This document shows positions 1 to 64,000 of a stretch of DNA of 64,000 bases, piece after piece. The DNA comes from a bacterium A37T11. GTDB lineage: Bacteria; Bacteroidota; Bacteroidia; Sphingobacteriales; Sphingobacteriaceae. Under the pieces are notes generated by a model, which worked only from the letters and a program-made list of their open reading frames with translations, had not been told where the DNA came from and searched no databases. Where the stretch lies: NCBI GenBank assembly GCA_900109895.1, contig FOBR01000004.1:62001-126000 (forward strand), in the 5' to 3' direction. Position numbers and translations under genes: made by a program. Position 1 is the first letter of the stretch; each line of letters begins with the position of its first letter.

Positions 1-78
1 TAACAACATAAGGCATACTAAGCTGCTGCCCATTAACACTAAATGCCCGTTGAAATTTTTTATATGCTTGTAACTCAT
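1..78 (-). CDS. Possible 5' end of a secreted protein gene, cut by the window edge
   Basis: An ATG at 78 (minus strand) opens a frame of 26 codons that runs off the left edge. The visible residues have a polar lysine/histidine start (MSYKHIKNFNGH) followed by a hydrophobic stretch (LVLMGSSLVCLMLL), which reads like a signal peptide. A TACTTTTA box lies roughly 50 bases upstream of the ATG on the minus strand, with a TTTG about 20 bases further back. This would make the gene divergent from ispF. An alternative frame from an ATG at 184 is also open to the edge, but it would swallow the whole ispF promoter region, so I prefer the shorter start. The function cannot be told. Confidence 0.3.
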   Translation of the reverse strand, partial: MSYKHIKNFNGHLVLMGSSLVCLMLL

Positions 79-172
79 TTTTTTTGTTCTCGTAAGCGCT
101 TGTGTTTACACCTATTAACTCGTAAAAGTAATATATTTCTGGCAATCCGGCAAAATTCAAAAAAAATATACC

Positions 173-180
173 TACGTTTG
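173..180 (+). promoter_or_regulatory. Bacteroidota-type -7 box for ispF
   Basis: TACGTTTG matches the TAnnTTTG consensus exactly and lies 23 bases before the ispF start. No clear TTTG -33 box is seen at the right distance. An AGGA ribosome-binding sequence follows at 193-196. Confidence 0.45.
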
Positions 181-203
181 GCATTTTCAACAGGATATAT
201 AGC

Positions 204-698
204 ATGAAGTTTAAAGTAGGATTCGGTTTTGACGTGCACCAACTTAAAGAAGGTATTCCGTTTGTATTGGGCGGCATGACCCTTGACCACCATGCGGGTG
301 CTTATGGCCATTCGGATGCTGATGTGTTGGTACATGCCATCTGCGATGCCCTGTTAGGAGCCGCCAACCTGGAAGACATTGGCTATCATTTTCCGAATAC
401 CGAGGAACGCTGGAAAGGAATTAGCAGCCTCCTTTTGCTCAAAGAATGCATCCGTTTATTAGCTGAAAAAGGATGGAAGCTTGGAAATATTGATGCCATG
501 TTGTGCTTGGAGGCACCAAAAATAAAACCCTATTTGCCGGGGATGAAGCAACACATCAGTGATGCTACCGGACTTTCTGTAGATGATATTTCAATTAAAG
601 CAACTACCAATGAAACCATGGGGTTTATTGGAAGGCAGGAAGGCCTTGTGGCATATGCGGTAGTTCTTATTCGAAAGCTAAAAAAGCGGAAAGCTTAA
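204..698 (+). CDS. ispF: 2-C-methyl-D-erythritol 2,4-cyclodiphosphate synthase
   Basis: This enzyme of the MEP isoprenoid pathway cyclises 4-diphosphocytidyl-2-C-methyl-D-erythritol 2-phosphate to the 2,4-cyclodiphosphate, releasing CMP. The 164 residues match the usual length. Family hallmarks are present: the metal ligands Asp10 and His12 in GFDVHQL, the GHSDADVLVH segment at 35-44, the FPNTE loop near 63-67 and TTNETMGFIGR near 134-144. It functions as a cytosolic homotrimer. The gene stands alone with its own -7 box; no other MEP genes are nearby. The window's polyprenyl synthase (16118-17089) uses the downstream products of this pathway. Confidence 0.96.
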   Translation: MKFKVGFGFDVHQLKEGIPFVLGGMTLDHHAGAYGHSDADVLVHAICDALLGAANLEDIGYHFPNTEERWKGISSLLLLKECIRLLAEKGWKLGNIDAMLCLEAPKIKPYLPGMKQHISDATGLSVDDISIKATTNETMGFIGRQEGLVAYAVVLIRKLKKRKA

Positions 699-725
699 AG
701 CGAACAGCGGAATGCTTTAGATAGT

Positions 726-884
726 TTATTGTTTTTCTGTAGAAAAGTCCATGCCGCATTTGCAATTGCTGCTTCCGCAAGGGCCGGCATTTTTGCCAGG
801 TCGTATGCTGCGGTAGATTCTACGGCCCAAGAAAAACGCAGCAGCAGCAAAAACTGCTAAAACGATGATCATTTGTATATCCAT
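726..884 (-). CDS. FeoB-associated Cys-rich membrane protein family (52 aa)
   Basis: This short frame encodes one membrane helix (residues 5-19, MIIVLAVFAAAAFFL), a basic stretch (RRIY, RSIRPGK) and a C-terminal cysteine cluster (PCGSSNCKCG, Cys36, Cys41, Cys43). This is the layout of the FeoB-associated Cys-rich membrane protein family (PF12669-like), small proteins often found beside the ferrous iron transporter FeoB. No feoA or feoB lies in this window, so the gene is an orphan here. A second Met at residue 5 is an alternative start. The assignment rests on architecture and the Cys pattern; the iron link is inferred from the family. Confidence 0.7.
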   Translation of the reverse strand: MDIQMIIVLAVFAAAAFFLGRRIYRSIRPGKNAGPCGSSNCKCGMDFSTEKQ

Positions 885-890
885 ACTGCA

Positions 891-947
891 AATTTAATAA
901 ATCATTCTCCTAGAATTGCAGTTATGCTATCATATTTTTATTAAATT
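891..947. repeat. Nested AT-rich inverted repeat downstream of the SDR operon
   Basis: An 11-base perfect inverted repeat (AATTTAATAAA at 891-901, TTTATTAAATT at 937-947) encloses a smaller one (ATTCT at 904-908, AGAAT at 912-916). It lies just beyond the last gene of the fucose operon and could form a 3'-end structure. There is no clear T-tract, so a classical intrinsic terminator is not established. Confidence 0.3.
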
Positions 948-966
948 CAGTTGACCTGTTTTGTAT

Positions 967-1749
967 TTATGATATGGCTCTGTCCAGGTGCACATAACCT
1001 CCATCTACATGAATGAGCTGTCCAGTGGTATGGCTTGAGCGTTGGGATAACAAAAACACAGTCATATTCGCAATTTCAGCAGAAGTGGTCATCCGCTTTT
1101 CCAGCGGAATGCGATTAGTGATCTTTACTAACGTTTCTTCCGGATTAGATAGGGTCTGTATCCAACTATCGTACTGTGGCGTGGCGCATTCGGCCACGAC
1201 GATGGCATTGACGCGGATACTGTATGGCAATAGCTCTACAGCCCACTCCCTTGTCAAAGCATTGCGCCCACCATTAGCAGCTGCATATGCGGAGGTATTG
1301 CCCTGACCGGTTTCGGCTGTTTTGGAACTGATGTTTACTATCGATCCTTGGCTTTCTTTTAGGGCTGGCAGTGCGTAATGAGCCATTAAATAATAATGGA
1401 TTAGGCTATTGTGTAGTCCTTGTATAAAGCGTTCATAGTTTCCCTGTTCCAGCCCTACGCCATCGTTTAGCCCGGCATTATTAACCAACCCGTTTATACG
1501 GCCAAATTTTTTAAAAGCCTCGTCCACGGCTTGTTTGCTGGCTTCTGGTTTAGTCAACTCGGCTTCAATGGTCAGGCCCTGTGCGCCAAGTTGGTGCACT
1601 TCAGCAAGTACGGCAAGATTATCTTCCTCATTGCGACCAACGATGACCGGGATGGCTCCTTCTGCTGCAAGCTGCAATACGATACCTCTGCCTATACCTT
1701 TAGCTCCACCAGTAACAATGACCACCTTATCTTTCAATTCTAAATCCAT
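967..1749 (-). CDS. SDR-family dehydrogenase, probable L-fucose dehydrogenase
   Basis: This 260-residue classical-length SDR has the TGGAKGIG nucleotide-binding motif (13-20), NNAG (90-93) and an active-site serine at Ser142. The catalytic motif is unusual: Tyr155 is followed by Ala-Ala-Ala-Asn, so the normal YxxxK lysine is Asn159 (codon AAT, read directly). The C-terminal HVDGGY stretch is typical of the fold. It is the last gene of the six-gene minus-strand operon, 13 bases after the FAH-family gene. By elimination among pathway steps it probably oxidises L-fucose (or a related 6-deoxyhexose) to the lactone with NAD(P)+. The Lys-to-Asn change may be a feature of this subfamily or may mark another reaction. 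The SDR class is certain; the substrate is inferred from context. Confidence 0.8.
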   Translation of the reverse strand: MDLELKDKVVIVTGGAKGIGRGIVLQLAAEGAIPVIVGRNEEDNLAVLAEVHQLGAQGLTIEAELTKPEASKQAVDEAFKKFGRINGLVNNAGLNDGVGLEQGNYERFIQGLHNSLIHYYLMAHYALPALKESQGSIVNISSKTAETGQGNTSAYAAANGGRNALTREWAVELLPYSIRVNAIVVAECATPQYDSWIQTLSNPEETLVKITNRIPLEKRMTTSAEIANMTVFLLSQRSSHTTGQLIHVDGGYVHLDRAIS

Positions 1750-1762
1750 TATTATCTTTTAT

Positions 1763-2617
1763 TTATTCGCCGTACGCTTTAACCAACTGGCGTTGAGTCC
1801 CCAAATTGTCTGCACCGAGTTCAATGACGTCGCCTGATTTGAGATAAATAGGCGGATTAAAGCCCAATCCTACTCCGGCTGGCGTGCCTGTCGAGATGAC
1901 ATCGCCGGGCAGCAAGGTCATAAACTGACTTACATAGGATATAATGAACGGTACGTTAAATATGAGATTACTGGTATTGCCGTCCTGATATTTCTTGCCG
2001 TTTACAGTGAGCCATAAACGTGTATTGTTTATATCGTTAATTTCATCAGGGGTAGCTAGAAAGGGACCAATGGGTGAAAAGGTATCACATCCTTTACCTT
2101 TATCCCATGTACCTCCCCGCTCTATCTGAAACTCACGTTCGGATACGTCATTGATCAGCACATAGCCGGCTACATAATTCAATGCTTCCGATTCTTCCAC
2201 ATAAGAAGCTTTTTTACCAATCACGATACCAAATTCTACTTCCCAGTCTGTTTTAACCGAGTTTTTTGGGATAACCACCGCGTCATTTGGTCCACTAAGG
2301 GATGTGGTTGACTTCATAAAAATAATCGGTTCTTCCGGGATCTTAGCCCCTGTTTCAGCCGCATGGTCTTTATAGTTTAACCCAATGCAAAGGATTTTGG
2401 ATGGCCGGGCTACAGCACTACCTAAACGGCTGCCTTCGGGAATTTCGTCAAGCTTGCCTTCATTAGCCTTAACAAATTCTTCAAGTCTTTCCAAGCCGTT
2501 ATCTGTAAAGAATTGCTCGTTGTAATCGCCACCAAAGGCGGAGGTATCGTAGTTTTTACCTTCAATTTGAATTCCGGTTTTTTCGCTGCCGGCAGCACCA
2601 TATCTGATTAACTTCAT
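1763..2617 (-). CDS. Fumarylacetoacetate hydrolase family protein, probable 2,4-diketo-3-deoxy-L-fuconate hydrolase
   Basis: The 284-residue protein has a short N-terminal domain and a full FAH catalytic domain: GLNYKDHAAE near 79-88, the metal ligands Glu126 and Glu128 in DWEVEFG, Asp157 in INDVSERE, and the STGTPAGVG loop. FAH-family enzymes cleave C-C bonds of diketo acids with a divalent metal. In sugar-acid pathways, members hydrolyse 2,4-diketo-3-deoxy-L-fuconate or the rhamnonate analogue to pyruvate plus L-lactate. Its place between two SDRs and downstream of a sugar-acid dehydratase fits that final step. The fold is certain; the exact substrate (fuconate versus rhamnonate series) is inferred. 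Confidence 0.86.
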   Translation of the reverse strand: MKLIRYGAAGSEKTGIQIEGKNYDTSAFGGDYNEQFFTDNGLERLEEFVKANEGKLDEIPEGSRLGSAVARPSKILCIGLNYKDHAAETGAKIPEEPIIFMKSTTSLSGPNDAVVIPKNSVKTDWEVEFGIVIGKKASYVEESEALNYVAGYVLINDVSEREFQIERGGTWDKGKGCDTFSPIGPFLATPDEINDINNTRLWLTVNGKKYQDGNTSNLIFNVPFIISYVSQFMTLLPGDVISTGTPAGVGLGFNPPIYLKSGDVIELGADNLGTQRQLVKAYGE

Positions 2618-2751
2618 GTTCGTATTGAGTATTAGTATGGAAACCTTTTTGGCTTCCTAAATAGCGATTTATTAAAAAAACTGATTGATCGGGACGTAGT
2701 TATTTGCCGTAGCCGCAGAGGGTGAAACAGATTTTTTAATTCCTTCACTTT

Positions 2752-3516
2752 TTAATTATTGAGTTTAATAAATCCTCCATCAAGTGGATAATCATTACCA
2801 GTTACAAAGCTGGCTTCGTCTGAGCACAAATATAACGCCAGGCTGGCAACCTCTGCAGGTTGTGCCATACGGCCGATGGGCTGGCTTTTAGACAATTTCT
2901 CAAACATTTCATCTTCCTTGCCTGGATAATTTTTGGAAATGAACCCATCTACAAAAGGTGTGTGGACGCGGGCTGGGGAAATGCAATTGCAGCGGATGTT
3001 GCTATGCAGATAGTCACGAGCAACGGAAAGAGTGATCCCTACAATGGCCCCTTTGCTCATGGAATAAGCAAAACGATCGGTAATACCAACGGATGAACCA
3101 ATGGATGCCATATTAACAATGACGCCCGCTCCCTGCTTTTTCATAAGTGGAATAGAAGCAAAGAGTGCATTATAAGCCCCTTTCACATTTACGCTATAGA
3201 TACGGTCGAAATCAGCAGTTGTGGTTGTCTCCACATTACCGACATGTGCGATACCAGCATTGTTAACCAAGATATCTACCCGCCCAATCTCGTTAAATAC
3301 GTTTAATACCTGCTCCTGATTGCTCACATCACAGCCGTGCACTTTAGCATGGCCGCCCGCAGCAATAATTTCATCGGCCACAGGCTGTGCTCCTTCTTTG
3401 TTCAGGTCCACAATGTGCACGTGCGCTCCTTGTTTAGCAAATAAAAGGCTGATGGCTTTTCCGATGCCACTACCGCCACCAGTAACGATGGCCGTCTTTC
3501 CTGTTAATTGAAACAT
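2752..3516 (-). CDS. SDR-family dehydrogenase, probable 2-keto-3-deoxy-L-fuconate dehydrogenase
   Basis: This is a canonical 254-residue SDR with TGGGSGIG at 12-19, Asp37 after the second beta strand (which favours NAD+), NNAG at 85-88, Ser138 and the complete YSMSK motif (Tyr151, Lys155). In the non-phosphorylative 6-deoxyhexose pathway, such an enzyme oxidises the C4 hydroxyl of 2-keto-3-deoxy-L-fuconate to the 2,4-diketo acid that the neighbouring FAH protein hydrolyses. It lies 107 bases downstream of the dehydratase gene, a gap holding a heptad repeat, and 134 bases upstream of the FAH gene. The family is certain; the substrate is inferred from the operon. Confidence 0.85.
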   Translation of the reverse strand: MFQLTGKTAIVTGGGSGIGKAISLLFAKQGAHVHIVDLNKEGAQPVADEIIAAGGHAKVHGCDVSNQEQVLNVFNEIGRVDILVNNAGIAHVGNVETTTTADFDRIYSVNVKGAYNALFASIPLMKKQGAGVIVNMASIGSSVGITDRFAYSMSKGAIVGITLSVARDYLHSNIRCNCISPARVHTPFVDGFISKNYPGKEDEMFEKLSKSQPIGRMAQPAEVASLALYLCSDEASFVTGNDYPLDGGFIKLNN

Positions 3517-3572
3517 ATTATTAAATTAAAAGTCAATAATTAAAAAGTAAAAAATAAATATCTTTAATACCT

Positions 3573-3626
3573 GAATCACAATTCACAATTCTTCAATCAT
3601 AATCGTAAATCGTAAATCGTAAATCA
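3573..3626 (-). repeat. Heptad repeat element overlapping the stop codon of the dehydratase gene (copy 1)
   Basis: On the minus strand the TGA stop is followed without a break by three heptads (TGA then TTTACGA repeated), then ATTATGATT and two GAATTGT heptads. The forward strand shows AATCGTA three times at 3601-3621. Related elements occur at 37990-38058 and 60052-60092, each starting at a gene's stop codon and lying before a co-directional gene. The element is non-coding as far as can be seen. Confidence 0.6.
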
Positions 3627-5282
3627 CAAAGAAACTCCCCTTCTCCACGGTATAAAATCGTCCTGCCCTAGTTGGACGGCTTTGGGCCGGATGTTACCGC
3701 TGGCTACCTCAATAACGTAGTTCAGGATGCGTTCTCCTGCTTGAGGGATGGTTTCTCTACCCTCGATAATGGTGCCGCAGTTGATGTCTATTATATCCGG
3801 CATTTTTTGATACGTTTTGGTGTTGGTCGAGAGTTTAATGACCGGCGTGATGGGGTTGCCTGTAGGGGTACCCAAGCCTGTGGTAAATAACACCACATTG
3901 GCGCCAGCGGCCACCTCGGCTGTGGTACTCTCAACATCATTACCCGGTGTACAAAGCAAATTTAGGCCGGGTTTGTTGGCTAATTCAGGGTAATCTACCA
4001 CAGCGGATACGGGCGAAGTTCCCCCTTTTTTGGCAGCTCCGGCCGATTTGATGGCATCGGTAATGAGCCCGTCACGGATATTACCGGGTGAGGGGTTGGC
4101 ATAAAAGCCCGATCCATCGGCCTCAGCTTTGGCATTGTAGGTCTTCATAAGGTCCATAAACCGCAGGGCGGTTGCCTCGTCAACACAACGATCACTGAGT
4201 TCCTGCTCCACGCCGCAAAGTTCCGGAAATTCGGAAAGTATGACCGAGCCACCCATGCTAACCAGCATATCGGATACATATCCCAAAGCCGGATTGGCAG
4301 AAATACCGGAAAAACCGTCGGATCCTCCACACTCCAGGCCAATGCAAAGTTTATCCAAGCCGGCTGGTTGCCGCTGTTGCTTGTTTGTGAGTACTAAACC
4401 CGCAAATGTATGCTTTAACGCTTGTTTAAGCAGATCGTTTTCTGTACCGATTTTTTGTTGTTCAAAAATGTAGAGCGGACGGTCATAATGAGGGTCACGC
4501 TTGGCGATCTCGTCGCGAAGGATGGAGGCCTGCGCATGCTGGCAACCCAAACTGAGCACGGTAGCCCCTGCTACATTGGGATGGGTGATATATCCTGCCA
4601 GCAACCCGCATAGTGCGTCTGAGTCCATGCGGGTGCCACCACAGCCCATATCGTGGTTGAGAAACTTAATACCATCTATATTGTCAAAAAGCCGTTTGTG
4701 CTGGATGCCATCGGGGGAAACGGTCAGGTCTGCGGCCAGGATCTTTTCTACATCTGCCCCTGTTTGATATAAGTTGATGAGCTGTTCGACTTCTACTTCA
4801 TAACTATGTGGCTTTTTGAAGCCCAGCTTTTCTTCAAATGCATCTTTCATGACCAGCACGTTGCGGTTTTCGCAAAATACCAGCGGAATGACCAGCCAGT
4901 AATTACCCGTGCCTACCGTACCATTGCTTCGATGGTAACCCATAAATGTGCGTCCCTCAAAAACGGATGTGTCTGGCCGTTGCCAGTCTGTTTTACGATT
5001 TCCCAACGAAAATGGGTCTGCCGCGTGGTGGATGTTTTCCGTGCTGATGCGTTCTCCTTGCTGTAATGGGTGGTTGGTTTTGCCTACTAAAACACCATAC
5101 ATGTGTATGGGAGCCCCACCCGGGAGTTGCGTGATGGTGAATTTATGTTTGGCATTGACCGGTCCTGGAAGCAGAAATTCTGACCCATTAAAGTGGATGG
5201 ACTCGCCTTCAGGAAGGTCCTGTAGGGCAACCAGTACATTATCGTCTGGATGTATCTGTAAATATCGATGTGTTTGTTCCAT
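3624..5282 (-). CDS. UxaA (altronate dehydratase) family protein, probable L-fuconate dehydratase
   Basis: The 552-residue protein joins an N-terminal SAF domain (about 1-90) to a UxaA/GarD catalytic domain. Family motifs include GYHRSNGTVGTGNYW (about 115-129), LSLGCQ and GLECGGSDGFSG, where the cysteines are expected to hold iron. Family members dehydrate sugar acids such as altronate and galactarate. Here the neighbours (a 6-deoxy sugar symporter, a mutarotase, two SDRs and an FAH hydrolase) point to L-fuconate, yielding 2-keto-3-deoxy-L-fuconate, a step usually credited to enolase-type enzymes. I start at the ATG at 5282, because the upstream codons overlap the mutarotase gene. It follows the mutarotase by 8 bases. 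Confidence 0.85.
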   Translation of the reverse strand: MEQTHRYLQIHPDDNVLVALQDLPEGESIHFNGSEFLLPGPVNAKHKFTITQLPGGAPIHMYGVLVGKTNHPLQQGERISTENIHHAADPFSLGNRKTDWQRPDTSVFEGRTFMGYHRSNGTVGTGNYWLVIPLVFCENRNVLVMKDAFEEKLGFKKPHSYEVEVEQLINLYQTGADVEKILAADLTVSPDGIQHKRLFDNIDGIKFLNHDMGCGGTRMDSDALCGLLAGYITHPNVAGATVLSLGCQHAQASILRDEIAKRDPHYDRPLYIFEQQKIGTENDLLKQALKHTFAGLVLTNKQQRQPAGLDKLCIGLECGGSDGFSGISANPALGYVSDMLVSMGGSVILSEFPELCGVEQELSDRCVDEATALRFMDLMKTYNAKAEADGSGFYANPSPGNIRDGLITDAIKSAGAAKKGGTSPVSAVVDYPELANKPGLNLLCTPGNDVESTTAEVAAGANVVLFTTGLGTPTGNPITPVIKLSTNTKTYQKMPDIIDINCGTIIEGRETIPQAGERILNYVIEVASGNIRPKAVQLGQDDFIPWRRGVSL

Positions 5283-5290
5283 AGCTTTGT

Positions 5291-5623
5291 TTAGTTTAAT
5301 GCAAAGATACGATTCATAAGCACCCATTTTTCTCCAGGTTTTGCCCCCGGTACAGCCACCTGATATTTCCACATGAGTGCTTCCCATTCTTGTACTTTAG
5401 GATTGTTGGCGTCTGCCGCTGATTTGGCTTCAAAGGTGAATTGATCATCTACTTCCATCAGCATGAAAAGTCGGGTGCCGTAACGGTAGATTTCCATTTG
5501 CTGCACTCCGGCATTTATTATGGATTGCTTTATCTCTGGCCAAATATTCGAATGCCAATGCTCATATTCTTTTATAAGCTGTGCATCATCGGTTAAATCA
5601 AGCGCTAAGGCATATCTATGCAT
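5291..5623 (-). CDS. L-rhamnose mutarotase (RhaM) family protein, probable 6-deoxyhexose mutarotase
   Basis: This 110-residue protein is the size of RhaM, a dimeric alpha-beta barrel enzyme that interconverts the anomers of 6-deoxyhexoses. The EYEHWHSNIWPEIK segment near 19-32 matches the family's conserved H-x-IWPE region with its catalytic histidine, and EIYRYGTRLFMLME forms the following strands. It overlaps the end of the symporter gene by 8 bases, so translation is probably coupled. Delivering the beta anomer to the dehydrogenase is a sensible role. It is not FucU-like in sequence, so fucose specificity is inferred from the adjoining fucP. Confidence 0.85.
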   Translation of the reverse strand: MHRYALALDLTDDAQLIKEYEHWHSNIWPEIKQSIINAGVQQMEIYRYGTRLFMLMEVDDQFTFEAKSAADANNPKVQEWEALMWKYQVAVPGAKPGEKWVLMNRIFALN

Positions 5624-6893
5624 TTATTTCGTTTTTTAGTTCTTTTATTTTATATCCTGCTATGCCGTAATAAAATACAACCCCAAAACAGATTAGCGGG
5701 ACCAGATAGGCCAGCTGGATGCTGTGTGAAGTTAGGGAAACCATACCCATGGCAAGAGGTGCGAGTGCCCCACCGATAATGGACATGACCAGGAACGAAG
5801 AAGCGATCTTGGTTTCTGCTGCCGTTAGCTGCCGGATACCCAGTGAAAAAATAGTGGGGTACATGATGGACATAAAAAAAGGTACTGCCGACACGGCATA
5901 CAGGGCAATACGACCTGAAGTATTTAAAGCTAGTACTAATAACAGCACGCAGATAAACCCAAATATGGCCAATAACTTGGGCGGCTTTACAAATTTCATC
6001 ACAAACGTACCGAAAAATCTGCCAAGCATAAAGCCCATCATGGCTACTGAGCCCAATAAATAGGCGGCGGTTTTTTCATCCATAGCTGCAACAGCATGGG
6101 CAAATCGGATGAAAAATGCGCTGACGCCTACCTGGGCGCCTACATAGAAAAACTGACTGATAACGGCCCACCGAAAATGGTGATGCCTAAAAACAGCGAG
6201 AGAAAAATGAGAAGGTGGCGTGTGTGCGCCGTCAGTTTCTTCCGTCTGGCCTTCTGGCAAGGGTGTAAAAACAAACAGCATTAATAGGCAAACTACAACG
6301 GCAGCAATGATGAGATAGGGCATTTTTACGGTGTCGGCCTCTGTTTGTAAATAGGCTTGCAAGGCGCTTGGCGACATGGCCTTCAATTCTTCGGGGCTGT
6401 GTTCAATGCCTGAAAGAATAAATTTTCCACCAAGGATGGGCGCCACCACCGCTCCCAAGCCGTTAAACGATTGGGCAAAATTCAGGCGTTGTGTGGCTGA
6501 CTTCTTGTCGCCAAGTATGGTAATATAGGGGTTGGCAACCGTTTCAAGGAAGGTTGCCCCTGCTGCTGTTATAAATATGGCCGTCAAAAATATGAGGTAA
6601 CTACGTTCGGATGCTGCCGGGATAACCAGCAAAGCGCCGAGGGCATATAAAAGGAGTCCTAATAGGATTCCTTTTTTATAACCGTAGCGCTGCATAAATA
6701 TTCCTGCAGGTATTGCTATGACGAAATAACTGATATACGCCGAAGTATCAATGAGTGATGACTGCACGTCGTTCAGCGAAAATGCCTTCCTTAAATGAGG
6801 GATCAGTATGGGATTCATGTTGTGTAGCAAAGCCCATAAAAAGAAAAGCGAAGTGACCAATATGATTGGAAATAGCGTGTTTTGTTTCGACAT
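5616..6893 (-). CDS. fucP: L-fucose:H+ symporter family permease (MFS, FucP-like)
   Basis: This 425-residue protein has about 12 membrane helices and aligns along its length with E. coli FucP, including the FLETVANPY segment (Glu117, equivalent to the essential Glu135), FNGLGAVVAPILGG and PTIFSLGI. At the position of the essential Asp46 of FucP (NLNDILLP), this protein reads NMNPILIP, so Pro28 replaces the acidic residue. Proton coupling may therefore differ. It is the first gene of the minus-strand catabolic operon and is divergent from an AraC regulator. Transport of L-fucose or a related sugar across the inner membrane is the expected role. Confidence 0.88.
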   Translation of the reverse strand: MSKQNTLFPIILVTSLFFLWALLHNMNPILIPHLRKAFSLNDVQSSLIDTSAYISYFVIAIPAGIFMQRYGYKKGILLGLLLYALGALLVIPAASERSYLIFLTAIFITAAGATFLETVANPYITILGDKKSATQRLNFAQSFNGLGAVVAPILGGKFILSGIEHSPEELKAMSPSALQAYLQTEADTVKMPYLIIAAVVVCLLMLFVFTPLPEGQTEETDGAHTPPSHFSLAVFRHHHFRWAVISQFFYVGAQVGVSAFFIRFAHAVAAMDEKTAAYLLGSVAMMGFMLGRFFGTFVMKFVKPPKLLAIFGFICVLLLVLALNTSGRIALYAVSAVPFFMSIMYPTIFSLGIRQLTAAETKIASSFLVMSIIGGALAPLAMGMVSLTSHSIQLAYLVPLICFGVVFYYGIAGYKIKELKNEINA

Positions 6894-6980
6894 TTGGTTT
6901 ATTTTGGCTACTTAGGTTTGTTTGTAAATTAATAAGTTAATGTTCCCCCTTGTTTATTATTAATTACAAAGTAACTATTC

Positions 6981-7000
6981 TTCCAGCAGTATTTCTGGAA
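6981..7000. promoter_or_regulatory. Inverted repeat in the fucP-araC divergent region, candidate operator
   Basis: TTCCAG at 6981-6986 and CTGGAA at 6995-7000 form a perfect six-base inverted repeat with an 8-base spacer. It lies near the middle of the 203-base gap between the catabolic operon and the regulator, where a shared operator would be expected. No DNA-binding data back this. Confidence 0.4.
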
Positions 7001-7096
7001 ATATTTTAGCTAAATAATCAGTTATTTTAACATAAATTACTTTAATTTGTAAATAACCATGATTATTGAACTGAATTTAAGCATAAAGCGAATGTT

Positions 7097-7972
7097 ATGA
7101 AACCACAGTTACTGAAAGTAAATACGACTGCGTCGCAGTCATTCAGCGTGCGGCGGGATGTGGTGCCTTATATGAATAACCGATGGCATTATCATACAGA
7201 AGTTGAACTTATCCATTTTGAGGAGGGTTATGGGACGCAATTTGTTGGCGATAGCATTCACCATTTTGAAAAGGGAGATGTCGTATTAATCGGCACTAAC
7301 TTACCTCATTACTGGCGTTTTGATGATTGTTACTTGCAGGAAGGCTATCAGAAAAGTGCTGACGTAAGGGTGGCCCATTTTAATGAGCAATTTATGGGTG
7401 AAACTTTTCTTTCTCTACCAGAAAATAACGGACTCAAAGGAATTTTAGAAAAGGCGCGTTATGGACTGCAGGTAAAGGGCAGCGCCTGCCAGCGCATAGC
7501 TGCTATTATGGAGCAAATGCTTAAAAGTTGGGGCACCAGGCGCATCATGCTGCTGATAGAAGCCTTGCTGGAGATAGCAAATTGCGAGGAACTGAATATA
7601 CTTTCTTCGGTAGGGTTCAACCCAAATTTTGAGCGGGATGAACGCGACCGTATCAACAATATTTATGATTTTGCGTTGGCCAATTTTAAAAGAAAGGTAA
7701 GCCTGGATGAGATTGCAGATATTGCCGGTATCAGCAGCAATTCCTTTTGCCGTTATTTCAGGTCGAGAACTGGTAAGACTTTTTCACGGTTTCTCATTGA
7801 GATCAGGGTAGGTTATGCTTGCAAGCTTCTGATAGAAAATAAAATGAATGTAAAGCAAATATGTTATGAAAGCGGTTTTAATAATTTTGCGAGCTTTCAC
7901 AAATATTTCAAGCAGATTACCGGAAAAAGCCCGTTAACTTATCAAAAAACTTATTTATCTGCTCAATCATAG
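7097..7972 (+). CDS. AraC-family transcriptional regulator, probable regulator of the adjacent fucose operon
   Basis: The 291-residue protein has an N-terminal cupin-type sensor domain (RWHYHTEVELIHFEEGYG, HFEKGDVVLIG, LPHYWRF) and a C-terminal double helix-turn-helix domain (from about residue 190: LDEIADIAGISSNSFCRYF and VKQICYESGFNNFASFHKYF, ending in the TGKSPLTYQ signature). AraC regulators of this layout bind a sugar through the cupin and activate nearby catabolic genes. It is transcribed away from the fucP operon across a gap that carries an inverted repeat at 6981-7000. The family is certain; the target and ligand are inferred. Confidence 0.9.
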   Translation: MKPQLLKVNTTASQSFSVRRDVVPYMNNRWHYHTEVELIHFEEGYGTQFVGDSIHHFEKGDVVLIGTNLPHYWRFDDCYLQEGYQKSADVRVAHFNEQFMGETFLSLPENNGLKGILEKARYGLQVKGSACQRIAAIMEQMLKSWGTRRIMLLIEALLEIANCEELNILSSVGFNPNFERDERDRINNIYDFALANFKRKVSLDEIADIAGISSNSFCRYFRSRTGKTFSRFLIEIRVGYACKLLIENKMNVKQICYESGFNNFASFHKYFKQITGKSPLTYQKTYLSAQS

Positions 7973-8069
7973 GCTATGGACGTTAGCTTTAAGGTTCTGC
8001 CAATAAATGGTCATATTCTAATATTTTTGCGCTATTATTGCATTTTCATGAAACGAAAAGTATGGATGC

Positions 8070-9050
8070 ATGATTAGTCTCTTTAGAAAATATACTCCGC
8101 TTAACTTTCTGTTGCTTGTATTGTCTGGTATTGTATTGTGCTTAGGGGCATTTATACAGTTGCCTGCCAATTTAAGCCCGGTATTTTTTGAACCTGCCCT
8201 CTCCAACCTGATAGGTAATGCCGAGCCTGGCTTCATATCGCCTGTTGCAAACGTACTGCTTACTTTAATACTGACTTTGGTGCAGGCTGTTATTTTTAAT
8301 AAAATTGTTAATGACTATAACCTGTTTGGTAAACCAGGTTTTTTACCCGCGTTGATGTATATAACGCTGGCTAGCTTGTTGTCACCATTTTTAGTGCTGT
8401 CACCGGTATTGATCTGTAATTTTCTGCTTATTTGGATGATTGATAAATTTCTAAGTATGCACCGCCAGACAGAAGTGAAGCCCCTGATGTTTGATCTGGG
8501 AATGATCGTGGCTACCGGGACGCTCTTTTATTTTCCTTTTATCCTGATGTTCTTACTACTATGGATAGGCTTGCTTATTTTCCGGCCGTTTAATTGGCGT
8601 GAATGGATTGCCGGGCTTATGGGATTTATCACGATCTATTTTATACTGGGCATTGCTTACTTCTGGTTTGATAAAGTTGACGAATTTTACAGTATATGGC
8701 TGCCGCTGACGCATCCATTCCCCAGCTCACTGAACATCGACCTCTATGATTATCTGGTTGTGCTGCCCTTGTTGCTGATCATCATATTTTTTATCAATAC
8801 TTTGCGCCAGAACTTTTATAAAAGCGTCGTACATATTCGCAAGTCTTTCCAGCTTTTTTTCTTTATGCTACTATTTGGGCTGCTTTCTTTTTATCTGGAA
8901 GATAACCTTGAAGCGTATCATTTTTTGCTGTGTGTACCCCCTCTTGCGGTGTATATAGCCTATTATTTTAACTATGCCCAAGTGAAATGGCTGTATGAAA
9001 GTTTGTATCTAATACTAGTGATATGTATTATCTATTTTCAGTTCTTTTAG
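8070..9050 (+). CDS. DUF6427-like polytopic membrane protein
   Basis: This 326-residue protein is almost wholly hydrophobic, with about nine or ten predicted membrane helices, short charged loops (VHIRKSF, DKVDEFYSIWLP) and an FRPFNWREW segment characteristic of a Bacteroidota-specific family (DUF6427). No enzyme motif is visible. A possible -7 box TATTTTTG stands at 8022-8029. It precedes purQ by 104 bases with a separate -7 box, so the two need not be cotranscribed. The function is unknown, and the family call is from general resemblance. Confidence 0.6.
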   Translation: MISLFRKYTPLNFLLLVLSGIVLCLGAFIQLPANLSPVFFEPALSNLIGNAEPGFISPVANVLLTLILTLVQAVIFNKIVNDYNLFGKPGFLPALMYITLASLLSPFLVLSPVLICNFLLIWMIDKFLSMHRQTEVKPLMFDLGMIVATGTLFYFPFILMFLLLWIGLLIFRPFNWREWIAGLMGFITIYFILGIAYFWFDKVDEFYSIWLPLTHPFPSSLNIDLYDYLVVLPLLLIIIFFINTLRQNFYKSVVHIRKSFQLFFFMLLFGLLSFYLEDNLEAYHFLLCVPPLAVYIAYYFNYAQVKWLYESLYLILVICIIYFQFF

Positions 9051-9105
9051 CAAGGCTTTTAACCTTTTTTAACAAAAACTACCTATGGAACAAGCAAAAA
9101 TTGAA

Positions 9106-9113
9106 TAGCTTTG
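9106..9113 (+). promoter_or_regulatory. -7 box upstream of purQ
   Basis: TAGCTTTG matches TAnnTTTG exactly and lies 41 bases before the purQ start, giving a leader of roughly 35 bases. The -33 region is not a good match. Confidence 0.4.
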
Positions 9114-9154
9114 CATACAATTTTATAAATAGGCATCTTAACAGCATAACAAGA

Positions 9155-9844
9155 ATGAAATTTGGAGTAGTCATTTTCCCGGGTTCTAACTGCGATGAGG
9201 ATATTATTTATGTGCTTGAAAAAGTATTGGACCAGGAAGTGGTGCGACTTTGGCATAAAGATCACGACTTGCAAGGAGCTGAGTTTATTATACTCCCTGG
9301 CGGTTTTTCGTACGGCGATTATTTGAGGTCAGGTGCTATTGCCCGCTTTTCGCCGATCATGCAGGAGGTAATCAGTTATGCAAATAAAGGCGGCTATTTG
9401 TTGGGTATTTGCAATGGCTTCCAAATATTGACTGAGGCAGGGCTGGTACCAGGCGCACTGTTGCATAATGAAAAACGCAAATTCATTTGCAAGAATGTAT
9501 ACCTGAAAACAGCAACCAACAACAGCCTGATTACTTCACAACTTGATACACATGCTGCTCTAAAAATTCCACTAGCACATGGCGAAGGCAATTATTTTGC
9601 CAATAGCGACACTTTAAAGGATATGAATGATCATGACCAGGTGTTGTTTCGCTACTGTGATGAAAATGCCGCCATAACAAATGATGCCAACCCAAATGGA
9701 TCTGCTGAAAACATTGCAGGGGTTTGCAACCGCAGCCGGAATGTTTTTGGCATGATGCCACATCCTGAACGTGCTTCCGACAGTTTGCTAGGAAATCAGG
9801 ACGGCTTAGGTATTTTTGAATCTATTTTAAATACCGTTGCGTAG
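9155..9844 (+). CDS. purQ: Phosphoribosylformylglycinamidine synthase, glutaminase subunit
   Basis: This is the class I glutamine amidotransferase subunit that supplies ammonia to PurL in the fourth step of purine synthesis. The 229 residues begin with the characteristic [14 protein letters not shown] and include the nucleophile-elbow GICNGFQIL with its catalytic cysteine, plus MMPHPER, which carries the His-Glu pair. The frame extends upstream by 44 codons, but the family start, the usual length and the -7 box at 9106 all support the ATG at 9155. PurL and PurS are not in this window. Confidence 0.95.
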
Positions 9845-9879
9845 ACCTCTCCGGATACCTTACCATTATTAGAAAAGGA

Positions 9880-11172
9880 ATGATTGTTTTTATTAGAAAA
9901 TATTTATTTGTTGTTACTTTAGGCATATGTTCTGGGGCTTTTGCCCAGACGAATACGATTTCTCCTTATTCACAATTTGGCCTGGGTGAAATAAAGGATG
10001 ATTTGCTGCCCCAGTTTAGGGCTATGGGTGGCATTTCTACAGGTATAAGGTACCTGGGGTACTATCATAATATTAATGTGTCAAATCCGGCATCTTACGG
10101 TGGTATCCGTATGACCTCCATCGATGTGGGTGCCTATGGTAATTTTAGCAAACTTAACAAAAATTCACTTTCAGAGAATTCTTCAAGCTTTGCCTTAAGT
10201 CATCTTAATTTTGCAATGCCTATAACGCATCAGTCAGCAGTTAGCTTCGGTTTGATGCCTTTTACAGAACTAGGATATAAGTATTCAGCTACCTCAAAGC
10301 TTGATACTACTCCTGTAAATTATGTATATTCAGGCGAAGGCGGGCTTTCAAAAGCTTACATGGGCTATGGTATTCAATTGGGAAAACACCTAGGTATCGG
10401 CGCTAATATAGGCTACATTTTTGGGAATCTTGATAAGATACAGTCTACAGAATACCCGTACCAGGTTGAAGCTTACAATGTTTCAAACAAAAACACCCAA
10501 GAGATCAATGGTCTTTCTTATGATTATGGTATCCAGTACTTTACCAATCTTTCTGAAAAGGTGATGTTAACCATTGGTTATTCAGGAACTGCAGGGAATA
10601 GGCTAAATAATAAAACTGTAAATGTGGTGACCAGAACCGCCACGAGTGTAACGGAAGACAGTGAAAATACAGCTTTGGATTCTGTGAAGTATTTGGAAGG
10701 GAATGAACAAAAGATACGCATGCCAATGACCCATCGTTTTGGTTTCAGTTTGGCCAGCAATAAATGGGTAGTAGGTGCTGATGCCCATTTTTCAAGTTGG
10801 AGCAGGTTTGCCATTGGCAGGGTTAACCAAAATTTGAAAGACAGTTATGGCGGTGCAATTGGTGCTCAATTTACCCCAAACCTAAATTCATTACGGTATT
10901 TGAACCGTATGGATTATCGGCTAGGCCTAAAATATGATAAGACCTATGTCAATATTCGCGACCATGACATCAACCAGGTAGCCATTACGGCTGGGCTTGG
11001 AATTCCCATTATTCCAAGGGCTAATATCGGAGCGTTTTATAAAATCAATTTCTCAGCTGAATTTGGTCAACGCGGAACCCTGAATAACAGTTTGGTCAAA
11101 GAACGTTATCTGAATATTAATCTAGGCTTTACGCTAAATGACCGATGGTTTCAGCGTTATCAGTTTGATTAA
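9880..11172 (+). CDS. Outer-membrane beta-barrel protein
   Basis: The 430-residue protein starts with a signal peptide (cleavage likely after SGAFAQ, near residue 23). It continues with alternating amphipathic strands, glycine and aromatic rich, ending in LNINLGFTLNDRWFQRYQFD. The NTISPYSQFGLGEI start and FRAMGGISTG resemble FadL/OmpP1-like barrels common in Bacteroidota. It directly abuts the lptC-like gene, with the stop codon next to the start, and precedes the ppiD-like gene. This grouping suggests a role in envelope assembly or transport. No substrate can be named. Confidence 0.75.
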   Translation: MIVFIRKYLFVVTLGICSGAFAQTNTISPYSQFGLGEIKDDLLPQFRAMGGISTGIRYLGYYHNINVSNPASYGGIRMTSIDVGAYGNFSKLNKNSLSENSSSFALSHLNFAMPITHQSAVSFGLMPFTELGYKYSATSKLDTTPVNYVYSGEGGLSKAYMGYGIQLGKHLGIGANIGYIFGNLDKIQSTEYPYQVEAYNVSNKNTQEINGLSYDYGIQYFTNLSEKVMLTIGYSGTAGNRLNNKTVNVVTRTATSVTEDSENTALDSVKYLEGNEQKIRMPMTHRFGFSLASNKWVVGADAHFSSWSRFAIGRVNQNLKDSYGGAIGAQFTPNLNSLRYLNRMDYRLGLKYDKTYVNIRDHDINQVAITAGLGIPIIPRANIGAFYKINFSAEFGQRGTLNNSLVKERYLNINLGFTLNDRWFQRYQFD

Positions 11173-11754
11173 TTGAAAACCACACCTTATATATGTGTTT
11201 TTTATGCGCTGATAGCGTGTTTTGCTTTAAACGCTTGTGAAAATAACCTAAAAGATGTAGAACGGCTTGCGTCTATTAAAGCGGAAGAGCCTGTTGACAT
11301 TTCTTACGGAGTAACGGTAATATATAGCGATTCGGCCAAGGTAAAGGCCAAGATGGTGACGCCGGAGATGCGTGATTATAACCAGGGAAAAGCAGAAGAG
11401 TATTACGAATTACCAAAAGGGGTTCTCATCATTTTTTATGACGAGAAACATTTGGAATCGCAACGGGTTACGGCTGATTATGCCATTAACCGGCCCAAGC
11501 AAAAGATAACAGACCTTAAACATCATGTGGTCGTTACCCGAATAGATGGCACGGTGTTTAAATCGGAAGAACTGACCTGGAATGAAAAGACAGGCAGGTT
11601 TTACAACTCTGTTCCATTTACGATCACCAAGAAAAATGGAGACCTTACAAGTGGTTTATCAATCGATACTGACCAGGATTTCACCGACATTCACATTGAA
11701 CAACAAACAGGCCATGCGGAGGTGAGCGATGAACCTGGGGTGCCTTTTAAATAA
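11173..11754 (+). CDS. lptC: LptC-related lipoprotein, LPS export
   Basis: The 193-residue protein has a lipoprotein signal with the lipobox LNAC (cysteine near residue 22) and an LptC/OstA-like beta-jellyroll repeat region (VSYSDSAKVKA-type strands, ITDLKHHVVVTRIDGTVFKSEELTWNE shown only in part). LptC bridges the inner-membrane LPS extractor to the periplasmic LptA bridge. The start codon is TTG at 11173, immediately after the upstream TAA. No ATG lies in frame before the lipobox, so TTG is forced by the signal peptide. Coupled translation with the barrel gene is likely. The family call rests on strand pattern, size and the gene order before ppiD. Confidence 0.72.
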   Translation: MKTTPYICVFYALIACFALNACENNLKDVERLASIKAEEPVDISYGVTVIYSDSAKVKAKMVTPEMRDYNQGKAEEYYELPKGVLIIFYDEKHLESQRVTADYAINRPKQKITDLKHHVVVTRIDGTVFKSEELTWNEKTGRFYNSVPFTITKKNGDLTSGLSIDTDQDFTDIHIEQQTGHAEVSDEPGVPFK

Positions 11755-11812
11755 AAGCGATTGCTAGTTTTATTTATTTACAGCAATATATGTAATTATT
11801 TTGTAAAAGTCG

Positions 11813-11820
11813 TATCTTGC
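11813..11820 (+). promoter_or_regulatory. Candidate -7 box for the ppiD-like gene
   Basis: TATCTTGC followed by GCCC resembles the TAtcTTTGc start region common in this phylum with one mismatch. It leaves a leader of about 70 bases before the start at 11895. Confidence 0.3.
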
Positions 11821-11894
11821 GCCCTCATTTTAAAACACGTAGCTTTAATTTGGTCAGTTTATAAAATTTACATAAATATAGATTAATACACAGT

Positions 11895-13997
11895 ATGGGA
11901 GTGATGAATTTTCTGCGAAATCGCGCAGGGATAATTATAATGGTGGTGATCGGATTGGCTATTGTCGCATTTTTATTGGGGGATGTGATGCATTATGCTA
12001 ACCCATTCCTGGCATCCAGCCGTAACGAAGTTGGGGAGATTGATGGAAATGCTGTTGATTACCCCACTTTCAACGAGCAGGTAGAGCGCTTGACCAATAA
12101 TTTCAGACAGCAAATGGGTGGTGGCGAAATGAGCCCTCAAATGAGGTCATATGCCATCGAGCAAGCCTGGCAGCAAAATGTATCCAGCATTTTGCTAGAT
12201 AAAGAAGTAAAACGAATTGGCCTGGAAGTGGGAAGTAACGAGATGAACGACGTAGTGGGTGGCAAAAACCCCTCTCCGACAATTGTCCAATATTTTGGAG
12301 ATCCAAAAACGGGTGAGTTGAATCGAGAACAATTAGGGAATTTCATTAAAACGATGAATGAGCAGGTTAACAGCCCCGAAAGCCAGCAGTGGCGTGAGTT
12401 GTTAAAATCCTTGAAAAATGAACGTTTGCAACAAAAGTATAATAACCTGGTTCAAAATAGCGTTTACGTAACTTCGCTGGAGGCTACTGAAGATTTTAAC
12501 CAGCGTAATAGGTTAGTTAATTTTGATTATGTCATGCTTGACTATGCTTCTGTAGCTGACAAGGATGTGCAATTGAAGGATGCGGACTATAAAAAATATT
12601 ACGATGAAAACAAAGGGGTTTATAAAAACGCGGATGAGACCCGCTCTTTTGATTATGTGGTGTTTAATGCCCAACCTACTTCTCAAGACACGTTGTTAGC
12701 TAAGGAAACCATTTCCAAACTAGCGGAAGAATTGGCTAAATCTAGCAACGATTCGTTGTTTGCTGCGGTACATGCTGAAACGAAACGTCCTTTTATTTAC
12801 CAAAAGAAAGGCCAATTCGGCAGTCTTGATTCACTTATATTCAGTGCTCCAAAAGGTGCTATTGTAGGCCCGGTATTTAGCAATGGTGCATTTGAAATTG
12901 CCAAGGTGGTTGATGCGCGCATTAGCCCTGACTCTATTAAGGCAGACCATATTTTGATCAATCCGGTCAAAGAAGGGGGGTTGGCTAAGGCCGAGGCTAA
13001 GGCCGATTCCATCCGGAAGTTGGTGTTAGGCGGGGCAAGCTTTGCCGCGCTAGCGGTTGAATTTGGCACGGATGCCACAAAAGATAATGGCGGCGAGCTA
13101 GGCACCTTTGCACGTGGTCAAATGTTTTCTGAGTTTGAAGATGCTGTTTTCAATGCAAAAGCCGGAGATGTGCTTGTTGTTAATTCACGTGCGGGAGTGC
13201 ATGTGGTGAAGATCGATAAAGTGGTCGGATTGTCACCTGTGGTAAAGGCTGCTATAGTGGATAAACGTATTAATAGCAGCAGCGAGACGCTACAGTCAGC
13301 CTACCGCAAGGCTTCTGCTTTCTTTGGAACTGTAAACAGCGCAAACTTTAGTCAGCAGTCAAAAAAGGATAATTATCAGATCCTGGTGGCAGATAATATT
13401 TCAGCCATGCAGGGCTTTATCCAAAATCTGGAGAACCCAAGGGAACTGGTTAAATGGGCTTTTGAGGCGAAAGTTGGGGATGTTACGGATAAGGTGATTG
13501 AGTTAGATAATAAATATGTGATCGCTAAGCTTACAGGAATTCGCCCTAAGGGTCAATTGCCGCTTGAACTTGTAAAAAAGGATATGGAGCCGCAGGTCAG
13601 AAATCAAGTAAAGGCCGTCCAACTAATGGCTAAACTTCAAAACGGCATTCAGGGTGTTAAAGATATCAATCAACTAGCCCAGAAGATCGGCAAAACGGCT
13701 ACACCTGTTGAAAATGTAGTTTTTTCAAATCCAATAATACCGGGTGTGGCACAGGAAAATAGGGTGGTGGGTACATTGTTTGGCTTGCAGCCCAAAAAAC
13801 TTTCTGCACCTATCGCTGGGAATCAGGGGGTTTACGTAGCTCAGGTAAATAATTTCGTAAATCCGCAGGCCCCTGAAAACGTTCAAAACTTAAAGTTGCA
13901 GATGCAACAAGGTATCCGCCAGCAAATCTCTGGCGCAACCTTCCGTGTTTTGCTCGAGAAGGCTGATATTACCGATAATCGCGTAAAATTCTTTTAA
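11895..13997 (+). CDS. Membrane-anchored peptidyl-prolyl isomerase (PpiD/SurA-like)
   Basis: The 700-residue protein has one N-terminal membrane helix (about 12-33, GIIIMVVIGLAIVAFLLG), a SurA-N-like chaperone region, a parvulin-type rotamase domain (about 345-445, with KADHILINP, GGELGTFARGQM and FNAKAGDV) and a long C-terminal chaperone arm. PpiD-type proteins sit in the inner membrane facing the periplasm and help outer-membrane proteins fold as they leave the Sec channel. The gene follows the barrel and lptC genes and ends at a strong intrinsic terminator. Confidence 0.9.
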   Translation: MGVMNFLRNRAGIIIMVVIGLAIVAFLLGDVMHYANPFLASSRNEVGEIDGNAVDYPTFNEQVERLTNNFRQQMGGGEMSPQMRSYAIEQAWQQNVSSILLDKEVKRIGLEVGSNEMNDVVGGKNPSPTIVQYFGDPKTGELNREQLGNFIKTMNEQVNSPESQQWRELLKSLKNERLQQKYNNLVQNSVYVTSLEATEDFNQRNRLVNFDYVMLDYASVADKDVQLKDADYKKYYDENKGVYKNADETRSFDYVVFNAQPTSQDTLLAKETISKLAEELAKSSNDSLFAAVHAETKRPFIYQKKGQFGSLDSLIFSAPKGAIVGPVFSNGAFEIAKVVDARISPDSIKADHILINPVKEGGLAKAEAKADSIRKLVLGGASFAALAVEFGTDATKDNGGELGTFARGQMFSEFEDAVFNAKAGDVLVVNSRAGVHVVKIDKVVGLSPVVKAAIVDKRINSSSETLQSAYRKASAFFGTVNSANFSQQSKKDNYQILVADNISAMQGFIQNLENPRELVKWAFEAKVGDVTDKVIELDNKYVIAKLTGIRPKGQLPLELVKKDMEPQVRNQVKAVQLMAKLQNGIQGVKDINQLAQKIGKTATPVENVVFSNPIIPGVAQENRVVGTLFGLQPKKLSAPIAGNQGVYVAQVNNFVNPQAPENVQNLKLQMQQGIRQQISGATFRVLLEKADITDNRVKFF

Positions 13998-14016
13998 ACG
14001 AATTGTGTAACTTTGT

Positions 14017-14052
14017 ATCCGGATGGTACTTGTTGCCATCCGGATTTTTTTT
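14017..14052 (+). terminator. Intrinsic terminator after the ppiD-like gene
   Basis: ATCCGGATGG at 14017-14026 pairs perfectly with CCATCCGGAT at 14036-14045 across a 9-base loop and runs into a T-tract ending at 14052. A TAACTTTG sequence matching the -7 consensus sits right before the stem, at 14008-14015. Confidence 0.9.
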
Positions 14053-14086
14053 GCCCGGCAAACGGGCTAATTAAAAATGATGGATC

Positions 14087-14602
14087 ATGGAAATTCAGGA
14101 AAATATAATCAATAAGGTAGCATTAAGTGGATTGGTAACTTTTGACCTTGCTGACCTAGCTCCCATAGATGAGCTGGTTATATATGATATAAAAGAAAAC
14201 TTGTTTCATGGCCTCATTTTGCGCGAAAAGGATTTCAGGGAGTTTGTCAAAGAGCATGACTGGTCTGCATATTCTGGCAAAAATGTATCAATTACTTGTA
14301 CTGCCGACGCCATTGTGCCTACCTGGGCGTATATGTTATTGGCAAACAGACTGGAGCCCTATGCTAAAATGGTAGTTTTTGGTGATGAGCAAAGTTTTGA
14401 AACCATTTATTATGATCGGAAAATTGCGAAACTCGATTTGGAACCGTTCCGTGACCAACGCTTGGTAGTAAAAGGCTGCGGAGTTACCAAGATTCCTGAA
14501 TCGGCATTTGTGGCGCTTGCAGCACGGCTTAGCCAGGTAGCCCGGAGTATTATGTATGGCGAACCTTGTTCTACTGTACCCATTTTTAAACGTAAAGGTT
14601 AA
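14087..14602 (+). CDS. DUF2480 family protein
   Basis: This 171-residue soluble protein without signal peptide or membrane helix matches the Bacteroidota-specific DUF2480 family, as seen in the ALSGLVTFDLADL start, the NVSITCTADAIVPTWAYMLL centre and the VKGCGVTKIPESAF region. Biochemical function is not known. It begins after the terminator of ppiD and is followed 28 bases later by the DUF3108 gene, so these conserved unknowns may form one transcript. Two cysteines (in VKGCG and GEPCS) are the only notable chemistry. Confidence 0.8.
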   Translation: MEIQENIINKVALSGLVTFDLADLAPIDELVIYDIKENLFHGLILREKDFREFVKEHDWSAYSGKNVSITCTADAIVPTWAYMLLANRLEPYAKMVVFGDEQSFETIYYDRKIAKLDLEPFRDQRLVVKGCGVTKIPESAFVALAARLSQVARSIMYGEPCSTVPIFKRKG

Positions 14603-14630
14603 CCGCACTTTTTTGCCTTAACAACACCCG

Positions 14631-15410
14631 ATGAAAAAAATAATAACGATAATTTTGTTGTTGTTGTTAGCGCAACATGCTTTCATTTTGGCCCAAAAAT
14701 TAGTTATTTTGGACAAACCTGTTTTTTATGCCGGAGAGGAACTAACCTATAAATTAAAATACGGCGTACTTACGGCAGCTGATGGCATCCTTAAGGTTAA
14801 ATATACTGACCAAAAGTTTGAAGGAAAGCCTTCATTTCATTTAACGGCCGAAGGCCAAACGGCGGGTACATTTGGATTTTTCTATACTGTACACAATAAG
14901 TATGATTCTTATATCGATCAAAAAACCTTTCTACCATATTATTATGAGGAAGACATTCATGAAGGCAAATACCGGCGGAATGACAAAGTGAAGTTTGATC
15001 AGTCTAGTAGAAAGGTGACGGGCAATAAGGGCACCTATAATGGAGCTGAACAAACTTTCGACCTTTTATCAGCTTATTATTTTGCACGGCAATTAAACCT
15101 ATCTGGTATAAAGGAAGGCGATTCATTTAAGTTTACGTATTTTCTGCATGATGAGGTAGCTACACTGGGCATTACTTACATTGGAAAAGAGACGATTGAA
15201 ACAAAATTGGGCAATATCCGCTGCCTGAAGTTTAGTCCGGATATAAAAGCGGGTCGTATATTTAAAAAGAGCAGTAAATTGTACCTTTGGGTAACGGATG
15301 ATGGTAACCGGATTCCGGTTAAAGCCCAAGTAGAGATCATTGTGGGATCGGTAACGCTTGAATTGCAAAATGCCATTGGTCTTAAATATCCCATTCAAAC
15401 AAGCAAATAA
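14631..15410 (+). CDS. DUF3108 domain protein, secreted
   Basis: The 259-residue protein has an N-terminal signal peptide (IITIILLLLLAQHAFILAQ) and a beta-rich body with the DUF3108 start GEELTYKLKYG (near 36-46). Further features are HLTAEGQTAGTFGFFYTVHN and a C-terminal LYLWVTDDGNRIPVKAQVE. DUF3108 proteins are predicted periplasmic beta proteins of lipocalin-like shape; their ligand is unknown. It sits in a row of co-directional conserved genes with DUF2480 before it and DUF3109 starting 12 bases after. Confidence 0.85.
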   Translation: MKKIITIILLLLLAQHAFILAQKLVILDKPVFYAGEELTYKLKYGVLTAADGILKVKYTDQKFEGKPSFHLTAEGQTAGTFGFFYTVHNKYDSYIDQKTFLPYYYEEDIHEGKYRRNDKVKFDQSSRKVTGNKGTYNGAEQTFDLLSAYYFARQLNLSGIKEGDSFKFTYFLHDEVATLGITYIGKETIETKLGNIRCLKFSPDIKAGRIFKKSSKLYLWVTDDGNRIPVKAQVEIIVGSVTLELQNAIGLKYPIQTSK

Positions 15411-15422
15411 TTAAATTGGCTC

Positions 15423-16022
15423 ATGATGATAGAAGTGGAGAATGTGTTGCTACATGAGGACTTGATTAAAGAAGAGTTTGTATGCAACCTTAGCAGGTGC
15501 CATGGTGCTTGTTGTGTGGAAGGGGATTCAGGAGCTCCCCTTCGCCAGGAGGAGCTGGCCATCTTAGAAGAGATATATCCGCATGTTAAACCTTTTATGA
15601 CGCCCAAAGGAATTGCAACTATTGAGGAGTTTGGGACTTCTGTGCGGGATATGGATGATGATATTACGACGCCTTGTGTAGATGGTAATAAAGAATGCGC
15701 TTACGTAACCTGGGAAAATGGCATTACTAAATGTGCCATTGAAAAAGCTTACCAGGCTGGTAAAATTGCTTGGAAAAAACCTATTTCATGCCACTTATAC
15801 CCCATCCGTACTACGGTTTACCCGGATTTTGATGTATTGCATTATGATCGCTGGCACATTTGCCATTCGGCTTGCTCTCTTGGCCGCGAACTAAAAGTAC
15901 CCGTTTACCGATTTCTCCAAGATCCGCTAATCCGCAAATATGGCGAAAGCTGGTACCATGAATTGGAAGAGGTGGTTGCTGCAATGCAACAAATGCCTGA
16001 AGAAGGTTCCGGGCCCCAATAA
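15423..16022 (+). CDS. DUF3109 family Cys-rich protein
   Basis: This 199-residue cytosolic protein is rich in cysteines. The pattern CNLSRCHGACC near 24-34 resembles the CxxxCxxCC metal-chelating motif of YkgJ-type proteins, with further cysteines in CVDGNKEC, KCAIE, ISCHLYPIR and HICHSAC. A bound metal or iron-sulfur centre is a fair inference. It starts 12 bases after the DUF3108 gene and is probably cotranscribed with it. The family is widespread in Bacteroidota, but no reaction is established. Two ATG codons stand in tandem at the start; the first is used here. Confidence 0.85.
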   Translation: MMIEVENVLLHEDLIKEEFVCNLSRCHGACCVEGDSGAPLRQEELAILEEIYPHVKPFMTPKGIATIEEFGTSVRDMDDDITTPCVDGNKECAYVTWENGITKCAIEKAYQAGKIAWKKPISCHLYPIRTTVYPDFDVLHYDRWHICHSACSLGRELKVPVYRFLQDPLIRKYGESWYHELEEVVAAMQQMPEEGSGPQ

Positions 16023-16074
16023 ATGGCGTAGTTGTTAATTAGGATCCTACCACCAGTTTTAGCTAAGTTTTCAG

Positions 16075-16082
16075 TATGTTTG
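16075..16082 (+). promoter_or_regulatory. -7 box upstream of the polyprenyl synthase gene
   Basis: TATGTTTG matches TAnnTTTG exactly, 36 bases before the start. No well-placed TTTG -33 box is seen. Confidence 0.35.
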
Positions 16083-16117
16083 TGGCTTAATTACAAAACA
16101 ACAGCGGCTATTATTAC

Positions 16118-17089
16118 ATGTTAAAGCTCGATGAGATAAAAGCTCCGATCACGCTACAACTCGATCTTTTTGAACATAAGTTTAAAGATGCTATGCGTAG
16201 TTCGGTGCCCTTGCTGGACCGGATAACCCATTATATTGTTAAACGCAAAGGTAAACAAATAAGACCCATGTTTGTCTTTTTCTCGGCAGGGCTGTGCGGA
16301 GGTATCAATGAAGCTACACACCGGGGCGCCGCATTGATCGAGTTGTTGCATACTGCCACCCTGGTGCATGATGATGTGGTAGATGACTCTTATGAACGTA
16401 GAGGATTTTTTTCTGTTAATGCCTTATGGAAAAATAAAGTAGCGGTGCTCGTAGGCGATTTTCTGCTTGCAAAGGGGCTTTCATTATCTATTGACAACAA
16501 TGATTTTACGATGCTTAACATTGTGTCAGATGCTATGCAGCAAATGGCCGAAGGCGAACTGTTGCAGATTGAGAAGGCCAGGCGAATGGATATTGATGAA
16601 GCAATTTATTTTGAGGTAATTCGTCAAAAAACGGCCTCACTGATCGCTTCTTGCTGTGCCTGCGGAGCTGCATCGGCCTGTAGCGATGATAAACTGATCG
16701 CTACGATGAATAAAATGGGCGAAAAAATAGGCATGGCCTTCCAGATCAAAGACGATCTATTTGACTTTGGCACAGACGATGTAGGTAAACCCCTTGGTAT
16801 TGACATCAAAGAAAAGAAACTGACATTACCACTTATTTATGCCTTACAACAAACTAAAAAAGCCGAAAAAAGATATGTTATTAACCTGGTTAAAAACCAT
16901 AATGAAGATAAAGATAAAATAGCAGAGGTCATTAGCTTTGTACGCAGCAGCGGCGGTATGCGTTACGCAACCGATAGAATGCTGGGATTTCAACAAGAAG
17001 CTTTTGATATTTTAAATAATTTCCCTGAAAGTGAATACAGGACTGGGTTGGAACAATTGATTCGGTTTACTACCGAACGAAAAAAATAA
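16118..17089 (+). CDS. Polyprenyl diphosphate synthase
   Basis: This 323-residue trans-isoprenyl diphosphate synthase has both aspartate-rich motifs: DDVVDD in LVHDDVVDDSYERRG (near 85-99) and DDLFD in IKDDLFDFGTDD (near 212-223). The GKQIRP segment binds diphosphate. It condenses isopentenyl diphosphate with an allylic primer. Length and sequence resemble the octaprenyl/heptaprenyl synthases that make the menaquinone side chain. It is followed 8 bases later by terC. It depends on the MEP pathway, of which ispF is in this window. Confidence 0.92.
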   Translation: MLKLDEIKAPITLQLDLFEHKFKDAMRSSVPLLDRITHYIVKRKGKQIRPMFVFFSAGLCGGINEATHRGAALIELLHTATLVHDDVVDDSYERRGFFSVNALWKNKVAVLVGDFLLAKGLSLSIDNNDFTMLNIVSDAMQQMAEGELLQIEKARRMDIDEAIYFEVIRQKTASLIASCCACGAASACSDDKLIATMNKMGEKIGMAFQIKDDLFDFGTDDVGKPLGIDIKEKKLTLPLIYALQQTKKAEKRYVINLVKNHNEDKDKIAEVISFVRSSGGMRYATDRMLGFQQEAFDILNNFPESEYRTGLEQLIRFTTERKK

Positions 17090-17097
17090 AAAAGGAT

Positions 17098-18171
17098 ATG
17101 TTCTCACACGAAGCGCTTTTTTTTATTGGATTTCTCCTATTTATTATATTGATGCTGGCCATTGATCTGGGCTTGTTTAATAAAAGTGATCAGCCTGTGT
17201 CTGCAAAACAGGCAGGCATTATGACTGCTGTCTGGGTCACCTTTGCTCTTGCTTTCTACGTGCTTCTCCGCTTTTGGGGAAATGAGCTACATAATATAAC
17301 TGATTTTAATCACTTGGAAGCCCTTACTAAAAAACATCTGCATAATATTAAGCTGATTCCGGATGACTTTGGTGCTAGTATCGCTATCTATAAAAAGAAT
17401 CTGGCGCTTGAATTTATTACAGGTTATGTCATAGAGTATGCGCTTTCTGTGGACAATATTTTTGTAATGGTGTTAATCTTTACCTCATTTGGGGTTGATC
17501 CCCGGCATTATCATAGGGTTTTGGTGTGGGGAATTATTGGCGCAATTGCCCTCCGGTTCCTGTTCATTTTTCTTGGTGCAGCGCTCATTGCTAAATTTGC
17601 ATGGATTTTATATGTGTTTGGTGTATTCCTGGTATATACTGGCATAAGCATGTTCATCAACCGAGATGAGGAAGAAAAAATTGATCCTCAAAACCATAAA
17701 GTAGTGCGCCTTGCATCTAAATATTTCTCTGTATATCCCCAATTTGTAGGCGACAAATTTTTTTATGTGGAAAATGCCAAAAGGTTTATTACTCCCTTGT
17801 TTCTGGTTTTGCTGGTCATTGAATTTACGGATGTGATCTTTGCTGTTGATTCCATCCCTGCCATCTTTGCGGTTACCAAAGATCCATTTATTGTTTTCTT
17901 TTCCAATATATTTGCCATTTTAGGACTGCGATCTATGTTCTTCTTATTGGTCAATATTATTCATAAATTTCATTACCTGAAGATAGGCTTATCTTTTTTG
18001 ATGGTATTTATTGGCGCAAAGATGCTATTACACCATTGGTTGGAATCATGGGGCTTTGGCACCATTCATTCCTTGCTTGTCATTGTGGGTATCTTAGTTA
18101 TCAGTATCATTGCCTCTTTAATATTCCCAAAGAAGCCTCAAAAACATCCGGCAGATACTCATTCCCTTTAA
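17098..18171 (+). CDS. TerC family integral membrane protein
   Basis: The 357-residue protein has about eight to nine membrane helices and the TerC hallmarks: EYALSVDNIFVM (near 115-126) and EFTDVIFAVDSIPAIFAVT (near 242-260), with acidic residues within membranes. TerC/Alx proteins are now linked to metal ion (manganese) export near the Sec translocon and to tellurite resistance in some operons. No ter genes are nearby, so a housekeeping role is more likely. It ends at a bidirectional terminator shared with dnaK. Confidence 0.9.
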   Translation: MFSHEALFFIGFLLFIILMLAIDLGLFNKSDQPVSAKQAGIMTAVWVTFALAFYVLLRFWGNELHNITDFNHLEALTKKHLHNIKLIPDDFGASIAIYKKNLALEFITGYVIEYALSVDNIFVMVLIFTSFGVDPRHYHRVLVWGIIGAIALRFLFIFLGAALIAKFAWILYVFGVFLVYTGISMFINRDEEEKIDPQNHKVVRLASKYFSVYPQFVGDKFFYVENAKRFITPLFLVLLVIEFTDVIFAVDSIPAIFAVTKDPFIVFFSNIFAILGLRSMFFLLVNIIHKFHYLKIGLSFLMVFIGAKMLLHHWLESWGFGTIHSLLVIVGILVISIIASLIFPKKPQKHPADTHSL

Positions 18172-18191
18172 TTCTATTTATAGAACAACAT

Positions 18192-18230
18192 AAAAAAAAA
18201 ACCCTCGGACGCTTGAACGAGGGTTTTTTA
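18192..18230. terminator. Bidirectional intrinsic terminator between terC and dnaK
   Basis: AAAAAACCCTCG (18196-18207) pairs with CGAGGGTTTTTT (18218-18229) over a 10-base loop. T-tracts form on both strands, so it can end both converging genes. Confidence 0.9.
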
Positions 18231-18254
18231 CAAAAAAATTTACCGCATCATGAC

Positions 18255-20180
18255 CTATTTTTTGTCATCATCTTTTACTTCCTCAAATTCGACATCGGTC
18301 ACATCATCTGCAGAAGCATTAGCACTACCCTGAGATTCCGTAGATCCTCCTGTTGCCGGTTCACCTGCTGTTTCTTGTGTTGCTTTGTACATTTCTTCAG
18401 ATGCGGCATTCCATGCATTCTGCAACTCAGCCTGGGCAGCATCTATGGCCGAGAAATCTTTAGAAGCATGGGCAGCTTTGAGCTTATTGAGTCCTTCCTC
18501 AATCGGAGCTCTTTTATCTGCACCAATTTTATCCCCATACTCTTTTAATTGCTTTTCCGTAGAGAAGACCAATGCATCAGCCGAATTCAGCTTATCTACT
18601 TCTTCCTTTGCCTTTTTATCAGCATCGGCGTTAGCTTCAGCCTCTTGTTTCATTTTCTTAATTTCGTCATCTGTAAGCCCTGAAGACGCTTCGATTCGTA
18701 TCTTTTGTTCCTTACCTGTAGCTTTATCCTTAGCTGAAACGTGCAGGATGCCGTTGGCATCTATATCGAAAGTGACTTCGATTTGTGGTACCCCGCGCGG
18801 CGCAGATGGTATTCCATCCAAATGGAAACGGCCGATGGTGCGGTTTTGGTTTGCCATGGGACGCTCTCCCTGCAAAATATGGATCTCTACAGATGGCTGG
18901 TTATCCGAAGCTGTGGAGAACACTTCTGACTTTTTGCTCGGGATTGTCGTGTTTGACTCGATCAGTCTGGTCATTACCCCGCCCATTGTTTCTATACCTA
19001 ATGAGAGAGGGGTTACGTCCAATAACAATACGTCTTTCACTTCACCTGTCAATACACCTCCCTGAATTGCAGCTCCTAATGCTACCACTTCATCCGGGTT
19101 AACACCTTTTGAGGGTTCTTTACCAAAAAAGTTTTTAACAGCTTCCTGAATTGCCGGGATACGGGTAGACCCGCCTACCAAGATGATCTCATCAATATCA
19201 CTGGTTGTAAGACCTGCATTTTTCAATGCAGACTTGCAAGGCTCAATCGTACGCTTGATCAATGAATCTGCCAATGACTCAAATTTGGCTCTGCTGAATG
19301 TACGAACCAAGTGCTTGGGGCCAGTACTGTCAGCCGTGATATACGGAAGGTTGATCTCTGTAGAAGAAGCGCTGGACAATTCAATTTTAGCCTTTTCAGC
19401 GGCTTCTTTTAATCGCTGTAAGGCCATTGGATCTTTACTCAAATCTAACCCGGCGTTGTCATTTTTGAACTCGTCAACCAGCCAGTCTATGATTACCTGA
19501 TCAAAATCATCGCCGCCAAGGTGCGTATCACCATCTGTTGATTTTACTTCAAATACACCTTCGCCCAGTTCCAAAACTGACACGTCATGCGTACCACCAC
19601 CGCAATCAAATACAGCAACCTTCATATCACGGTGTATTTTATCAAGACCGTAAGCCAGGGCAGCTGCTGTAGGCTCATTAATGATACGTTTTACAGTCAA
19701 TCCTGCAATCTCACCAGCCTCTTTGGTAGCCTGACGCTGCGCATCATTAAAATAAGCAGGCACGGTAATAACCGCTTCTGTTACCTCATGCCCCAAAAAG
19801 TCTTCTGCAGTCTTCTTCATCTTCTGAAGAATCATGGCAGAAATTTCCTGCGGGGTATATTTCCGGTCATCTATCTCAACCCTAGGGGTGTTATTTTCTC
19901 CCTTAACAACGGTATACGGTACACGTTGTATTTCTCCTGAAACTTCGCTAAAATTGCTTCCCATGAAGCGTTTAATAGAGTAAATGGTTTTTTTAGGGTT
20001 AGTGATAGCTTGCCGTTTGGCTGGATCTCCAACCTTACGTTCTCCATTTTCAACAAAAGCGACGATAGAAGGGGTTGTGCGTTTACCTTCATTGTTAGCA
20101 ATAACGACCGGTTCATTGCCTTCCATTACTGCCACGCAGGAGTTTGTTGTTCCTAAATCTATTCCAATAATTTTTGACAT
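18255..20180 (-). CDS. dnaK: Molecular chaperone DnaK (Hsp70)
   Basis: This 641-residue Hsp70 has the ATPase signatures [14 protein letters not shown] (4-17), [15 protein letters not shown] and [13 protein letters not shown], a substrate-binding domain ([14 protein letters not shown]) and a helical lid ending in the usual EEVKDDDKK acidic tail. The second phosphate loop reads DCGGGTHD rather than the common DLGGGTFD, a minor variation. The start has an AAGGA ribosome-binding sequence. The gene stands alone without dnaJ or grpE. The upstream gap holds a TGTCAT/ATGACA palindrome at 20300-20321 that may be a control site; no CIRCE element was seen. Confidence 0.97.
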
Positions 20181-20299
20181 ATCTATATTTCCTTTTTACA
20201 ATTTAATGAATAATCAATGGATTTTATCAATGCGTGTGCCAAGGTTAAAATATGAGTAAAATACGGAAAAAAGGACTACATCCTACAGATTTCTGCTCC

Positions 20300-20321
20300 T
20301 GTCATGATGACATTGTGTCAT
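20300..20321. promoter_or_regulatory. TGTCAT/ATGACA palindrome with a third half-site, upstream of dnaK
   Basis: TGTCAT (20300-20305), one base, then ATGACA (20307-20312) form a perfect 13-base palindrome. A further TGTCAT follows at 20316-20321. It lies about 120 bases before dnaK in a 246-base gap otherwise holding only the L17 terminator. This looks like a repressor or activator site, but no known regulator consensus is recognised. Confidence 0.35.
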
Positions 20322-20359
20322 CCATTTCTCTTTCTGTTTCCTTCAAAAGCACATAATAG

Positions 20360-20397
20360 TTTAAAAAAGAAAAACCCAATTCGTTTTGAATTGGGTT
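20360..20397 (-). terminator. Intrinsic terminator at the end of the ribosomal protein cluster
   Basis: On the minus strand the stem AACCCAATTC/GAATTGGGTT (20373-20397) with a 5-base loop is followed by a T-rich run. It lies 30 bases past the L17 stop and closes the long cluster. Confidence 0.88.
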
Positions 20398-20426
20398 CTT
20401 ATAAAAGTCATTTAAAATCGTGCTAC

Positions 20427-21224
20427 CTAGGCATCTTCTCCGTCAGTCTTCTTGCCTGCATTGAGTTCATCTTGTAATTTCTTCAAGTCCTCAAATTTAC
20501 CATCAGCCGCCAAAGCCGCCTGTTCTGGCCATGTATCTGTAACAGCAGTATTAAACTGATCACCCGCATCTGTCAGGATTGCTTTTAATTCTTGGGCTGA
20601 CTTAGCTGCCAATTCTGCAAAGCTATGAATACCTACTGTATTAAATAACTCAGCAATTTTAGGTCCTATACCTTCAATTATAGCTAAGTCATCTGCATTT
20701 TCCTGAACTGGAGTCACCAGTAATTCAGCTTCAGTTTCTTCGAAATTTGTATCGGATTCTGTGGTTGCTGCAGCTACATTTTCAGCCGATGCACCCTTCT
20801 TTTTTGCTCCACCGCGACGACGGGTTGATTTCTTTTCCTCCTTCACTTCACCCTTGTTATAAAGCTCATTGTAATCAACAAGTTCTATAAGGGCCACTTC
20901 AGCATTATCTCCCAGACGATTGTTCAATTTAATGATACGTGTATAACCACCTGGACGGCTGGCTACTTTTTCAGATATCTCCCTAAAAAGTATGGTGACG
21001 GATTCCTTATCTTTTAAATAGGAGAACACCGTACGCCTTGAGTGGGTAGTATCGTTTTTTGATTTCGTGATCAAGGGCTCAACATAGGTACGAAGAGCCT
21101 TAGCCTTTGCCAAGGTAGTTGTAATGCGCTTGTGTTTAATAAGGGCAGAAGCCAAGTTTGCCAATAGCGCTCTTCTATGGCTATCTGTGCGGCCTAAGTG
21201 ATTGATTTTTTTTCCGTGTCTCAT
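20427..21224 (-). CDS. rplQ: 50S ribosomal protein L17 with a C-terminal helix-hairpin-helix extension
   Basis: Residues 1-120 are a standard L17 ([20 protein letters not shown] start, [11 protein letters not shown] and [13 protein letters not shown]). At 265 residues the protein is about twice the usual length. A basic then acidic linker (about 124-178) leads to a domain at about 178-255 with [17 protein letters not shown], a helix-hairpin-helix signature. This is followed by an [16 protein letters not shown] and LKKLQDEL pattern known from HHH domains fused to other proteins. The core sits at the peptide exit side of the large subunit; the tail could bind nucleic acid. It is the last gene of the cluster and is followed by a terminator. 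Confidence 0.95.
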
Positions 21225-21311
21225 TTTTTCATTATTTGCGCATACCGTCTCCGCCTCGAATTACCCGACAGAGGGAATTATGCAACAGGTCGCCAAAAAT
21301 ATTATATTCTA

Positions 21312-22313
21312 TTATTGTTCTTTTTCTTCGTCTAATTTAAACTTCTGAAGGTTCATGCCAAACGACAAACCTTTAGATTTTACCAGATCCTGAATTTCAG
21401 TCAACGACTTCTTCCCAAAATTCCTAAATTTAAGCATATCGGCTACATCATACGATACCAACTCAGCCAGCGTCCGAATGTCAGCAGCTTTCAAGCAATT
21501 CAGTGCACGTACGGAAAGGTCCAAATCAACCAATTCGGTTTTGAGCACCTTGCGCATGTGCAGAATTTCTTCATCAACCTCTTTTGTCTCTTCCTTTGTT
21601 TGCGATTCAAGCATCATATTCTCATCAGAGAATAACATAAAATGCTGAATGAGAATTTTGGCAGCTTCTTTCAGGGCTTCTTCCGGGTGGATAGAACCAT
21701 CCGTTGAAATATCCAACAAAAGCTTTTCATAATCTGTCTTTTGCTCTACACGGAAATTCTCAATATTATACTTAACATTTTTAATGGGAGTATAAATTGA
21801 GTCGATAGCAATAGTGCCTAACGGTACATCCGTTTGCTTATTCTCTTCTGCATTAACATATCCGCGTCCTTTACTAACAGACAACTCAACTTCCAAAGTT
21901 ACAGAAGTTTCCATATTACAGATCACTAACTCCGGGTTAAGAACTGTAAAGTTTGTTGAATACTTAGTAATATCACCAGCAACAAACTTGTCTTGATTAC
22001 TAATGACCACAAAAACCTTTTCAGATTCTCCAGATTCACCAGTTTTTTTAAAACGAACCTGTTTTAGGTTCAGGATAATCTCAGTTACATCTTCTACGAC
22101 ACCTTCTATGGTAGAAAATTCATGGGATACACCCGAAAAACGCACAGACGTAATAGCATAGCCCTCTAACGAGGACAATAATATACGGCGTAAAGCATTA
22201 CCAATAGTTACTCCGAAGCCCGGCTCTAAAGGACGAAATTCAAATGTACCATCAAAATCCGTAGATTTTTGCATGATCACTTTATCCGGTTTCTGAAATG
22301 CTAAGATTGCCAT
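21312..22313 (-). CDS. rpoA: DNA-directed RNA polymerase subunit alpha
   Basis: The 333-residue subunit has the N-terminal dimerisation domain ([24 protein letters not shown], only in part quoted; [14 protein letters not shown] near 20-33) and a C-terminal domain (about 250-325) with [19 protein letters not shown] and [12 protein letters not shown]. The C-terminal domain contacts upstream DNA and regulators such as AraC proteins. It lies between rpsD and rplQ, the usual alpha-operon order. A hairpin (22358-22381) lies in the short gap from rpsD. Confidence 0.97.
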
Positions 22314-22357
22314 TTATTTTTAGTTAATAGTTTTAAAATAATTATCAGCACAAGCAT

Positions 22358-22381
22358 GGGTTATTGTAAATACAATAGCCC
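22358..22381 (-). promoter_or_regulatory. Hairpin between rpsD and rpoA
   Basis: On the minus strand GGGCTATTGT and ACAATAACCC pair with one mismatch around a short loop. There is no T-tract. It may be a processing or attenuation structure in the mRNA. Confidence 0.35.
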
Positions 22382-22391
22382 ACAACATTAG

Positions 22392-23000
22392 TTATTTAGA
22401 ATACAACTCGACAATTAAATTCTCTTTTATATTCTCCGGAATTTCGTCGCGGCTTGGAAAATTTAAAAATTTACCAGAAAGTTCAGTAGCATCCCACTCC
22501 AGCCAGCTATATTTATTAATCTTTCTGCCAGCTACACTGTGAATAATAGCTTCCAGGGATTTGGAACGTTCCCTCACAGCAACCACATCTCCTGGACGCA
22601 GACTATAGGAAGCAATATTTACTACATGTCCATTAACGGTCACATGTTTGTGTCCCACCAATTGACGAGCAGCTGAACGTGTTGGTGCAATTCCCAAACG
22701 AAATACGGTGTTATCCAGACGAGCTTCCAAAAACTTCAGCAGGTTCTCACCTGTAATTCCTTCCTTAGATGATGCTTTATCAAACAAGTTAGCAAACTGA
22801 CGTTCTAACACACCATAAGTATATTTAGCCTTTTGTTTTTCCTTTAACTGGATAGCATACTCCGATTCTTTACCACGGCGCTTGGAAACACCATGCATTC
22901 CTGGAGGATAATTTTTACGTTCTAATGCTTTATCAGGGCCAAAAATTGGCTCTCTGAATTTTCTTGCAATTTTGGACTTAGGTCCGGTATATCTTGCCAT
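22392..23000 (-). CDS. rpsD: 30S ribosomal protein S4
   Basis: S4 is a primary 16S rRNA binder that nucleates assembly of the small-subunit body. The 202 residues begin [19 protein letters not shown] and contain the S4 RNA-binding domain ([21 protein letters not shown]). The N-terminal zinc cysteines found in some S4 proteins are absent ([17 protein letters not shown]). The frame runs 35 codons further upstream, but the family start and 16-base-scale spacing support the ATG at 23000. It follows rpsK by about 70 bases. Confidence 0.97.
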
Positions 23001-23070
23001 ATTGTTACAATTTAAAGTATCATCCGGCCCACGACCGGAGAATCTTAGCTTTAAAAATAGTGAAATTAAA

Positions 23071-23460
23071 TTAAACTCTTCTCCTTTTTGGTGGGCGGCA
23101 TCCATTATGCGGAAGTGGGGTAATATCCCTTATGGATGTAACTTCAATCCCTGAGGTTTGTAGCGTACGGATAGCCGATTCACGGCCGGCCCCAGGACCT
23201 TTTACGAACACCTCCACTTTGCGTAATCCTAGATCATGAGCGACCTTACCACAATCGCCTGCAGCTTGTGACGCAGCATAGGGTGTATTCTTTTTAGATC
23301 CTTTAAAACCCATCTTGCCTGCTGAAGACCAGGATATTGATTGTCCCTGCGTATTGGTCAGGGTAATGATGATATTGTTAAAAGTAGCATTAATGTGGGC
23401 CTGACCTATTGGCTCGATCACCACAACACGCTTCTTGGTAACTTTTTTACTCTTAGCCAT
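23071..23460 (-). CDS. rpsK: 30S ribosomal protein S11
   Basis: This 129-residue platform protein of the small subunit contacts mRNA near the E site. The family signatures [35 protein letters not shown] (20 residues) and the C-terminal [18 protein letters not shown] are all present. It lies 15 bases after rpsM. Confidence 0.98.
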
Positions 23461-23475
23461 TTTTACTATATGTGA

Positions 23476-23853
23476 TTATTTCGTAGCTTTCTTTTTATTG
23501 GCAACCGTTTTACGCTTGCCCTTACGAGTACGCGAATTATTTTTAGTGCGCTGACCACGTACTGGTAAGTGCTTACGGTGGCGCAACCCACGGTAACAAC
23601 CGATATCCATCAATCGTTTAATGTTTAACTGAACCTCAGAACGCAAAGCACCTTCTACTTTGATCTCGTCATTGATAATTGTACGGATGGCCGTCAATTG
23701 GTCATCGGTCCATTCCTGAACCTTCACATCGTAACTTATACCAGCTTCATTCAGAATGCGCTGTGCTGTAGAACGACCTATACCGTAAATATAAGTAAGA
23801 CCGATCTCTCCTCTTTTGTTTCTTGGTAAATCTATACCAGCTATCCTTGCCAT
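23476..23853 (-). CDS. rpsM: 30S ribosomal protein S13
   Basis: The 125-residue protein of the small-subunit head contacts the P-site tRNA and bridges to the large subunit. Seen are [20 protein letters not shown], the H2TH-like [15 protein letters not shown] and the basic tail [18 protein letters not shown]. Gene order rpmJ-rpsM-rpsK-rpsD-rpoA-rplQ is standard. Confidence 0.98.
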
Positions 23854-23867
23854 ATTATTATACTATT

Positions 23868-23984
23868 CTAACCCTGACGTTGTTTAAATTTCGGGTTCTT
23901 TTTGTTAATTACAAACACCTTACCTTTACGGCGGATAATCTTACAATCAGCACTGCGCTTTTTAATGGATGCTCTAACTTTCAT
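23868..23984 (-). CDS. rpmJ: 50S ribosomal protein L36, zinc-free form (38 aa)
   Basis: This tiny frame begins [19 protein letters not shown] and ends NPKFKQRQG, the unmistakable L36 pattern. Of the four zinc ligands of the classical form (three cysteines and a histidine), only Cys14 remains: positions 11, 27 and 33 are Ser, Asn and Phe. It is therefore a C-minus type that cannot bind zinc in the usual way. It lies between infA and rpsM, its normal place. Confidence 0.96.
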
Positions 23985-24053
23985 CAGACTATTGTTAATT
24001 AGTTCTTTACTTACCCTGTCTTAATATATACCAATCCGGTTAATTCTAACTAT

Positions 24054-24272
24054 CTATTTATACCGGTATGTAATCCTTCCTTTAGTCAAATCATAGGGTG
24101 ACATTTCTAATTTCACACGGTCACCCGGTAAAATTTTAATATAATGCATCCGCATTTTTCCCGATATATGTGCGATGATCTCATGCCCGTTCTCTAATTC
24201 TACCCGGAACATCGCGTTTGATAGTGCTTCTTTAATAACGCCGTCTTGTTCAATAGAGGCTTGTTTAGCCAT
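24054..24272 (-). CDS. infA: Translation initiation factor IF-1
   Basis: IF-1 is a single OB-fold protein that blocks the ribosomal A site during initiation. The 72 residues ([54 protein letters not shown]) are typical in length and sequence. The gene has its own perfect -7 box at 24318-24325, so it may start a separate transcript within the ribosomal cluster. Confidence 0.98.
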
Positions 24273-24317
24273 ATATAGTATTAAAAATTAAATTTATACC
24301 CGCTCCAAACAGGGATG

Positions 24318-24325
24318 CAAAGATA
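24318..24325 (-). promoter_or_regulatory. -7 box TATCTTTG upstream of infA, inside the ribosomal cluster
   Basis: On the minus strand TATCTTTG followed by GCATCCC is a perfect match to the phylum consensus. Its transcript would have a leader of about 40 bases to the infA start. The -33 region is an AT run with no clear TTTG. Confidence 0.6.
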
Positions 24326-24375
24326 AAAAAAATTTTTATTAATACTAGTCATAAAAATATAATTTGTACTTTTTA

Positions 24376-25164
24376 CTATTTAATCACCTTGTTGAGTGCT
24401 TCTTCAACAAATGAAAATGTAGTCAATATATCTGCTTTTCCTTTATTCACTGCAACCATATGCTCAAAATGGGCAGAAGGTTTTGCATCTTTAGTGCTTA
24501 CAGTCCATCCGTCATCCCAGAATTTGATGGCTGCTTTACCCAAATTAATCATGGGTTCAATGCAGATAACCATTCCTTCTTCTAATTTTATTCCTGTACC
24601 TTTCCGCCCGTAATTAGGAATCTCAGGTTTTTCATGCAGGTGAAAACCAACACCGTGCCCCACCAACTCCTTTACAATACCGTAATGATATTTATCAACA
24701 CAATCCTGTATGGCAAAACCTATATCCCCAACCCTTTTCCCAACAACGGCCTGCTCAATTCCAAGATCTAGAGATTCGAGCGTAACATCTAATAATTGCT
24801 GTACATCGGGGCTGATCTCACCTACGGCAAAGGTATAAGCAGAATCGCTAATAAAATTGTTAAGCGTAATTCCGCCATCTACTGAGACAATGTCGCCATC
24901 TTTTAATTCGTAAGCCCCAGGAAATCCATGTACAACCTGGTCATTGACAGAGATACATAATGAATATGGAAAACCATGATAGTTTAAGAAAGACGGTGTC
25001 CCGCCATGGTCATTTATAAAGTCGTAAGCCAGCCTATCAAGCTTTATTGTCTGTACTCCCGGTTTTATTTCCTTAGCAATTTCACCCAGTAATCTAGATA
25101 GCAGCTGGGCGCTGATCCTTAATTGTTCAATATCGTCAGCAGACTTTAATAAGACCCTAGACAT
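24376..25164 (-). CDS. map: Type I methionine aminopeptidase
   Basis: The 262-residue enzyme removes the initiator methionine from new proteins. The five metal ligands are visible in context: Asp in VSVDGGI, Asp in ISDSAYTF, His in GHGVGFHLHEKP, Glu in CIEPMINLG and Glu near HFEHMVAV. It lies in the normal secY-map-infA order, 8 bases after secY, so it is cotranscribed with the translocon gene. Confidence 0.97.
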   Translation of the reverse strand: MSRVLLKSADDIEQLRISAQLLSRLLGEIAKEIKPGVQTIKLDRLAYDFINDHGGTPSFLNYHGFPYSLCISVNDQVVHGFPGAYELKDGDIVSVDGGITLNNFISDSAYTFAVGEISPDVQQLLDVTLESLDLGIEQAVVGKRVGDIGFAIQDCVDKYHYGIVKELVGHGVGFHLHEKPEIPNYGRKGTGIKLEEGMVICIEPMINLGKAAIKFWDDGWTVSTKDAKPSAHFEHMVAVNKGKADILTTFSFVEEALNKVIK

Positions 25165-25172
25165 ATAATTTT

Positions 25173-26510
25173 TTAGATTACAGTCCCTGAAGTTGCTCCT
25201 GTAGAAACTGGCGTGCGGCCTTTTACACGGCCCGTTTTCATTAAACCATCGTAATGACGCATCAACAAGTGGCTCTCTATTTGCTGCAAAGTATCCAATA
25301 CCACCCCTACCAAAATTAGAAGAGAAGTGCCACCATAAAAGTGAGCGAACTGGCTATTAACTCCAAACATTCCTGCAAAAGCAGGTAATACGGCTATCAC
25401 AGCTAGAAAAACAGATCCAGGCACTGTGATCTTAGAGATAACGCTGTCAATATACTGGCTGGTGGCCAGGCCAGGTTTAACCCCTGGAATAAAGCCTCCA
25501 TTCTTTTTCATGTCATCGGCCATTTGTTGCGGGTTAACCATGATAGCCGTATAGAAAAAAGTGAAAGCAATGATCAATACGGCAAAGGTAACATTATAAG
25601 CAACCGACGTGTAATTACTTAAAGAGGTCAAAAATGACGACTGCATATTAGGAAAAAACTGACCCACTGTAGCAGGAACAAACATAATAGCCTGGGCAAA
25701 AATAATCGGCATAACTCCTGCAGAATTGACCTTTAGTGGAATATATTGCCTAACGCCACCATATTGTTTATTGCCAACAATCTTTTTAGCATACTGCACT
25801 GGGATTTTACGAACACCCTGAACCAGCAGAATGGTAAAAATAACCACAAAGAACAAGGCTATAAACTCTATGATCAGGGGAATTGGGCCACCACCGTTAT
25901 TGCCCATGCGCGACACCCATTCCTGAATAAGGCCACTTGGCAATTGTGCAATTATACCCGCCATAATAATGAGCGAAATACCATTACCAATACCTTTATC
26001 AGTGATTTTTTCGCCCAACCACATGACAAAAATTGTACCTGCTGTGAGAATAAACGTTGATACCACGGTAAATAAAGGCTCGGCCATCATCCTAGCTTCC
26101 GGAGCAATTTGCGAACGAACATAAGCCACAGCCTGTACGAGCGTAATGAACAAAGTTAAATAACGGGTAATTGAGGTTAATTTTTTACGTCCACTTTCGC
26201 CCTCTTTCTGCAATTTCTGGAAAAATGGAACAGCTATGCCTAATAATTGCACAACAATAGAAGCTGAAATATAAGGCATGACTCCAAGCGCAAATATAGC
26301 CGAACGGGAAAAAGATCCTCCAGCAAACATATTTAACAACCCAAGCAAGCCTTCCTTAGACTGATGGTGAAGTGCAGACGGATTAACCCCGGGCAGTACA
26401 ATATGCGAACCCACCCGATAAATCAATAGAAATAAGAGTGTGTTCAATATACGTACCCTCAGATCATCAATTTTCCAGATGTTGGTTAAGGTCGTTATTA
26501 GCTTTTTCAT
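25173..26510 (-). CDS. secY: Protein translocase subunit SecY
   Basis: The 445-residue channel subunit has ten predicted membrane helices, the plug region near GLLGLLNMFAGGSFSRSAIF, and the conserved ALGVMPYISASIV and KKNGGFIPGVKPG segments. It forms the SecYEG pore for protein export and membrane insertion. A 193-base gap separates it from the L15 gene upstream, much longer than most gaps in the cluster. I see no clear promoter or conserved structure there. Confidence 0.97.
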   Translation of the reverse strand: MKKLITTLTNIWKIDDLRVRILNTLLFLLIYRVGSHIVLPGVNPSALHHQSKEGLLGLLNMFAGGSFSRSAIFALGVMPYISASIVVQLLGIAVPFFQKLQKEGESGRKKLTSITRYLTLFITLVQAVAYVRSQIAPEARMMAEPLFTVVSTFILTAGTIFVMWLGEKITDKGIGNGISLIIMAGIIAQLPSGLIQEWVSRMGNNGGGPIPLIIEFIALFFVVIFTILLVQGVRKIPVQYAKKIVGNKQYGGVRQYIPLKVNSAGVMPIIFAQAIMFVPATVGQFFPNMQSSFLTSLSNYTSVAYNVTFAVLIIAFTFFYTAIMVNPQQMADDMKKNGGFIPGVKPGLATSQYIDSVISKITVPGSVFLAVIAVLPAFAGMFGVNSQFAHFYGGTSLLILVGVVLDTLQQIESHLLMRHYDGLMKTGRVKGRTPVSTGATSGTVI

Positions 26511-26703
26511 CCGTATGTAATGTTTTTAATGGTCGGATGGAACCTGCATGAACATTTTCTTGTTAGGAATAAAGTACGTGCAGGCTACATTGATCTTCGT
26601 TTGTTTGTTTATCGGCAAAATGAACCATTTACTAGTTTGTCCTTAACAGGCAAAACAGCTCATTTAAATAATTAAGTTTAAAATAGCGTTTAAAACCCAA
26701 ATG

Positions 26704-27150
26704 TTAAATGATAGCGATAGAACCCCCGGCGCTTTCAATAGCATTTTGGGCACTTTTAGAAAACGCATGCGCTTTTATAGAAAGCTTGGCTTTTAACTCA
26801 CCCCGGCCCAGTACTTTTACCAAATCCTTTTTGGATGCTAAACCGTGTTCTCTCAATATCTCAAAGTCAATCGTCTCCAATGTAAACTTTTCGGCCAATC
26901 CCTGCAACACATCCAAATTCACACCCACATACTCAACTCGGTTAATATTTTTGAAACCTACTTTTGGCACACGGCGCTGTAAAGGCATTTGCCCGCCTTC
27001 AAACCCAATTTTAGTTGAATGTCCTGAGCGTGACCCAGCACCTTTGTGCCCACGGGTAGACGTACCTCCTCTTCCAGAACCGGTACCACGGCCAATGCGT
27101 TTCTTGTTTTTTACAGCACCTTCAGCAGGTTTTAAATTACTTAAGTTCAT
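26704..27150 (-). CDS. rplO: 50S ribosomal protein L15
   Basis: The 148-residue protein begins MNLSNLKPAEGAVKNKKRIG and has the glycine-rich GRGTGSGRGGTSTRGHKG region that threads into the 23S rRNA, and the C-terminal AHAFSKSAQNAIESAGG. The frame is open for 15 more codons upstream, but the family start at 27150 is clear. It binds late in 50S assembly. Confidence 0.97.
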   Translation of the reverse strand: MNLSNLKPAEGAVKNKKRIGRGTGSGRGGTSTRGHKGAGSRSGHSTKIGFEGGQMPLQRRVPKVGFKNINRVEYVGVNLDVLQGLAEKFTLETIDFEILREHGLASKKDLVKVLGRGELKAKLSIKAHAFSKSAQNAIESAGGSIAII

Positions 27151-27226
27151 TTTTTTAAAATTCCGTTGCCCTTCGCTTTCACTAAACAGGCACAACCATT
27201 AACAAATATTTTAAATTATTTATAAC

Positions 27227-27248
27227 ATCATAAGCTAACGCTTATGAT
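27227..27248 (-). promoter_or_regulatory. Perfect hairpin between rpmD and rplO
   Basis: ATCATAAGC (27227-27235) and GCTTATGAT (27240-27248) form a nine-base perfect stem with a four-base loop, directly after the L30 stop. There is no T-tract. It could be an mRNA processing or stability element in the 103-base gap. Confidence 0.45.
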
Positions 27249-27253
27249 ATTCT

Positions 27254-27433
27254 CTATAAACTTTCTATAGCCACCAGGTGATTTACTTTCCTCACCATGC
27301 CGATAATGGCAGGGGTAGCCTCCACTTCAACCGAATGGTTTATCTTTCGTAAACCTAAGGCCTGTACCGTATTCTTTTGGCGCTCACTTCTGTCGATAAC
27401 GCTTTTTATTTGGGTTATTTTAATCTTAGCCAT
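27254..27433 (-). CDS. rpmD: 50S ribosomal protein L30 (59 aa)
   Basis: This short frame starts MAKIKITQIKSVIDRSERQK and continues TVQALGLRKINHSVEV and IIGMVRKVNHLVAIE, the full L30 pattern. It lies between rpsE and rplO, its normal place, six bases after the S5 stop. L30 is a small large-subunit protein missing from some bacteria but kept here. Confidence 0.96.
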   Translation of the reverse strand: MAKIKITQIKSVIDRSERQKNTVQALGLRKINHSVEVEATPAIIGMVRKVNHLVAIESL

Positions 27434-27438
27434 GACGA

Positions 27439-27957
27439 TTATCCATTAAAAACTTTATTTAAATCTACCCCTCGTTGTTGGGCTACCGTATAGGCATCCC
27501 GTAGTTTTGTCAACGCATCAATAGTTGCCTTTACCACGTTATGTGGATTTGACGAACCAGTTGATTTTGCCAATACATCCGTGATCCCCGCGCTTTCCAA
27601 AACCGCACGCATAGCACCACCAGCCAAAACACCTGTACCACTAACGGCTGGTTTGATCAGGACAGAACCTCCTGAAAATTTGCCTTGCTGAGCATGGGGC
27701 ACTGTCCCTCTAATGACAGGAACTTTAATCAGGTTTTTTTTAGCATCGTCCACACCTTTAGCAATCGCTTCAGTTACTTCCTTTGCTTTACCCAAACCGT
27801 AACCTACTACCCCATTCTCATCACCCACTACTACAATGGCTGAAAAACTAAATGAGCGGCCACCTTTAGTCACCTTCGCTACGCGCTGTATACTTACTAA
27901 GCGATCCTTTAATTCGATTTCGCTAGATTTTACTCTTTTAATACTGCTTACTGACAT
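27439..27957 (-). CDS. rpsE: 30S ribosomal protein S5
   Basis: This 172-residue protein shapes the mRNA entry tunnel and affects decoding fidelity. The double-stranded RNA-binding domain ([20 protein letters not shown]) and the S5 C-terminal domain ([30 protein letters not shown]) are complete. Confidence 0.98.
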
Positions 27958-27967
27958 CTTTTCCTAA

Positions 27968-28321
27968 TTAAAAGTTCAAACCGGCCTCACGAGCACCATC
28001 AGCTAGTGATTTTACACGGCCATGATACAAGTAACCATTCCGGTCAAACACCACTTTATTAATTCCGGCTGCCAGTGCTTTTTCAGCTACCAGCTTACCT
28101 ACTGCCTTTGACTGTTCCACTTTATTGCCAGAAGCATTGAAATCCTTTGATAGTGACGAAGCAGAAACTAACGTCTTTCCCGATAAATCATCAATGATCT
28201 GTGCATAAATGCCCTTATTACTTCTATATACTGAAAGCCGGGGACGTTCTAAAGAACCTGAAAGTTGCTTCCTAATACCCCTTTTAATTCGCTCCCTGCG
28301 AGATAATTTAATTCCTGCCAT
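27968..28321 (-). CDS. rplR: 50S ribosomal protein L18
   Basis: This 117-residue 5S rRNA-binding protein has a basic N-terminus ([18 protein letters not shown]) followed by [19 protein letters not shown] and the C-terminal [20 protein letters not shown]. It lies between L6 and S5 as usual, with 5- and 10-base gaps. Confidence 0.98.
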
Positions 28322-28326
28322 GATAA

Positions 28327-28884
28327 TTATTTCTTAGATGCTGATTTACCTGCTTTTCTTCTCAGGGCCTCACCGGCAAATTTAATACCTTTACCCTTAT
28401 ATGGTTCTGGCGCACGCAACGAACGGATCTTCGCGGCTACTTGACCCAATAATTGTTTGTCAATACATTCCAAAATAATAGTTGGATTCTTCCCCTTTTC
28501 AGCGGTTGTGCTAACTTTTACCTCTTTAGGTAACACCAAGACAATATGATGTGAAAATCCCAACACAAGATCCAGTGTACTACCTTGATGGGTGGCGCGG
28601 TATCCAACGCCTACTAGTTCTTGAACAGATTTATAACCTTCGGTCACTCCGTGTACCATATTTGCAATCAAAGATCGGTATAAACCATGCAAAGCTTTAT
28701 GATGCTTTTGCTCTGTTGGACGTTTGATAACAATCTGTTCATTTTCCTGAGAAACTGAGATCGCATTATCCACTTGTTGGGTAAGTTCACCCTTAGGTCC
28801 TTTTACGGTCACCAGGTTCTTATCTGAAACTGTAATGCTCACCCCGTTTGGTATAGCAATCGGTGCTTTTCCTATTCTTGACAT
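28327..28884 (-). CDS. rplF: 50S ribosomal protein L6
   Basis: The 185-residue protein lies near the factor-binding site of the large subunit. Both repeated L6 domains are present, from [18 protein letters not shown] to the signature [19 protein letters not shown]. It follows the S8 gene by 17 bases. Confidence 0.98.
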
Positions 28885-28901
28885 TTCTTAGTCCCTCCTG
28901 A

Positions 28902-29300
28902 TTAATAAACGAAACACAATACTTCTCCTCCGGTATTGAGGCTACGGGCTTCCTTGTCTGTCATAACCCCTTTTGAAGTTGACAGGATCGCAATGCCTAA
29001 ACCATTCAGTACGCGCGGTAAATTATCCGCTCCTGTATATTTCCGTAGACCAGGTTTACTTACACGGGTCAACGTGCGGATAGCCGGAACCTTCGTAATT
29101 GGATGATATTTGAGAGCTATTTTAATAACTCCCTGAACTACATTATCTTCAAACTTATAGTTTGCAATATAACCTTTATCAAAAAGAACCTTGGTTATTT
29201 CCTTTTTAAGGTTTGATGCAGGAATTTCAACAACCCTGTGGTTGGCCTTAATGGCATTCCTAACTCGAGTAAGGTAATCCGCAATTGGATCTGTATTCAT
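28902..29300 (-). CDS. rpsH: 30S ribosomal protein S8
   Basis: This 132-residue primary 16S rRNA binder has [19 protein letters not shown] at the start and [20 protein letters not shown] near the end. In E. coli S8 also represses its own operon, binding near the L5 start. Here the gap before rpsH is unusually long (137 bases) and structured, which might reflect a different control site. Confidence 0.98.
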
Positions 29301-29316
29301 TATTATATAAAATTGT

Positions 29317-29437
29317 GATAGTGGTTTCCTTCCCCACCCTGGGTGTGGACCTGCTATCGATTAATAATTAAGTTATAAGCTATAAGTTATACATTTATAA
29401 GTATAAGAAACTTACCCCGTAAAACTTACAACTTTAA
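29317..29437 (-). repeat. Structured gap between rpsN and rpsH with heptad repeats and a CACCC/GGGTG hairpin
   Basis: The forward strand carries AAGTTAT, AAGCTAT, AAGTTAT as three tandem heptads at 29370-29390, with further variants to about 29412. A short CACCC/GGGTG inverted repeat lies near 29335-29345. Nearly all other gaps from rplC to rpsE are below 90 bases. No open frame of interest was found in it. Confidence 0.45.
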
Positions 29438-29707
29438 TTACCAGGATGCTTTCCTGATGCCCGGAATCTTACCAGCTAAGGCCATTTCACGGAAAGTAAC
29501 CCTTGAAATACCAAACTGGCGCATATATCCCTTAGGACGGCCGGTCAATTTACACCGGTTGTGCAAACGCACTGGAGATGCATTTTTTGGCAATTTATCC
29601 AATGCCTGATAATCACCGGCAGCCTTTAACTCTGCCCTTTTTTCGGCAAACTTAGCAACCAGTCGGGCACGCTTTACTTCCCGTGCCTTAATTCCTTCTT
29701 TAGCCAT
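29438..29707 (-). CDS. rpsN: 30S ribosomal protein S14, zinc-free form
   Basis: The 89-residue protein is the longer S14 type without CxxC zinc motifs. The conserved end [20 protein letters not shown] and [18 protein letters not shown] is clear. The gene overlaps the L5 gene end by 8 bases, suggesting coupled translation. Confidence 0.98.
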
Positions 29708-30263
29708 TAGTATTTTGATTTTTAAATGGTAATCCGAATTGTTTCAATAGTTCTAATGCTTCCACGTCTGTGGTTGCTGTGGTTACAAAGGTAATATCCA
29801 TACCGAGAATTTTATTGATTTTGTCAATATTAATCTCAGGGAAGATAATTTGTTCTGTAATTCCCAGCGTATAATTGCCACGGCCATCGAAACCTTTGTC
29901 GTTGATCCCTTTGAAATCGCGGATACGAGGTAAAGCTACTGCAATCAGGCGATCTAAAAATTCATACATTTTTGCATCCCTTAAAGTAACCCGTACTCCT
30001 ATGGGCATGCCTTTACGCAATTTAAAATTAGATACGTCTTTCTTTGACTTGGCTGATATGGCCTGCTGACCAGTGATTGTCGTCAATTCCGAGATTGCAT
30101 TTTCAATCAATTTCTTGTCAGTAGTTGCACCTCCAATACCTTGATTGATGGCTATTTTAGTCAGTCGGGGCACCTGCATAACACTCTTATATTGGAACTT
30201 TTCCTTGAGTGCAGTGCGAATCTCGTCTCTATATTTTGTTTTTAATCTTGGTATGTAAGCCAT
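29700..30263 (-). CDS. rplE: 50S ribosomal protein L5
   Basis: This 187-residue 5S rRNA-binding protein forms part of the central protuberance and contacts the P-site tRNA. Present are [39 protein letters not shown] and [18 protein letters not shown]. Its start overlaps the L24 stop in a TAATG junction. Confidence 0.98.
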
Positions 30264-30604
30264 TACTTAATTTCCTCCCCTGATTTTTTTGCAAAACGCA
30301 CAATCGTTTTATCTTCTTTAACTTTACGGCCTATTCGGGTTGGTTTACCGCTTTTTGGATCGATAAACGCCAGGTTTGAAATGTGAATAGCTGCCTCCCG
30401 TTCCAGGATTCCGCCATTTGGATTAGCCGCACTCGGTTTTGCATGTTTTTTGATCACATTAGCACCCTCTACTACGGCCCTGTTGGCTTTCACCAGTACT
30501 TCCAGTACTTTGCCTTCCTTGCCCTTCGATTCACCGGCAATCACCTTCACCAGATCCCCTTTGCGGATCTTAATTTTATGCTGTGTTGTTGTTGCTTTTG
30601 ACAT
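30263..30604 (-). CDS. rplX: 50S ribosomal protein L24
   Basis: This 113-residue assembly initiator of the large subunit has the KOW motif [20 protein letters not shown] and the [12 protein letters not shown] segment. One base separates it from rplN, and its stop overlaps the rplE start. Confidence 0.97.
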
Positions 30605-30605
30605 G

Positions 30606-30974
30606 TTATAATACCTCCGGTGCTAATGATACAATTTTCATGAACTGCTTTTCACGAAGCTCACGGGCCACAGGGCCAAAAATACGCGTACCACGGGGTT
30701 CATCCTGATTGTTTAATAAAACTGCAGCGTTGTCATCAAAACGAATGTAGGAACCATCTTTACGACGAATCTCTTTCTTCGTTCTAACTACTACTGCCTT
30801 TGAAACCGTTCCTTTTTTAATATTTCCGGAAGGGATCGCACTTTTTACAGTCACAACAATCTTATCGCCTATGGAAGCATAACGCTTTCCGGTGCCGCCC
30901 AACACACGAATCACTAAAACCTCTTTAGCTCCGCTGTTGTCAGCTACATTTAATCTTGATTCCTGTTGTACCAT
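30606..30974 (-). CDS. rplN: 50S ribosomal protein L14
   Basis: This 122-residue protein lies at the subunit interface. The family start [19 protein letters not shown], the [17 protein letters not shown] block and the [20 protein letters not shown] end are all intact. Confidence 0.98.
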
Positions 30975-30975
30975 G

Positions 30976-31230
30976 CTATTTAGCCCTTTCTATAATTTCA
31001 ACCAGTCTCCAGTTTTTCGTTTTACTCAGCGGACGAGTTTCCATAATCAACACCGTGTCGCCGATACCGCAGGTGTTTTCTTCGTCATGAGCCTTAAATT
31101 TGGTCGTTTTCTTAACGAACTTACCATAGATCGGGTGTTTCACTTTACGTTCTACAGCCACAACCACTGATTTGTCCATCTTGTTGCTTACCACCAAGCC
31201 GATCCTTGTTTTTCTTAATTTTCTTTCCAT
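30976..31230 (-). CDS. rpsQ: 30S ribosomal protein S17
   Basis: This 84-residue OB-fold primary rRNA binder contains [20 protein letters not shown] and [18 protein letters not shown]. It lies between rpmC and rplN, with one base to rplN. Confidence 0.97.
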
Positions 31231-31241
31231 TTCGACTTTAA

Positions 31242-31475
31242 TTATTGCACTTCAGCGGCTGTTTCGGGCTCCTTCTTGGTAGCCTTCTCCAATTTGCGTT
31301 TGGTTAATTCAGTTTGCAAACGGGCTATTGACCTTCTGGCAAATTTAATGCGCGAAGGGTTCTCGATAGCAGAAACAGCATGAGCAAATTTCATTTTTTT
31401 GAGGATAGCCTTCTCTTCCGAGATTTTGGCAACGATTTCCTCAGTTGACAATTCTATAATTTCTGAATTTTTCAT
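31242..31475 (-). CDS. rpmC: 50S ribosomal protein L29
   Basis: The 77-residue two-helix protein lies at the polypeptide exit tunnel and helps bind SRP and trigger factor. The [17 protein letters not shown] start and [19 protein letters not shown] core are typical; the C-terminal [10 protein letters not shown] is a short extension. It is separated from rplP by 85 bases in which I see nothing. Confidence 0.95.
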
Positions 31476-31560
31476 TTAATAAATTGTTTTAAAACGTTAG
31501 GGACATTTCAGCGCTAAATATGGTAACGGCATCTTAAGTTAGAAAATCCCTATTTCGTTT

Positions 31561-31983
31561 TTAATCTTCCACGTAGTCTCTACGTATGACAAACTTAGTC
31601 TGCACGGGCAGTTTTGAAGCAGCCAGGCGAAGAGCCTCTTTGGCCACTTCCATTGGCACACCTTCCGCTTCAAAAATCATCCTTCCCGGGCGTACAACGG
31701 CTACCCAATATTCAGGGGCACCCTTACCTTTACCCATACGCACCTCTGCAGGCTTTTTGGTAACAGGTTTATCCGGGAAGATGCGGATCCACACTTGCCC
31801 TTCCCGTTTCATAAAACGGGTAACAGCAATACGGGCAGCTTCTATCTGGCGGCTGGTAATCCATGCCGCCTCCAATGATTTAATGCCGAACGATCCGAAA
31901 GATAATTCCGCCCCGCGGGTGGCGTTACCTTTCATACGCCCTTTTTGCATTTTTCTGAACTTCGTTCTTTTTGGCTGTAACAT
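31561..31983 (-). CDS. rplP: 50S ribosomal protein L16
   Basis: This 140-residue protein organises the A-site region of the peptidyl transferase centre. Signatures include [36 protein letters not shown] and [19 protein letters not shown]. Confidence 0.98.
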
Positions 31984-32030
31984 GTTCGTATTTCTTTATA
32001 TCCCGCCAAAGGCAGGAATATGCTTAAAAA

Positions 32031-32882
32031 TTAATTTCTTCCCCTTCCTGCACCACCACCAGCGTTCGGACCCCTACGTTCGCCACCACGACCACCTTGG
32101 TTACCTCCACCTCTGCGGTCGCCACCCGGACGACGCTGATCATTTCCACGGCCACCGCGACGGTCACCAGCGGGAGCATTCGCGCCATAAGCGCCTACGC
32201 CTTCTACCCGTGATTTCACGCCAGCACCCTGGCCAATGTTTGGCGATAAATCGCGCTTACCGTACACTTCGCCTTTGCATATCCATACTTTTACTCCTAT
32301 TTTTCCATAGGTTGTATGTGCTTCGGCCAATGCATAGTCAATGTCTGCACGGAACGTATGCAAAGGAATCCGCCCTTCCTTGTACTGCTCAGTACGGGCC
32401 ATTTCGGCACCGCCCAAACGGCCGGAACACATGATCTTGATCCCTTCAGCTCCCATGCGCATCGTAGATGCGATGGTGGTTTTCATCGCACGACGGAAAG
32501 AAATACGCGCTTCCAATTGCTTAGCTACACCCTCTGCTACCAGCTGGGCATCCAATTCAGGGCGTTTAATTTCAAAGATATTGATCTGAACATCCTTTTT
32601 GGTGAGCTTTTTTAATTCCTCTTTGATCTTGTCAACTTCCTGGCCTCCCTTTCCGATCACTATACCCGGACGGGCTGTATGAACCGTTACGGTGATACGT
32701 TTCAATGTACGTTCAATGACCACCTTTGCAACACCACCTTTGGCGATACGAACAGAAAGGTATTTTCTGATCTTCTCATCCTCCACTAATTTGTCAGAGT
32801 AGTTATTTCCACCAAACCAGTTGGAATCCCAACCTTTGATAATCCCTAATCTATTACCTATTGGATTTGTTTTTTGTCCCAT
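32031..32882 (-). CDS. rpsC: 30S ribosomal protein S3 with an Arg/Gly-rich C-terminal tail
   Basis: S3 lines the mRNA entry site and has helicase activity with S4 and S5. The 283-residue protein has a KH domain ([20 protein letters not shown]) and the S3 C-terminal domain ([33 protein letters not shown]). From about residue 237 the sequence becomes almost purely Gly, Arg, Asn and Pro, with repeated RGG-type units ([17 protein letters not shown]), some 45 residues beyond the ordinary S3 end. Such tails bind RNA in other proteins. The tail is in frame with a clean stop. Confidence 0.97.
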
Positions 32883-32893
32883 TACTCTTAAAA

Positions 32894-33328
32894 TTAGTTT
32901 TGTGGTTCACTATTTTTACTGTCAACCACTAAAGTTATGTGGTTCGAACGTTTTCGTATCCGGAATCCGCGCCCTTGAGGAGCCGGGCGAAGCCTCTTAA
33001 GCTGCCGCCCACCACCTACTGAAACTTCTTTCACAAAAAGCTCGCTGGTTTCCACACTCTTTCCTTCGTTCTTCGCTTCCCAATTCTTAATAGCCGAAAG
33101 CAATAACTGTTCTACACGAACTGCCGCTTCCTTCTTGGTATATTTTAAAATATATAACGCATTTTCCACTTTTTGGCCGCGTATAAGATCAACCACAAGC
33201 CTCATTTTACGTGGAGAAGTGGGACAATTCAATAATTTGGCAGTAGAAGCACCACCTGTTTGAGCTTTCTCTTGCTCTTTTCTTTGTCTGATAATGACAG
33301 ACTTTTTCAATTTTACGCTAGCTTCCAT
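32894..33328 (-). CDS. rplV: 50S ribosomal protein L22
   Basis: The 144-residue protein reaches into the exit tunnel, where its beta hairpin ([19 protein letters not shown]) is the site of macrolide-resistance mutations in other species. An N-terminal extension of about 30 residues, rich in Lys and Gln, precedes the usual core ([19 protein letters not shown]). Confidence 0.97.
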
Positions 33329-33335
33329 TACTTAG

Positions 33336-33602
33336 TTATTTTTTCTTTTCAGCATGCCCTCTAAATGTACGGGTTGGCGCAAACTCTCCCAGCTTGTGCC
33401 CTACCATATTTTCCGTTACATACACGGGAATAAATTTATTACCGTTATGCACAGCGAAGGTATGGCCAACAAAATCAGGAGAGATCATGGAACGGCGTGA
33501 CCATGTCTTTACGACTGATTTCTTACTGTTTTCATTCATAGAAAGAACTTTTCTTTCTAAGTTGTGATCAATATAAGGACCTTTTTTAATTGAACGAGCC
33601 AT
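33336..33602 (-). CDS. rpsS: 30S ribosomal protein S19
   Basis: This 88-residue protein of the 30S head has [39 protein letters not shown] and [14 protein letters not shown]. Its start overlaps the L2 stop in a TAATG junction. Confidence 0.98.
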
Positions 33603-34426
33603 TATTTCTTCCTTCTCTCAATGATGTAACGATTCGATGTCTTCTTTTTATAGCGGGTTTTAAAGCCCTTGGCCAATACGCCATTTCTTGAGCGGGGGTG
33701 ACCACCTGAAGCACGGCCCTCGCCACCACCCATTGGGTGATCTACAGGGTTCATAGCCACACCACGTACACGAGGGCGACGACCTAACCAGCGTTTACGA
33801 CCAGCTTTACCCAATACCTGATTAGACTTTTCTGAATTTGATACCGTGCCAATCGTAGCTAGGCAAGTAGACAAGATCATACGGGTTTCACCAGAAGGAA
33901 GCTTAATAATGGCATACTTGCCATCACGTGCTGAAAGTTGTGCATATGTGCCAGCACTTCGGGCAATGGTACCACCTTGGCCAGGGTTCAATTCAATATT
34001 GTGGATAATAGAACCCAACGGGATGTTTTGCAGGGGTAATGTGTTTCCGATTTCGGGGGCAACCTTCTCTCCAGCTACAATGGTCTGTCCAACTTTTAAT
34101 CCTTCTGGGGCAATAATATACCGTTTTTCGCCATCAGCATAATGCAAAAGGGCAATGCGTGCTGACCGGTTTGGATCATATTCAATGGTGGCAACTTTTG
34201 CGGGTATATCTTTTTTATCGCGTTTAAAATCAATCAATCGGTAGGCTTTTTTATGTCCTCCACCGAGATAACGCATTGTCATTTTACCGGAGTTATTTCT
34301 ACCGCCAGATTTTTTGATCTTTACCACCAACGACTTTTCAGGGACGTTTGTCGTAATATCAGAATTATCAGCCCCGACTCTGAAGCGGGTACCTGGGGTT
34401 ACCGGTTTAAATCTTTTAACTGCCAT
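33602..34426 (-). CDS. rplB: 50S ribosomal protein L2
   Basis: This 274-residue protein is needed for subunit joining and peptidyl transfer. The C-terminal signature [20 protein letters not shown] with the conserved histidine is present, as are [20 protein letters not shown] and the SH3-like core. Confidence 0.98.
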
Positions 34427-34432
34427 TTCTAA

Positions 34433-34723
34433 TTATATAGTACTGTAAAAGTCAATCGTTTCGCCATCCTTAATTGTAATGATAGCCTTTTTATATTTTG
34501 GACCGCGGCCAGATACATAACCGGCTTTCGTGTAACGGGTCTTAGCCTTGCCAGATACCACCAAGGTATTGACCGAAATTACACTAACGCCAAACATATC
34601 TTCCACTGCCGATTTAATCTGCAGTTTATTAGCCCTGGGATCCACTTTGAACGCATAACGATTCAACTTTTCAGTCAGGATCGATGCTTTTTCTGTTAAA
34701 ATGGGTTTCTTTAAAATTTCCAT
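34433..34723 (-). CDS. rplW: 50S ribosomal protein L23
   Basis: This 96-residue exit-tunnel protein is the docking site for trigger factor and SRP. The ILKKPILTEKASILTEKLNR start and the YAFKVDPRANKLQIKSAVE core are typical. It lies 6 bases before rplB. Confidence 0.97.
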   Translation of the reverse strand: MEILKKPILTEKASILTEKLNRYAFKVDPRANKLQIKSAVEDMFGVSVISVNTLVVSGKAKTRYTKAGYVSGRGPKYKKAIITIKDGETIDFYSTI

Positions 34724-34724
34724 G

Positions 34725-35354
34725 TTACTTCGCGAATGCCTCCTCCAATGTTTTTACGGCAGCCGTAGTGATTATAAGTTTACCAGCATTCAATACATCA
34801 TACGTACTTAACTGATCGGCGGTAATAACTTTTGCCTTTTTAAGGTTTCTGCTTGACAAATAAATATTCTTATCCAGTGTTGGCAATACCAATAAGGTCT
34901 TTTCATTTCCTACATTTAAGTCAGAAACCAGCTTAATGTATGTTTTTGTCTTTACCTCATTAAACGTGAGGGAATCCAGCACCACGATGTTATTGTCTTT
35001 CGCTTTATAACTCAATGCAGACTTCCGTGCCACTTCTTTTAATTTTTTATTCAATTTAAAGCTGTAGTCGCGTGGTTGAGGACCGAAAATACGACCACCA
35101 CCATTAAATAATGGCGATTTAATGCTACCTGCACGAGCACCGCCCGTTCCTTTTTGCTTATGCAATTTGCGGGTAGAACCAGCTATTTCGTTCCGTTGTT
35201 TTGATTTATGCGTACCTTGACGATGATTGGCCAGGTATTGTTTTACATCCAGGTAGATGGCGTGATCGTTGGGCTCTACGCCAAATACCGAGTCAGGAAG
35301 CTGCACCTTGGCACCCGTTTCTTTCCCTGAACTATCTAATACATTAACTTCCAT
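34725..35354 (-). CDS. rplD: 50S ribosomal protein L4
   Basis: The 209-residue protein has the globular rRNA-binding domain and the extended loop reaching the exit tunnel (KLHKQKGTGGARAGSIKSPL, RIFGPQPRDYSFKLNKK). In E. coli L4 also represses the S10 operon by binding its leader; the leader here is different. I use the ATG at 35354, which removes five codons that overlap rplC. Confidence 0.97.
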   Translation of the reverse strand: MEVNVLDSSGKETGAKVQLPDSVFGVEPNDHAIYLDVKQYLANHRQGTHKSKQRNEIAGSTRKLHKQKGTGGARAGSIKSPLFNGGGRIFGPQPRDYSFKLNKKLKEVARKSALSYKAKDNNIVVLDSLTFNEVKTKTYIKLVSDLNVGNEKTLLVLPTLDKNIYLSSRNLKKAKVITADQLSTYDVLNAGKLIITTAAVKTLEEAFAK

Positions 35355-35358
35355 CTTC

Positions 35359-35976
35359 TTATTTATCAACGATTACGTATGAACCTTTTGCTCCAGGGAT
35401 TGAACCACTCACAACAAGCAAGTTTTGTTCAGTATAAATTTTTAACACCTGCAGGTTCTGCACCTTCACACGGTCTCCACCTGTACGGCCAGCCATGCGT
35501 TGACCTTTAAATACACGTGATGGCCATGATGACGCGCCCAATGAACCTGGTGCACGGCCGCGGTTATGCTGACCGTGTGTTTGACCGCCCACACCACCAA
35601 ATCCATGGCGTTTTACCACACCCTGGAAACCTTTACCTTTAGATGTACCCACAACGTCGATAAAATCGCCTTCAGCGAAAATTTCTACCGTTACAAGGTC
35701 ACCAAGGCTTTTTTCGTCGGGGAAGGTTTTAAATTCAACCGATTTTCTTTTAGGCGTAGTCTTCGCTTTGGCGAAGTGCCCTTTCAAAGGAGCTGACGTA
35801 CTTTTCTCTTTCTTTTCATCGAAAGCCAGCTGAACTGCTGCGTAGCCATCCTTTTCTTCCGTGCGTACGTGGGTTACCACACACGGGCCAGCTTCAATCA
35901 CCGTACAGGGAATATTTCTCCCTTCGGCATCAAAAAGACTGGTCATTCCTACTTTTTTTCCAATAATTCCTGACAT
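35359..35976 (-). CDS. rplC: 50S ribosomal protein L3, first gene of the cluster
   Basis: L3 starts 50S assembly. The 205 residues include [40 protein letters not shown] and [20 protein letters not shown]. Normally rpsJ (S10) precedes rplC; here the gene is preceded by a strong promoter and then by dedA and dnaN, so rpsJ must be elsewhere. The leader of about 65 bases can form two hairpins. Confidence 0.98.
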
Positions 35977-36043
35977 GTTATTTTAATCTGTTAACGTCCT
36001 TCGAAGCAGTAGGGCTTCGCTCAAGACACACTATTCCCTAAAG
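35977..36043 (-). promoter_or_regulatory. Structured leader of the rplC transcript
   Basis: On the minus strand the region between the promoter and rplC contains CCCTTTAGGG (a small dyad) and CGAAGC-CCTACT-GCTTCG, a perfect six-base hairpin. Ribosomal operons are often controlled by a ribosomal protein binding to the leader. Which protein, if any, binds here cannot be told. Confidence 0.4.
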
Positions 36044-36049
36044 GGACGG

Positions 36050-36080
36050 CAAAGATAGAAAACTTACATTAACTATCAAA
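36050..36080 (-). promoter_or_regulatory. Promoter of the rplC-led ribosomal cluster
   Basis: On the minus strand TTTG (36080-36077) and TATCTTTG (36057-36050) are separated by exactly 19 bases, a perfect Bacteroidota promoter. The expected start of transcription is near 36043, about 66 bases before rplC. Confidence 0.85.
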
Positions 36081-36131
36081 CACTTAGCCTATTATTTTTT
36101 AATATTTTTTGCAGAAATTATTGAATAAACA

Positions 36132-36168
36132 GAAAAACCGCTTTAAAACAGCATTTAGAGGGGTTTTC
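36132..36168 (-). terminator. Weak candidate terminator after dedA
   Basis: On the minus strand AAAACCCC pairs imperfectly with GCGGTTTT over a long loop and runs into a T-rich stretch just after the dedA stop. It would separate the dnaN-dedA unit from the ribosomal cluster. Confidence 0.35.
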
Positions 36169-36171
36169 AAC

Positions 36172-36822
36172 CTAGCTATTCGAATTTTTTTTATTGCCTC
36201 GCAACATCTCAAACAAAGGAGGCAACAATGAAAGGCAGATAATTGCAAGCACGACATAGGTGAAATTGTCTTTGACCATTTGTAAGCCACCAAAATAATA
36301 ACCCAACAATAAAAAAGAAGACACCCATAAAACCCCACCTACTATATTATAAGATGCAAAGCGTAGATAACTCATCATACCTATGCCTGCAATGAAAGGC
36401 GCAAAGGTGCGCACAATGGGGATAAAGCGCGCATAAATAATGGTCTTACCACCATACTTATGATAAAATGCCTGTGTTTTTTCCAGATACTCTTTTTTCA
36501 ACAGTCTAATCTTTCCACTAAAGGCTCGCGGACCTACGAATTTTCCGACATGGTAATTCACTAAATCACCCATAAAGGCTGCAACTATCAGGATAAGCCA
36601 CATAACCCAAATATTTAGGTTCGTTTCAGGCTTGGCTATTATCGCTCCTGCTGCAAAAAGCAGCGAATCTCCCGGTAGGAATGGGGTAACTACCAATCCC
36701 GTTTCTGCAAAAATGATTAGGAACAGGATGAGGTAGGTCCAAGCTTGGTATGTGTTGACCAGATCAACTAAATGCTTATCAATATGTAATATAAAATTAA
36801 TGACGGATGTGAAAATTTCCAA
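36172..36822 (-). CDS. DedA family membrane protein
   Basis: The 216-residue protein has about five to six hydrophobic segments and the DedA signatures FAETGLVVTPFLPGDSLLFA (20 residues), GDLVNYHVGKFVG and ARFIPIVRTFAPFIAGIG. DedA proteins are envelope-homeostasis proteins; some recycle lipid carriers such as undecaprenyl phosphate. The start appears to be TTG at 36822: the frame is closed by a TAA 15 bases upstream and the next Met lies deep in the protein. It starts 5 bases after the dnaN stop, so the two are cotranscribed. Confidence 0.9.
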   Translation of the reverse strand: MEIFTSVINFILHIDKHLVDLVNTYQAWTYLILFLIIFAETGLVVTPFLPGDSLLFAAGAIIAKPETNLNIWVMWLILIVAAFMGDLVNYHVGKFVGPRAFSGKIRLLKKEYLEKTQAFYHKYGGKTIIYARFIPIVRTFAPFIAGIGMMSYLRFASYNIVGGVLWVSSFLLLGYYFGGLQMVKDNFTYVVLAIICLSLLPPLFEMLRGNKKNSNS

Positions 36823-36827
36823 AGCGG

Positions 36828-37952
36828 CTATCCCTGATTGTTCAACATAACCGGCATCACCAGCATTAGAATATCCTCTTCCTCTGCACTGGTAACTGGT
36901 ATTAGCAGTCCTGCCCTATTTGGTGTACTCATTTCCAATACCACCTCTTCACTTTGCAGATTTCCCAGCATTTCGATAAGAAACCTGGCATTGAAACCAA
37001 TTTCCATATCGTCCCCTTCAAATTGGCAATTCAGGCGCTCGTGCGCCTCATTGGAAAAATCCAAATCTTCTGAAGAAATCTGGAGTTCACTGCCTGTGAT
37101 CTTAAGCCGTACCTGGTGTGTGGTTTTATTAGCAAAAATCACCACCCTGCGCAGAGAGTTAAGAAATGCAGTTCGCTCAATAGTCAATCTATTGGGGTTC
37201 ACTTGGGGAATTACTGCTTCATAATCCGGATAGCGCTCATCAATCAAACGGCATATCAAACTAATATTTGCAAATTTAAAAAAAGCATTGGTTGCATTAT
37301 ATTCAACAGATACCTTTAAATCATCCGACGGCAGGGAGCTCTTCAATAAAGCAAGTGCTTTTCTGGGAAGTATCAACGAAGCAGAAGTTTCCGAATGAAC
37401 GTCATTTCTGCGGTAGCGAACTAGCTTATGAGCATCGGTGGCAACAAACGTGGTTGATTGAGAGCTCAACTGGCAAAGCACACCCGTCATTGCCGGCCGT
37501 AATTCATCGTTGCTTACCGCAAAGATTGTTTTATTAATGGCCTCCGCCAGGACAGAAGCCGGCATATGAATCGTTGAAGCCTCGTCCACGCTAGGAATTT
37601 TCGGGAAATCATCAGCATTTTCGCCGCTCAGCTTATACTTTCCATCGCCTGCACTAATTTCTATTGCCCGGGTATCTTCATCCACAAAAAATGCAATTGG
37701 CTGGTCCGGCAACGTTTTCAGCGTTTCGATTAAGATTTTTGAAGGAATGGCTATCCTACCCTCTTCTTTTGACTCTACCTGTAGCGACGTCACCATACTG
37801 GTTTGAAGGTCGGTAGCAAAGATGGTCAACACATTATCCTTGATCTCAAAAAGGAAATTTTCTAATATAGGCAAAACTGTGCTGCTGCTAGAAGCACCAT
37901 TCACTGCTTGTAATTGCTTTAATAAAATGGATGTAGAAACAATAAACCTCAT
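36828..37952 (-). CDS. dnaN: DNA polymerase III beta subunit (sliding clamp)
   Basis: This 374-residue protein has the three repeated clamp domains that dimerise into a ring around DNA. Recognisable parts are VNGASSSSTVLPILENFLFE near the start, the central FAVSNDELRPAMTGVL and the C-terminal LLIPVTSAEEEDILMLVMPV. It is not beside dnaA or recF, as it is in many bacteria, but followed by dedA. A heptad repeat element occupies the gap upstream. Confidence 0.97.
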   Translation of the reverse strand: MRFIVSTSILLKQLQAVNGASSSSTVLPILENFLFEIKDNVLTIFATDLQTSMVTSLQVESKEEGRIAIPSKILIETLKTLPDQPIAFFVDEDTRAIEISAGDGKYKLSGENADDFPKIPSVDEASTIHMPASVLAEAINKTIFAVSNDELRPAMTGVLCQLSSQSTTFVATDAHKLVRYRRNDVHSETSASLILPRKALALLKSSLPSDDLKVSVEYNATNAFFKFANISLICRLIDERYPDYEAVIPQVNPNRLTIERTAFLNSLRRVVIFANKTTHQVRLKITGSELQISSEDLDFSNEAHERLNCQFEGDDMEIGFNARFLIEMLGNLQSEEVVLEMSTPNRAGLLIPVTSAEEEDILMLVMPVMLNNQG

Positions 37953-37989
37953 GTGAAACTAACTTACGTGCAATGATAGGAAAAAAATT

Positions 37990-38058
37990 TGATTTCCGAT
38001 GTATGATTTGCGATTTGCACATCCAATCCTACAATCATAAATCTAAAATCGTAAATCA
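37990..38058 (-). repeat. Heptad repeat element overlapping the stop codon of the araC-type gene (copy 2)
   Basis: On the minus strand the TGA stop merges into TTTACGATTTTAGATTTATGATTG (quoted in parts: TTTACGA, TTTTAGA, TTTATGA), then GGATTGGATG and two AAATCGC/AAATCAT units. It resembles the elements at 3573-3626 and 60052-60092 in sequence, position and orientation. Confidence 0.5.
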
Positions 38059-38880
38059 ATAAACTCCTTTTAATTTCACATATTCGCTGGGCCGCACCCC
38101 CACTACCTTATAAAAGGTATTGCTGAATGTAGGCAAGCTGCTATAACCTACCGCATGCGCCACCTCATTAACTGGGAGCCGTTCATCCAGCAGCAATTTC
38201 AGAGCTCTAAGCATCCGCAGGATTGTGGCATACTGTATAAAGGTCATGTGCAACTCCTTTTGAAATAACCTTGATAATGACCGCTCGCTAAAACCAAACT
38301 CAGAAGCGATTTCAGGAACACCCATATTTGATGCAATATGGTCGTTCAGAAAGCTGACTATTTTTTTTAAGCGATTATCTGCCGGATAGGGCAAAGCGAG
38401 GGGTAATGCACCAACACTCAATTCAGGCAAGAGTAATTTAAAGGCATAAGCAATTCCATAACGGCTTACATCATCGGGCGTGATGTTTCCATTCCAGCGG
38501 TTCGTAAACATGATAAGCTCCATTAGCAAATTATTAACCGGATAGATCGCAGTTCGGTTAAAAAAAATAAGATCATCTGCCCTCATAGGAAAATATAAAT
38601 TACGCATAACCACTTCGGGCGTACTTGGGTGAATACTGTGCCTCACGCCGGCCGGTATCCAAATATAATGCCGTGCCGGCAAAAAGAAAGATTGTGTGGA
38701 TGTATTCAAGTAAACTACCCCACCCTCTGTATACAGAAATTGCCCCTTGTCATGCACATGTTCCGGAATGACCGATTCTCCCATCATGGCATGATGGCAA
38801 TAAATAGACTCAGGAAAGCGATCCACCTCCGTCATATAATATCGGTCAATATAGCGATCGCTATTATCGTTTAATTCCAT
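38056..38880 (-). CDS. AraC-family transcriptional regulator
   Basis: The 274-residue protein has an N-terminal cupin (PEHVHDKGQFLYTEGGVVYL, PARHYIWIPAGVRHSI) and a C-terminal AraC HTH domain (VPEIASEFGFSERSLSRLFQ, VNEVAHAVGYSSLPTFSNTF, GVRPSEYVKL). I start at the ATG at 38880, which overlaps the end of the gldFG gene by 17 bases; the frame is open 23 codons further but with an unlikely sequence. The target genes are not evident from the neighbours. Its cotranscription with the gld genes is possible because there is no gap. Confidence 0.88.
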   Translation of the reverse strand: MELNDNSDRYIDRYYMTEVDRFPESIYCHHAMMGESVIPEHVHDKGQFLYTEGGVVYLNTSTQSFFLPARHYIWIPAGVRHSIHPSTPEVVMRNLYFPMRADDLIFFNRTAIYPVNNLLMELIMFTNRWNGNITPDDVSRYGIAYAFKLLLPELSVGALPLALPYPADNRLKKIVSFLNDHIASNMGVPEIASEFGFSERSLSRLFQKELHMTFIQYATILRMLRALKLLLDERLPVNEVAHAVGYSSLPTFSNTFYKVVGVRPSEYVKLKGVY

Positions 38881-41266
38881 ATTTTCTTTTTCGTTGTAAA
38901 TAGCTGCCCAACCCACATAAAATAAATAGCAAGGGAGGCAAAGCCACATTTATTAAAGGCCATTTTAACGGACCATTTTTAATCTTTACCTGGTCAAGCA
39001 GCCGAAGTTTAATCTCTTTACCACGTAGCGAAATAATCTCTCCTTCACCAGCCAAATAGTCAATGGCATTGCGAAGAAACGTTTTATTTCCATACTGCCG
39101 ATTTGTATACCTATCCCAGCCCAGTGGATAGGGTGAACCATCCTTTGGGTTCACTTGGTTTTTCAATACATCGCCATCAGCCAGCATCATCATGGCCGAA
39201 GCAGTTCCTTTTGCTGGTAAATGCATAGTGTCAGGTACCCCGGCAGGGACTGGCCTATGAGCAAAAACAGCAGGAAAAACCCCTTCTATCAACACTGATA
39301 CTGGCTTTGGAAAACTTTTTAGCCGTTCCGGATCCGAATCCTTACTAATTAACTGCAAGCTCACCATAGCCGGCACCTCACTCACAAAACTATAAGGAGA
39401 GCTGTTTAATAAAATCGTCTTTTTAAGACCTTTTATTCCGATTGTATCCAACGTTCCAGAAAATTCAGCCCGGATTCCGTCCAGGTTTCTAACGATAGGA
39501 TGATTAGATAATGGCATAAACACGGGATAATACAACCAAGGAGCCAATTGCAACTGCGATCCGGGCCCGCTGTTCATGGCCAGTGGGATCTGAGAACAAT
39601 TCATATCCCCTAGTAGTACATAATTAAAGCGTACGCCATATTTAAACAGCATATCATCAAGGTTCAGCTTCTTTGCAATAAAAAGCCCCTCACCTGTCTT
39701 ATTTAGGTTATCCAATGACGCATTGGTCTGATCGATGGCCCATAAAATGTGTCCCCCATACTGTACAAAGTAGTCAAGTTTATATTTTTCATCCTCTGAA
39801 AAAGCACGTAATGGTTTCGGTACCACCAGCACTTTTATATGACGTAAGCCATCCGCTGTAATCGTTTTTAGATCTACCCTACCAGCCTGGTATCCATCAC
39901 TAAGGCTTGACATAAGATCATAAAGCACCGTATCGTTCAATTCGCCATGACTTTCGGTAAAACCTACCAAGGGTTTGCCGCCGTTCAACGCTTTACGAAT
40001 TGCTGCCGTAAAAGCATATTCCAAATTTTGTATAGAATTGTTGAGCACTTCTTCCGGCGCTAACCCCATACGGTTTAGCAACAAGAAAACTGGCACATCT
40101 TTACCATGAAAACTTACTAAAGCTGCCGGAAAGATCAATTGCTGCATCAGCCCTTCATTTTTGAGAACACTAACATTGATAGGAACTATGCCCTTCTCTG
40201 CCAGTAATGCCTGATATTGCTGCTTTTTCCCGGCGTCTCCGGTTAACGGATCAATAAATGAAAATTTTAATCGTCCACCTGCATCCCTTTTCATATCAGA
40301 TAAGAGGACATCAACCCCCTTAGCTAACCTTCTGAAACCCGCAGGCATATTCCCAGTCAAAAATACACTAATATGAAGTTCATCTGGTAAATGAGCCACC
40401 GTTTCGCGTGTTAATGGCGAAAGGGTATAGCGGTTGTCGGCGGTTAGGTCAAGCCGGCCTGTGTATAGTGATGCTGCATAATTAGCAATTAAAAGCAACC
40501 CGATCATTAGCGGACGCTCCATCAATGACCCTTTTAGCTTTCGGGGACCGCGTTGCATAGCATCGTTTGCCAGCCGCATGAATAGTAAAATTACACTGGC
40601 AAAATAAATTACATCCGGTGCATTAATTACTCCCCTGCTTAGCGACTGATAATGGCTATCCATTCCGAGCATGGAAATAAAGTATCCCCAAAATCCGGAG
40701 GTGAGGTCTTCGTCCAAAGCAGAAAAAACATAATAGCCTATAAAACAAAAAAACACCGATAGCAAAAAAGCCACCAGCACACTGCGGCTCATAGCCGATG
40801 CCCAAATACTAATGGCTGAGAAAGCACCCGCCAGCAAAAGTAAGCCCAAGTATGAACCAATAGTTGCACCCGTATCTATATTTCCTGGCGTTGCGCCTAA
40901 TTCGTATACACTATAATAATATAGCAAGGTAGGCAGCAAAGCCAGGCATACCATACTAAAACATCCCAGATATTTGGCCCATAAAAGTTGGGATACAGAA
41001 AGTGGCCGTGTGAGTAACAATTCCAATGTTCCACTGTTTCGCTCGACGGATATACTCTGCATACAAATAGCGGGCACCAAAAATAGCAGCACATAAGGGG
41101 CCAGGTTAAAAAAACCTTCCAAAGAAGCTATGCCGTATTCGGGAATGGACGTACCGGGAAACACCCATAACAACAAACCCAGGACCAATAAAAAAAGACC
41201 CGCAATCAAACAGCCCGTTAAGTCATTAAAAAAATCGGCAATTTCCTTCTGAATTATGCTCAGCAT
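38864..41266 (-). CDS. Fused GldF-GldG-type ABC transporter permease and substrate-binding-like protein
   Basis: The 800-residue protein joins two parts that are separate genes in Flavobacterium. Residues 1-235 are an ABC-2 permease with about six helices (VERNSGTLELLLTRPLSVSQ is the typical loop). Residues about 240-800 are a GldG-like periplasmic part, with an anchoring helix near 255, the LTADNRYTLSPLTRETV start, LPDELHISVFLTGNMPAG and a C-terminal helix (LPPLLFILCGLGSYL). With GldA (42042-42767) they form an ABC complex tied to gliding motility, and in non-gliding relatives to an unknown envelope role. A beta-barrel gene lies between it and gldA. Confidence 0.88.
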   Translation of the reverse strand: MLSIIQKEIADFFNDLTGCLIAGLFLLVLGLLLWVFPGTSIPEYGIASLEGFFNLAPYVLLFLVPAICMQSISVERNSGTLELLLTRPLSVSQLLWAKYLGCFSMVCLALLPTLLYYYSVYELGATPGNIDTGATIGSYLGLLLLAGAFSAISIWASAMSRSVLVAFLLSVFFCFIGYYVFSALDEDLTSGFWGYFISMLGMDSHYQSLSRGVINAPDVIYFASVILLFMRLANDAMQRGPRKLKGSLMERPLMIGLLLIANYAASLYTGRLDLTADNRYTLSPLTRETVAHLPDELHISVFLTGNMPAGFRRLAKGVDVLLSDMKRDAGGRLKFSFIDPLTGDAGKKQQYQALLAEKGIVPINVSVLKNEGLMQQLIFPAALVSFHGKDVPVFLLLNRMGLAPEEVLNNSIQNLEYAFTAAIRKALNGGKPLVGFTESHGELNDTVLYDLMSSLSDGYQAGRVDLKTITADGLRHIKVLVVPKPLRAFSEDEKYKLDYFVQYGGHILWAIDQTNASLDNLNKTGEGLFIAKKLNLDDMLFKYGVRFNYVLLGDMNCSQIPLAMNSGPGSQLQLAPWLYYPVFMPLSNHPIVRNLDGIRAEFSGTLDTIGIKGLKKTILLNSSPYSFVSEVPAMVSLQLISKDSDPERLKSFPKPVSVLIEGVFPAVFAHRPVPAGVPDTMHLPAKGTASAMMMLADGDVLKNQVNPKDGSPYPLGWDRYTNRQYGNKTFLRNAIDYLAGEGEIISLRGKEIKLRLLDQVKIKNGPLKWPLINVALPPLLFILCGLGSYLQRKRKYGIKR

Positions 41267-41313
41267 GCTTCATTCATATATGGGCCGAAGATAAACAATG
41301 GTAGCTTAATAAT

Positions 41314-41346
41314 AAAAAAAGAGGAGCCGATAATCGACTCCTCTTT
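41314..41346 (-). terminator. Intrinsic terminator after the beta-barrel gene
   Basis: AAAGAGGAG (41318-41326) pairs with CTCCTCTTT (41338-41346), with an inner CGAT/ATCG stem and one mismatch. On the minus strand it runs into a T-tract. It divides the barrel gene from the downstream gldFG gene. Confidence 0.85.
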
Positions 41347-41369
41347 AAAGCTACATAATATTAAAGAAC

Positions 41370-41948
41370 TTAGTGCTGTCCAGGCAAATAAATTTGGAAG
41401 CCCAATGCTGCTCCTAAACCACTTTGTTTATCACCATATGCATCATGTGCCTCGCTGTAGTTATATCCAGCAGTCAACTCCAAAGCAACACTTTTTGTAA
41501 TAAAGTGTGCATACCCTAAATTTAAACCAAAAGCAAAAGCTGCACCATCACCTGGCTGGCTACCAGCAATACCAATGTTTCCATGGGCGAAAAAACGACC
41601 ACTTGCTGAAGCACCTCTTGGGAAATAATACCGAACAAATGGAGCAATACCATAGTTCCAAATATCTTCTTCTGACTTTACAGATTGATATCCCCCATCC
41701 AATTGCAGGCCCACTGCCAACCCATCAGACACAAAATAACCGGCTTTAGGCGTAATCCCAATATTAAAATTTTCGCTTTCAAAGCTGTATCCAATACTAC
41801 CAATGCTACCCCCAATCATCCAATTACCTTTTTGAATTGGCGCAGTGCCTACATCAGCCGATGTTTGCGGACGGTTAATATCCTGTTGTGCATTAGCTGA
41901 AAAAGCAGCAGCTATTAAAACTAAAGAGAATAAAAATACACGTTTCAT
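41370..41948 (-). CDS. Outer-membrane beta-barrel protein
   Basis: The 192-residue protein has a classic signal peptide (MKRVFLFSLVLIAAAFSANA, cleavage before QQD) and a body of alternating strands rich in Gly and Tyr (IGGSIGSIGYSFE, ITPKAGYFVSDGLAVGLQLD, SVALELTAGYNYSEA). This is typical of small eight-stranded OmpW/OmpA-like barrels. The frame continues upstream but the signal peptide sets the start at 41948. It has its own terminator and separates gldA from gldFG. No specific function is known. Confidence 0.82.
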   Translation of the reverse strand: MKRVFLFSLVLIAAAFSANAQQDINRPQTSADVGTAPIQKGNWMIGGSIGSIGYSFESENFNIGITPKAGYFVSDGLAVGLQLDGGYQSVKSEEDIWNYGIAPFVRYYFPRGASASGRFFAHGNIGIAGSQPGDGAAFAFGLNLGYAHFITKSVALELTAGYNYSEAHDAYGDKQSGLGAALGFQIYLPGQH

Positions 41949-42041
41949 GATTTTACTTTTTGTTGTTAATAATATAGTATAAATTGTTCTATGCCGTAAT
42001 AACACAAAACATGCCAAAATGTTGACGGCTTTTTAAAATAA

Positions 42042-42767
42042 TTATTCAAATTTAGAAGCACTCTCCGTGGTTAATTGAATAAAAACATCTTCCAAACGCT
42101 CTATATTAAATGTTTCCGACATTTTTTCCATAGCAAAGTTAGCCACAATGTTACCATGATGTATAATCACCACATCCTCGCAAACAGCCTCTACTTCCTG
42201 CATTATATGTGTGGAGAGAATAATAGTTTTATCCTTTCCGAGCCTAGTGATCAGCGCCCGGATATCTTGAAGCTGATTTGGATCCAAACCAGAAGTAGGT
42301 TCGTCCAGAATGAGGATTGCGGGGTCGTGAATGATTGCCTGCGCCAATCCAACGCGTTGGCGATAACCTTTTGACAGATCTTTGATTTGCTTATGTTGCT
42401 CCGGACCAAGGCCCGTCAAGCCGATCACTTCATCCACACGCTTTTCCCTGGGGGATACATTATATAAATCGGCCACGAAACCAAGTGCCTCTTTAATGTA
42501 CATCCCAGGATATAGCGGATTACTCTCAGGCAGGTAACCAATCTGTTTGCGTGCAACCAAACCGTTTTTAATTATATCAAGACCCCCAATCAATACGCTG
42601 CCCCCGTCTGGCGGTAAATAGCCGGTCAAAATACGCATTGTTGTCGACTTGCCTGCGCCATTTGGGCCTAAAAATCCTAAAATACGCCCTTTCGTACACT
42701 CAAAAGAAATACCTTTCAAAACTGACTGGCTATTGTATTTCTTTGTTAAATTATCAACTTTGATCAT
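42042..42767 (-). CDS. gldA: ABC transporter ATP-binding protein GldA
   Basis: The 241-residue ATPase has a Walker A motif (GPNGAGKST, near 34-42), a Q-loop (QIGYLPES), the signature LSKGYRQRVGLAQ, Walker B (ILILDEP) and a switch histidine (ILSTHIMQEVE). It resembles GldA of Bacteroidota, which works with GldF and GldG in gliding-linked machinery. The partner gene, a fused gldFG, lies downstream after an outer-membrane barrel gene. The gene follows the glycerophosphodiesterase gene by 6 bases. Confidence 0.88.
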   Translation of the reverse strand: MIKVDNLTKKYNSQSVLKGISFECTKGRILGFLGPNGAGKSTTMRILTGYLPPDGGSVLIGGLDIIKNGLVARKQIGYLPESNPLYPGMYIKEALGFVADLYNVSPREKRVDEVIGLTGLGPEQHKQIKDLSKGYRQRVGLAQAIIHDPAILILDEPTSGLDPNQLQDIRALITRLGKDKTIILSTHIMQEVEAVCEDVVIIHHGNIVANFAMEKMSETFNIERLEDVFIQLTTESASKFE

Positions 42768-42773
42768 CCAAAA

Positions 42774-43703
42774 TTATTGAACATAGTCATTACGGATCTT
42801 TTTATCCCGTCGGTATTGTTGCAGTTGTTTGCCCGCTTCTACCGGTCTATCCGTTGAAAGAATATCTGCGCCACGTCCTATCATATCATAATACAACTCA
42901 TCCCCCCTCCTAATAGCCTGATTATCGAGATTGCCCAACGTTCCCAAAATACAAAGGATTCCATGGTCATGTAATCGTTTATATACCTGCGGTTCTGGCT
43001 CACTAGTCCCCACAAAAGCCAGCAAGCGATTATCCGGCACTCCATATTCATTGAGCCTTTCCAAGTCATCGGTTGTGTGGATCGATGCGGATATTAGCAG
43101 ATCGGGCGCCAAACGATGCACCTCGGCCGCCTGGTTAGCGTTGTATGTAATAATAACACTACAAAAAGGAGCATTGTTTCGTCTTATAACCTCAATTACG
43201 CGACTAAAGGGCACACCACGTTTTACGTCAAGTGTAAATATAACCCGTCCTTTTCCCCACTGCAAAACCTCATCCAGCAAGGGAATGCGAAATTCGGTTT
43301 GCTTCCCTGCATTATCTTTTAAATATAACTTTTTCAATTCCGGCAACGTAAACGATTGCAAGAGGCCCTTACCAGTTGTAGTTCGGTCAAGCTTATCATC
43401 ATGCATCAGCACCAGCACAGAGTCTTTAGTCATAGCTATATCGCATTCGATAATTATCGCTTGCCGAGAGGTACTATTTGAAAAGGTTTCGATGGCATTT
43501 TCTGGATAACCAGATTCCGGACCACCCCGGTGCGCACTGATCAACGGATAACGATCATCCCGATAGGTCAAAAAATGGTATAGATCATCTAAATTATGGA
43601 TGTTAAAGTGTTTTACCTGAAAAAGGGTGCCAGAGCGCCCCCCCCCGCATGAAACGAATAAAATTAAAAACAGAAAATAAGCTAAATTAAAATACCGTTT
43701 CAT
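42774..43703 (-). CDS. Glycerophosphodiester phosphodiesterase, lipoprotein
   Basis: The 309-residue protein has a lipoprotein signal (YFLFLILFVSC, lipobox FVSC) and a GDPD TIM-barrel domain. Catalytic features are visible: AHRGGPESGYPENAIETF (His and Glu) and LMHDDKLDRTTTGKG, followed by FTLDVKRG. It would hydrolyse glycerophosphodiesters from lipids to glycerol 3-phosphate in the periplasm. Nine G bases encode the three glycines right after the lipid-bearing cysteine (positions 43638-43646). Slippage there would shift the frame. The chosen start is at 43703, because the 12 upstream codons do not suit a signal peptide. Confidence 0.9.
   Translation of the reverse strand: MKRYFNLAYFLFLILFVSCGGGRSGTLFQVKHFNIHNLDDLYHFLTYRDDRYPLISAHRGGPESGYPENAIETFSNSTSRQAIIIECDIAMTKDSVLVLMHDDKLDRTTTGKGLLQSFTLPELKKLYLKDNAGKQTEFRIPLLDEVLQWGKGRVIFTLDVKRGVPFSRVIEVIRRNNAPFCSVIITYNANQAAEVHRLAPDLLISASIHTTDDLERLNEYGVPDNRLLAFVGTSEPEPQVYKRLHDHGILCILGTLGNLDNQAIRRGDELYYDMIGRGADILSTDRPVEAGKQLQQYRRDKKIRNDYVQ
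43638..43646 (-). repeat. Homopolymeric G9 tract in the coding region of the lipoprotein GDPD gene
   Basis: Nine consecutive G bases on the coding strand follow the TGC codon of the lipobox cysteine (TGC then GGG GGG GGG CGC). A gain or loss of one or two bases would shift the frame near codon 20. Long G/C runs stand out in this moderately AT-rich sequence. Confidence 0.8.
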
Positions 43704-43781
43704 AGATCGGAGAAAACAAAAAGCATACAAAGATATCAAATTGAATGCATATAAATATTACCAAATTAGCAAATTTTATGC

Positions 43782-43789
43782 TAGGTTTG
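43782..43789 (+). promoter_or_regulatory. -7 box immediately upstream of glyS
   Basis: TAGGTTTG is a perfect match, but only seven bases lie between it and the ATG at 43797. Transcription would start at or next to the start codon, implying a leaderless or very short-leadered mRNA. It may be a chance match. Confidence 0.35.
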
Positions 43790-43796
43790 CTGCCTT

Positions 43797-45266
43797 ATGA
43801 GCAAGCAAACAGACGATTTCTTTAAAAATGTAATTTCACACGCCAAAGAATACGGTTTTGTATTTCCATCGAGCGAGATCTATGACGGATTAAGCGCCGT
43901 ATATGACTATGGCCAAATGGGGGCCGAACTAAAGAATAATATTAAAACCTACTGGTGGAAAGCCATGGTACAACTGCATGAAAACATCGTAGGGCTGGAT
44001 TCGGCCATTTTCATGCATCCTACCATCTGGAAAGCATCCGGCCATGTGGATGGGTTTAACGATCCCATGATTGACAACAAAGATTCCAAGAAACGTTACC
44101 GGGCCGATCAGCTTATTGAGGATAAGATAGCCCGTTATGTGGCTGATGGAAAAACAGACAAAGCTGCCAAACTACAGGCAGATCTGGATACGGCGCTAAG
44201 TGCCGACGACCTTCCGCGCCTTAAAAGCCTCATTGAAGAACACGAGATCGTGTGTCCGGTAAGTGGCACCAGAAACTGGACCGATGTGCGGCAATTCAAC
44301 CTCATGTTCTCAACGCAAATGGGCGCCAGTGCTGAAGGTGCTGAAGTTGTGTATTTGCGCCCAGAAACCGCCCAGGGAATCTTTGTCAATTTCCTTAACG
44401 TGCAGAAAACCGGCAGACAAAAAATCCCCTTTGGCATCGCGCAGATTGGAAAAGCGTTTCGAAATGAGGTTATCGCCCGGCAGTTCATCATGCGCATGCG
44501 CGAATTTGAACAAATGGAAATGCAATTTTTCGTTCGCCCGGGTACCGAACTGGATTGGTATGCACAATGGAAAGAAACCCGTTTAAAGTGGCACCTCGCA
44601 TTGGGTTCCGATCAACGAAAATACCGTTTTCATGACCACGTTAAGCTGGCACATTATGCTAATGCCGCAGTAGATATTGAATATGAATTTCCATTCGGCT
44701 TTAAAGAAGTAGAAGGTATACATTCTCGCACAGACTTTGATTTAAGCCAGCATCAGAAGTTTTCTGGTAAAAAGCTCCAGTATTTTGACCCGGAGATCAA
44801 CCAGAATTATGTACCTTATGTTATTGAAACCTCCATCGGGCTTGACCGAATGTTCCTTACCGTACTGTGCAATGCCTTTGAAGAGCAGAATATAAGCTCC
44901 GAAGAAAAGCAGGACTCACGCACCGTTTTGCACCTGCATCCAGTTCTGGCACCTGTCAAAGCCGCAATATTCCCACTGATCAAAAAAGACGGATTGCCCG
45001 AAAAAGCTAAGGAGATCCTGAAACAGCTCCAACTGGAGCACAACGTTATTTATGAAGAAAAAGACGCCATTGGCAAGCGATATAGACGTCAAGATGCCAT
45101 CGGGACACCGTTTTGCATTACGGTAGATCATCAGACGCTGCAAGACGACAGCGTCACGATTCGACACCGCGACAGCATGGAGCAGAAACGCATCAGCATT
45201 TCAGCTCTGAGCAGTAAGATCGCGGAGCTTGTTAGCTGGAAAAACCTATTAGAACAGTTGCTTTAA
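43797..45266 (+). CDS. glyS: Glycyl-tRNA synthetase (alpha2 type)
   Basis: The 489-residue class II synthetase attaches glycine to tRNA-Gly. It is the single-chain homodimer type, not the alpha2beta2 type. Present are VSGTRNWTDVRQFNLMF, the YLRPETAQGIFVNF region (motif 2 neighbourhood with KAFRNEV) and ETSIGLDRMFLTVL (motif 3). A C-terminal anticodon-binding domain begins with PVLAPVKAAIFPLIKK. It ends at an intrinsic terminator (45284-45317). Confidence 0.96.
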   Translation: MSKQTDDFFKNVISHAKEYGFVFPSSEIYDGLSAVYDYGQMGAELKNNIKTYWWKAMVQLHENIVGLDSAIFMHPTIWKASGHVDGFNDPMIDNKDSKKRYRADQLIEDKIARYVADGKTDKAAKLQADLDTALSADDLPRLKSLIEEHEIVCPVSGTRNWTDVRQFNLMFSTQMGASAEGAEVVYLRPETAQGIFVNFLNVQKTGRQKIPFGIAQIGKAFRNEVIARQFIMRMREFEQMEMQFFVRPGTELDWYAQWKETRLKWHLALGSDQRKYRFHDHVKLAHYANAAVDIEYEFPFGFKEVEGIHSRTDFDLSQHQKFSGKKLQYFDPEINQNYVPYVIETSIGLDRMFLTVLCNAFEEQNISSEEKQDSRTVLHLHPVLAPVKAAIFPLIKKDGLPEKAKEILKQLQLEHNVIYEEKDAIGKRYRRQDAIGTPFCITVDHQTLQDDSVTIRHRDSMEQKRISISALSSKIAELVSWKNLLEQLL

Positions 45267-45283
45267 TCAATAATTAATCCTTT

Positions 45284-45317
45284 AAAAACCCAGTCAACTG
45301 CTGTCTGGGTTTTTTTA
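45284..45317 (+). terminator. Intrinsic terminator after glyS
   Basis: AAACCCAG (45286-45293) and CTGGGTTT (45305-45312) form the stem, followed by a run of T. Confidence 0.9.
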
Positions 45318-45341
45318 TTTCAATATCTCTGTATTAAAGTG

Positions 45342-45349
45342 TAAATTTG
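45342..45349 (+). promoter_or_regulatory. -7 box for the histidine kinase gene
   Basis: TAAATTTG is a perfect match 44 bases before the start codon and just after the glyS terminator, where a new promoter is needed. A TTTC about 20 bases upstream is a weak -33 box. Confidence 0.5.
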
Positions 45350-45392
45350 CAACCATATCCAACATTTATATGCTGGGTCAGGAAAGCTAAAC

Positions 45393-47123
45393 ATGGCCGA
45401 GGAACCACAAAATAACGTTAGATCTAAAAGCATCCTGGGAACCCTTCCCATTATTTTTTTAGCTTTCATTTTCCTCATTGTTGCTATTTCGCTTTTATTA
45501 CGATATTCTATTTCGCAGAAACTTACCGCGCTAAATGCGCAATTGAGCACACCACCTGAAAGTGGGAGCATCAATAGCATCCTTTTAGATTTGAGTAGCG
45601 CAGAAAATGATTTTCAGCTAGCCAGTTTAAACGGTTCAAAGGATAAATTGGAAGAATATAAAAATAAACTTAGCAGTATCTTTACACAGATCGAAAGTTT
45701 AATAAACGTTAGCAAAATCGATAGCTTTGTTCATAAGAGCGAGCAAAACATGCTAAAGAAGAATTTTGACGGAAAACTCGATGTTTCAACGGAGGTTTTT
45801 AAACTTAAAAAGAATTTTGACTCTTTATTAAGGGTCACTACGAACGAAAGCATTGGGGCCCTGAATAATACCGTTACCTTTAGTACCTTTAAGGTGAAAA
45901 CAGGTGAACGCAAACTTGCCGATACGGTGGTACGCCAACTGGAGCAAGCCTCTCAAACAAAAAAAGGATTATTTGGCCGCCTTAAAGATGCATTTATAAA
46001 TAAACCTGATACACAGGTGGTCAAAATCATTGAGATTAACCGTGAGAAAGGTATCCGCGATTCCATTATCAGAGATATGAGTGGAAAGGCTGAAAAAGAA
46101 CGTCAGGCATTACTTGTAAAATTAGGCTTGGAGCATAACAGGCTCACATCCAGCCAAATTATGTTGCTGGAGGCTAACCGTTCACTGATTATACAGTTAA
46201 GGCTCCTGGTTAACGAAATTCGGGTTGACTATTTTAGCGGATGGGAAAAAAATCGGGAAAAGACCTTAAAACAATACCAATCCTCGGTAAATGTTCTGGA
46301 TAGCTTTACCCTTATTGCGCTCATTATGGTGCTAATTTTTATTCTCTTGTTATTTATTTCCATCCGAAGAGCATCACGAGCTGAACGGCAAATAATGGCA
46401 GAAAATGCAAGGGCCATTGCGCTTGCTGAGCAGAAGTCAGAGCTACTGGCCATCATGAGCCATGAGATTCGCAATCCGCTCACTACTATCGTCGGTTATA
46501 TTTATATGTTAGAGAAATCAACATTAACAAGCGCACAAACAGCCCTTTTAAAACCCATCAAGCAAGCCTCCACCCTTCTTCAGGACACCGTAAACGATAT
46601 TCTGGATATGGGCAAATTTGAGAGCCTGCAAAGCGCTGCACTGAATAATTCAGCCTTTTCACCTATCCGTGAAATAAAAGAAACTATTGAGAACTTAAAG
46701 TTTAGCGCTGGTCGAAAGGGTATTTATCTCGATTATCAATTTATTGGCATTGATGACCAACAGGTGATCGGGGATGCTTTCCGGCTGAAACAAGTGCTCA
46801 TTAACCTGCTTAGCAATGCCATAAAATATACAGATACAGGGGGTGTTATTGTTAAAGCCAGCCTCTTGCTATCCCAAGAACACAATTTGCTTTCGGTAAG
46901 TATTGAAGATACCGGGATAGGCCTGTCACCAGAACAACAAACCAAGCTCTTTACCAAATATTACCAAGGCAAAAACGCAACTGGTAAACCTGGAACTGGT
47001 TTGGGTCTTTATATCTGTAACCAGCTTATCAAGCTGCAAAAAGGCAGTATCCGAGTACAAAGCGAAGTTGGCAAAGGATCTACGTTCACGTTTGAAATTC
47101 CGTACCAGCCAGCAAATCTATAA
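45393..47123 (+). CDS. Membrane sensor histidine kinase, orphan
   Basis: The 576-residue protein has a first membrane helix (about 16-37), a long extracytoplasmic region of about 265 residues rich in helix-forming heptads, and a second helix (about 303-325). A coiled linker leads to HisKA with phospho-acceptor His357 (AIMSHEIRNPL) and HATPase_c (NLLSNAIKYTD, EDTGIGLSPEQQ, GTGLGLYICNQL). No HAMP, PAS or receiver domain is seen. No response regulator gene lies next to it, so its partner is elsewhere. The serine hydrolase gene starts 21 bases later and is likely cotranscribed. The signal sensed is unknown. Confidence 0.92.
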   Translation: MAEEPQNNVRSKSILGTLPIIFLAFIFLIVAISLLLRYSISQKLTALNAQLSTPPESGSINSILLDLSSAENDFQLASLNGSKDKLEEYKNKLSSIFTQIESLINVSKIDSFVHKSEQNMLKKNFDGKLDVSTEVFKLKKNFDSLLRVTTNESIGALNNTVTFSTFKVKTGERKLADTVVRQLEQASQTKKGLFGRLKDAFINKPDTQVVKIIEINREKGIRDSIIRDMSGKAEKERQALLVKLGLEHNRLTSSQIMLLEANRSLIIQLRLLVNEIRVDYFSGWEKNREKTLKQYQSSVNVLDSFTLIALIMVLIFILLLFISIRRASRAERQIMAENARAIALAEQKSELLAIMSHEIRNPLTTIVGYIYMLEKSTLTSAQTALLKPIKQASTLLQDTVNDILDMGKFESLQSAALNNSAFSPIREIKETIENLKFSAGRKGIYLDYQFIGIDDQQVIGDAFRLKQVLINLLSNAIKYTDTGGVIVKASLLLSQEHNLLSVSIEDTGIGLSPEQQTKLFTKYYQGKNATGKPGTGLGLYICNQLIKLQKGSIRVQSEVGKGSTFTFEIPYQPANL

Positions 47124-47144
47124 ATTCAAAAAGATTAAGCGAAC

Positions 47145-48641
47145 ATGCACGTTGTTATCCACGCACAAATTGTCCTGAAAGCCCATGTGACAACCCTATT
47201 AGCTAAAGTATTGTATTTAATCTCCTTTTTTGGACTGTTGTGCGCTTTTACCTATGCGCAGGAGAATCCGGCATCTGAAGTTGCCAATCAAGCAGTCTTC
47301 AATCAGATCGAATATCATATCAATCTGAAAGAAACCGATTCAATTTATGCCATGGCCGGGGTGGCATATAAAAAAGCCACTTCTCTTTCTTCTTTTCGCG
47401 TCATCCTAGCGCAGATATATCCGCTGGGTATAATAAAAGGCGCTGCCAGAATTAATTTTGAAAAAAGAATTGGTACCTACAAACTTGATTTTAATGGACA
47501 GTCCTTGCAATTACTCCTGGGTCTTGATAGCCTGAACAAAATTGCAACGCTGCTTTTTCAGCCTTTAAAAGAATCGGTACCAGGCCCTGCTGACAAAAAA
47601 GAACCTGTAGCAGCCAGCAATAATCGCGAATCAGGTCAGGATCAATTTGTAGACTCTTTGGCTATGGCCTATACACGTAAAAGCCATAAAAGTGCCCTTG
47701 CCATTGGTATTATGACCGGAAACAAAACCCAGCGTTATTTCTACGGAAATACGGGCAATCAGGGAAGCCAGTTGCCCAATGACAGCACACTCTTTGAAAT
47801 AGGTTCCATCAGCAAAACATTTACAGCAACGTTGCTAGCTTATCTTGCAGAAAAAAAACAGGTAAGTCTGGATGACATGATAACGAAGTATTTGCCAGAT
47901 TCCCTGAAAAGCAATCCTCACCTTCAACGCATCAGCTTGCAGCAACTTGGTAACCACACCTCAGGCCTGCCCCTACTGCCTGACAATTTTGAACAAGTTA
48001 CCTCCCTCAAACTTACTGATCCTTATCGAAGTTATAAGCTGGCCAATCTGTACAGCTACCTCAAAAACTATCATGCCAGCGTAGTACCTGATTCCATTTA
48101 TAGCTACAGTAACCTTGGATTCGGGTTACTGGGAACTATTATATCGCAAGTATACAGTAAAAGTTATAACGACATGGTGAAAGAAATCATCTGCAAGCCT
48201 ATCGGGCTAAAAAATACCACAACAACTCCTGATAGCCTTAAGCAGAAGGTAGCCAAGTCTTATAATACCAAAGGCACCGAATTACCTATCTGGAATGCTG
48301 ATTGCCTGGCAGGTGCCGGTGCACTCAAATCAACCGTGTCAGATCTGTTGCAATATGCCAAAGCTGAGACCAAATTACCTGAAACTACTTTGGAAAATGC
48401 CATGGCGCAAACCAAACAATTCACGTTTCAGGAATCGGTAGACAGTGATGTTGGCCTTGCCTGGCTTACGCTTATGGTCAATGGGGTATTGGTTCATTGG
48501 CATAATGGCGGTAAAGCAGGAAGTAGCAGTTTCTTAGCATTTTCACCCGATAAAAAAACAGCCGTAGTGGTGTTATCCAATACGGCTGAATCCGTTGACG
48601 AAATGGCGATAGCCATCGTCAATAAGTTACTGGGTAATTAA
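47145..48641 (+). CDS. Beta-lactamase-family serine hydrolase (class C fold) with an N-terminal extension
   Basis: The 498-residue protein has a long signal peptide (about 39 residues ending FTYAQ), then a domain of about 100 residues resembling DUF3887-type modules. A serine hydrolase domain follows, with Ser221-Ile-Ser-Lys224 (SxxK), Tyr321-Ser-Asn323 (YxN) and His453-Asn-Gly-Gly (the KTG equivalent). Such proteins are beta-lactamases, esterases or DD-peptidases acting outside the cytoplasm. It follows an orphan histidine kinase by 21 bases. Its stop codon overlaps that of the converging GH2 gene, leaving no room for a terminator between them. Confidence 0.88.
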   Translation: MHVVIHAQIVLKAHVTTLLAKVLYLISFFGLLCAFTYAQENPASEVANQAVFNQIEYHINLKETDSIYAMAGVAYKKATSLSSFRVILAQIYPLGIIKGAARINFEKRIGTYKLDFNGQSLQLLLGLDSLNKIATLLFQPLKESVPGPADKKEPVAASNNRESGQDQFVDSLAMAYTRKSHKSALAIGIMTGNKTQRYFYGNTGNQGSQLPNDSTLFEIGSISKTFTATLLAYLAEKKQVSLDDMITKYLPDSLKSNPHLQRISLQQLGNHTSGLPLLPDNFEQVTSLKLTDPYRSYKLANLYSYLKNYHASVVPDSIYSYSNLGFGLLGTIISQVYSKSYNDMVKEIICKPIGLKNTTTTPDSLKQKVAKSYNTKGTELPIWNADCLAGAGALKSTVSDLLQYAKAETKLPETTLENAMAQTKQFTFQESVDSDVGLAWLTLMVNGVLVHWHNGGKAGSSSFLAFSPDKKTAVVVLSNTAESVDEMAIAIVNKLLGN

Positions 48642-50491
48642 TGGTTTTCAGGATTTAGATGGTATAATGCCTGGTGTAACGCATGTAACTGGTCTGCAGG
48701 CAACTTTTCTACCTTACGGTCATAGGTCAAAATCCCATTTGTTTCTATCTCCACATCGGTTGTTTGCGTATAGACTGCCGCAGATAATCCCAATGGAATC
48801 AGGCTTTTTAGATCGGTCATCAGGCCGCTGTATCGTTGCAGCAGCTCCTTGGGATTTTTGAAACTTTGATATCCCCAATTGTCCTTTACCTTCCAGGTAT
48901 GGCCATCCACTGGCAGGCCCAAGCCCCCAAATTCGCCCAATACCACCGCTTGTTTTCCGGCATATATGGCCGGATCAGGCATGTTGGGGTCCGGATAATT
49001 ATGCAGGTCCAAAATTTGCCCGGTTTGCAGGAAATTGCCACCGCTGGCACTATTTACCAAACGGGAAGGGTCATACTGCATTGTCCATTCCGTGATCTCC
49101 TTGGTTTTAAACTGTCCCCAAGCCTCATTAAAAGGCACCCATACCACGATGCTTGGAAAGTTATGCAGGGCATCTAAGATCGCCTTCCACTCTTTTCGAT
49201 GAATGGCTTCTGACATTGGTGAACGTTCTTTTTCCAGGTTATGTCCCGAGATTTGACCCGGGTGGTTATCCCAGTGATTACCGCCCAGATCGCCACTAGG
49301 CATGTCCTGCCAAACTAACAGCCCCAGGCTATCGCAACCATGGTACCAACGCGCAGGCTCTACCTTAATGTGTTTACGGATCATGTTAAATCCCATCTCC
49401 TTGGTTTTGATCAGGTCAAATAATAACGCCTCATCCGTTGGCGCGGTATACAACCCATCGGGCCACCAACCTTGGTCAAGCGGTCCGTATTGAAACAAAA
49501 ACTGATCATTCAGTGCTATGCGCTGCAAACCGTTTTTGTCTTGTTTCAAAGCGATCTTGCGCATGGCAAAATAACTGCCTACCTGGTCCAGTACTTTTCC
49601 CTTACGAAGCAAGGAAACATTTAGTTTATACAAAAACGGATCGGTAGGAGACCATAACCGTGCATTCGGAACAGGCAATTTAACATCGGCACCAACGGCT
49701 GCCGTCTGTTCACTTACTATTTTGCCATCTTGCAATGCCTGAATCTGCAGCTGGTCATCTGCACTGGCTCCCTCTATAGAAGCTGAAAAATACAGCGCCC
49801 CATGATCCACATCAGGCGTTTGCTTCATCGAGGTTATGTAAGATGACGGGACCCCCTCTAACCATACCGTTTGCCAAATGCCCGATACTGGCGTATACCA
49901 GATTCCTTCAGGATGATTCACCTGCTTTCCGCGTGGTTGCGGCCCATCATCAGTCGGGTCCCAAACACGTACCGCCAGCTCCTGTTTGTTGCCCTTTTTC
50001 AGGAATGGCGATATATCGAACGAGAAAGGATCATATCCCCCTTCATGAATACCCGCTTTCTTTCCATTTACAAAGACCTCACATTGCCAATCGACCGCTC
50101 CAAAATGAAGCAGCACTTTCCCTTTGTTGATCCCTTTTTTTAACTCAATGCTATTTTTATACCATAGTATTTGGTCCTTTCCCACGGATTTACCTACTCC
50201 AGAAAGGGCAGATTCCACTGCAAAGGGCACCAACAGTTTTCCATCAAACTTTTCTGGAACTAGCTCCTGTTTCTTTGGCGTGATAGCATATTGCCACAAC
50301 CCATTCAGGTTTTGCCAGTCGGGGCGTACCAATTGTGGTCTGGGATACTCCTGCAGTGTCTTCCCCGGATCGACCTTTTCTGCCCAAGGAGTCATGATCT
50401 TCCCCTGTATCGGGCTCCAAACGGTCTGTGCTTTTAAAAATGGGCTAGTTATCATACAGATCGCCAGGACCATACTTTGCTTTTTTAACAT
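48638..50491 (-). CDS. Glycoside hydrolase family 2 enzyme, secreted
   Basis: The 617-residue protein has a signal peptide (MLKKQSMVLAICMITSPFLKA) and the GH2 layout: sugar-binding jelly roll (RPDWQNLNGLWQYAI, VLLHFGAVDWQCEVFVNGKK shown in part), an immunoglobulin-like middle and a TIM barrel. The acid/base is the Glu in VPFNEAWG and the nucleophile the Glu in VLGEFGGLG. GH2 includes beta-galactosidases, beta-glucuronidases and beta-mannosidases; which applies is not clear. It starts one base after the DUF4965 gene stop, so the two are coupled. The frame is open 11 codons further upstream, but the signal peptide favours 50491. Confidence 0.9.
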   Translation of the reverse strand: MLKKQSMVLAICMITSPFLKAQTVWSPIQGKIMTPWAEKVDPGKTLQEYPRPQLVRPDWQNLNGLWQYAITPKKQELVPEKFDGKLLVPFAVESALSGVGKSVGKDQILWYKNSIELKKGINKGKVLLHFGAVDWQCEVFVNGKKAGIHEGGYDPFSFDISPFLKKGNKQELAVRVWDPTDDGPQPRGKQVNHPEGIWYTPVSGIWQTVWLEGVPSSYITSMKQTPDVDHGALYFSASIEGASADDQLQIQALQDGKIVSEQTAAVGADVKLPVPNARLWSPTDPFLYKLNVSLLRKGKVLDQVGSYFAMRKIALKQDKNGLQRIALNDQFLFQYGPLDQGWWPDGLYTAPTDEALLFDLIKTKEMGFNMIRKHIKVEPARWYHGCDSLGLLVWQDMPSGDLGGNHWDNHPGQISGHNLEKERSPMSEAIHRKEWKAILDALHNFPSIVVWVPFNEAWGQFKTKEITEWTMQYDPSRLVNSASGGNFLQTGQILDLHNYPDPNMPDPAIYAGKQAVVLGEFGGLGLPVDGHTWKVKDNWGYQSFKNPKELLQRYSGLMTDLKSLIPLGLSAAVYTQTTDVEIETNGILTYDRKVEKLPADQLHALHQALYHLNPENH

Positions 50492-50492
50492 C

Positions 50493-52952
50493 TTATTGCA
50501 TTGCTTTTTCCAACATTTTGACAAAATAGCCTCCCACTACTGACCGGGCCCTGAAACCCACAGATTTTCCGTCAGTGGTTTCGTGCCAGTCGCTCAACGG
50601 AATCCGGTCAGTAGTCTCATTGGCAAATTTCCAAACCGGATCAACAAAAGTCTGGAAGTCTGCATCACTTCCCAATGTTGCTGTCCATAGAATCCAATCA
50701 GACTTGCTATAGGTCTTACGGCTGTCCAATGGCAATCCAAAAGGCTGCTGTTTGGTTTTATAATAGGCAATCTCTTTATCTACGACTTCTTTTGGGAAGA
50801 TATCGAGTTTAAGTAACTTATCCCAGATCAGGTTGTACTTTTGGCTCCAGGAGCCCTGCTGTCCAAACGCCAGTTCATAGTGATCACCGTCTTTTGCCAG
50901 TTCCATCCATTTTTTGGCCATCTCGCGCGCTTGGGCATAGCTTTCCTTGGCCACGTCGTCCTTGTGCATCATCTCGGCGATTTTTGCATAAGAAGCAACG
51001 CCCATGATCGCCTTTACAGAAAGATTGGCATTGCGGGCCAGGTGACCTGCAAAATCATCAGTGCAGAGCTGATTGGCCGGATCCAATCCTTCTTTCTTCA
51101 AGTAGTCTGTCCAGGTAGTCAGTGTTTTCCAGTGGCTGTCCGCAAAATCGGTATTTCCGTCTCTCACCGTGATAGCCGCCGTCAGCGTAAGCATATTACC
51201 TGCCTCCTCTACGGGCATATCCTCCCCATAAGTCTGGCCATTAGCCAGCGGGTAGGTGCCTACGTCGTGAGAAGGAAAAGGCTTATTCCACTTCCCGCTC
51301 TCTGAATATTCAAAGATAAAGCGCAACAATCCTTTGGCCAGTTCCGTATTGTATAATAAGAACAACGGCGCTGACGGATAGGTCACGTCGACCGTACCGA
51401 TAGAGCCGTTGGAAAAGTTTTCTTTGGAGAAGAACAACAGCTCGCCATTGGTATTGGCCACCACTTTATGGGCCGCTATCGCCTGCCGGTAGGCCAGCTC
51501 ACACAACTGTGCATATTTCTTGCCACCCGCTTTTTCCGCATCCGCCGCCAATTTCAGGTCAAAATCCTGGCAGTCTTTTATCAGCTTGGCATAATCTTTT
51601 TCAGCCATATTTAGTAGGTCTACTACTGTAGTCTTTTCATCCCGCCTCCACCACGGGCGCAGGTTTTTGCCAAAATACTGCACCGAATACCCATCGTCAT
51701 ACGCCAATATCGCATGTGTGGACACCGCTTGGCTAGTCACCTCACCCAGGCTCAGCTGCATACCTATCAACATATCTGTTGCTGGCCCGGTAATTTTAGC
51801 CTGCCCAGCCGGTTTGCCAGAAACTGACGCAGTAAAATTTTCTAAAGTGCCAGGTATTAGCTTAACTCCCGGTTTTTTTACTGCGGACAGGTACGCCTTG
51901 CCCCAGTCTATCCGAACATTATCACCCTGTTTACCCAGTAATTTTTGGGAAACGGTTCCCACCGATTGTGCCACCAAGGTGGTCGTACTTTCATCTGCTA
52001 CTTTGACCACTTGCTCAGGTTTATCGGTGCTAGCCGTACCAGAAAGCGCTAACCAAACCTTGACCGCATGCTTTGCCTTATCGGCAGACTTTGCACTAAC
52101 CGTCACATAAGATGCCGGCCTTGCCAGGACTTCCAGCTGATCAATCAGCAAAGGAGAAGTAAAGGTCAGATCGATCTGTGCTTTTCCTGCATTAAATGAA
52201 TAAGTAGTCTGTGTAGCCGTCAATTTCACTCCGGTTTGCTGCGCCAAGGTCACATTTAGCAATTTTTTGTCGCGTACTAGCCCTACATCGATAAACGCGC
52301 CCCCACGATCGTTGCGGCAATGTACAGCCAAAACATTTTTCCCTGTTTTCAAGGCTTTCTGCCCACTTTCAGGTAGTGATTTCAGCGCATAGTCAAGAAC
52401 AAAGTTAGGGTCGCTGTATACCTTCACACCATTAATAAAGACATCCACTGCATCATCATGGCTAATAAGCAGCTTCAAGTCATTAGGTACCTGACCAAGG
52501 GAAAACTCCCGGCGGTACCAAATTTCCTTTTCATATAAAGAAGCAGGTTTCATCGGGTTATCGCCCGAATTATCCCCAAAAGGGGCTGGGCCTTTCTTCC
52601 AGGATGCATCTGCAAAACCTGTCTTTTCCCAACCTTGCGCGGGTTGTTTATCGGTATATATAACGGTATAAGCAGCTTTTTGGGCAGTTGGGACTACGTC
52701 TTCCACCAATGCCAGCGGCTTGCTGGCCAGCTGGTAGACCTTCCCATCTACTTGTGCCAATACGATCAATGGTTGGTCTGCACCTGTCCAGTGCCTGGTT
52801 TGCTGGGTATTTAAGGTATCTCCAAAAGACCAGATGCTAAAATAAGGGTCGTGGGTAACCAGCGGGTACGCCGGCGCCCGAAGGCGTTGTTGAGCATTCG
52901 CCATTAAGCTTGCCGTAAGCATGAAGCCCCATAAAATTACGTCTTTTTTCAT
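50493..52952 (-). CDS. DUF4965/glutaminase A-like secreted protein
   Basis: The 819-residue protein has a signal peptide (ending MANAQ) and the arrangement typical of the Bacteroidota glutaminase-A-like family. This comprises DUF4964 (LRAPAYPLVTHDPYFSIWSF), a beta-sandwich insert (about 90-230, WYRREFSLGQVPNDLKLLIS), DUF5127, and DUF4965 with DUF1793 (TVDVTYPSAPLFLLYN, FPSHDVGTYPLANGQTYGED, DSRKTYSKSDWILWTA). The helical part resembles alpha/alpha-barrel hydrolases. These proteins are common in glycan-degradation loci; activity on glutamine or sugar amides is uncertain. It is the first gene of a two-gene unit with GH2 and divergent from the GH95 gene. Confidence 0.85.
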   Translation of the reverse strand: MKKDVILWGFMLTASLMANAQQRLRAPAYPLVTHDPYFSIWSFGDTLNTQQTRHWTGADQPLIVLAQVDGKVYQLASKPLALVEDVVPTAQKAAYTVIYTDKQPAQGWEKTGFADASWKKGPAPFGDNSGDNPMKPASLYEKEIWYRREFSLGQVPNDLKLLISHDDAVDVFINGVKVYSDPNFVLDYALKSLPESGQKALKTGKNVLAVHCRNDRGGAFIDVGLVRDKKLLNVTLAQQTGVKLTATQTTYSFNAGKAQIDLTFTSPLLIDQLEVLARPASYVTVSAKSADKAKHAVKVWLALSGTASTDKPEQVVKVADESTTTLVAQSVGTVSQKLLGKQGDNVRIDWGKAYLSAVKKPGVKLIPGTLENFTASVSGKPAGQAKITGPATDMLIGMQLSLGEVTSQAVSTHAILAYDDGYSVQYFGKNLRPWWRRDEKTTVVDLLNMAEKDYAKLIKDCQDFDLKLAADAEKAGGKKYAQLCELAYRQAIAAHKVVANTNGELLFFSKENFSNGSIGTVDVTYPSAPLFLLYNTELAKGLLRFIFEYSESGKWNKPFPSHDVGTYPLANGQTYGEDMPVEEAGNMLTLTAAITVRDGNTDFADSHWKTLTTWTDYLKKEGLDPANQLCTDDFAGHLARNANLSVKAIMGVASYAKIAEMMHKDDVAKESYAQAREMAKKWMELAKDGDHYELAFGQQGSWSQKYNLIWDKLLKLDIFPKEVVDKEIAYYKTKQQPFGLPLDSRKTYSKSDWILWTATLGSDADFQTFVDPVWKFANETTDRIPLSDWHETTDGKSVGFRARSVVGGYFVKMLEKAMQ

Positions 52953-52994
52953 TATTTAAGTATAATATTTAGTGTTTACAATATCTGAAGACAA

Positions 52995-53026
52995 GCTATG
53001 CAATGGATTGCATCGCATAGCGCTAT
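52995..53026. promoter_or_regulatory. Overlapping palindromes between the DUF4965 and GH95 genes, candidate operator
   Basis: GCTATGC (52995-53001) and GCATAGC (53015-53021) enclose the inner palindrome TGCAAT-GG-ATTGCA (52999-53012). The right arm overlaps a third perfect palindrome, ATAGCGCTAT (53017-53026). They lie in the 261-base divergent gap about 45 bases before the DUF4965 start. This is strong dyad symmetry of the kind bound by dimeric regulators; the regulator is not known. Confidence 0.5.
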
Positions 53027-53131
53027 TCTGCCCTCATGTTAAGTCTACGCCCCAAAGTTTAAAAAGAATAATCGTTTTAGCAAGAAAACAGCTATAAAAA
53101 TATATTATCTTTTTTTAAAATAACGCTCATA

Positions 53132-53183
53132 GCTCAGTTTTAGGTGAGCAATTTTGCGCATGTTATTTCTTTTTGTATCCTTG
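53132..53183 (+). promoter_or_regulatory. Promoter of the GH95 gene with an adjoining dyad
   Basis: TTTTG (53152-53156), exactly 19 bases, then TATCCTTG (53176-53183) form a near-perfect phylum promoter. Transcription would begin near 53190, about 24 bases before the start codon. A GCTCA/TGAGC inverted repeat (53132-53149) ends two bases upstream of the -33 box, a fitting place for an activator. Confidence 0.65.
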
Positions 53184-53213
53184 TAATGATTTATAATAAT
53201 ACTTGTAAGTCCA

Positions 53214-55478
53214 ATGATGAAAATACGTAAAATGGGACAATGGTTACTTTTTTTCCAGCTGATTCAGCATGGAGCGACAGCACAAAGGCAACCGTCACAT
53301 GATTTAATGCTTTGGGACAAAAAGCCCGCTAAGGAATGGATGACGGAGGCTTATCCGATGGGAAATGGACATTTCGGCGGAATGGTTTTTGGCGGTACGG
53401 CTCTGGAACATATCCAGTTTAATGAAAACAGCCTGTGGACAGGCGATGAGGAAAACACCGGAGCTTACCAAGCTTTTGGCGATCTTTTTATCCAGTTCAG
53501 TGATCGCGATACGTTGGCTACGCCTCCGTCAACCTATCGCAGGGAGCTGGATATAAAAAAGGCCATACAAAGCATTCATTACACAGAGAAGGGAATTAAA
53601 TACCAACGGGAATATTTTTGTTCTTTTCCTGACAGGGTAATGGTTCTGCATTTTACGGCCAGTAAAAAGAATGCCTATTCGGCCAGCATTCGGCTAAAAG
53701 ATGCACATGGGGCAAAGGAAACAGGTAGTGGCAAAAGCTTGAGCATAGCCGGATCGCTGGAAAATGGAATGACCTACAAAGCCAGCCTCTTATTAAAGAA
53801 TCAAGGCGGGAAAGTTTCGGCTACGCCGGACCGTCAGGGCGGTATTCAGTTACAAATGGAGGGTGCTGATTCTTTTACCATCCTGCTGACAGCAGCAACA
53901 GATTATAGCAACCAGCGTAGCCAGCATTGGAAAGGTGCTGCCCCTGATGCTGTGGTGAGCCAAACATTAACGGTGGCTTCATCAAAACAATACCCGATCT
54001 TATTAAAGGCACACGTTTTAGATTACCAGCAGCTTTTTGGAAGCGTAAACCTCAGCCTGGGCATTACTCCAGCTGCCATCCAGAACTTACCTACCTACCA
54101 AAGGCTGCTAAACTATAAACAGACAGCAGACCTCCAGTTAGAACAGCTGCTTTTTCAATACGGCCGGTACTTACTCATCAGCTCATCCAGGAAGGGAGGC
54201 CTTCCTGCCAACCTGCAGGGCTTGTGGAACAATAGCAACAATCCCCCCTGGCGCAGCGATTACCATTCAAACATTAACATCCAGATGAATTACTGGCTGG
54301 CTGAACCTACCAACTTATCTGAATGCCACTATCCATACCTGGATTATATCAACAGCATGCGGGAGGTTAAAAAGGATCACACGCAAAAGGAGTATCCGGG
54401 AATAAGGGGATGGACGGTAAAAACGGAGAACAATATTTTTGGTGGAGAAAGCTTTTTGTGGAATACGCCTGGCAGCGCTTGGTATGTGCAGGCTATATGG
54501 GAACATTATGCATTTAAGCGCGACAAGGCATTTCTGCGTGATTTCGGTTATCCCATCCTGAAGGAGGTAACCGAGTTTTGGGACGATCACCTAAAACGAC
54601 GGATTGACGGCACCTTGGTGGCCCCCATGGGCTGGTCGCCTGAGCATGGCCCTACGGAAGACGGCGTCTCTTATGACCAGGAGATTGTATATGATTTATT
54701 TAGCAATTACGTGGAGGCCGCGGACGCGCTGGGTGTGGATAAACCCTACCGGGACCACGTGCTGGACATGCGGGAGCACTTACTCAAACCAAAAATTGGT
54801 AAATGGGGCCAGTTACAAGAGTGGGAGACGGACCGTGATGATATGGAAGACCAGCACCGGCACGCTTCTCACCTATTTGGATTGCACCCAGGCAGACAGT
54901 TTAGCTCAACGGAAACGCCGGATATGGCCAATGCAGCTAAAGTAAGCCTGCTGGCCAGGGGAGATGCCTCCACCGGATGGTCGATGGCCTGGAAAATAAA
55001 CTTTTGGGCCCGACTGCATGATGGGGATCATGCCCATACCATCCTCCGTAATTTTATCAACCTTGTTGGCGGCGACGGAGTAAATTATAAAGAGGGGGGC
55101 GGCGTTTACGCAAACTTGTTTTGCGCCCATCCGCCTTTCCAAATAGACGGAAATTTAGGCTATGCTGCAGCAGTAGCTGAAATGTTGCTGCAAAGCCAAG
55201 CTGGCAGCATTGAAATATTGCCTGCTTTGCCAAAAGCTTGGGCTAATGGCAGGGTGCAAGGCCTTTGCGCCAGGGGAAATTTTGAGATTGCCGACTTGCA
55301 ATGGAAAGATGGAAAAGTGTACAAACTTTCTATTATTTCCCGTTCAGGAGCGGATTGTATTCTCCATTCAAAACAGTCCATAAAGGCCGGCTTTAAAACG
55401 GATTCCAGTAGCAATGATGCATCAGGGTTTACCTACCGTTTTCAAACGAAAGCCGGCAAGAAATATGATTTTTTTTAA
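53214..55478 (+). CDS. GH95 family alpha-L-fucosidase, secreted
   Basis: The 754-residue protein has a signal peptide (cleavage near GATAQ) and the full GH95 layout. The N-terminal beta domain begins with [17 protein letters not shown] and [15 protein letters not shown]. The alpha/alpha barrel carries [18 protein letters not shown] with the catalytic-pocket asparagines (about 355-365), [12 protein letters not shown] with the acid candidate (about 472-480), and [14 protein letters not shown] with the base-associated Asp (about 646). GH95 enzymes cut alpha-1,2-linked L-fucose by inversion, or L-galactose in some xyloglucans. Freed fucose could feed the catabolic operon at 967-6893. The promoter is strong. 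Confidence 0.92.
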
Positions 55479-55483
55479 AAATT

Positions 55484-55999
55484 TTACTTTTTAAAATTAA
55501 GCACGAGATAGGCCGTTTGCCCGTCAACGGATAAGGGCATGCGCATCGTCATCTTTTGCTCATCGGCATATATTAAGTCTAGTCGGTAACCTTCGGTTAC
55601 ATTTTTAGCTTTATCGCCCGGATATATTTTTTTGAACTGAAACTGTGGTTCACCATTTCCTTTGCCGGGATTATATACTGACCAGAAAATATCCCTTACT
55701 GCTCCTGGGGCACAAAGCTGGCCAGATGCTGAAAAGGTAATAGAACCCTTGCCATTGCCCATCAAGTTCCAATTACTTTCAGCAAAACACTCAGCAGGCG
55801 CCTCTTCAAAAACCGTTTTTACGTTAAATCCCTTTGGAAAATTGCTCTTTTCTATCGATTCTAACATCCACTGACCTTTTACGGCACTACGCCATTGTGA
55901 CGCAGAGGGAGAGGCAGCTGTGCTTGCCTTTTTGGCAGAACAAGACAAAAGGACTAAAACAGCCACGGTGCAGATAAAAAAATGTGTGTTCTTTTTCAT
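55484..55999 (-). CDS. Lipocalin-like lipoprotein
   Basis: The 171-residue protein has a lipoprotein signal (FICTVAVLVLLSC, lipobox LLSC) and a small beta-barrel-like body opening with VKGQWMLESIEKSNFP. That opening resembles the Bacteroidota lipocalin-like family, which often starts with a GxW pattern. The central AECFAESNWNLMGNGKGSIT and the C-terminal KMTMRMPLSVDGQTAYLVL fit. The ligand is unknown. It converges on the GH95 gene with only five bases between the stops. Confidence 0.72.
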   Translation of the reverse strand: MKKNTHFFICTVAVLVLLSCSAKKASTAASPSASQWRSAVKGQWMLESIEKSNFPKGFNVKTVFEEAPAECFAESNWNLMGNGKGSITFSASGQLCAPGAVRDIFWSVYNPGKGNGEPQFQFKKIYPGDKAKNVTEGYRLDLIYADEQKMTMRMPLSVDGQTAYLVLNFKK

Positions 56000-56053
56000 G
56001 TTAATCTGATGCTATAAATTTTAAAAATCGCGGGCGCTATCGGCCCTTTATCG

Positions 56054-56061
56054 TAATTTTG
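56054..56061 (+). promoter_or_regulatory. -7 box before the small membrane protein gene
   Basis: TAATTTTG is a perfect TAnnTTTG match. It favours the ATG at 56083 over the upstream TTG at 56059, which would lie inside the box. Confidence 0.35.
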
Positions 56062-56082
56062 AAGAATAATATATGTAATAAT

Positions 56083-56418
56083 ATGACAACGCTGTCCAAA
56101 AACCATACCATGAGCAAGTTTTTTGCCAAGTTGCTGCTGCGGCTCTTTATCCTGCTACTTCTTTTTTCATTAACACCCTTTTTTATTGGGCAAGGACTGG
56201 ATGGCCGGTTACATCACATTTTTATCAATTTACCTAATAAATGGGCCCTCATATTCCCAGCTATCCTCTTTTTGAGTTTTCTAACCTTGCTTATTATTAC
56301 CTTGCGTACAAAATATAAGTATACCGATATTAACTGGATGTTTGTCCTTAACAGCACCATTCTGGTTGTTTATCTCGTGTTGGTTTATGTCCGTATACTT
56401 CCACTGGTTTTTCATTAA
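56083..56418 (+). CDS. Hypothetical membrane protein (111 aa)
   Basis: The protein has three clear hydrophobic segments (FFAKLLLRLFILLLLFSL, WALIFPAILFLSFLTLLII, NSTILVVYLVLVYVRILPLV) separated by short basic loops. I do not recognise a family. It converges on the ArnT-like glycosyltransferase gene with a 20-base gap. A start at 56110 (MSKFFAK) is also possible. Confidence 0.55.
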   Translation: MTTLSKNHTMSKFFAKLLLRLFILLLLFSLTPFFIGQGLDGRLHHIFINLPNKWALIFPAILFLSFLTLLIITLRTKYKYTDINWMFVLNSTILVVYLVLVYVRILPLVFH

Positions 56419-56438
56419 AAATCCCTGACAATAACAGC

Positions 56439-58106
56439 TCAAAGCCTTATCAAAAAAAGCATTGAAAGCGATGCCTGCCTACTTGCCGGATTTAAAAATG
56501 CTGGTTTCAGCCGTGTGACATGAAAATTAGAATGCGCATACTGCTCCTTTATAACAAAACCACCATCCTTGATCTGTTGCATGGCCATTTCGTCAATTAG
56601 CAACCAAGTAGATTTACCTTGTTCTTTTCGTTCGTGCAGTTCCACCAGGCTGGTTGCTACCGGCAACGTATGTAGGTAAAAATAAAAAGAGAACTCTCGA
56701 AAGCCTTCATTTAAATACCTAAGATTGGCGGTATCTATCTTATTACCATAGGAAAAAGCCAATTCACTAGCTCCTTGATACTTGAGAAGCTTAGGATAAA
56801 AACTGGCATTCAACAGTAAATAGAGTGTTGCGCTCAGACCTACGGAAGTTACTACCGTGCGGCTATATGGATGTACTTGTGCCCTAATAAGCCATATGAC
56901 CATACCAAACCATAATAAGACCATCAAAGCCACCCATCTATTATTCAACGGAAATAACCAAGCTGTGATTAGGCCTACCACCAATCCCATCACCAGCATG
57001 ACGAAAAGCTGTATCCTACCGAACCATTTTACATAGGCCTGATTATCGCTATTGGCCTGCAAATAACCTGCCAGCATAATGGCAAAGTAAGGAAACAGCA
57101 TGTTAAGGTAATGAGGCAATTTAAATTTGGAAAAAGAAAACATCAGTAGAAAGAACAGTATTGCCGCCGGTGTAAGTATTTCGCGTTTGCTCCCGGGACG
57201 ATAATGCCTGAAAAAACCGCGGACATGCCAATAAAAAGCTCCCAGCACCAATACGGACCAGGGCAGAAATGCCCACATCAGCGAATGTAAGAAAAAAAAG
57301 TAGTCGTTTTTTTCCTTGGCACCAAAGTTCTCACCGGCCATACGCTCAAAGTTTTGGTCCCAAAGAATAAATTTAACGCCTGAGATATGATCCCTCCCCC
57401 GCACCATCGTTTCGGGATGCATGTCAAACTGCAAATAATACGCATAAAGTACTGGGGATATTAACAGAAAGAACAGCGCTATCAAAAGCAGCCAGTACGG
57501 GTTAAGAATCAATTGCCACTGCCTTTTGTAAGCTAGGTAAAAGAATAGCGCCACGGTTGGCACCACCACCCCCACCCATCCTTTAGTTGCAAAAGCGACC
57601 GCCAGTCCTAATGCCGCTAACAATAGGGTCAAAATTTTCTTTTGTTTCGTAAAAGCTACCAATTGCCAGGTGGAAAAAGCGATGGACGCCGTCAGGATAG
57701 CATCCATCCGCACATCGTTATTGGCCAACACATACGCAAAAGCAGAAGCCACAATCACCGCCGCCAGTCGGCCGGTTGCTTTATTATAGAGGAGTGTACC
57801 CAATTTATAAGTAGACCAGGTACCACCTACAGTGAATAATAAAGTTGGAAATTTATAGGCAAAGGTCGTGACCCCAAATACATGGTAGGAAAGGGCTGAG
57901 ATCCAAAACAGGAAATGGGGCTTATCCAAATAGGGCATTCCGCTGTCGATCAAAAATGCGTAATTGCCCGTTATAAACATGTGAAGGGCAATGTTAGCAT
58001 GGTGCGCAGCATCGTTGTTCATAAGCGGCACCCAGAGTCCAAAGGCATAAACGCCGGCTAACAGCAAGTATAAAGCAATATATGTGGGTGTTTGCAGCTG
58101 TCTCAT
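56439..58106 (-). CDS. ArnT-like glycosyltransferase (PMT family, polytopic)
   Basis: The 555-residue protein has about 11-12 membrane helices and the ArnT/PMT pattern. The first luminal loop carries acidic residues (PLMNNDAAHHANIALHM), followed by YLDKPHFLFWISALSY, NDVRMDAILTAS and FFFLHSLMWAFLPWS. Enzymes of this fold transfer a sugar from a polyprenyl phosphate donor to lipid A, protein or another acceptor in the periplasm. A GT2 enzyme of the kind that makes such donors lies divergently at 58200. The acceptor is not known. Confidence 0.85.
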   Translation of the reverse strand: MRQLQTPTYIALYLLLAGVYAFGLWVPLMNNDAAHHANIALHMFITGNYAFLIDSGMPYLDKPHFLFWISALSYHVFGVTTFAYKFPTLLFTVGGTWSTYKLGTLLYNKATGRLAAVIVASAFAYVLANNDVRMDAILTASIAFSTWQLVAFTKQKKILTLLLAALGLAVAFATKGWVGVVVPTVALFFYLAYKRQWQLILNPYWLLLIALFFLLISPVLYAYYLQFDMHPETMVRGRDHISGVKFILWDQNFERMAGENFGAKEKNDYFFFLHSLMWAFLPWSVLVLGAFYWHVRGFFRHYRPGSKREILTPAAILFFLLMFSFSKFKLPHYLNMLFPYFAIMLAGYLQANSDNQAYVKWFGRIQLFVMLVMGLVVGLITAWLFPLNNRWVALMVLLWFGMVIWLIRAQVHPYSRTVVTSVGLSATLYLLLNASFYPKLLKYQGASELAFSYGNKIDTANLRYLNEGFREFSFYFYLHTLPVATSLVELHERKEQGKSTWLLIDEMAMQQIKDGGFVIKEQYAHSNFHVTRLKPAFLNPASRQASLSMLFLIRL

Positions 58107-58199
58107 GCCTGTTTCATTTTAAATGGCGCGCAATATATTTATTTTTTACCTTTGGCAATTAAATTTTAAGCTATTTGTTTATCCGGTTAAGGAGCATTT

Positions 58200-59132
58200 A
58201 TGAGGGACCTGTCAGTCGTTATTACCGTTCTAAACGAACGGGAAAATATTGCACCACTATTAGCACAGTTGCGCAAAGAGCTGGAAGGGCTTGATTACGA
58301 AGTTGTTTTTGTAGACGACGGTTCGGACGACGGCACTGCCGAAGAGATCCGAAGGCACCTGGATGAACGGGTGGTAGTAATTGAACTACGCAAAAATTAC
58401 GGGCAAAGCACGGCTATGACAGCCGGCATTGACCATGCTTCCGGGCGTTACATAGCTTTATTAGATGGCGACCTGCAAAACGACCCTTCTGATATTCCAA
58501 TGATGCTCGAAATACTCGTGGACGAAGATTGGGACGTCGTGGCTGGTAACCGCAAAGACCGCAAGGATGGCATTTTCTTGCGGAAAATCCCTTCCCGTAT
58601 AGCTAATGCCATTATCCGGAAAAGTACGGGGGTTTACATCAAAGATTACGGCTGTACCCTAAAGGTCTTCAAGAGGGAGATCGCAGAAGACCTCGGAATT
58701 TATGGTGAAATGCATCGATTTATTCCAGTATTAGCCAAACTACAGGGAGCCAGTATTACGCAGGTTGATGTGAAACACCATCCCCGGTTGCACGGCCAAT
58801 CCAAATACGGGCTTAGCCGAACCTTTAAGGTCATGGCAGACCTTATTACGATGGTCTTCTTTCGCAAATACATTCAAAAACCCATGCACCTTTTTGGCAC
58901 CCTGGGTTTCATTTCTTTCGGCCTGGGAGCACTGATTAACCTTTATCTATTATTCCTGAAAATATTTGGGGAAGATATTTGGGGCAAGCCCATCCTGATT
59001 CTGGGCCTTATATTATTGCTGGGTGGCATCCAGCTGGTCACCCTGGGCATCCTGGCGGAGATCAATGTGCGCACCTATTTTGAAGGTACTAAACGAAAAA
59101 CTTATCAGGTGAGACGGCTAACGAATGGATAA
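58200..59132 (+). CDS. Family 2 glycosyltransferase with C-terminal membrane helices (ArnC/GtrB-like)
   Basis: The 310-residue protein has a GT-A domain with SVVITVLNERENI (5-17), VFVDDGSDDGT (38-48), the catalytic-metal LLDGDLQNDP and KDYGCTLKVF. Two C-terminal membrane helices follow (LFGTLGFISFGLGALINLYL, LILGLILLLGGIQLVTLGIL). This layout fits enzymes that load a sugar onto polyprenyl phosphate at the cytoplasmic face. The next gene (UPF0104) overlaps it by 8 bases and may help flip or use the product. Confidence 0.9.
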   Translation: MRDLSVVITVLNERENIAPLLAQLRKELEGLDYEVVFVDDGSDDGTAEEIRRHLDERVVVIELRKNYGQSTAMTAGIDHASGRYIALLDGDLQNDPSDIPMMLEILVDEDWDVVAGNRKDRKDGIFLRKIPSRIANAIIRKSTGVYIKDYGCTLKVFKREIAEDLGIYGEMHRFIPVLAKLQGASITQVDVKHHPRLHGQSKYGLSRTFKVMADLITMVFFRKYIQKPMHLFGTLGFISFGLGALINLYLLFLKIFGEDIWGKPILILGLILLLGGIQLVTLGILAEINVRTYFEGTKRKTYQVRRLTNG

Positions 59133-60054
59133 GAAAAAGTCTTGGAATATTACAAAAGTCATTATAAAGATTGCTGTCACTGGCTTATCGCTGTTTCTGG
59201 TATTCCGCAAAGTTGACCCCAAAGACCTTAAAGCGGCTATCCTTGGTTCAGACCATTGGTTTTTTGTGCTAGCTTTCCTCGCATTTTTGTGCTCGCAATT
59301 AATCTCATCTTCACGACTCAACAATTTTTTTAGGGGTATCGGGCTGCAACTTTCCGAAGGATATAACTTTAAGCTCTACTTGCTGGGCATGTTTTACAAC
59401 ATCTTTCTCCCCGGTGGCATCGGCGGTGACGGCTATAAAGTATTCTTCCTTCGCAAAAAATTTGGGATAAAAGGCCGGAAGTTAGTTACAGCCTTGTTTT
59501 TTGATCGCTTAAGTGGCTTATGGGCTATGTTTGTCATCACAGCGGCCTTGGTAGTTTTTATCCCCAGCATCGGAATTCCCAATTGGTGGCCCATCCTGGC
59601 GGTGGTAGCCGGTACGCTTGTCTATTATATCGTAGTGAACAAATATTTCAATGAATATGCGTTTTGGTTCGTAAAAAAACACCTCAAAGCCATTGGCGTG
59701 CAGTCGTTTCAGGTCATTGCGGTCATTATGATCCTCTATGCCCTCCATTTTAACGGCAAATTTTCTCCCTATCTGTTTATTTTTCTCGGCTCTTCACTGG
59801 CTGCACTATTTCCGTTCACGGTAGGAGGGCTAGGGGCCCGTGAGATTATCATCGTATATGGTTCCAATTTTTTTGGCTTGGATGACCATCTAGCCGTCCT
59901 CATTAGCCTCACATTTTACTTAATCTCAGCCATGCTTTCCTTCTGTGGATCTTATTTTATCTTTAATCCAAGGGCATTGGGTGAGGAAAAACTTCCTCAG
60001 GATGATAAGACGGAGATTGAGGAGATGGAAGATTTATTGAAAAAAGATGAATGA
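59125..60054 (+). CDS. UPF0104 / lysylphosphatidylglycerol synthase TM-region family protein
   Basis: The 309-residue protein has about seven to eight hydrophobic segments and the family signatures FYNIFLPGGIGGDGYKVFFL (20 residues), DRLSGLWAMF, FPFTVGGLGAREI and a C-terminal charged tail. Related domains occur in MprF (lipid flipping) and in the archaeal AglD-type proteins. Together with the overlapping GT2 gene it probably works on lipid-linked sugars. The gene's TGA stop is followed by a heptad repeat element. Confidence 0.85.
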   Translation: MDKKKSWNITKVIIKIAVTGLSLFLVFRKVDPKDLKAAILGSDHWFFVLAFLAFLCSQLISSSRLNNFFRGIGLQLSEGYNFKLYLLGMFYNIFLPGGIGGDGYKVFFLRKKFGIKGRKLVTALFFDRLSGLWAMFVITAALVVFIPSIGIPNWWPILAVVAGTLVYYIVVNKYFNEYAFWFVKKHLKAIGVQSFQVIAVIMILYALHFNGKFSPYLFIFLGSSLAALFPFTVGGLGAREIIIVYGSNFFGLDDHLAVLISLTFYLISAMLSFCGSYFIFNPRALGEEKLPQDDKTEIEEMEDLLKKDE

Positions 60055-60092
60055 ATTGATTTACGATTTACGAATTACGATATTCTGATATT
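60052..60092 (+). repeat. Heptad repeat element overlapping the stop codon of the UPF0104 gene (copy 3)
   Basis: TGAATTGA is followed by TTTACGA twice, then ATTACGA and ATATTCTGATATT. The shared TTTACGA heptads, the position on the stop codon and the gene-sense orientation match the copies at 3573 and 37990. Confidence 0.6.
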
Positions 60093-60110
60093 AAGTTAAA
60101 AATTTCCATC

Positions 60111-60815
60111 ATGAACATCATTATCACAGGAGCAAGTAGCGGCGTAGGGTTTGAAGCAGTATTGGAACTTATCCTACATAACGATAATCGGGTCATTGCG
60201 CTGGCCCGGTCTGAAGATAAACTAAGGAATTTATATACCATCGCTAAAGGGCTTAACCCCGATGCACAGTTGTTCCCTGCCCGTTTTGATATTGTCCATG
60301 ACGATTATGAAAATGGCCTGCTACCTTTTATAAAAGATAAGATGGAACGCGTGGATATTCTGATCAATAATGCCGGTATCCTTTTAAACAAACCTTTTAA
60401 GGAAACTTCACAGATCGAGTTTGCCGAATTACTGCAAGGCAACCTATTGGGTCACGTTAAAATGATCCAGGCGCTGCTGCCCATAATGCCGGCTGGAAGC
60501 CATATCCTTAATATTGGAAGTATGGGAGGATATCTGGGCAGTGCTAAGTTCCCTGGCCTGGCCGCATATTCTGCCAGCAAAGCTGCCCTGCACGCCTTAA
60601 CAGAATGCCTGGCGTTTGAATTAACAGAACAACAGATCAAAGTCAATTGCCTGGCCTTGGGTTCAGCCCAAACCGAGATGCTTGAGAAGGCTTTCCCGGG
60701 ATATCAGTCGCCCATTGCAGCCTTTGAAATGGGTAAGTATATTGCCGATTTTGCACTCAGCGGGCATAAGTTTTTTAATGGAAAAGTATTGCCCGTTGCG
60801 GTAACGACTCCTTAG
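60111..60815 (+). CDS. SDR-family oxidoreductase
   Basis: The 234-residue protein is a classical SDR: TGASSGVG (7-14), NNAG (near 86-89), Ser in IGSMGGYLG and the complete active site YSASK. Arg33 in ALARSEDKL favours NADP(H). It has no obvious pathway neighbours: the preceding heptad repeat and the following non-coding unit separate it from other genes. The substrate cannot be told. Confidence 0.88.
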   Translation: MNIIITGASSGVGFEAVLELILHNDNRVIALARSEDKLRNLYTIAKGLNPDAQLFPARFDIVHDDYENGLLPFIKDKMERVDILINNAGILLNKPFKETSQIEFAELLQGNLLGHVKMIQALLPIMPAGSHILNIGSMGGYLGSAKFPGLAAYSASKAALHALTECLAFELTEQQIKVNCLALGSAQTEMLEKAFPGYQSPIAAFEMGKYIADFALSGHKFFNGKVLPVAVTTP

Positions 60816-60961
60816 AAAGGTAAAAGGAAAAAAAAGTTTTACAGGGGATACTATATTTCCAAAATTGCCGTTTTAATGGTATAGTTCTTTAAAATTTTGC
60901 GGATTTTGAATTAAAACTACAGATAACTAGTTAAAAAATTAACAAATTTTAACAAAAATGG

Positions 60962-60993
60962 TTTCTCAAAATAAAAATTCGTTCTTATCTTTG
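60962..60993 (+). promoter_or_regulatory. Promoter of the putative small RNA
   Basis: TTTC (60962-60965), 20 bases, then TATCTTTG (60986-60993): a perfect -7 box with a one-mismatch -33 box. It lies 170 bases after the SDR gene and no plus-strand gene follows before the terminator. Confidence 0.7.
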
Positions 60994-60999
60994 CCTTGT

Positions 61000-61108
61000 A
61001 AACAAACGCTAACGGAAACTTTGCTTGTTTCACACAAAAATGTCTTTTCATAATTTAGGTTTATAATTGGTTAGTAAAAACCCTGGTGCTCATCGCCAGG
61101 GTTTTTCT
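61000..61108 (+). ncRNA. Putative small RNA between an SDR gene and the floA-type gene
   Basis: A strong promoter ends at 60993 and an intrinsic terminator closes the unit at 61076-61106, giving a transcript of about 105-110 bases. The 5' part can pair AAACAA with TTGTTT around a G/A-rich loop, and a single-stranded T/A-rich middle follows. The only ATG frame is eight codons (MSFHNLGL), so the unit is probably non-coding, though a tiny peptide is possible. The flanking genes converge, so this is not a leader of either. It is not recognised as 6S, tmRNA, SRP or RNase P RNA. Confidence 0.6.
61076..61108. terminator. Strong bidirectional intrinsic terminator
   Basis: AAAAACCCTGG (61076-61086) pairs perfectly with CCAGGGTTTTT (61096-61106) across a 9-base loop, with T-tracts on both strands. 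It can end the small RNA on the plus strand and the floA-type gene on the minus strand. Confidence 0.92.
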
Positions 61109-61114
61109 TTTTAA

Positions 61115-62104
61115 TCAATCTTTTTTACCTTTTCCCGTACCCGGTTTCGCTATAGAATCCCTCATATCCGTATCGGCCTGGATATTTTGCATTTTATAAT
61201 AATCCATAATGCCCAGATTGCCGCTTCTGAATGCTTCTGCCATGGCCAATGGAATTTGTGATTCAGCCTCAATAACCTTTGCCCTGGCCTCTTGAGCCTT
61301 TGCTTTCATTTCCTGTTCATAGGCTACGGCCATTGCCCGGCGTTCTTCGGCCCGCGCATTGGCCACTTTCAGGTCAGCTTCTGCCTGGTCGGTTTGCAAT
61401 TTTGCGCCAATATTTTCGCCAATATCAATATCAGCAATATCAATGGAAAGAATTTCAAACGCTGTTCCACTGTCCAAACCTTTTCCCAATACTGTTTTTG
61501 AAATCTTGTCAGGGTTTTCAAGCACTTCTTTATGGTTGCCGGCCGAACCGATGGTAGTGACAATACCCTCGCCTACCCGGGCCAAGATGGTCTCTTCGCC
61601 TGCACCACCCACCAGCTGGTTGATATTGGCACGCACCGTGACCCTGGCTTTAGCAATGAGCTGGATGCCGTCTTTCGCAACCGCGGCCACAGGCGGGGTA
61701 TTGATCACCCGGGGATTCACTGAAATCTGTACCGCGTCAAAAACATCCCGGCCAGCCAGGTCAATGGCTGTTGCCAGCTTAAAGCTAAGCGGAATATTGG
61801 CCTTATCAGCCGAGATCAGTGCACGGATCACTCCATTTACGTTTCCGCCGGCCAGGTAATGCGTTTCAATATCGTTGGAGGTAATGTTTAGCCCCGCTTT
61901 GGTAGAGGTAATCATTGCATTAACCACCAACGATGGAGACACTTTTCGCAAGCGCATCAGCACCAGGTTTAGCAGGTTGATCCGTACACCAGACAGCTGT
62001 GCGGTGAACCAAAGGTTAACCGGTAAAATATATAACAATAAAAATAAGGCAATGATCGCACCGATCACAATAAGAATGGGGGTAATGGCCGTAGCAGTTT
62101 CCAT
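61115..62104 (-). CDS. floA: Flotillin-like protein FloA (UPF0365/YqfA family)
   Basis: The 329-residue protein has an N-terminal membrane segment ([21 protein letters not shown]) and a SPFH-like domain ([35 protein letters not shown]). A long Ala/Glu-rich coiled coil follows (about 235-290, [19 protein letters not shown]), with a C-terminal [20 protein letters not shown]. FloA proteins organise membrane microdomains. It lies 68 bases after the M3 peptidase gene, with a terminator between, and ends at the shared bidirectional terminator. Confidence 0.93.
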
Positions 62105-62125
62105 GAATACTATTTGATTTATAAT

Positions 62126-62156
62126 TAAAAAACCGGCAAGCCTAACTGCCTACCGG
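62126..62156 (-). terminator. Intrinsic terminator after the M3 peptidase gene
   Basis: On the minus strand CCGGTAGGC and GCTTGCCGG (62133-62156) pair with two wobbles and are followed by six T. It lies only about 20 bases before the floA start, so floA either has a promoter within the peptidase gene region or relies on read-through. Confidence 0.8.
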
Positions 62157-62171
62157 GATAAAGATAACTTT

Positions 62172-64000
62172 TTATTTAATATTCTGTTCTCCAAAAGCTC
62201 TTTCAAGTAACGCTTCGGGAGTAGGTTTGCGACCACGGAAAGCGATGTAAAGCTCCATCGGATCTTTCGTCCCACCGCTGCTCAGCAACGTTTTAAACTT
62301 CCGGGCTGTATCGGGATTAAAGATACCCGTTTCCTTAAAATAAGCAAATGCATCCGCATCGAGCACTTCCGCCCACTTGTAGGAATAATAACCCGCTGAA
62401 TAACCGCCGGCAAATATGTGCGAGAACGATGGACTTTGGGCCGTCCCGGGAATATTTGGATAAAGCTGGGCCTCCTTTGTGACCGACTTTTCAAAACTCT
62501 CTACATTTTCACCTTTTTGTAACTTACCGGTATGAAAAGCCATATCCAGCAGGCCGAAGCTCAGTTGGCGTAAGGTTTGGTACCCCTCCATAAAATTGGC
62601 TGAGGCTACGATTTTATTAATTTCGGCATCCGGCAATAGCTCGCCCGTTTGGTAGTGCCTGGCAAACGTCTGCAGGAACTCCTTTTGGTAACAATAGTTC
62701 TCCATAAATTGCGAGGGCAGCTCCACAAAATCCCAATAAACGCTCGTACCAGACAGGCTTTCATATACCGTATCGGCCAGCATTCCATGCAGGGCATGAC
62801 CAAACTCATGGAACAACGTTGTCACCTCCTGAAACGTTAGCAGGGACGGCTTATCGCCAGATGGACGCGCAAAATTGCAAACAATGGAAATATGCGGGCG
62901 GTGATTTATCCCGTCTTCTTTATACTGTCCTTTATAAGACGTCATCCAGGCACCTGGCCGCTTTCCCTTCCGCGGAAACCAATCCGTGTAAAGCAGCGCC
63001 TTGTGCTCTCCATTTTCTTTCACTTCAAATACGTCCACCTCTTCATGGTACTTTTGGATGTCATTATGTAGATGAAAAGTAAGACCATACAACTTTTCAG
63101 CCGCGGAAAATGCCGCTTGCAACACATAGGGTAAGGAAAAATAAGGCTTTAACGCTTCGTCTGAAAAGTCATAGCGAGCCTCCCGAAGTTTTTCGGCATA
63201 GTAAGCATGATCATAAGGCATCACCGTGTCAATACCATCCTTTTCAGCCAATTCTTTTAACGCGGCAATCTCGCTGACGGCATATGGTTTAGCCTTCTGT
63301 AGCAGATCTTCCAAAAAGTGAAAGACATTTTGCGGCGATCCAGCCATACGTTCCTGCAACACAAAATCGGCATGAGTTTCAAAACCAAGCAATTTTGCCC
63401 GTTGCTGCCGTAGTTCCACAACACGGTGAATATTGGCGGCATTATTATAGGCATTATCCTGAAATGCCTTTTTGCCAGCGGCCAGGTGTAATTCTTTGCG
63501 GCGCTCACGGTTAGCAGCGTATTTCAGAAAAGGGACCACACTAGGGAATTGAAGCGTAAATACCCAACCCTCCAGATTCCGTTGGCTAGCTTCTAATTTG
63601 GCTGCTTCTTTAATAGAATCGGGGAGTCCTTCCAGTTCAGCTTCATCGGAGATGTGCAGGCTATAGGCATTGGTCTCTTGCAATACATTTTGCGAATATT
63701 TGACGGTCAAACCTGAAAGTTCTTCATCGATATCCCGCAAGGTCTGTTTGTCAGATTCCGAAAGCAATGCCCCATTCCGGGTAAACGATTTATACGTTTT
63801 ATCCAGCAAACGTTGCTGCTCGCCGCTCAGACTGGCCCGGTTTACAGTATCTACCACAGCCTTGATCCGTTCAAAGAGTGCCTGATTTAGTGTTATGTCA
63901 TTGCCATAGGCTGCCAATATAGGCGAAAGCTCTTCGGCCAGTTCCTCCAGCTGGTCGTTAGTCTCGGCAGAGTGGAGGTTAAAAAATATTTCCGAAGCGG
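62172..64000 (-). CDS. M3 family metallopeptidase (Dcp/oligopeptidase A type), 5' end beyond the window
   Basis: About 608 C-terminal residues are visible; the frame stays open to the right edge, with ASEIFFNLHSAETND near the edge, a typical sequence of the family's N-terminal part. The zinc site HEFGH in TLFHEFGHALHGMLA is intact and the downstream Glu is in DFVELPSQFMENY. Other family marks are GSPQNVFHFL and SHIFAGGYSAGYYSYKW near the C-terminus. These enzymes are large cytosolic or periplasmic oligopeptidases or dipeptidyl carboxypeptidases; the lost N-terminus prevents judging export. A terminator follows. Confidence 0.95.
   Translation of the reverse strand, partial: ASEIFFNLHSAETNDQLEELAEELSPILAAYGNDITLNQALFERIKAVVDTVNRASLSGEQQRLLDKTYKSFTRNGALLSESDKQTLRDIDEELSGLTVKYSQNVLQETNAYSLHISDEAELEGLPDSIKEAAKLEASQRNLEGWVFTLQFPSVVPFLKYAANRERRKELHLAAGKKAFQDNAYNNAANIHRVVELRQQRAKLLGFETHADFVLQERMAGSPQNVFHFLEDLLQKAKPYAVSEIAALKELAEKDGIDTVMPYDHAYYAEKLREARYDFSDEALKPYFSLPYVLQAAFSAAEKLYGLTFHLHNDIQKYHEEVDVFEVKENGEHKALLYTDWFPRKGKRPGAWMTSYKGQYKEDGINHRPHISIVCNFARPSGDKPSLLTFQEVTTLFHEFGHALHGMLADTVYESLSGTSVYWDFVELPSQFMENYCYQKEFLQTFARHYQTGELLPDAEINKIVASANFMEGYQTLRQLSFGLLDMAFHTGKLQKGENVESFEKSVTKEAQLYPNIPGTAQSPSFSHIFAGGYSAGYYSYKWAEVLDADAFAYFKETGIFNPDTARKFKTLLSSGGTKDPMELYIAFRGRKPTPEALLERAFGEQNIK

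Follow-up and report, generated by a model that had tools for sequence, protein, structure and literature searches.

A candidate multicopy small RNA family of Sphingobacteriaceae that probably represses nutrient-uptake transporters by base pairing

What is encoded between two convergent genes of a member of the Sphingobacteriaceae where a promoter and a terminator, and no gene, can be read? An earlier note on the 64,000-nucleotide stretch of DNA analysed here (the window, part of a genome of 5.09 Mb in 60 contigs) had proposed a free-standing, trans-acting and hitherto undescribed small RNA (sRNA). Comparative evidence now backs that proposal: by all comparative tests available, the predicted RNA belongs to a real, conserved and undescribed sRNA family. 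We consider it probable that this is a multicopy family of trans-acting, base-pairing RNAs repressing nutrient-uptake transporters in Sphingobacteriaceae. The multicopy nature of the family, its sharing with phages and its pairing partners are points beyond the earlier note.

A promoter-to-terminator unit between convergent genes

The flanking genes converge on the unit, and the perfect -7 box reported earlier, of the Bacteroidota type TAnnTTTG, is in place [Table 1]. The proposed -33 box is the least secure part of the unit: the TTTCTC at the right spacing is a weak match, but the floA-linked orthologues described below mostly carry TTGAC or TTG at that place. The terminator was recovered with 13 pairs in its stem, one of them G-U, where a perfect 11-base stem had been described, and the predicted transcript agrees closely with the 105-110 bases first suggested. 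Of the "unpaired middle segment" the note had pointed to, the position stands, as it coincides with the invariant core of the family, but only about half of it is predicted to be unpaired in the window copy.

No credible open reading frame lies between the SDR and FloA genes, and the listed frames of 31 and 44 amino acids cross the promoter; a small protein was rejected, there being no conserved frame. Rfam returned 0 matches at gathering score for the whole window, in line with the note's failure to recognise a housekeeping RNA, and ARAGORN found neither tRNA nor tmRNA in the window. Known housekeeping and regulatory RNAs were likewise discarded, the weak matches to rnk_leader, His_leader, MicC and FopS being largely driven by the terminator. 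The sequence GGTTTATAATTGGTT, its RNA form and its complement had no occurrence in the literature searched, where nothing relevant on sRNA work in Sphingobacteriaceae turned up either.

Table 1 Features of the predicted sRNA unit and its neighbours in the window
Feature	Position	Strand	Remarks
Short-chain dehydrogenase (SDR)	60111..60815	+	upstream neighbour, converges on the unit
-33 box TTTCTC	60962..60967	+	weak; ~19-20 bases upstream of the -7 box
-7 box TATCTTTG	60986-60993	+	type TAnnTTTG
Predicted small RNA	60998..61112	+	~109-115 nt; start placed ~5 nt past the -7 box by analogy with FopS
5' leader hairpin AAACAA...TTGTTT	61000..61030	+
GTCTTTTC	61042..61049	+	conserved in long-leader copies; with the next bases, putative complement of start codon and A-rich codons (ATGAAAAGAC)
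Family core TCATAATTTAGGTTTATAATTGGTT	61048..61072	+	presumed pairing region
GGTTTATAATTGGTT	61058-61072		nearly invariant section of the core
TATAATTGGTTAGT	61062-61075		section with best support as presumed pairing region
GGUUUAUAAUUGGUU			stretch common to all family copies
Intrinsic terminator AAAAACCCTGGTG-CTCAT-CGCCAGGGTTTTT	61076..61106	+	arms 61076-61088 and 61094-61106, loop CTCAT, T-rich tail after
Flotillin-like FloA	61115..62104	-	downstream neighbour, converges; conserved neighbour of the window copy

A family of near-identical copies

The window RNA is one of about ten near-identical paralogous small-RNA copies in its genome. Used as a query against that genome, the interval hit ten places, and a pattern search returned 11 matches, all close to TCATAATTTAGGTTTATAATTGGTT, against 0 for the reversed pattern. 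Ten of the 11 are sRNA-like, the core running directly into a GC-rich hairpin whose sequence differs from copy to copy, and upstream of nine of these ten there is a TAnnTTTG box. The eleventh match (C24:135507, L018) was rejected as an sRNA, since it has no terminator and its opposite strand forms the leader of a sodium/solute symporter; it was kept as a candidate target. One pair of copies is arranged in tandem on contig C34. Tandem pairs some 100-205 bases apart were noted in Sphingobacterium allocomposti (L136:2400-2650) and in the own genome (L015), an arrangement that suggests local duplication.

Among 129 distinct copies, a TAnnTTTG box was present within 80 bases upstream in 62, compared to 214 of 4980 background windows (4.3% of 80-base windows), and it stood exactly 19 bases before the core (TTTAGG) in 44. 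Copies come in a short form, with the core close behind the -7 box (TATCTTTG TGTCATCATAATTTAGG), and in a long form, to which the window copy belongs, with a leader and GTCTTTTC ahead of the core. Nearly all copies have the terminator loop TCCCC or CCCAT; with a strict terminator finder, a C-rich loop was scored in 32 of 33 family terminators as opposed to 3 of 50 background terminators. Twelve aligned copies were identical in the core, and nine of the 13 terminator pairs showed double compensating changes, the kind of change that the note had proposed to look for.

The window copy has recognisable orthologues next to floA at eight loci, seven in Sphingobacterium and one in Parapedobacter, the FloA proteins being 90-93% identical. 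All eight retain the -7 box, 61-67 bases before GGTTTATAAT (72 in the window), together with GTCTTTTCATAATTTAGGTTTATAATTGGTTAGT and the terminator; the sequence of the leader varies. The AAACAA/TTGTTT hairpin at the 5' end could not be told from chance in the window alone (p=0.34), but the orthologues, which have hairpins of other sequence there, reach significance, with a mean z of -2.2 over ten sequences and a combined z of about -7 that is inflated, three of the sequences being from one genus. Promoter, core, terminator and 5' hairpin are thus all kept beside floA in other genera, and the conservation on which the earlier note had staked its claim speaks in favour of an RNA.

Beyond these loci, genomes of the same family held 0-21 matches at up to two mismatches and the rest of the class near none, the named matches falling in Mucilaginibacter, Sphingobacterium, Parapedobacter, Olivibacter, Arcticibacter and Pedobacter, all of them Sphingobacteriaceae. 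A sequence-only covariance model, R1, detected the family in eight of ten sampled family genomes; among 285 further genomes of the class it hit two places, both weakly.

Complementarity to transporter start regions and likeness to FopS

The complement of the core, AACCAATTATAAACCTAAATTATGA, resembles a Bacteroidota start region, ATG included. In the own genome, the target sample consisted of 50 SusC genes and 318 other genes (100 of the 318 being used in shuffles). Against the SusC start regions, the core yielded a mean duplex score of -12.57, compared to -10.94 (sd 0.48) for 200 dinucleotide-shuffled cores, none of which did as well; against the other genes there was no effect, 80 of the 200 shuffles being as good. 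The effect was stronger still over 70 SusC genes from ten relatives carrying the RNA (z -4.1; 0 of 100 shuffles as good) and weak or absent in upstream control regions of the same 70 genes. Most of the signal resides in the 3' half of the core (TATAATTGGTTAGT), and it is mainly through AAUUGGUUAG that the core shows preferential complementarity to SusC-type TonB-linked transporters and a sodium/solute symporter, in their start regions.

The leader of this symporter (L286) can form 23 nearly contiguous pairs with the core, the last about 10 nt upstream of the ATG (-25.6). Three of 13 non-copy matches to the complement lie directly before an ATG, namely those of the L286 symporter, of a membrane protein that looks HdeD-family-like (L288) and of a SusC gene (L289). 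Symporter homologues at 18 loci of relatives scored better than all 300 shuffles, and the near-perfect site showed no letter-for-letter conservation in relatives. The L286 site (G000:C24:135500-135530) is on the window's own contig, about 12 kb from the window sRNA gene.

How specific is this complementarity? SusC genes made up seven of the 25 best-scoring own start regions, 3.4 being expected, and prediction for single genes is therefore weak. The motif AACCAA is enriched upstream of SusC relative to other genes even in genomes without the RNA (10/48), and SusC genes of Sphingobacteriaceae give a good score with the seed of FopS, a Bacteroides sRNA, too (z -2.7). A general property of SusC leaders may thus account for part of the signal. 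In the outgroup, 16 true SusC genes gave a z of -0.9, not clearly different from the -2.5 (sd 1.0) obtained with samples of 16 from carriers. Judged from predicted pairing, the target class is well supported; lineage-specific co-evolution is not shown.

These results, all derived from sequence, suggest that the most likely function of the family would be to repress, by base pairing, the translation of outer-membrane SusC-type and sodium/solute transporters. In each gene, a sigma-ABfr-type promoter or a preceding tRNA or tRNA-like element is combined with a nearly invariant, mostly single-stranded core of ~25 nt and, after it, a terminator hairpin with a C-rich loop. Once transcribed, the RNA would block translation of its target mRNAs by pairing with them near the start codon and the ribosome-binding region, the several loci jointly setting the dose of a nutrient-uptake regulator much as FopS does at the polysaccharide loci of Bacteroides.

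An alternative that we regard as unlikely is that the RNA is real and acts mainly on protein, core and C-rich loop binding an RbpB-like RRM protein or some other protein, the ten copies together forming a sponge, and any match to SusC leaders being incidental. Pairing with varied targets would require much less conservation than the core displays, and the core is retained in phages too; the loop of the terminator is also conserved, although terminators need no loop sequence. A sponge of this kind predicts no bias towards SusC, however, whereas the affinity found here singles out SusC start regions over other genes and upstream controls.

Base pairing with transporter mRNAs, the reading that we prefer, has a described parallel. 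FopS of B. thetaiotaomicron comprises 14 members, each built of a terminator preceded by a single-stranded 5' seed; it binds RbpB, which antagonises it, represses SusC translation and has copies reported in a phage (PMC11697453). The window family resembles FopS (RF04319) in consisting of multicopy paralogues with TAnnTTTG-type, or sigma-ABfr, promoters (nine of the ~10 copies here), and in having an intrinsic terminator behind a single-stranded 5' part; the window copy has a 5' hairpin in addition. In both, the seed resembles a SusC start region, with its start codon, read in complement (UUUUUCAU..GGUUAA in FopS, UCUUUUCAU..GGUUAG here), the pairing of the window family with these regions being a predicted, statistical complementarity.

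Differences are as plain. FopS belongs to Bacteroidaceae and the window family to Sphingobacteriaceae. The core of the window family is longer and nearly invariant, its terminators have C-rich loops, and the family comprises long-leader and tRNA-linked forms. The FopS model matched the window at 17.8 bits (E 1-3), below the Rfam gathering score of 56 bits; it found no FopS in the own genome or in 20 relatives and, across the class, hit eight of 247 genomes, none in the window's family, the FopS loci so found beginning with GUGUUUUUCAUGGUAUUAGAUUUAAGGUUAAUAAAG. In the other direction, too, the covariance models gave no match, as model R1 finds no FopS. The R1 seed of FopS can be aligned with the family consensus (UUUUCAU, UUAG, GGUUA.UAAAG), with 15-445 of 3000 shuffles (~0.5-15%) scoring as high depending on the FopS copy, and with the short-leader form more shuffles did so. 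Given this marginal significance, the lack of a cross-match between models and an Rfam score far below cut-off, we suggest by analogy that the window family may work like FopS, without claiming common descent.

GibS, a Bacteroides sRNA with an R1 seed in common with FopS, binds the start regions of metabolic mRNAs (PMC11697453). Against the window, its model (RF04182) scored 15 bits, on the opposite strand, with a cut-off of 115, and, unlike the window family, GibS has two seeds and is not known as a multicopy family. LhrC of Listeria, which has several paralogues with C-rich accessible loops, is like the window family in these two respects and differs from it in its unrelated sequence and its phylum. 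The copy number of LhrC is given in the same paper as FopS (PMC11697453).

What is known of small RNAs in Bacteroidota comes almost entirely from Bacteroides. If our reading is true, the control of SusC transporters by RNA paralogues at the post-transcriptional level would be a general strategy of the phylum, and a FopS-like multicopy RNA with an invariant core of its own, occurring in phages and after tRNA-like elements, would have test species among the cultivable Sphingobacteriaceae.

Phage copies and tRNA-linked loci

The exact 19-base core occurs in 48 viral contigs. The copies examined neighbour portal, terminase and capsid genes of tailed phages and are followed by hairpins of their own. 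Some phage copies lie 10-20 bases past phage tRNA genes (L160:2952-3041, L177:3061-3151 and L192:2728-2816). One may speculate that hosts and phages across the family share one nearly invariant RNA core, up to about twenty dispersed host copies, some from a conserved tRNA-Leu-like precursor, setting SusC and symporter levels, and tailed-phage versions, some tRNA-linked, retuning the surface receptors of the host during infection; as a whole, this scheme strikes us as improbable.

Very unlikely, to our mind, is a cis-acting 3'-UTR or transcription-end module serving neighbouring genes: all copies do have a strong terminator at their end, and for some there is linkage to tRNA or tRNA-like genes, but in the window both genes converge on a unit that has its own promoter, many copies start within a few bases of a promoter, and the core is absent from ordinary terminators of the genome. 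That the core is instead a DNA element disseminated by phages, such as an integration (att) site or a mobile repeat, is hardly credible, since the identical 25-30 base block in phages, the copies at tRNA 3' ends and the own copy L010 near a tyrosine-integrase gene have to be set against a promoter box at fixed distance, a hairpin directly after the core (usually with C-rich loop and T tract, and with compensating changes) in host and most phage copies, and a window copy at a conserved floA site with no adjoining integrase. Copy L010 (G000:C12:251866-254888) sits between genes for a DbpA-type RNA helicase and a tyrosine recombinase of the phage integrase family.

A conserved tRNA-Leu-like element (pattern GGCAGACACACCTCCTTGTCNCGGTGGC) was observed in 73 of 121 Sphingobacteriaceae genomes and is absent from the own genome. 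Neither ARAGORN nor Rfam reports it. Its acceptor stem and T arm pair, with a few compensating changes, and ACCUCCUU, the 16S anti-Shine-Dalgarno sequence, takes the place of the anticodon arm. Comparison of positions places the sRNA core directly after many of its copies. Up to seven copies were counted; five stand in tandem in Pedobacter sp. SYSU D00535 (L155:4000-5700), and others occur at L040, L061, L080, L108, L142 and elsewhere. Sphingobacteriaceae loci with the sRNA family also include Flavo-1 RNAs (RF01705), at L108:4176-4258, L108:799-879 and L142:3361-3446.
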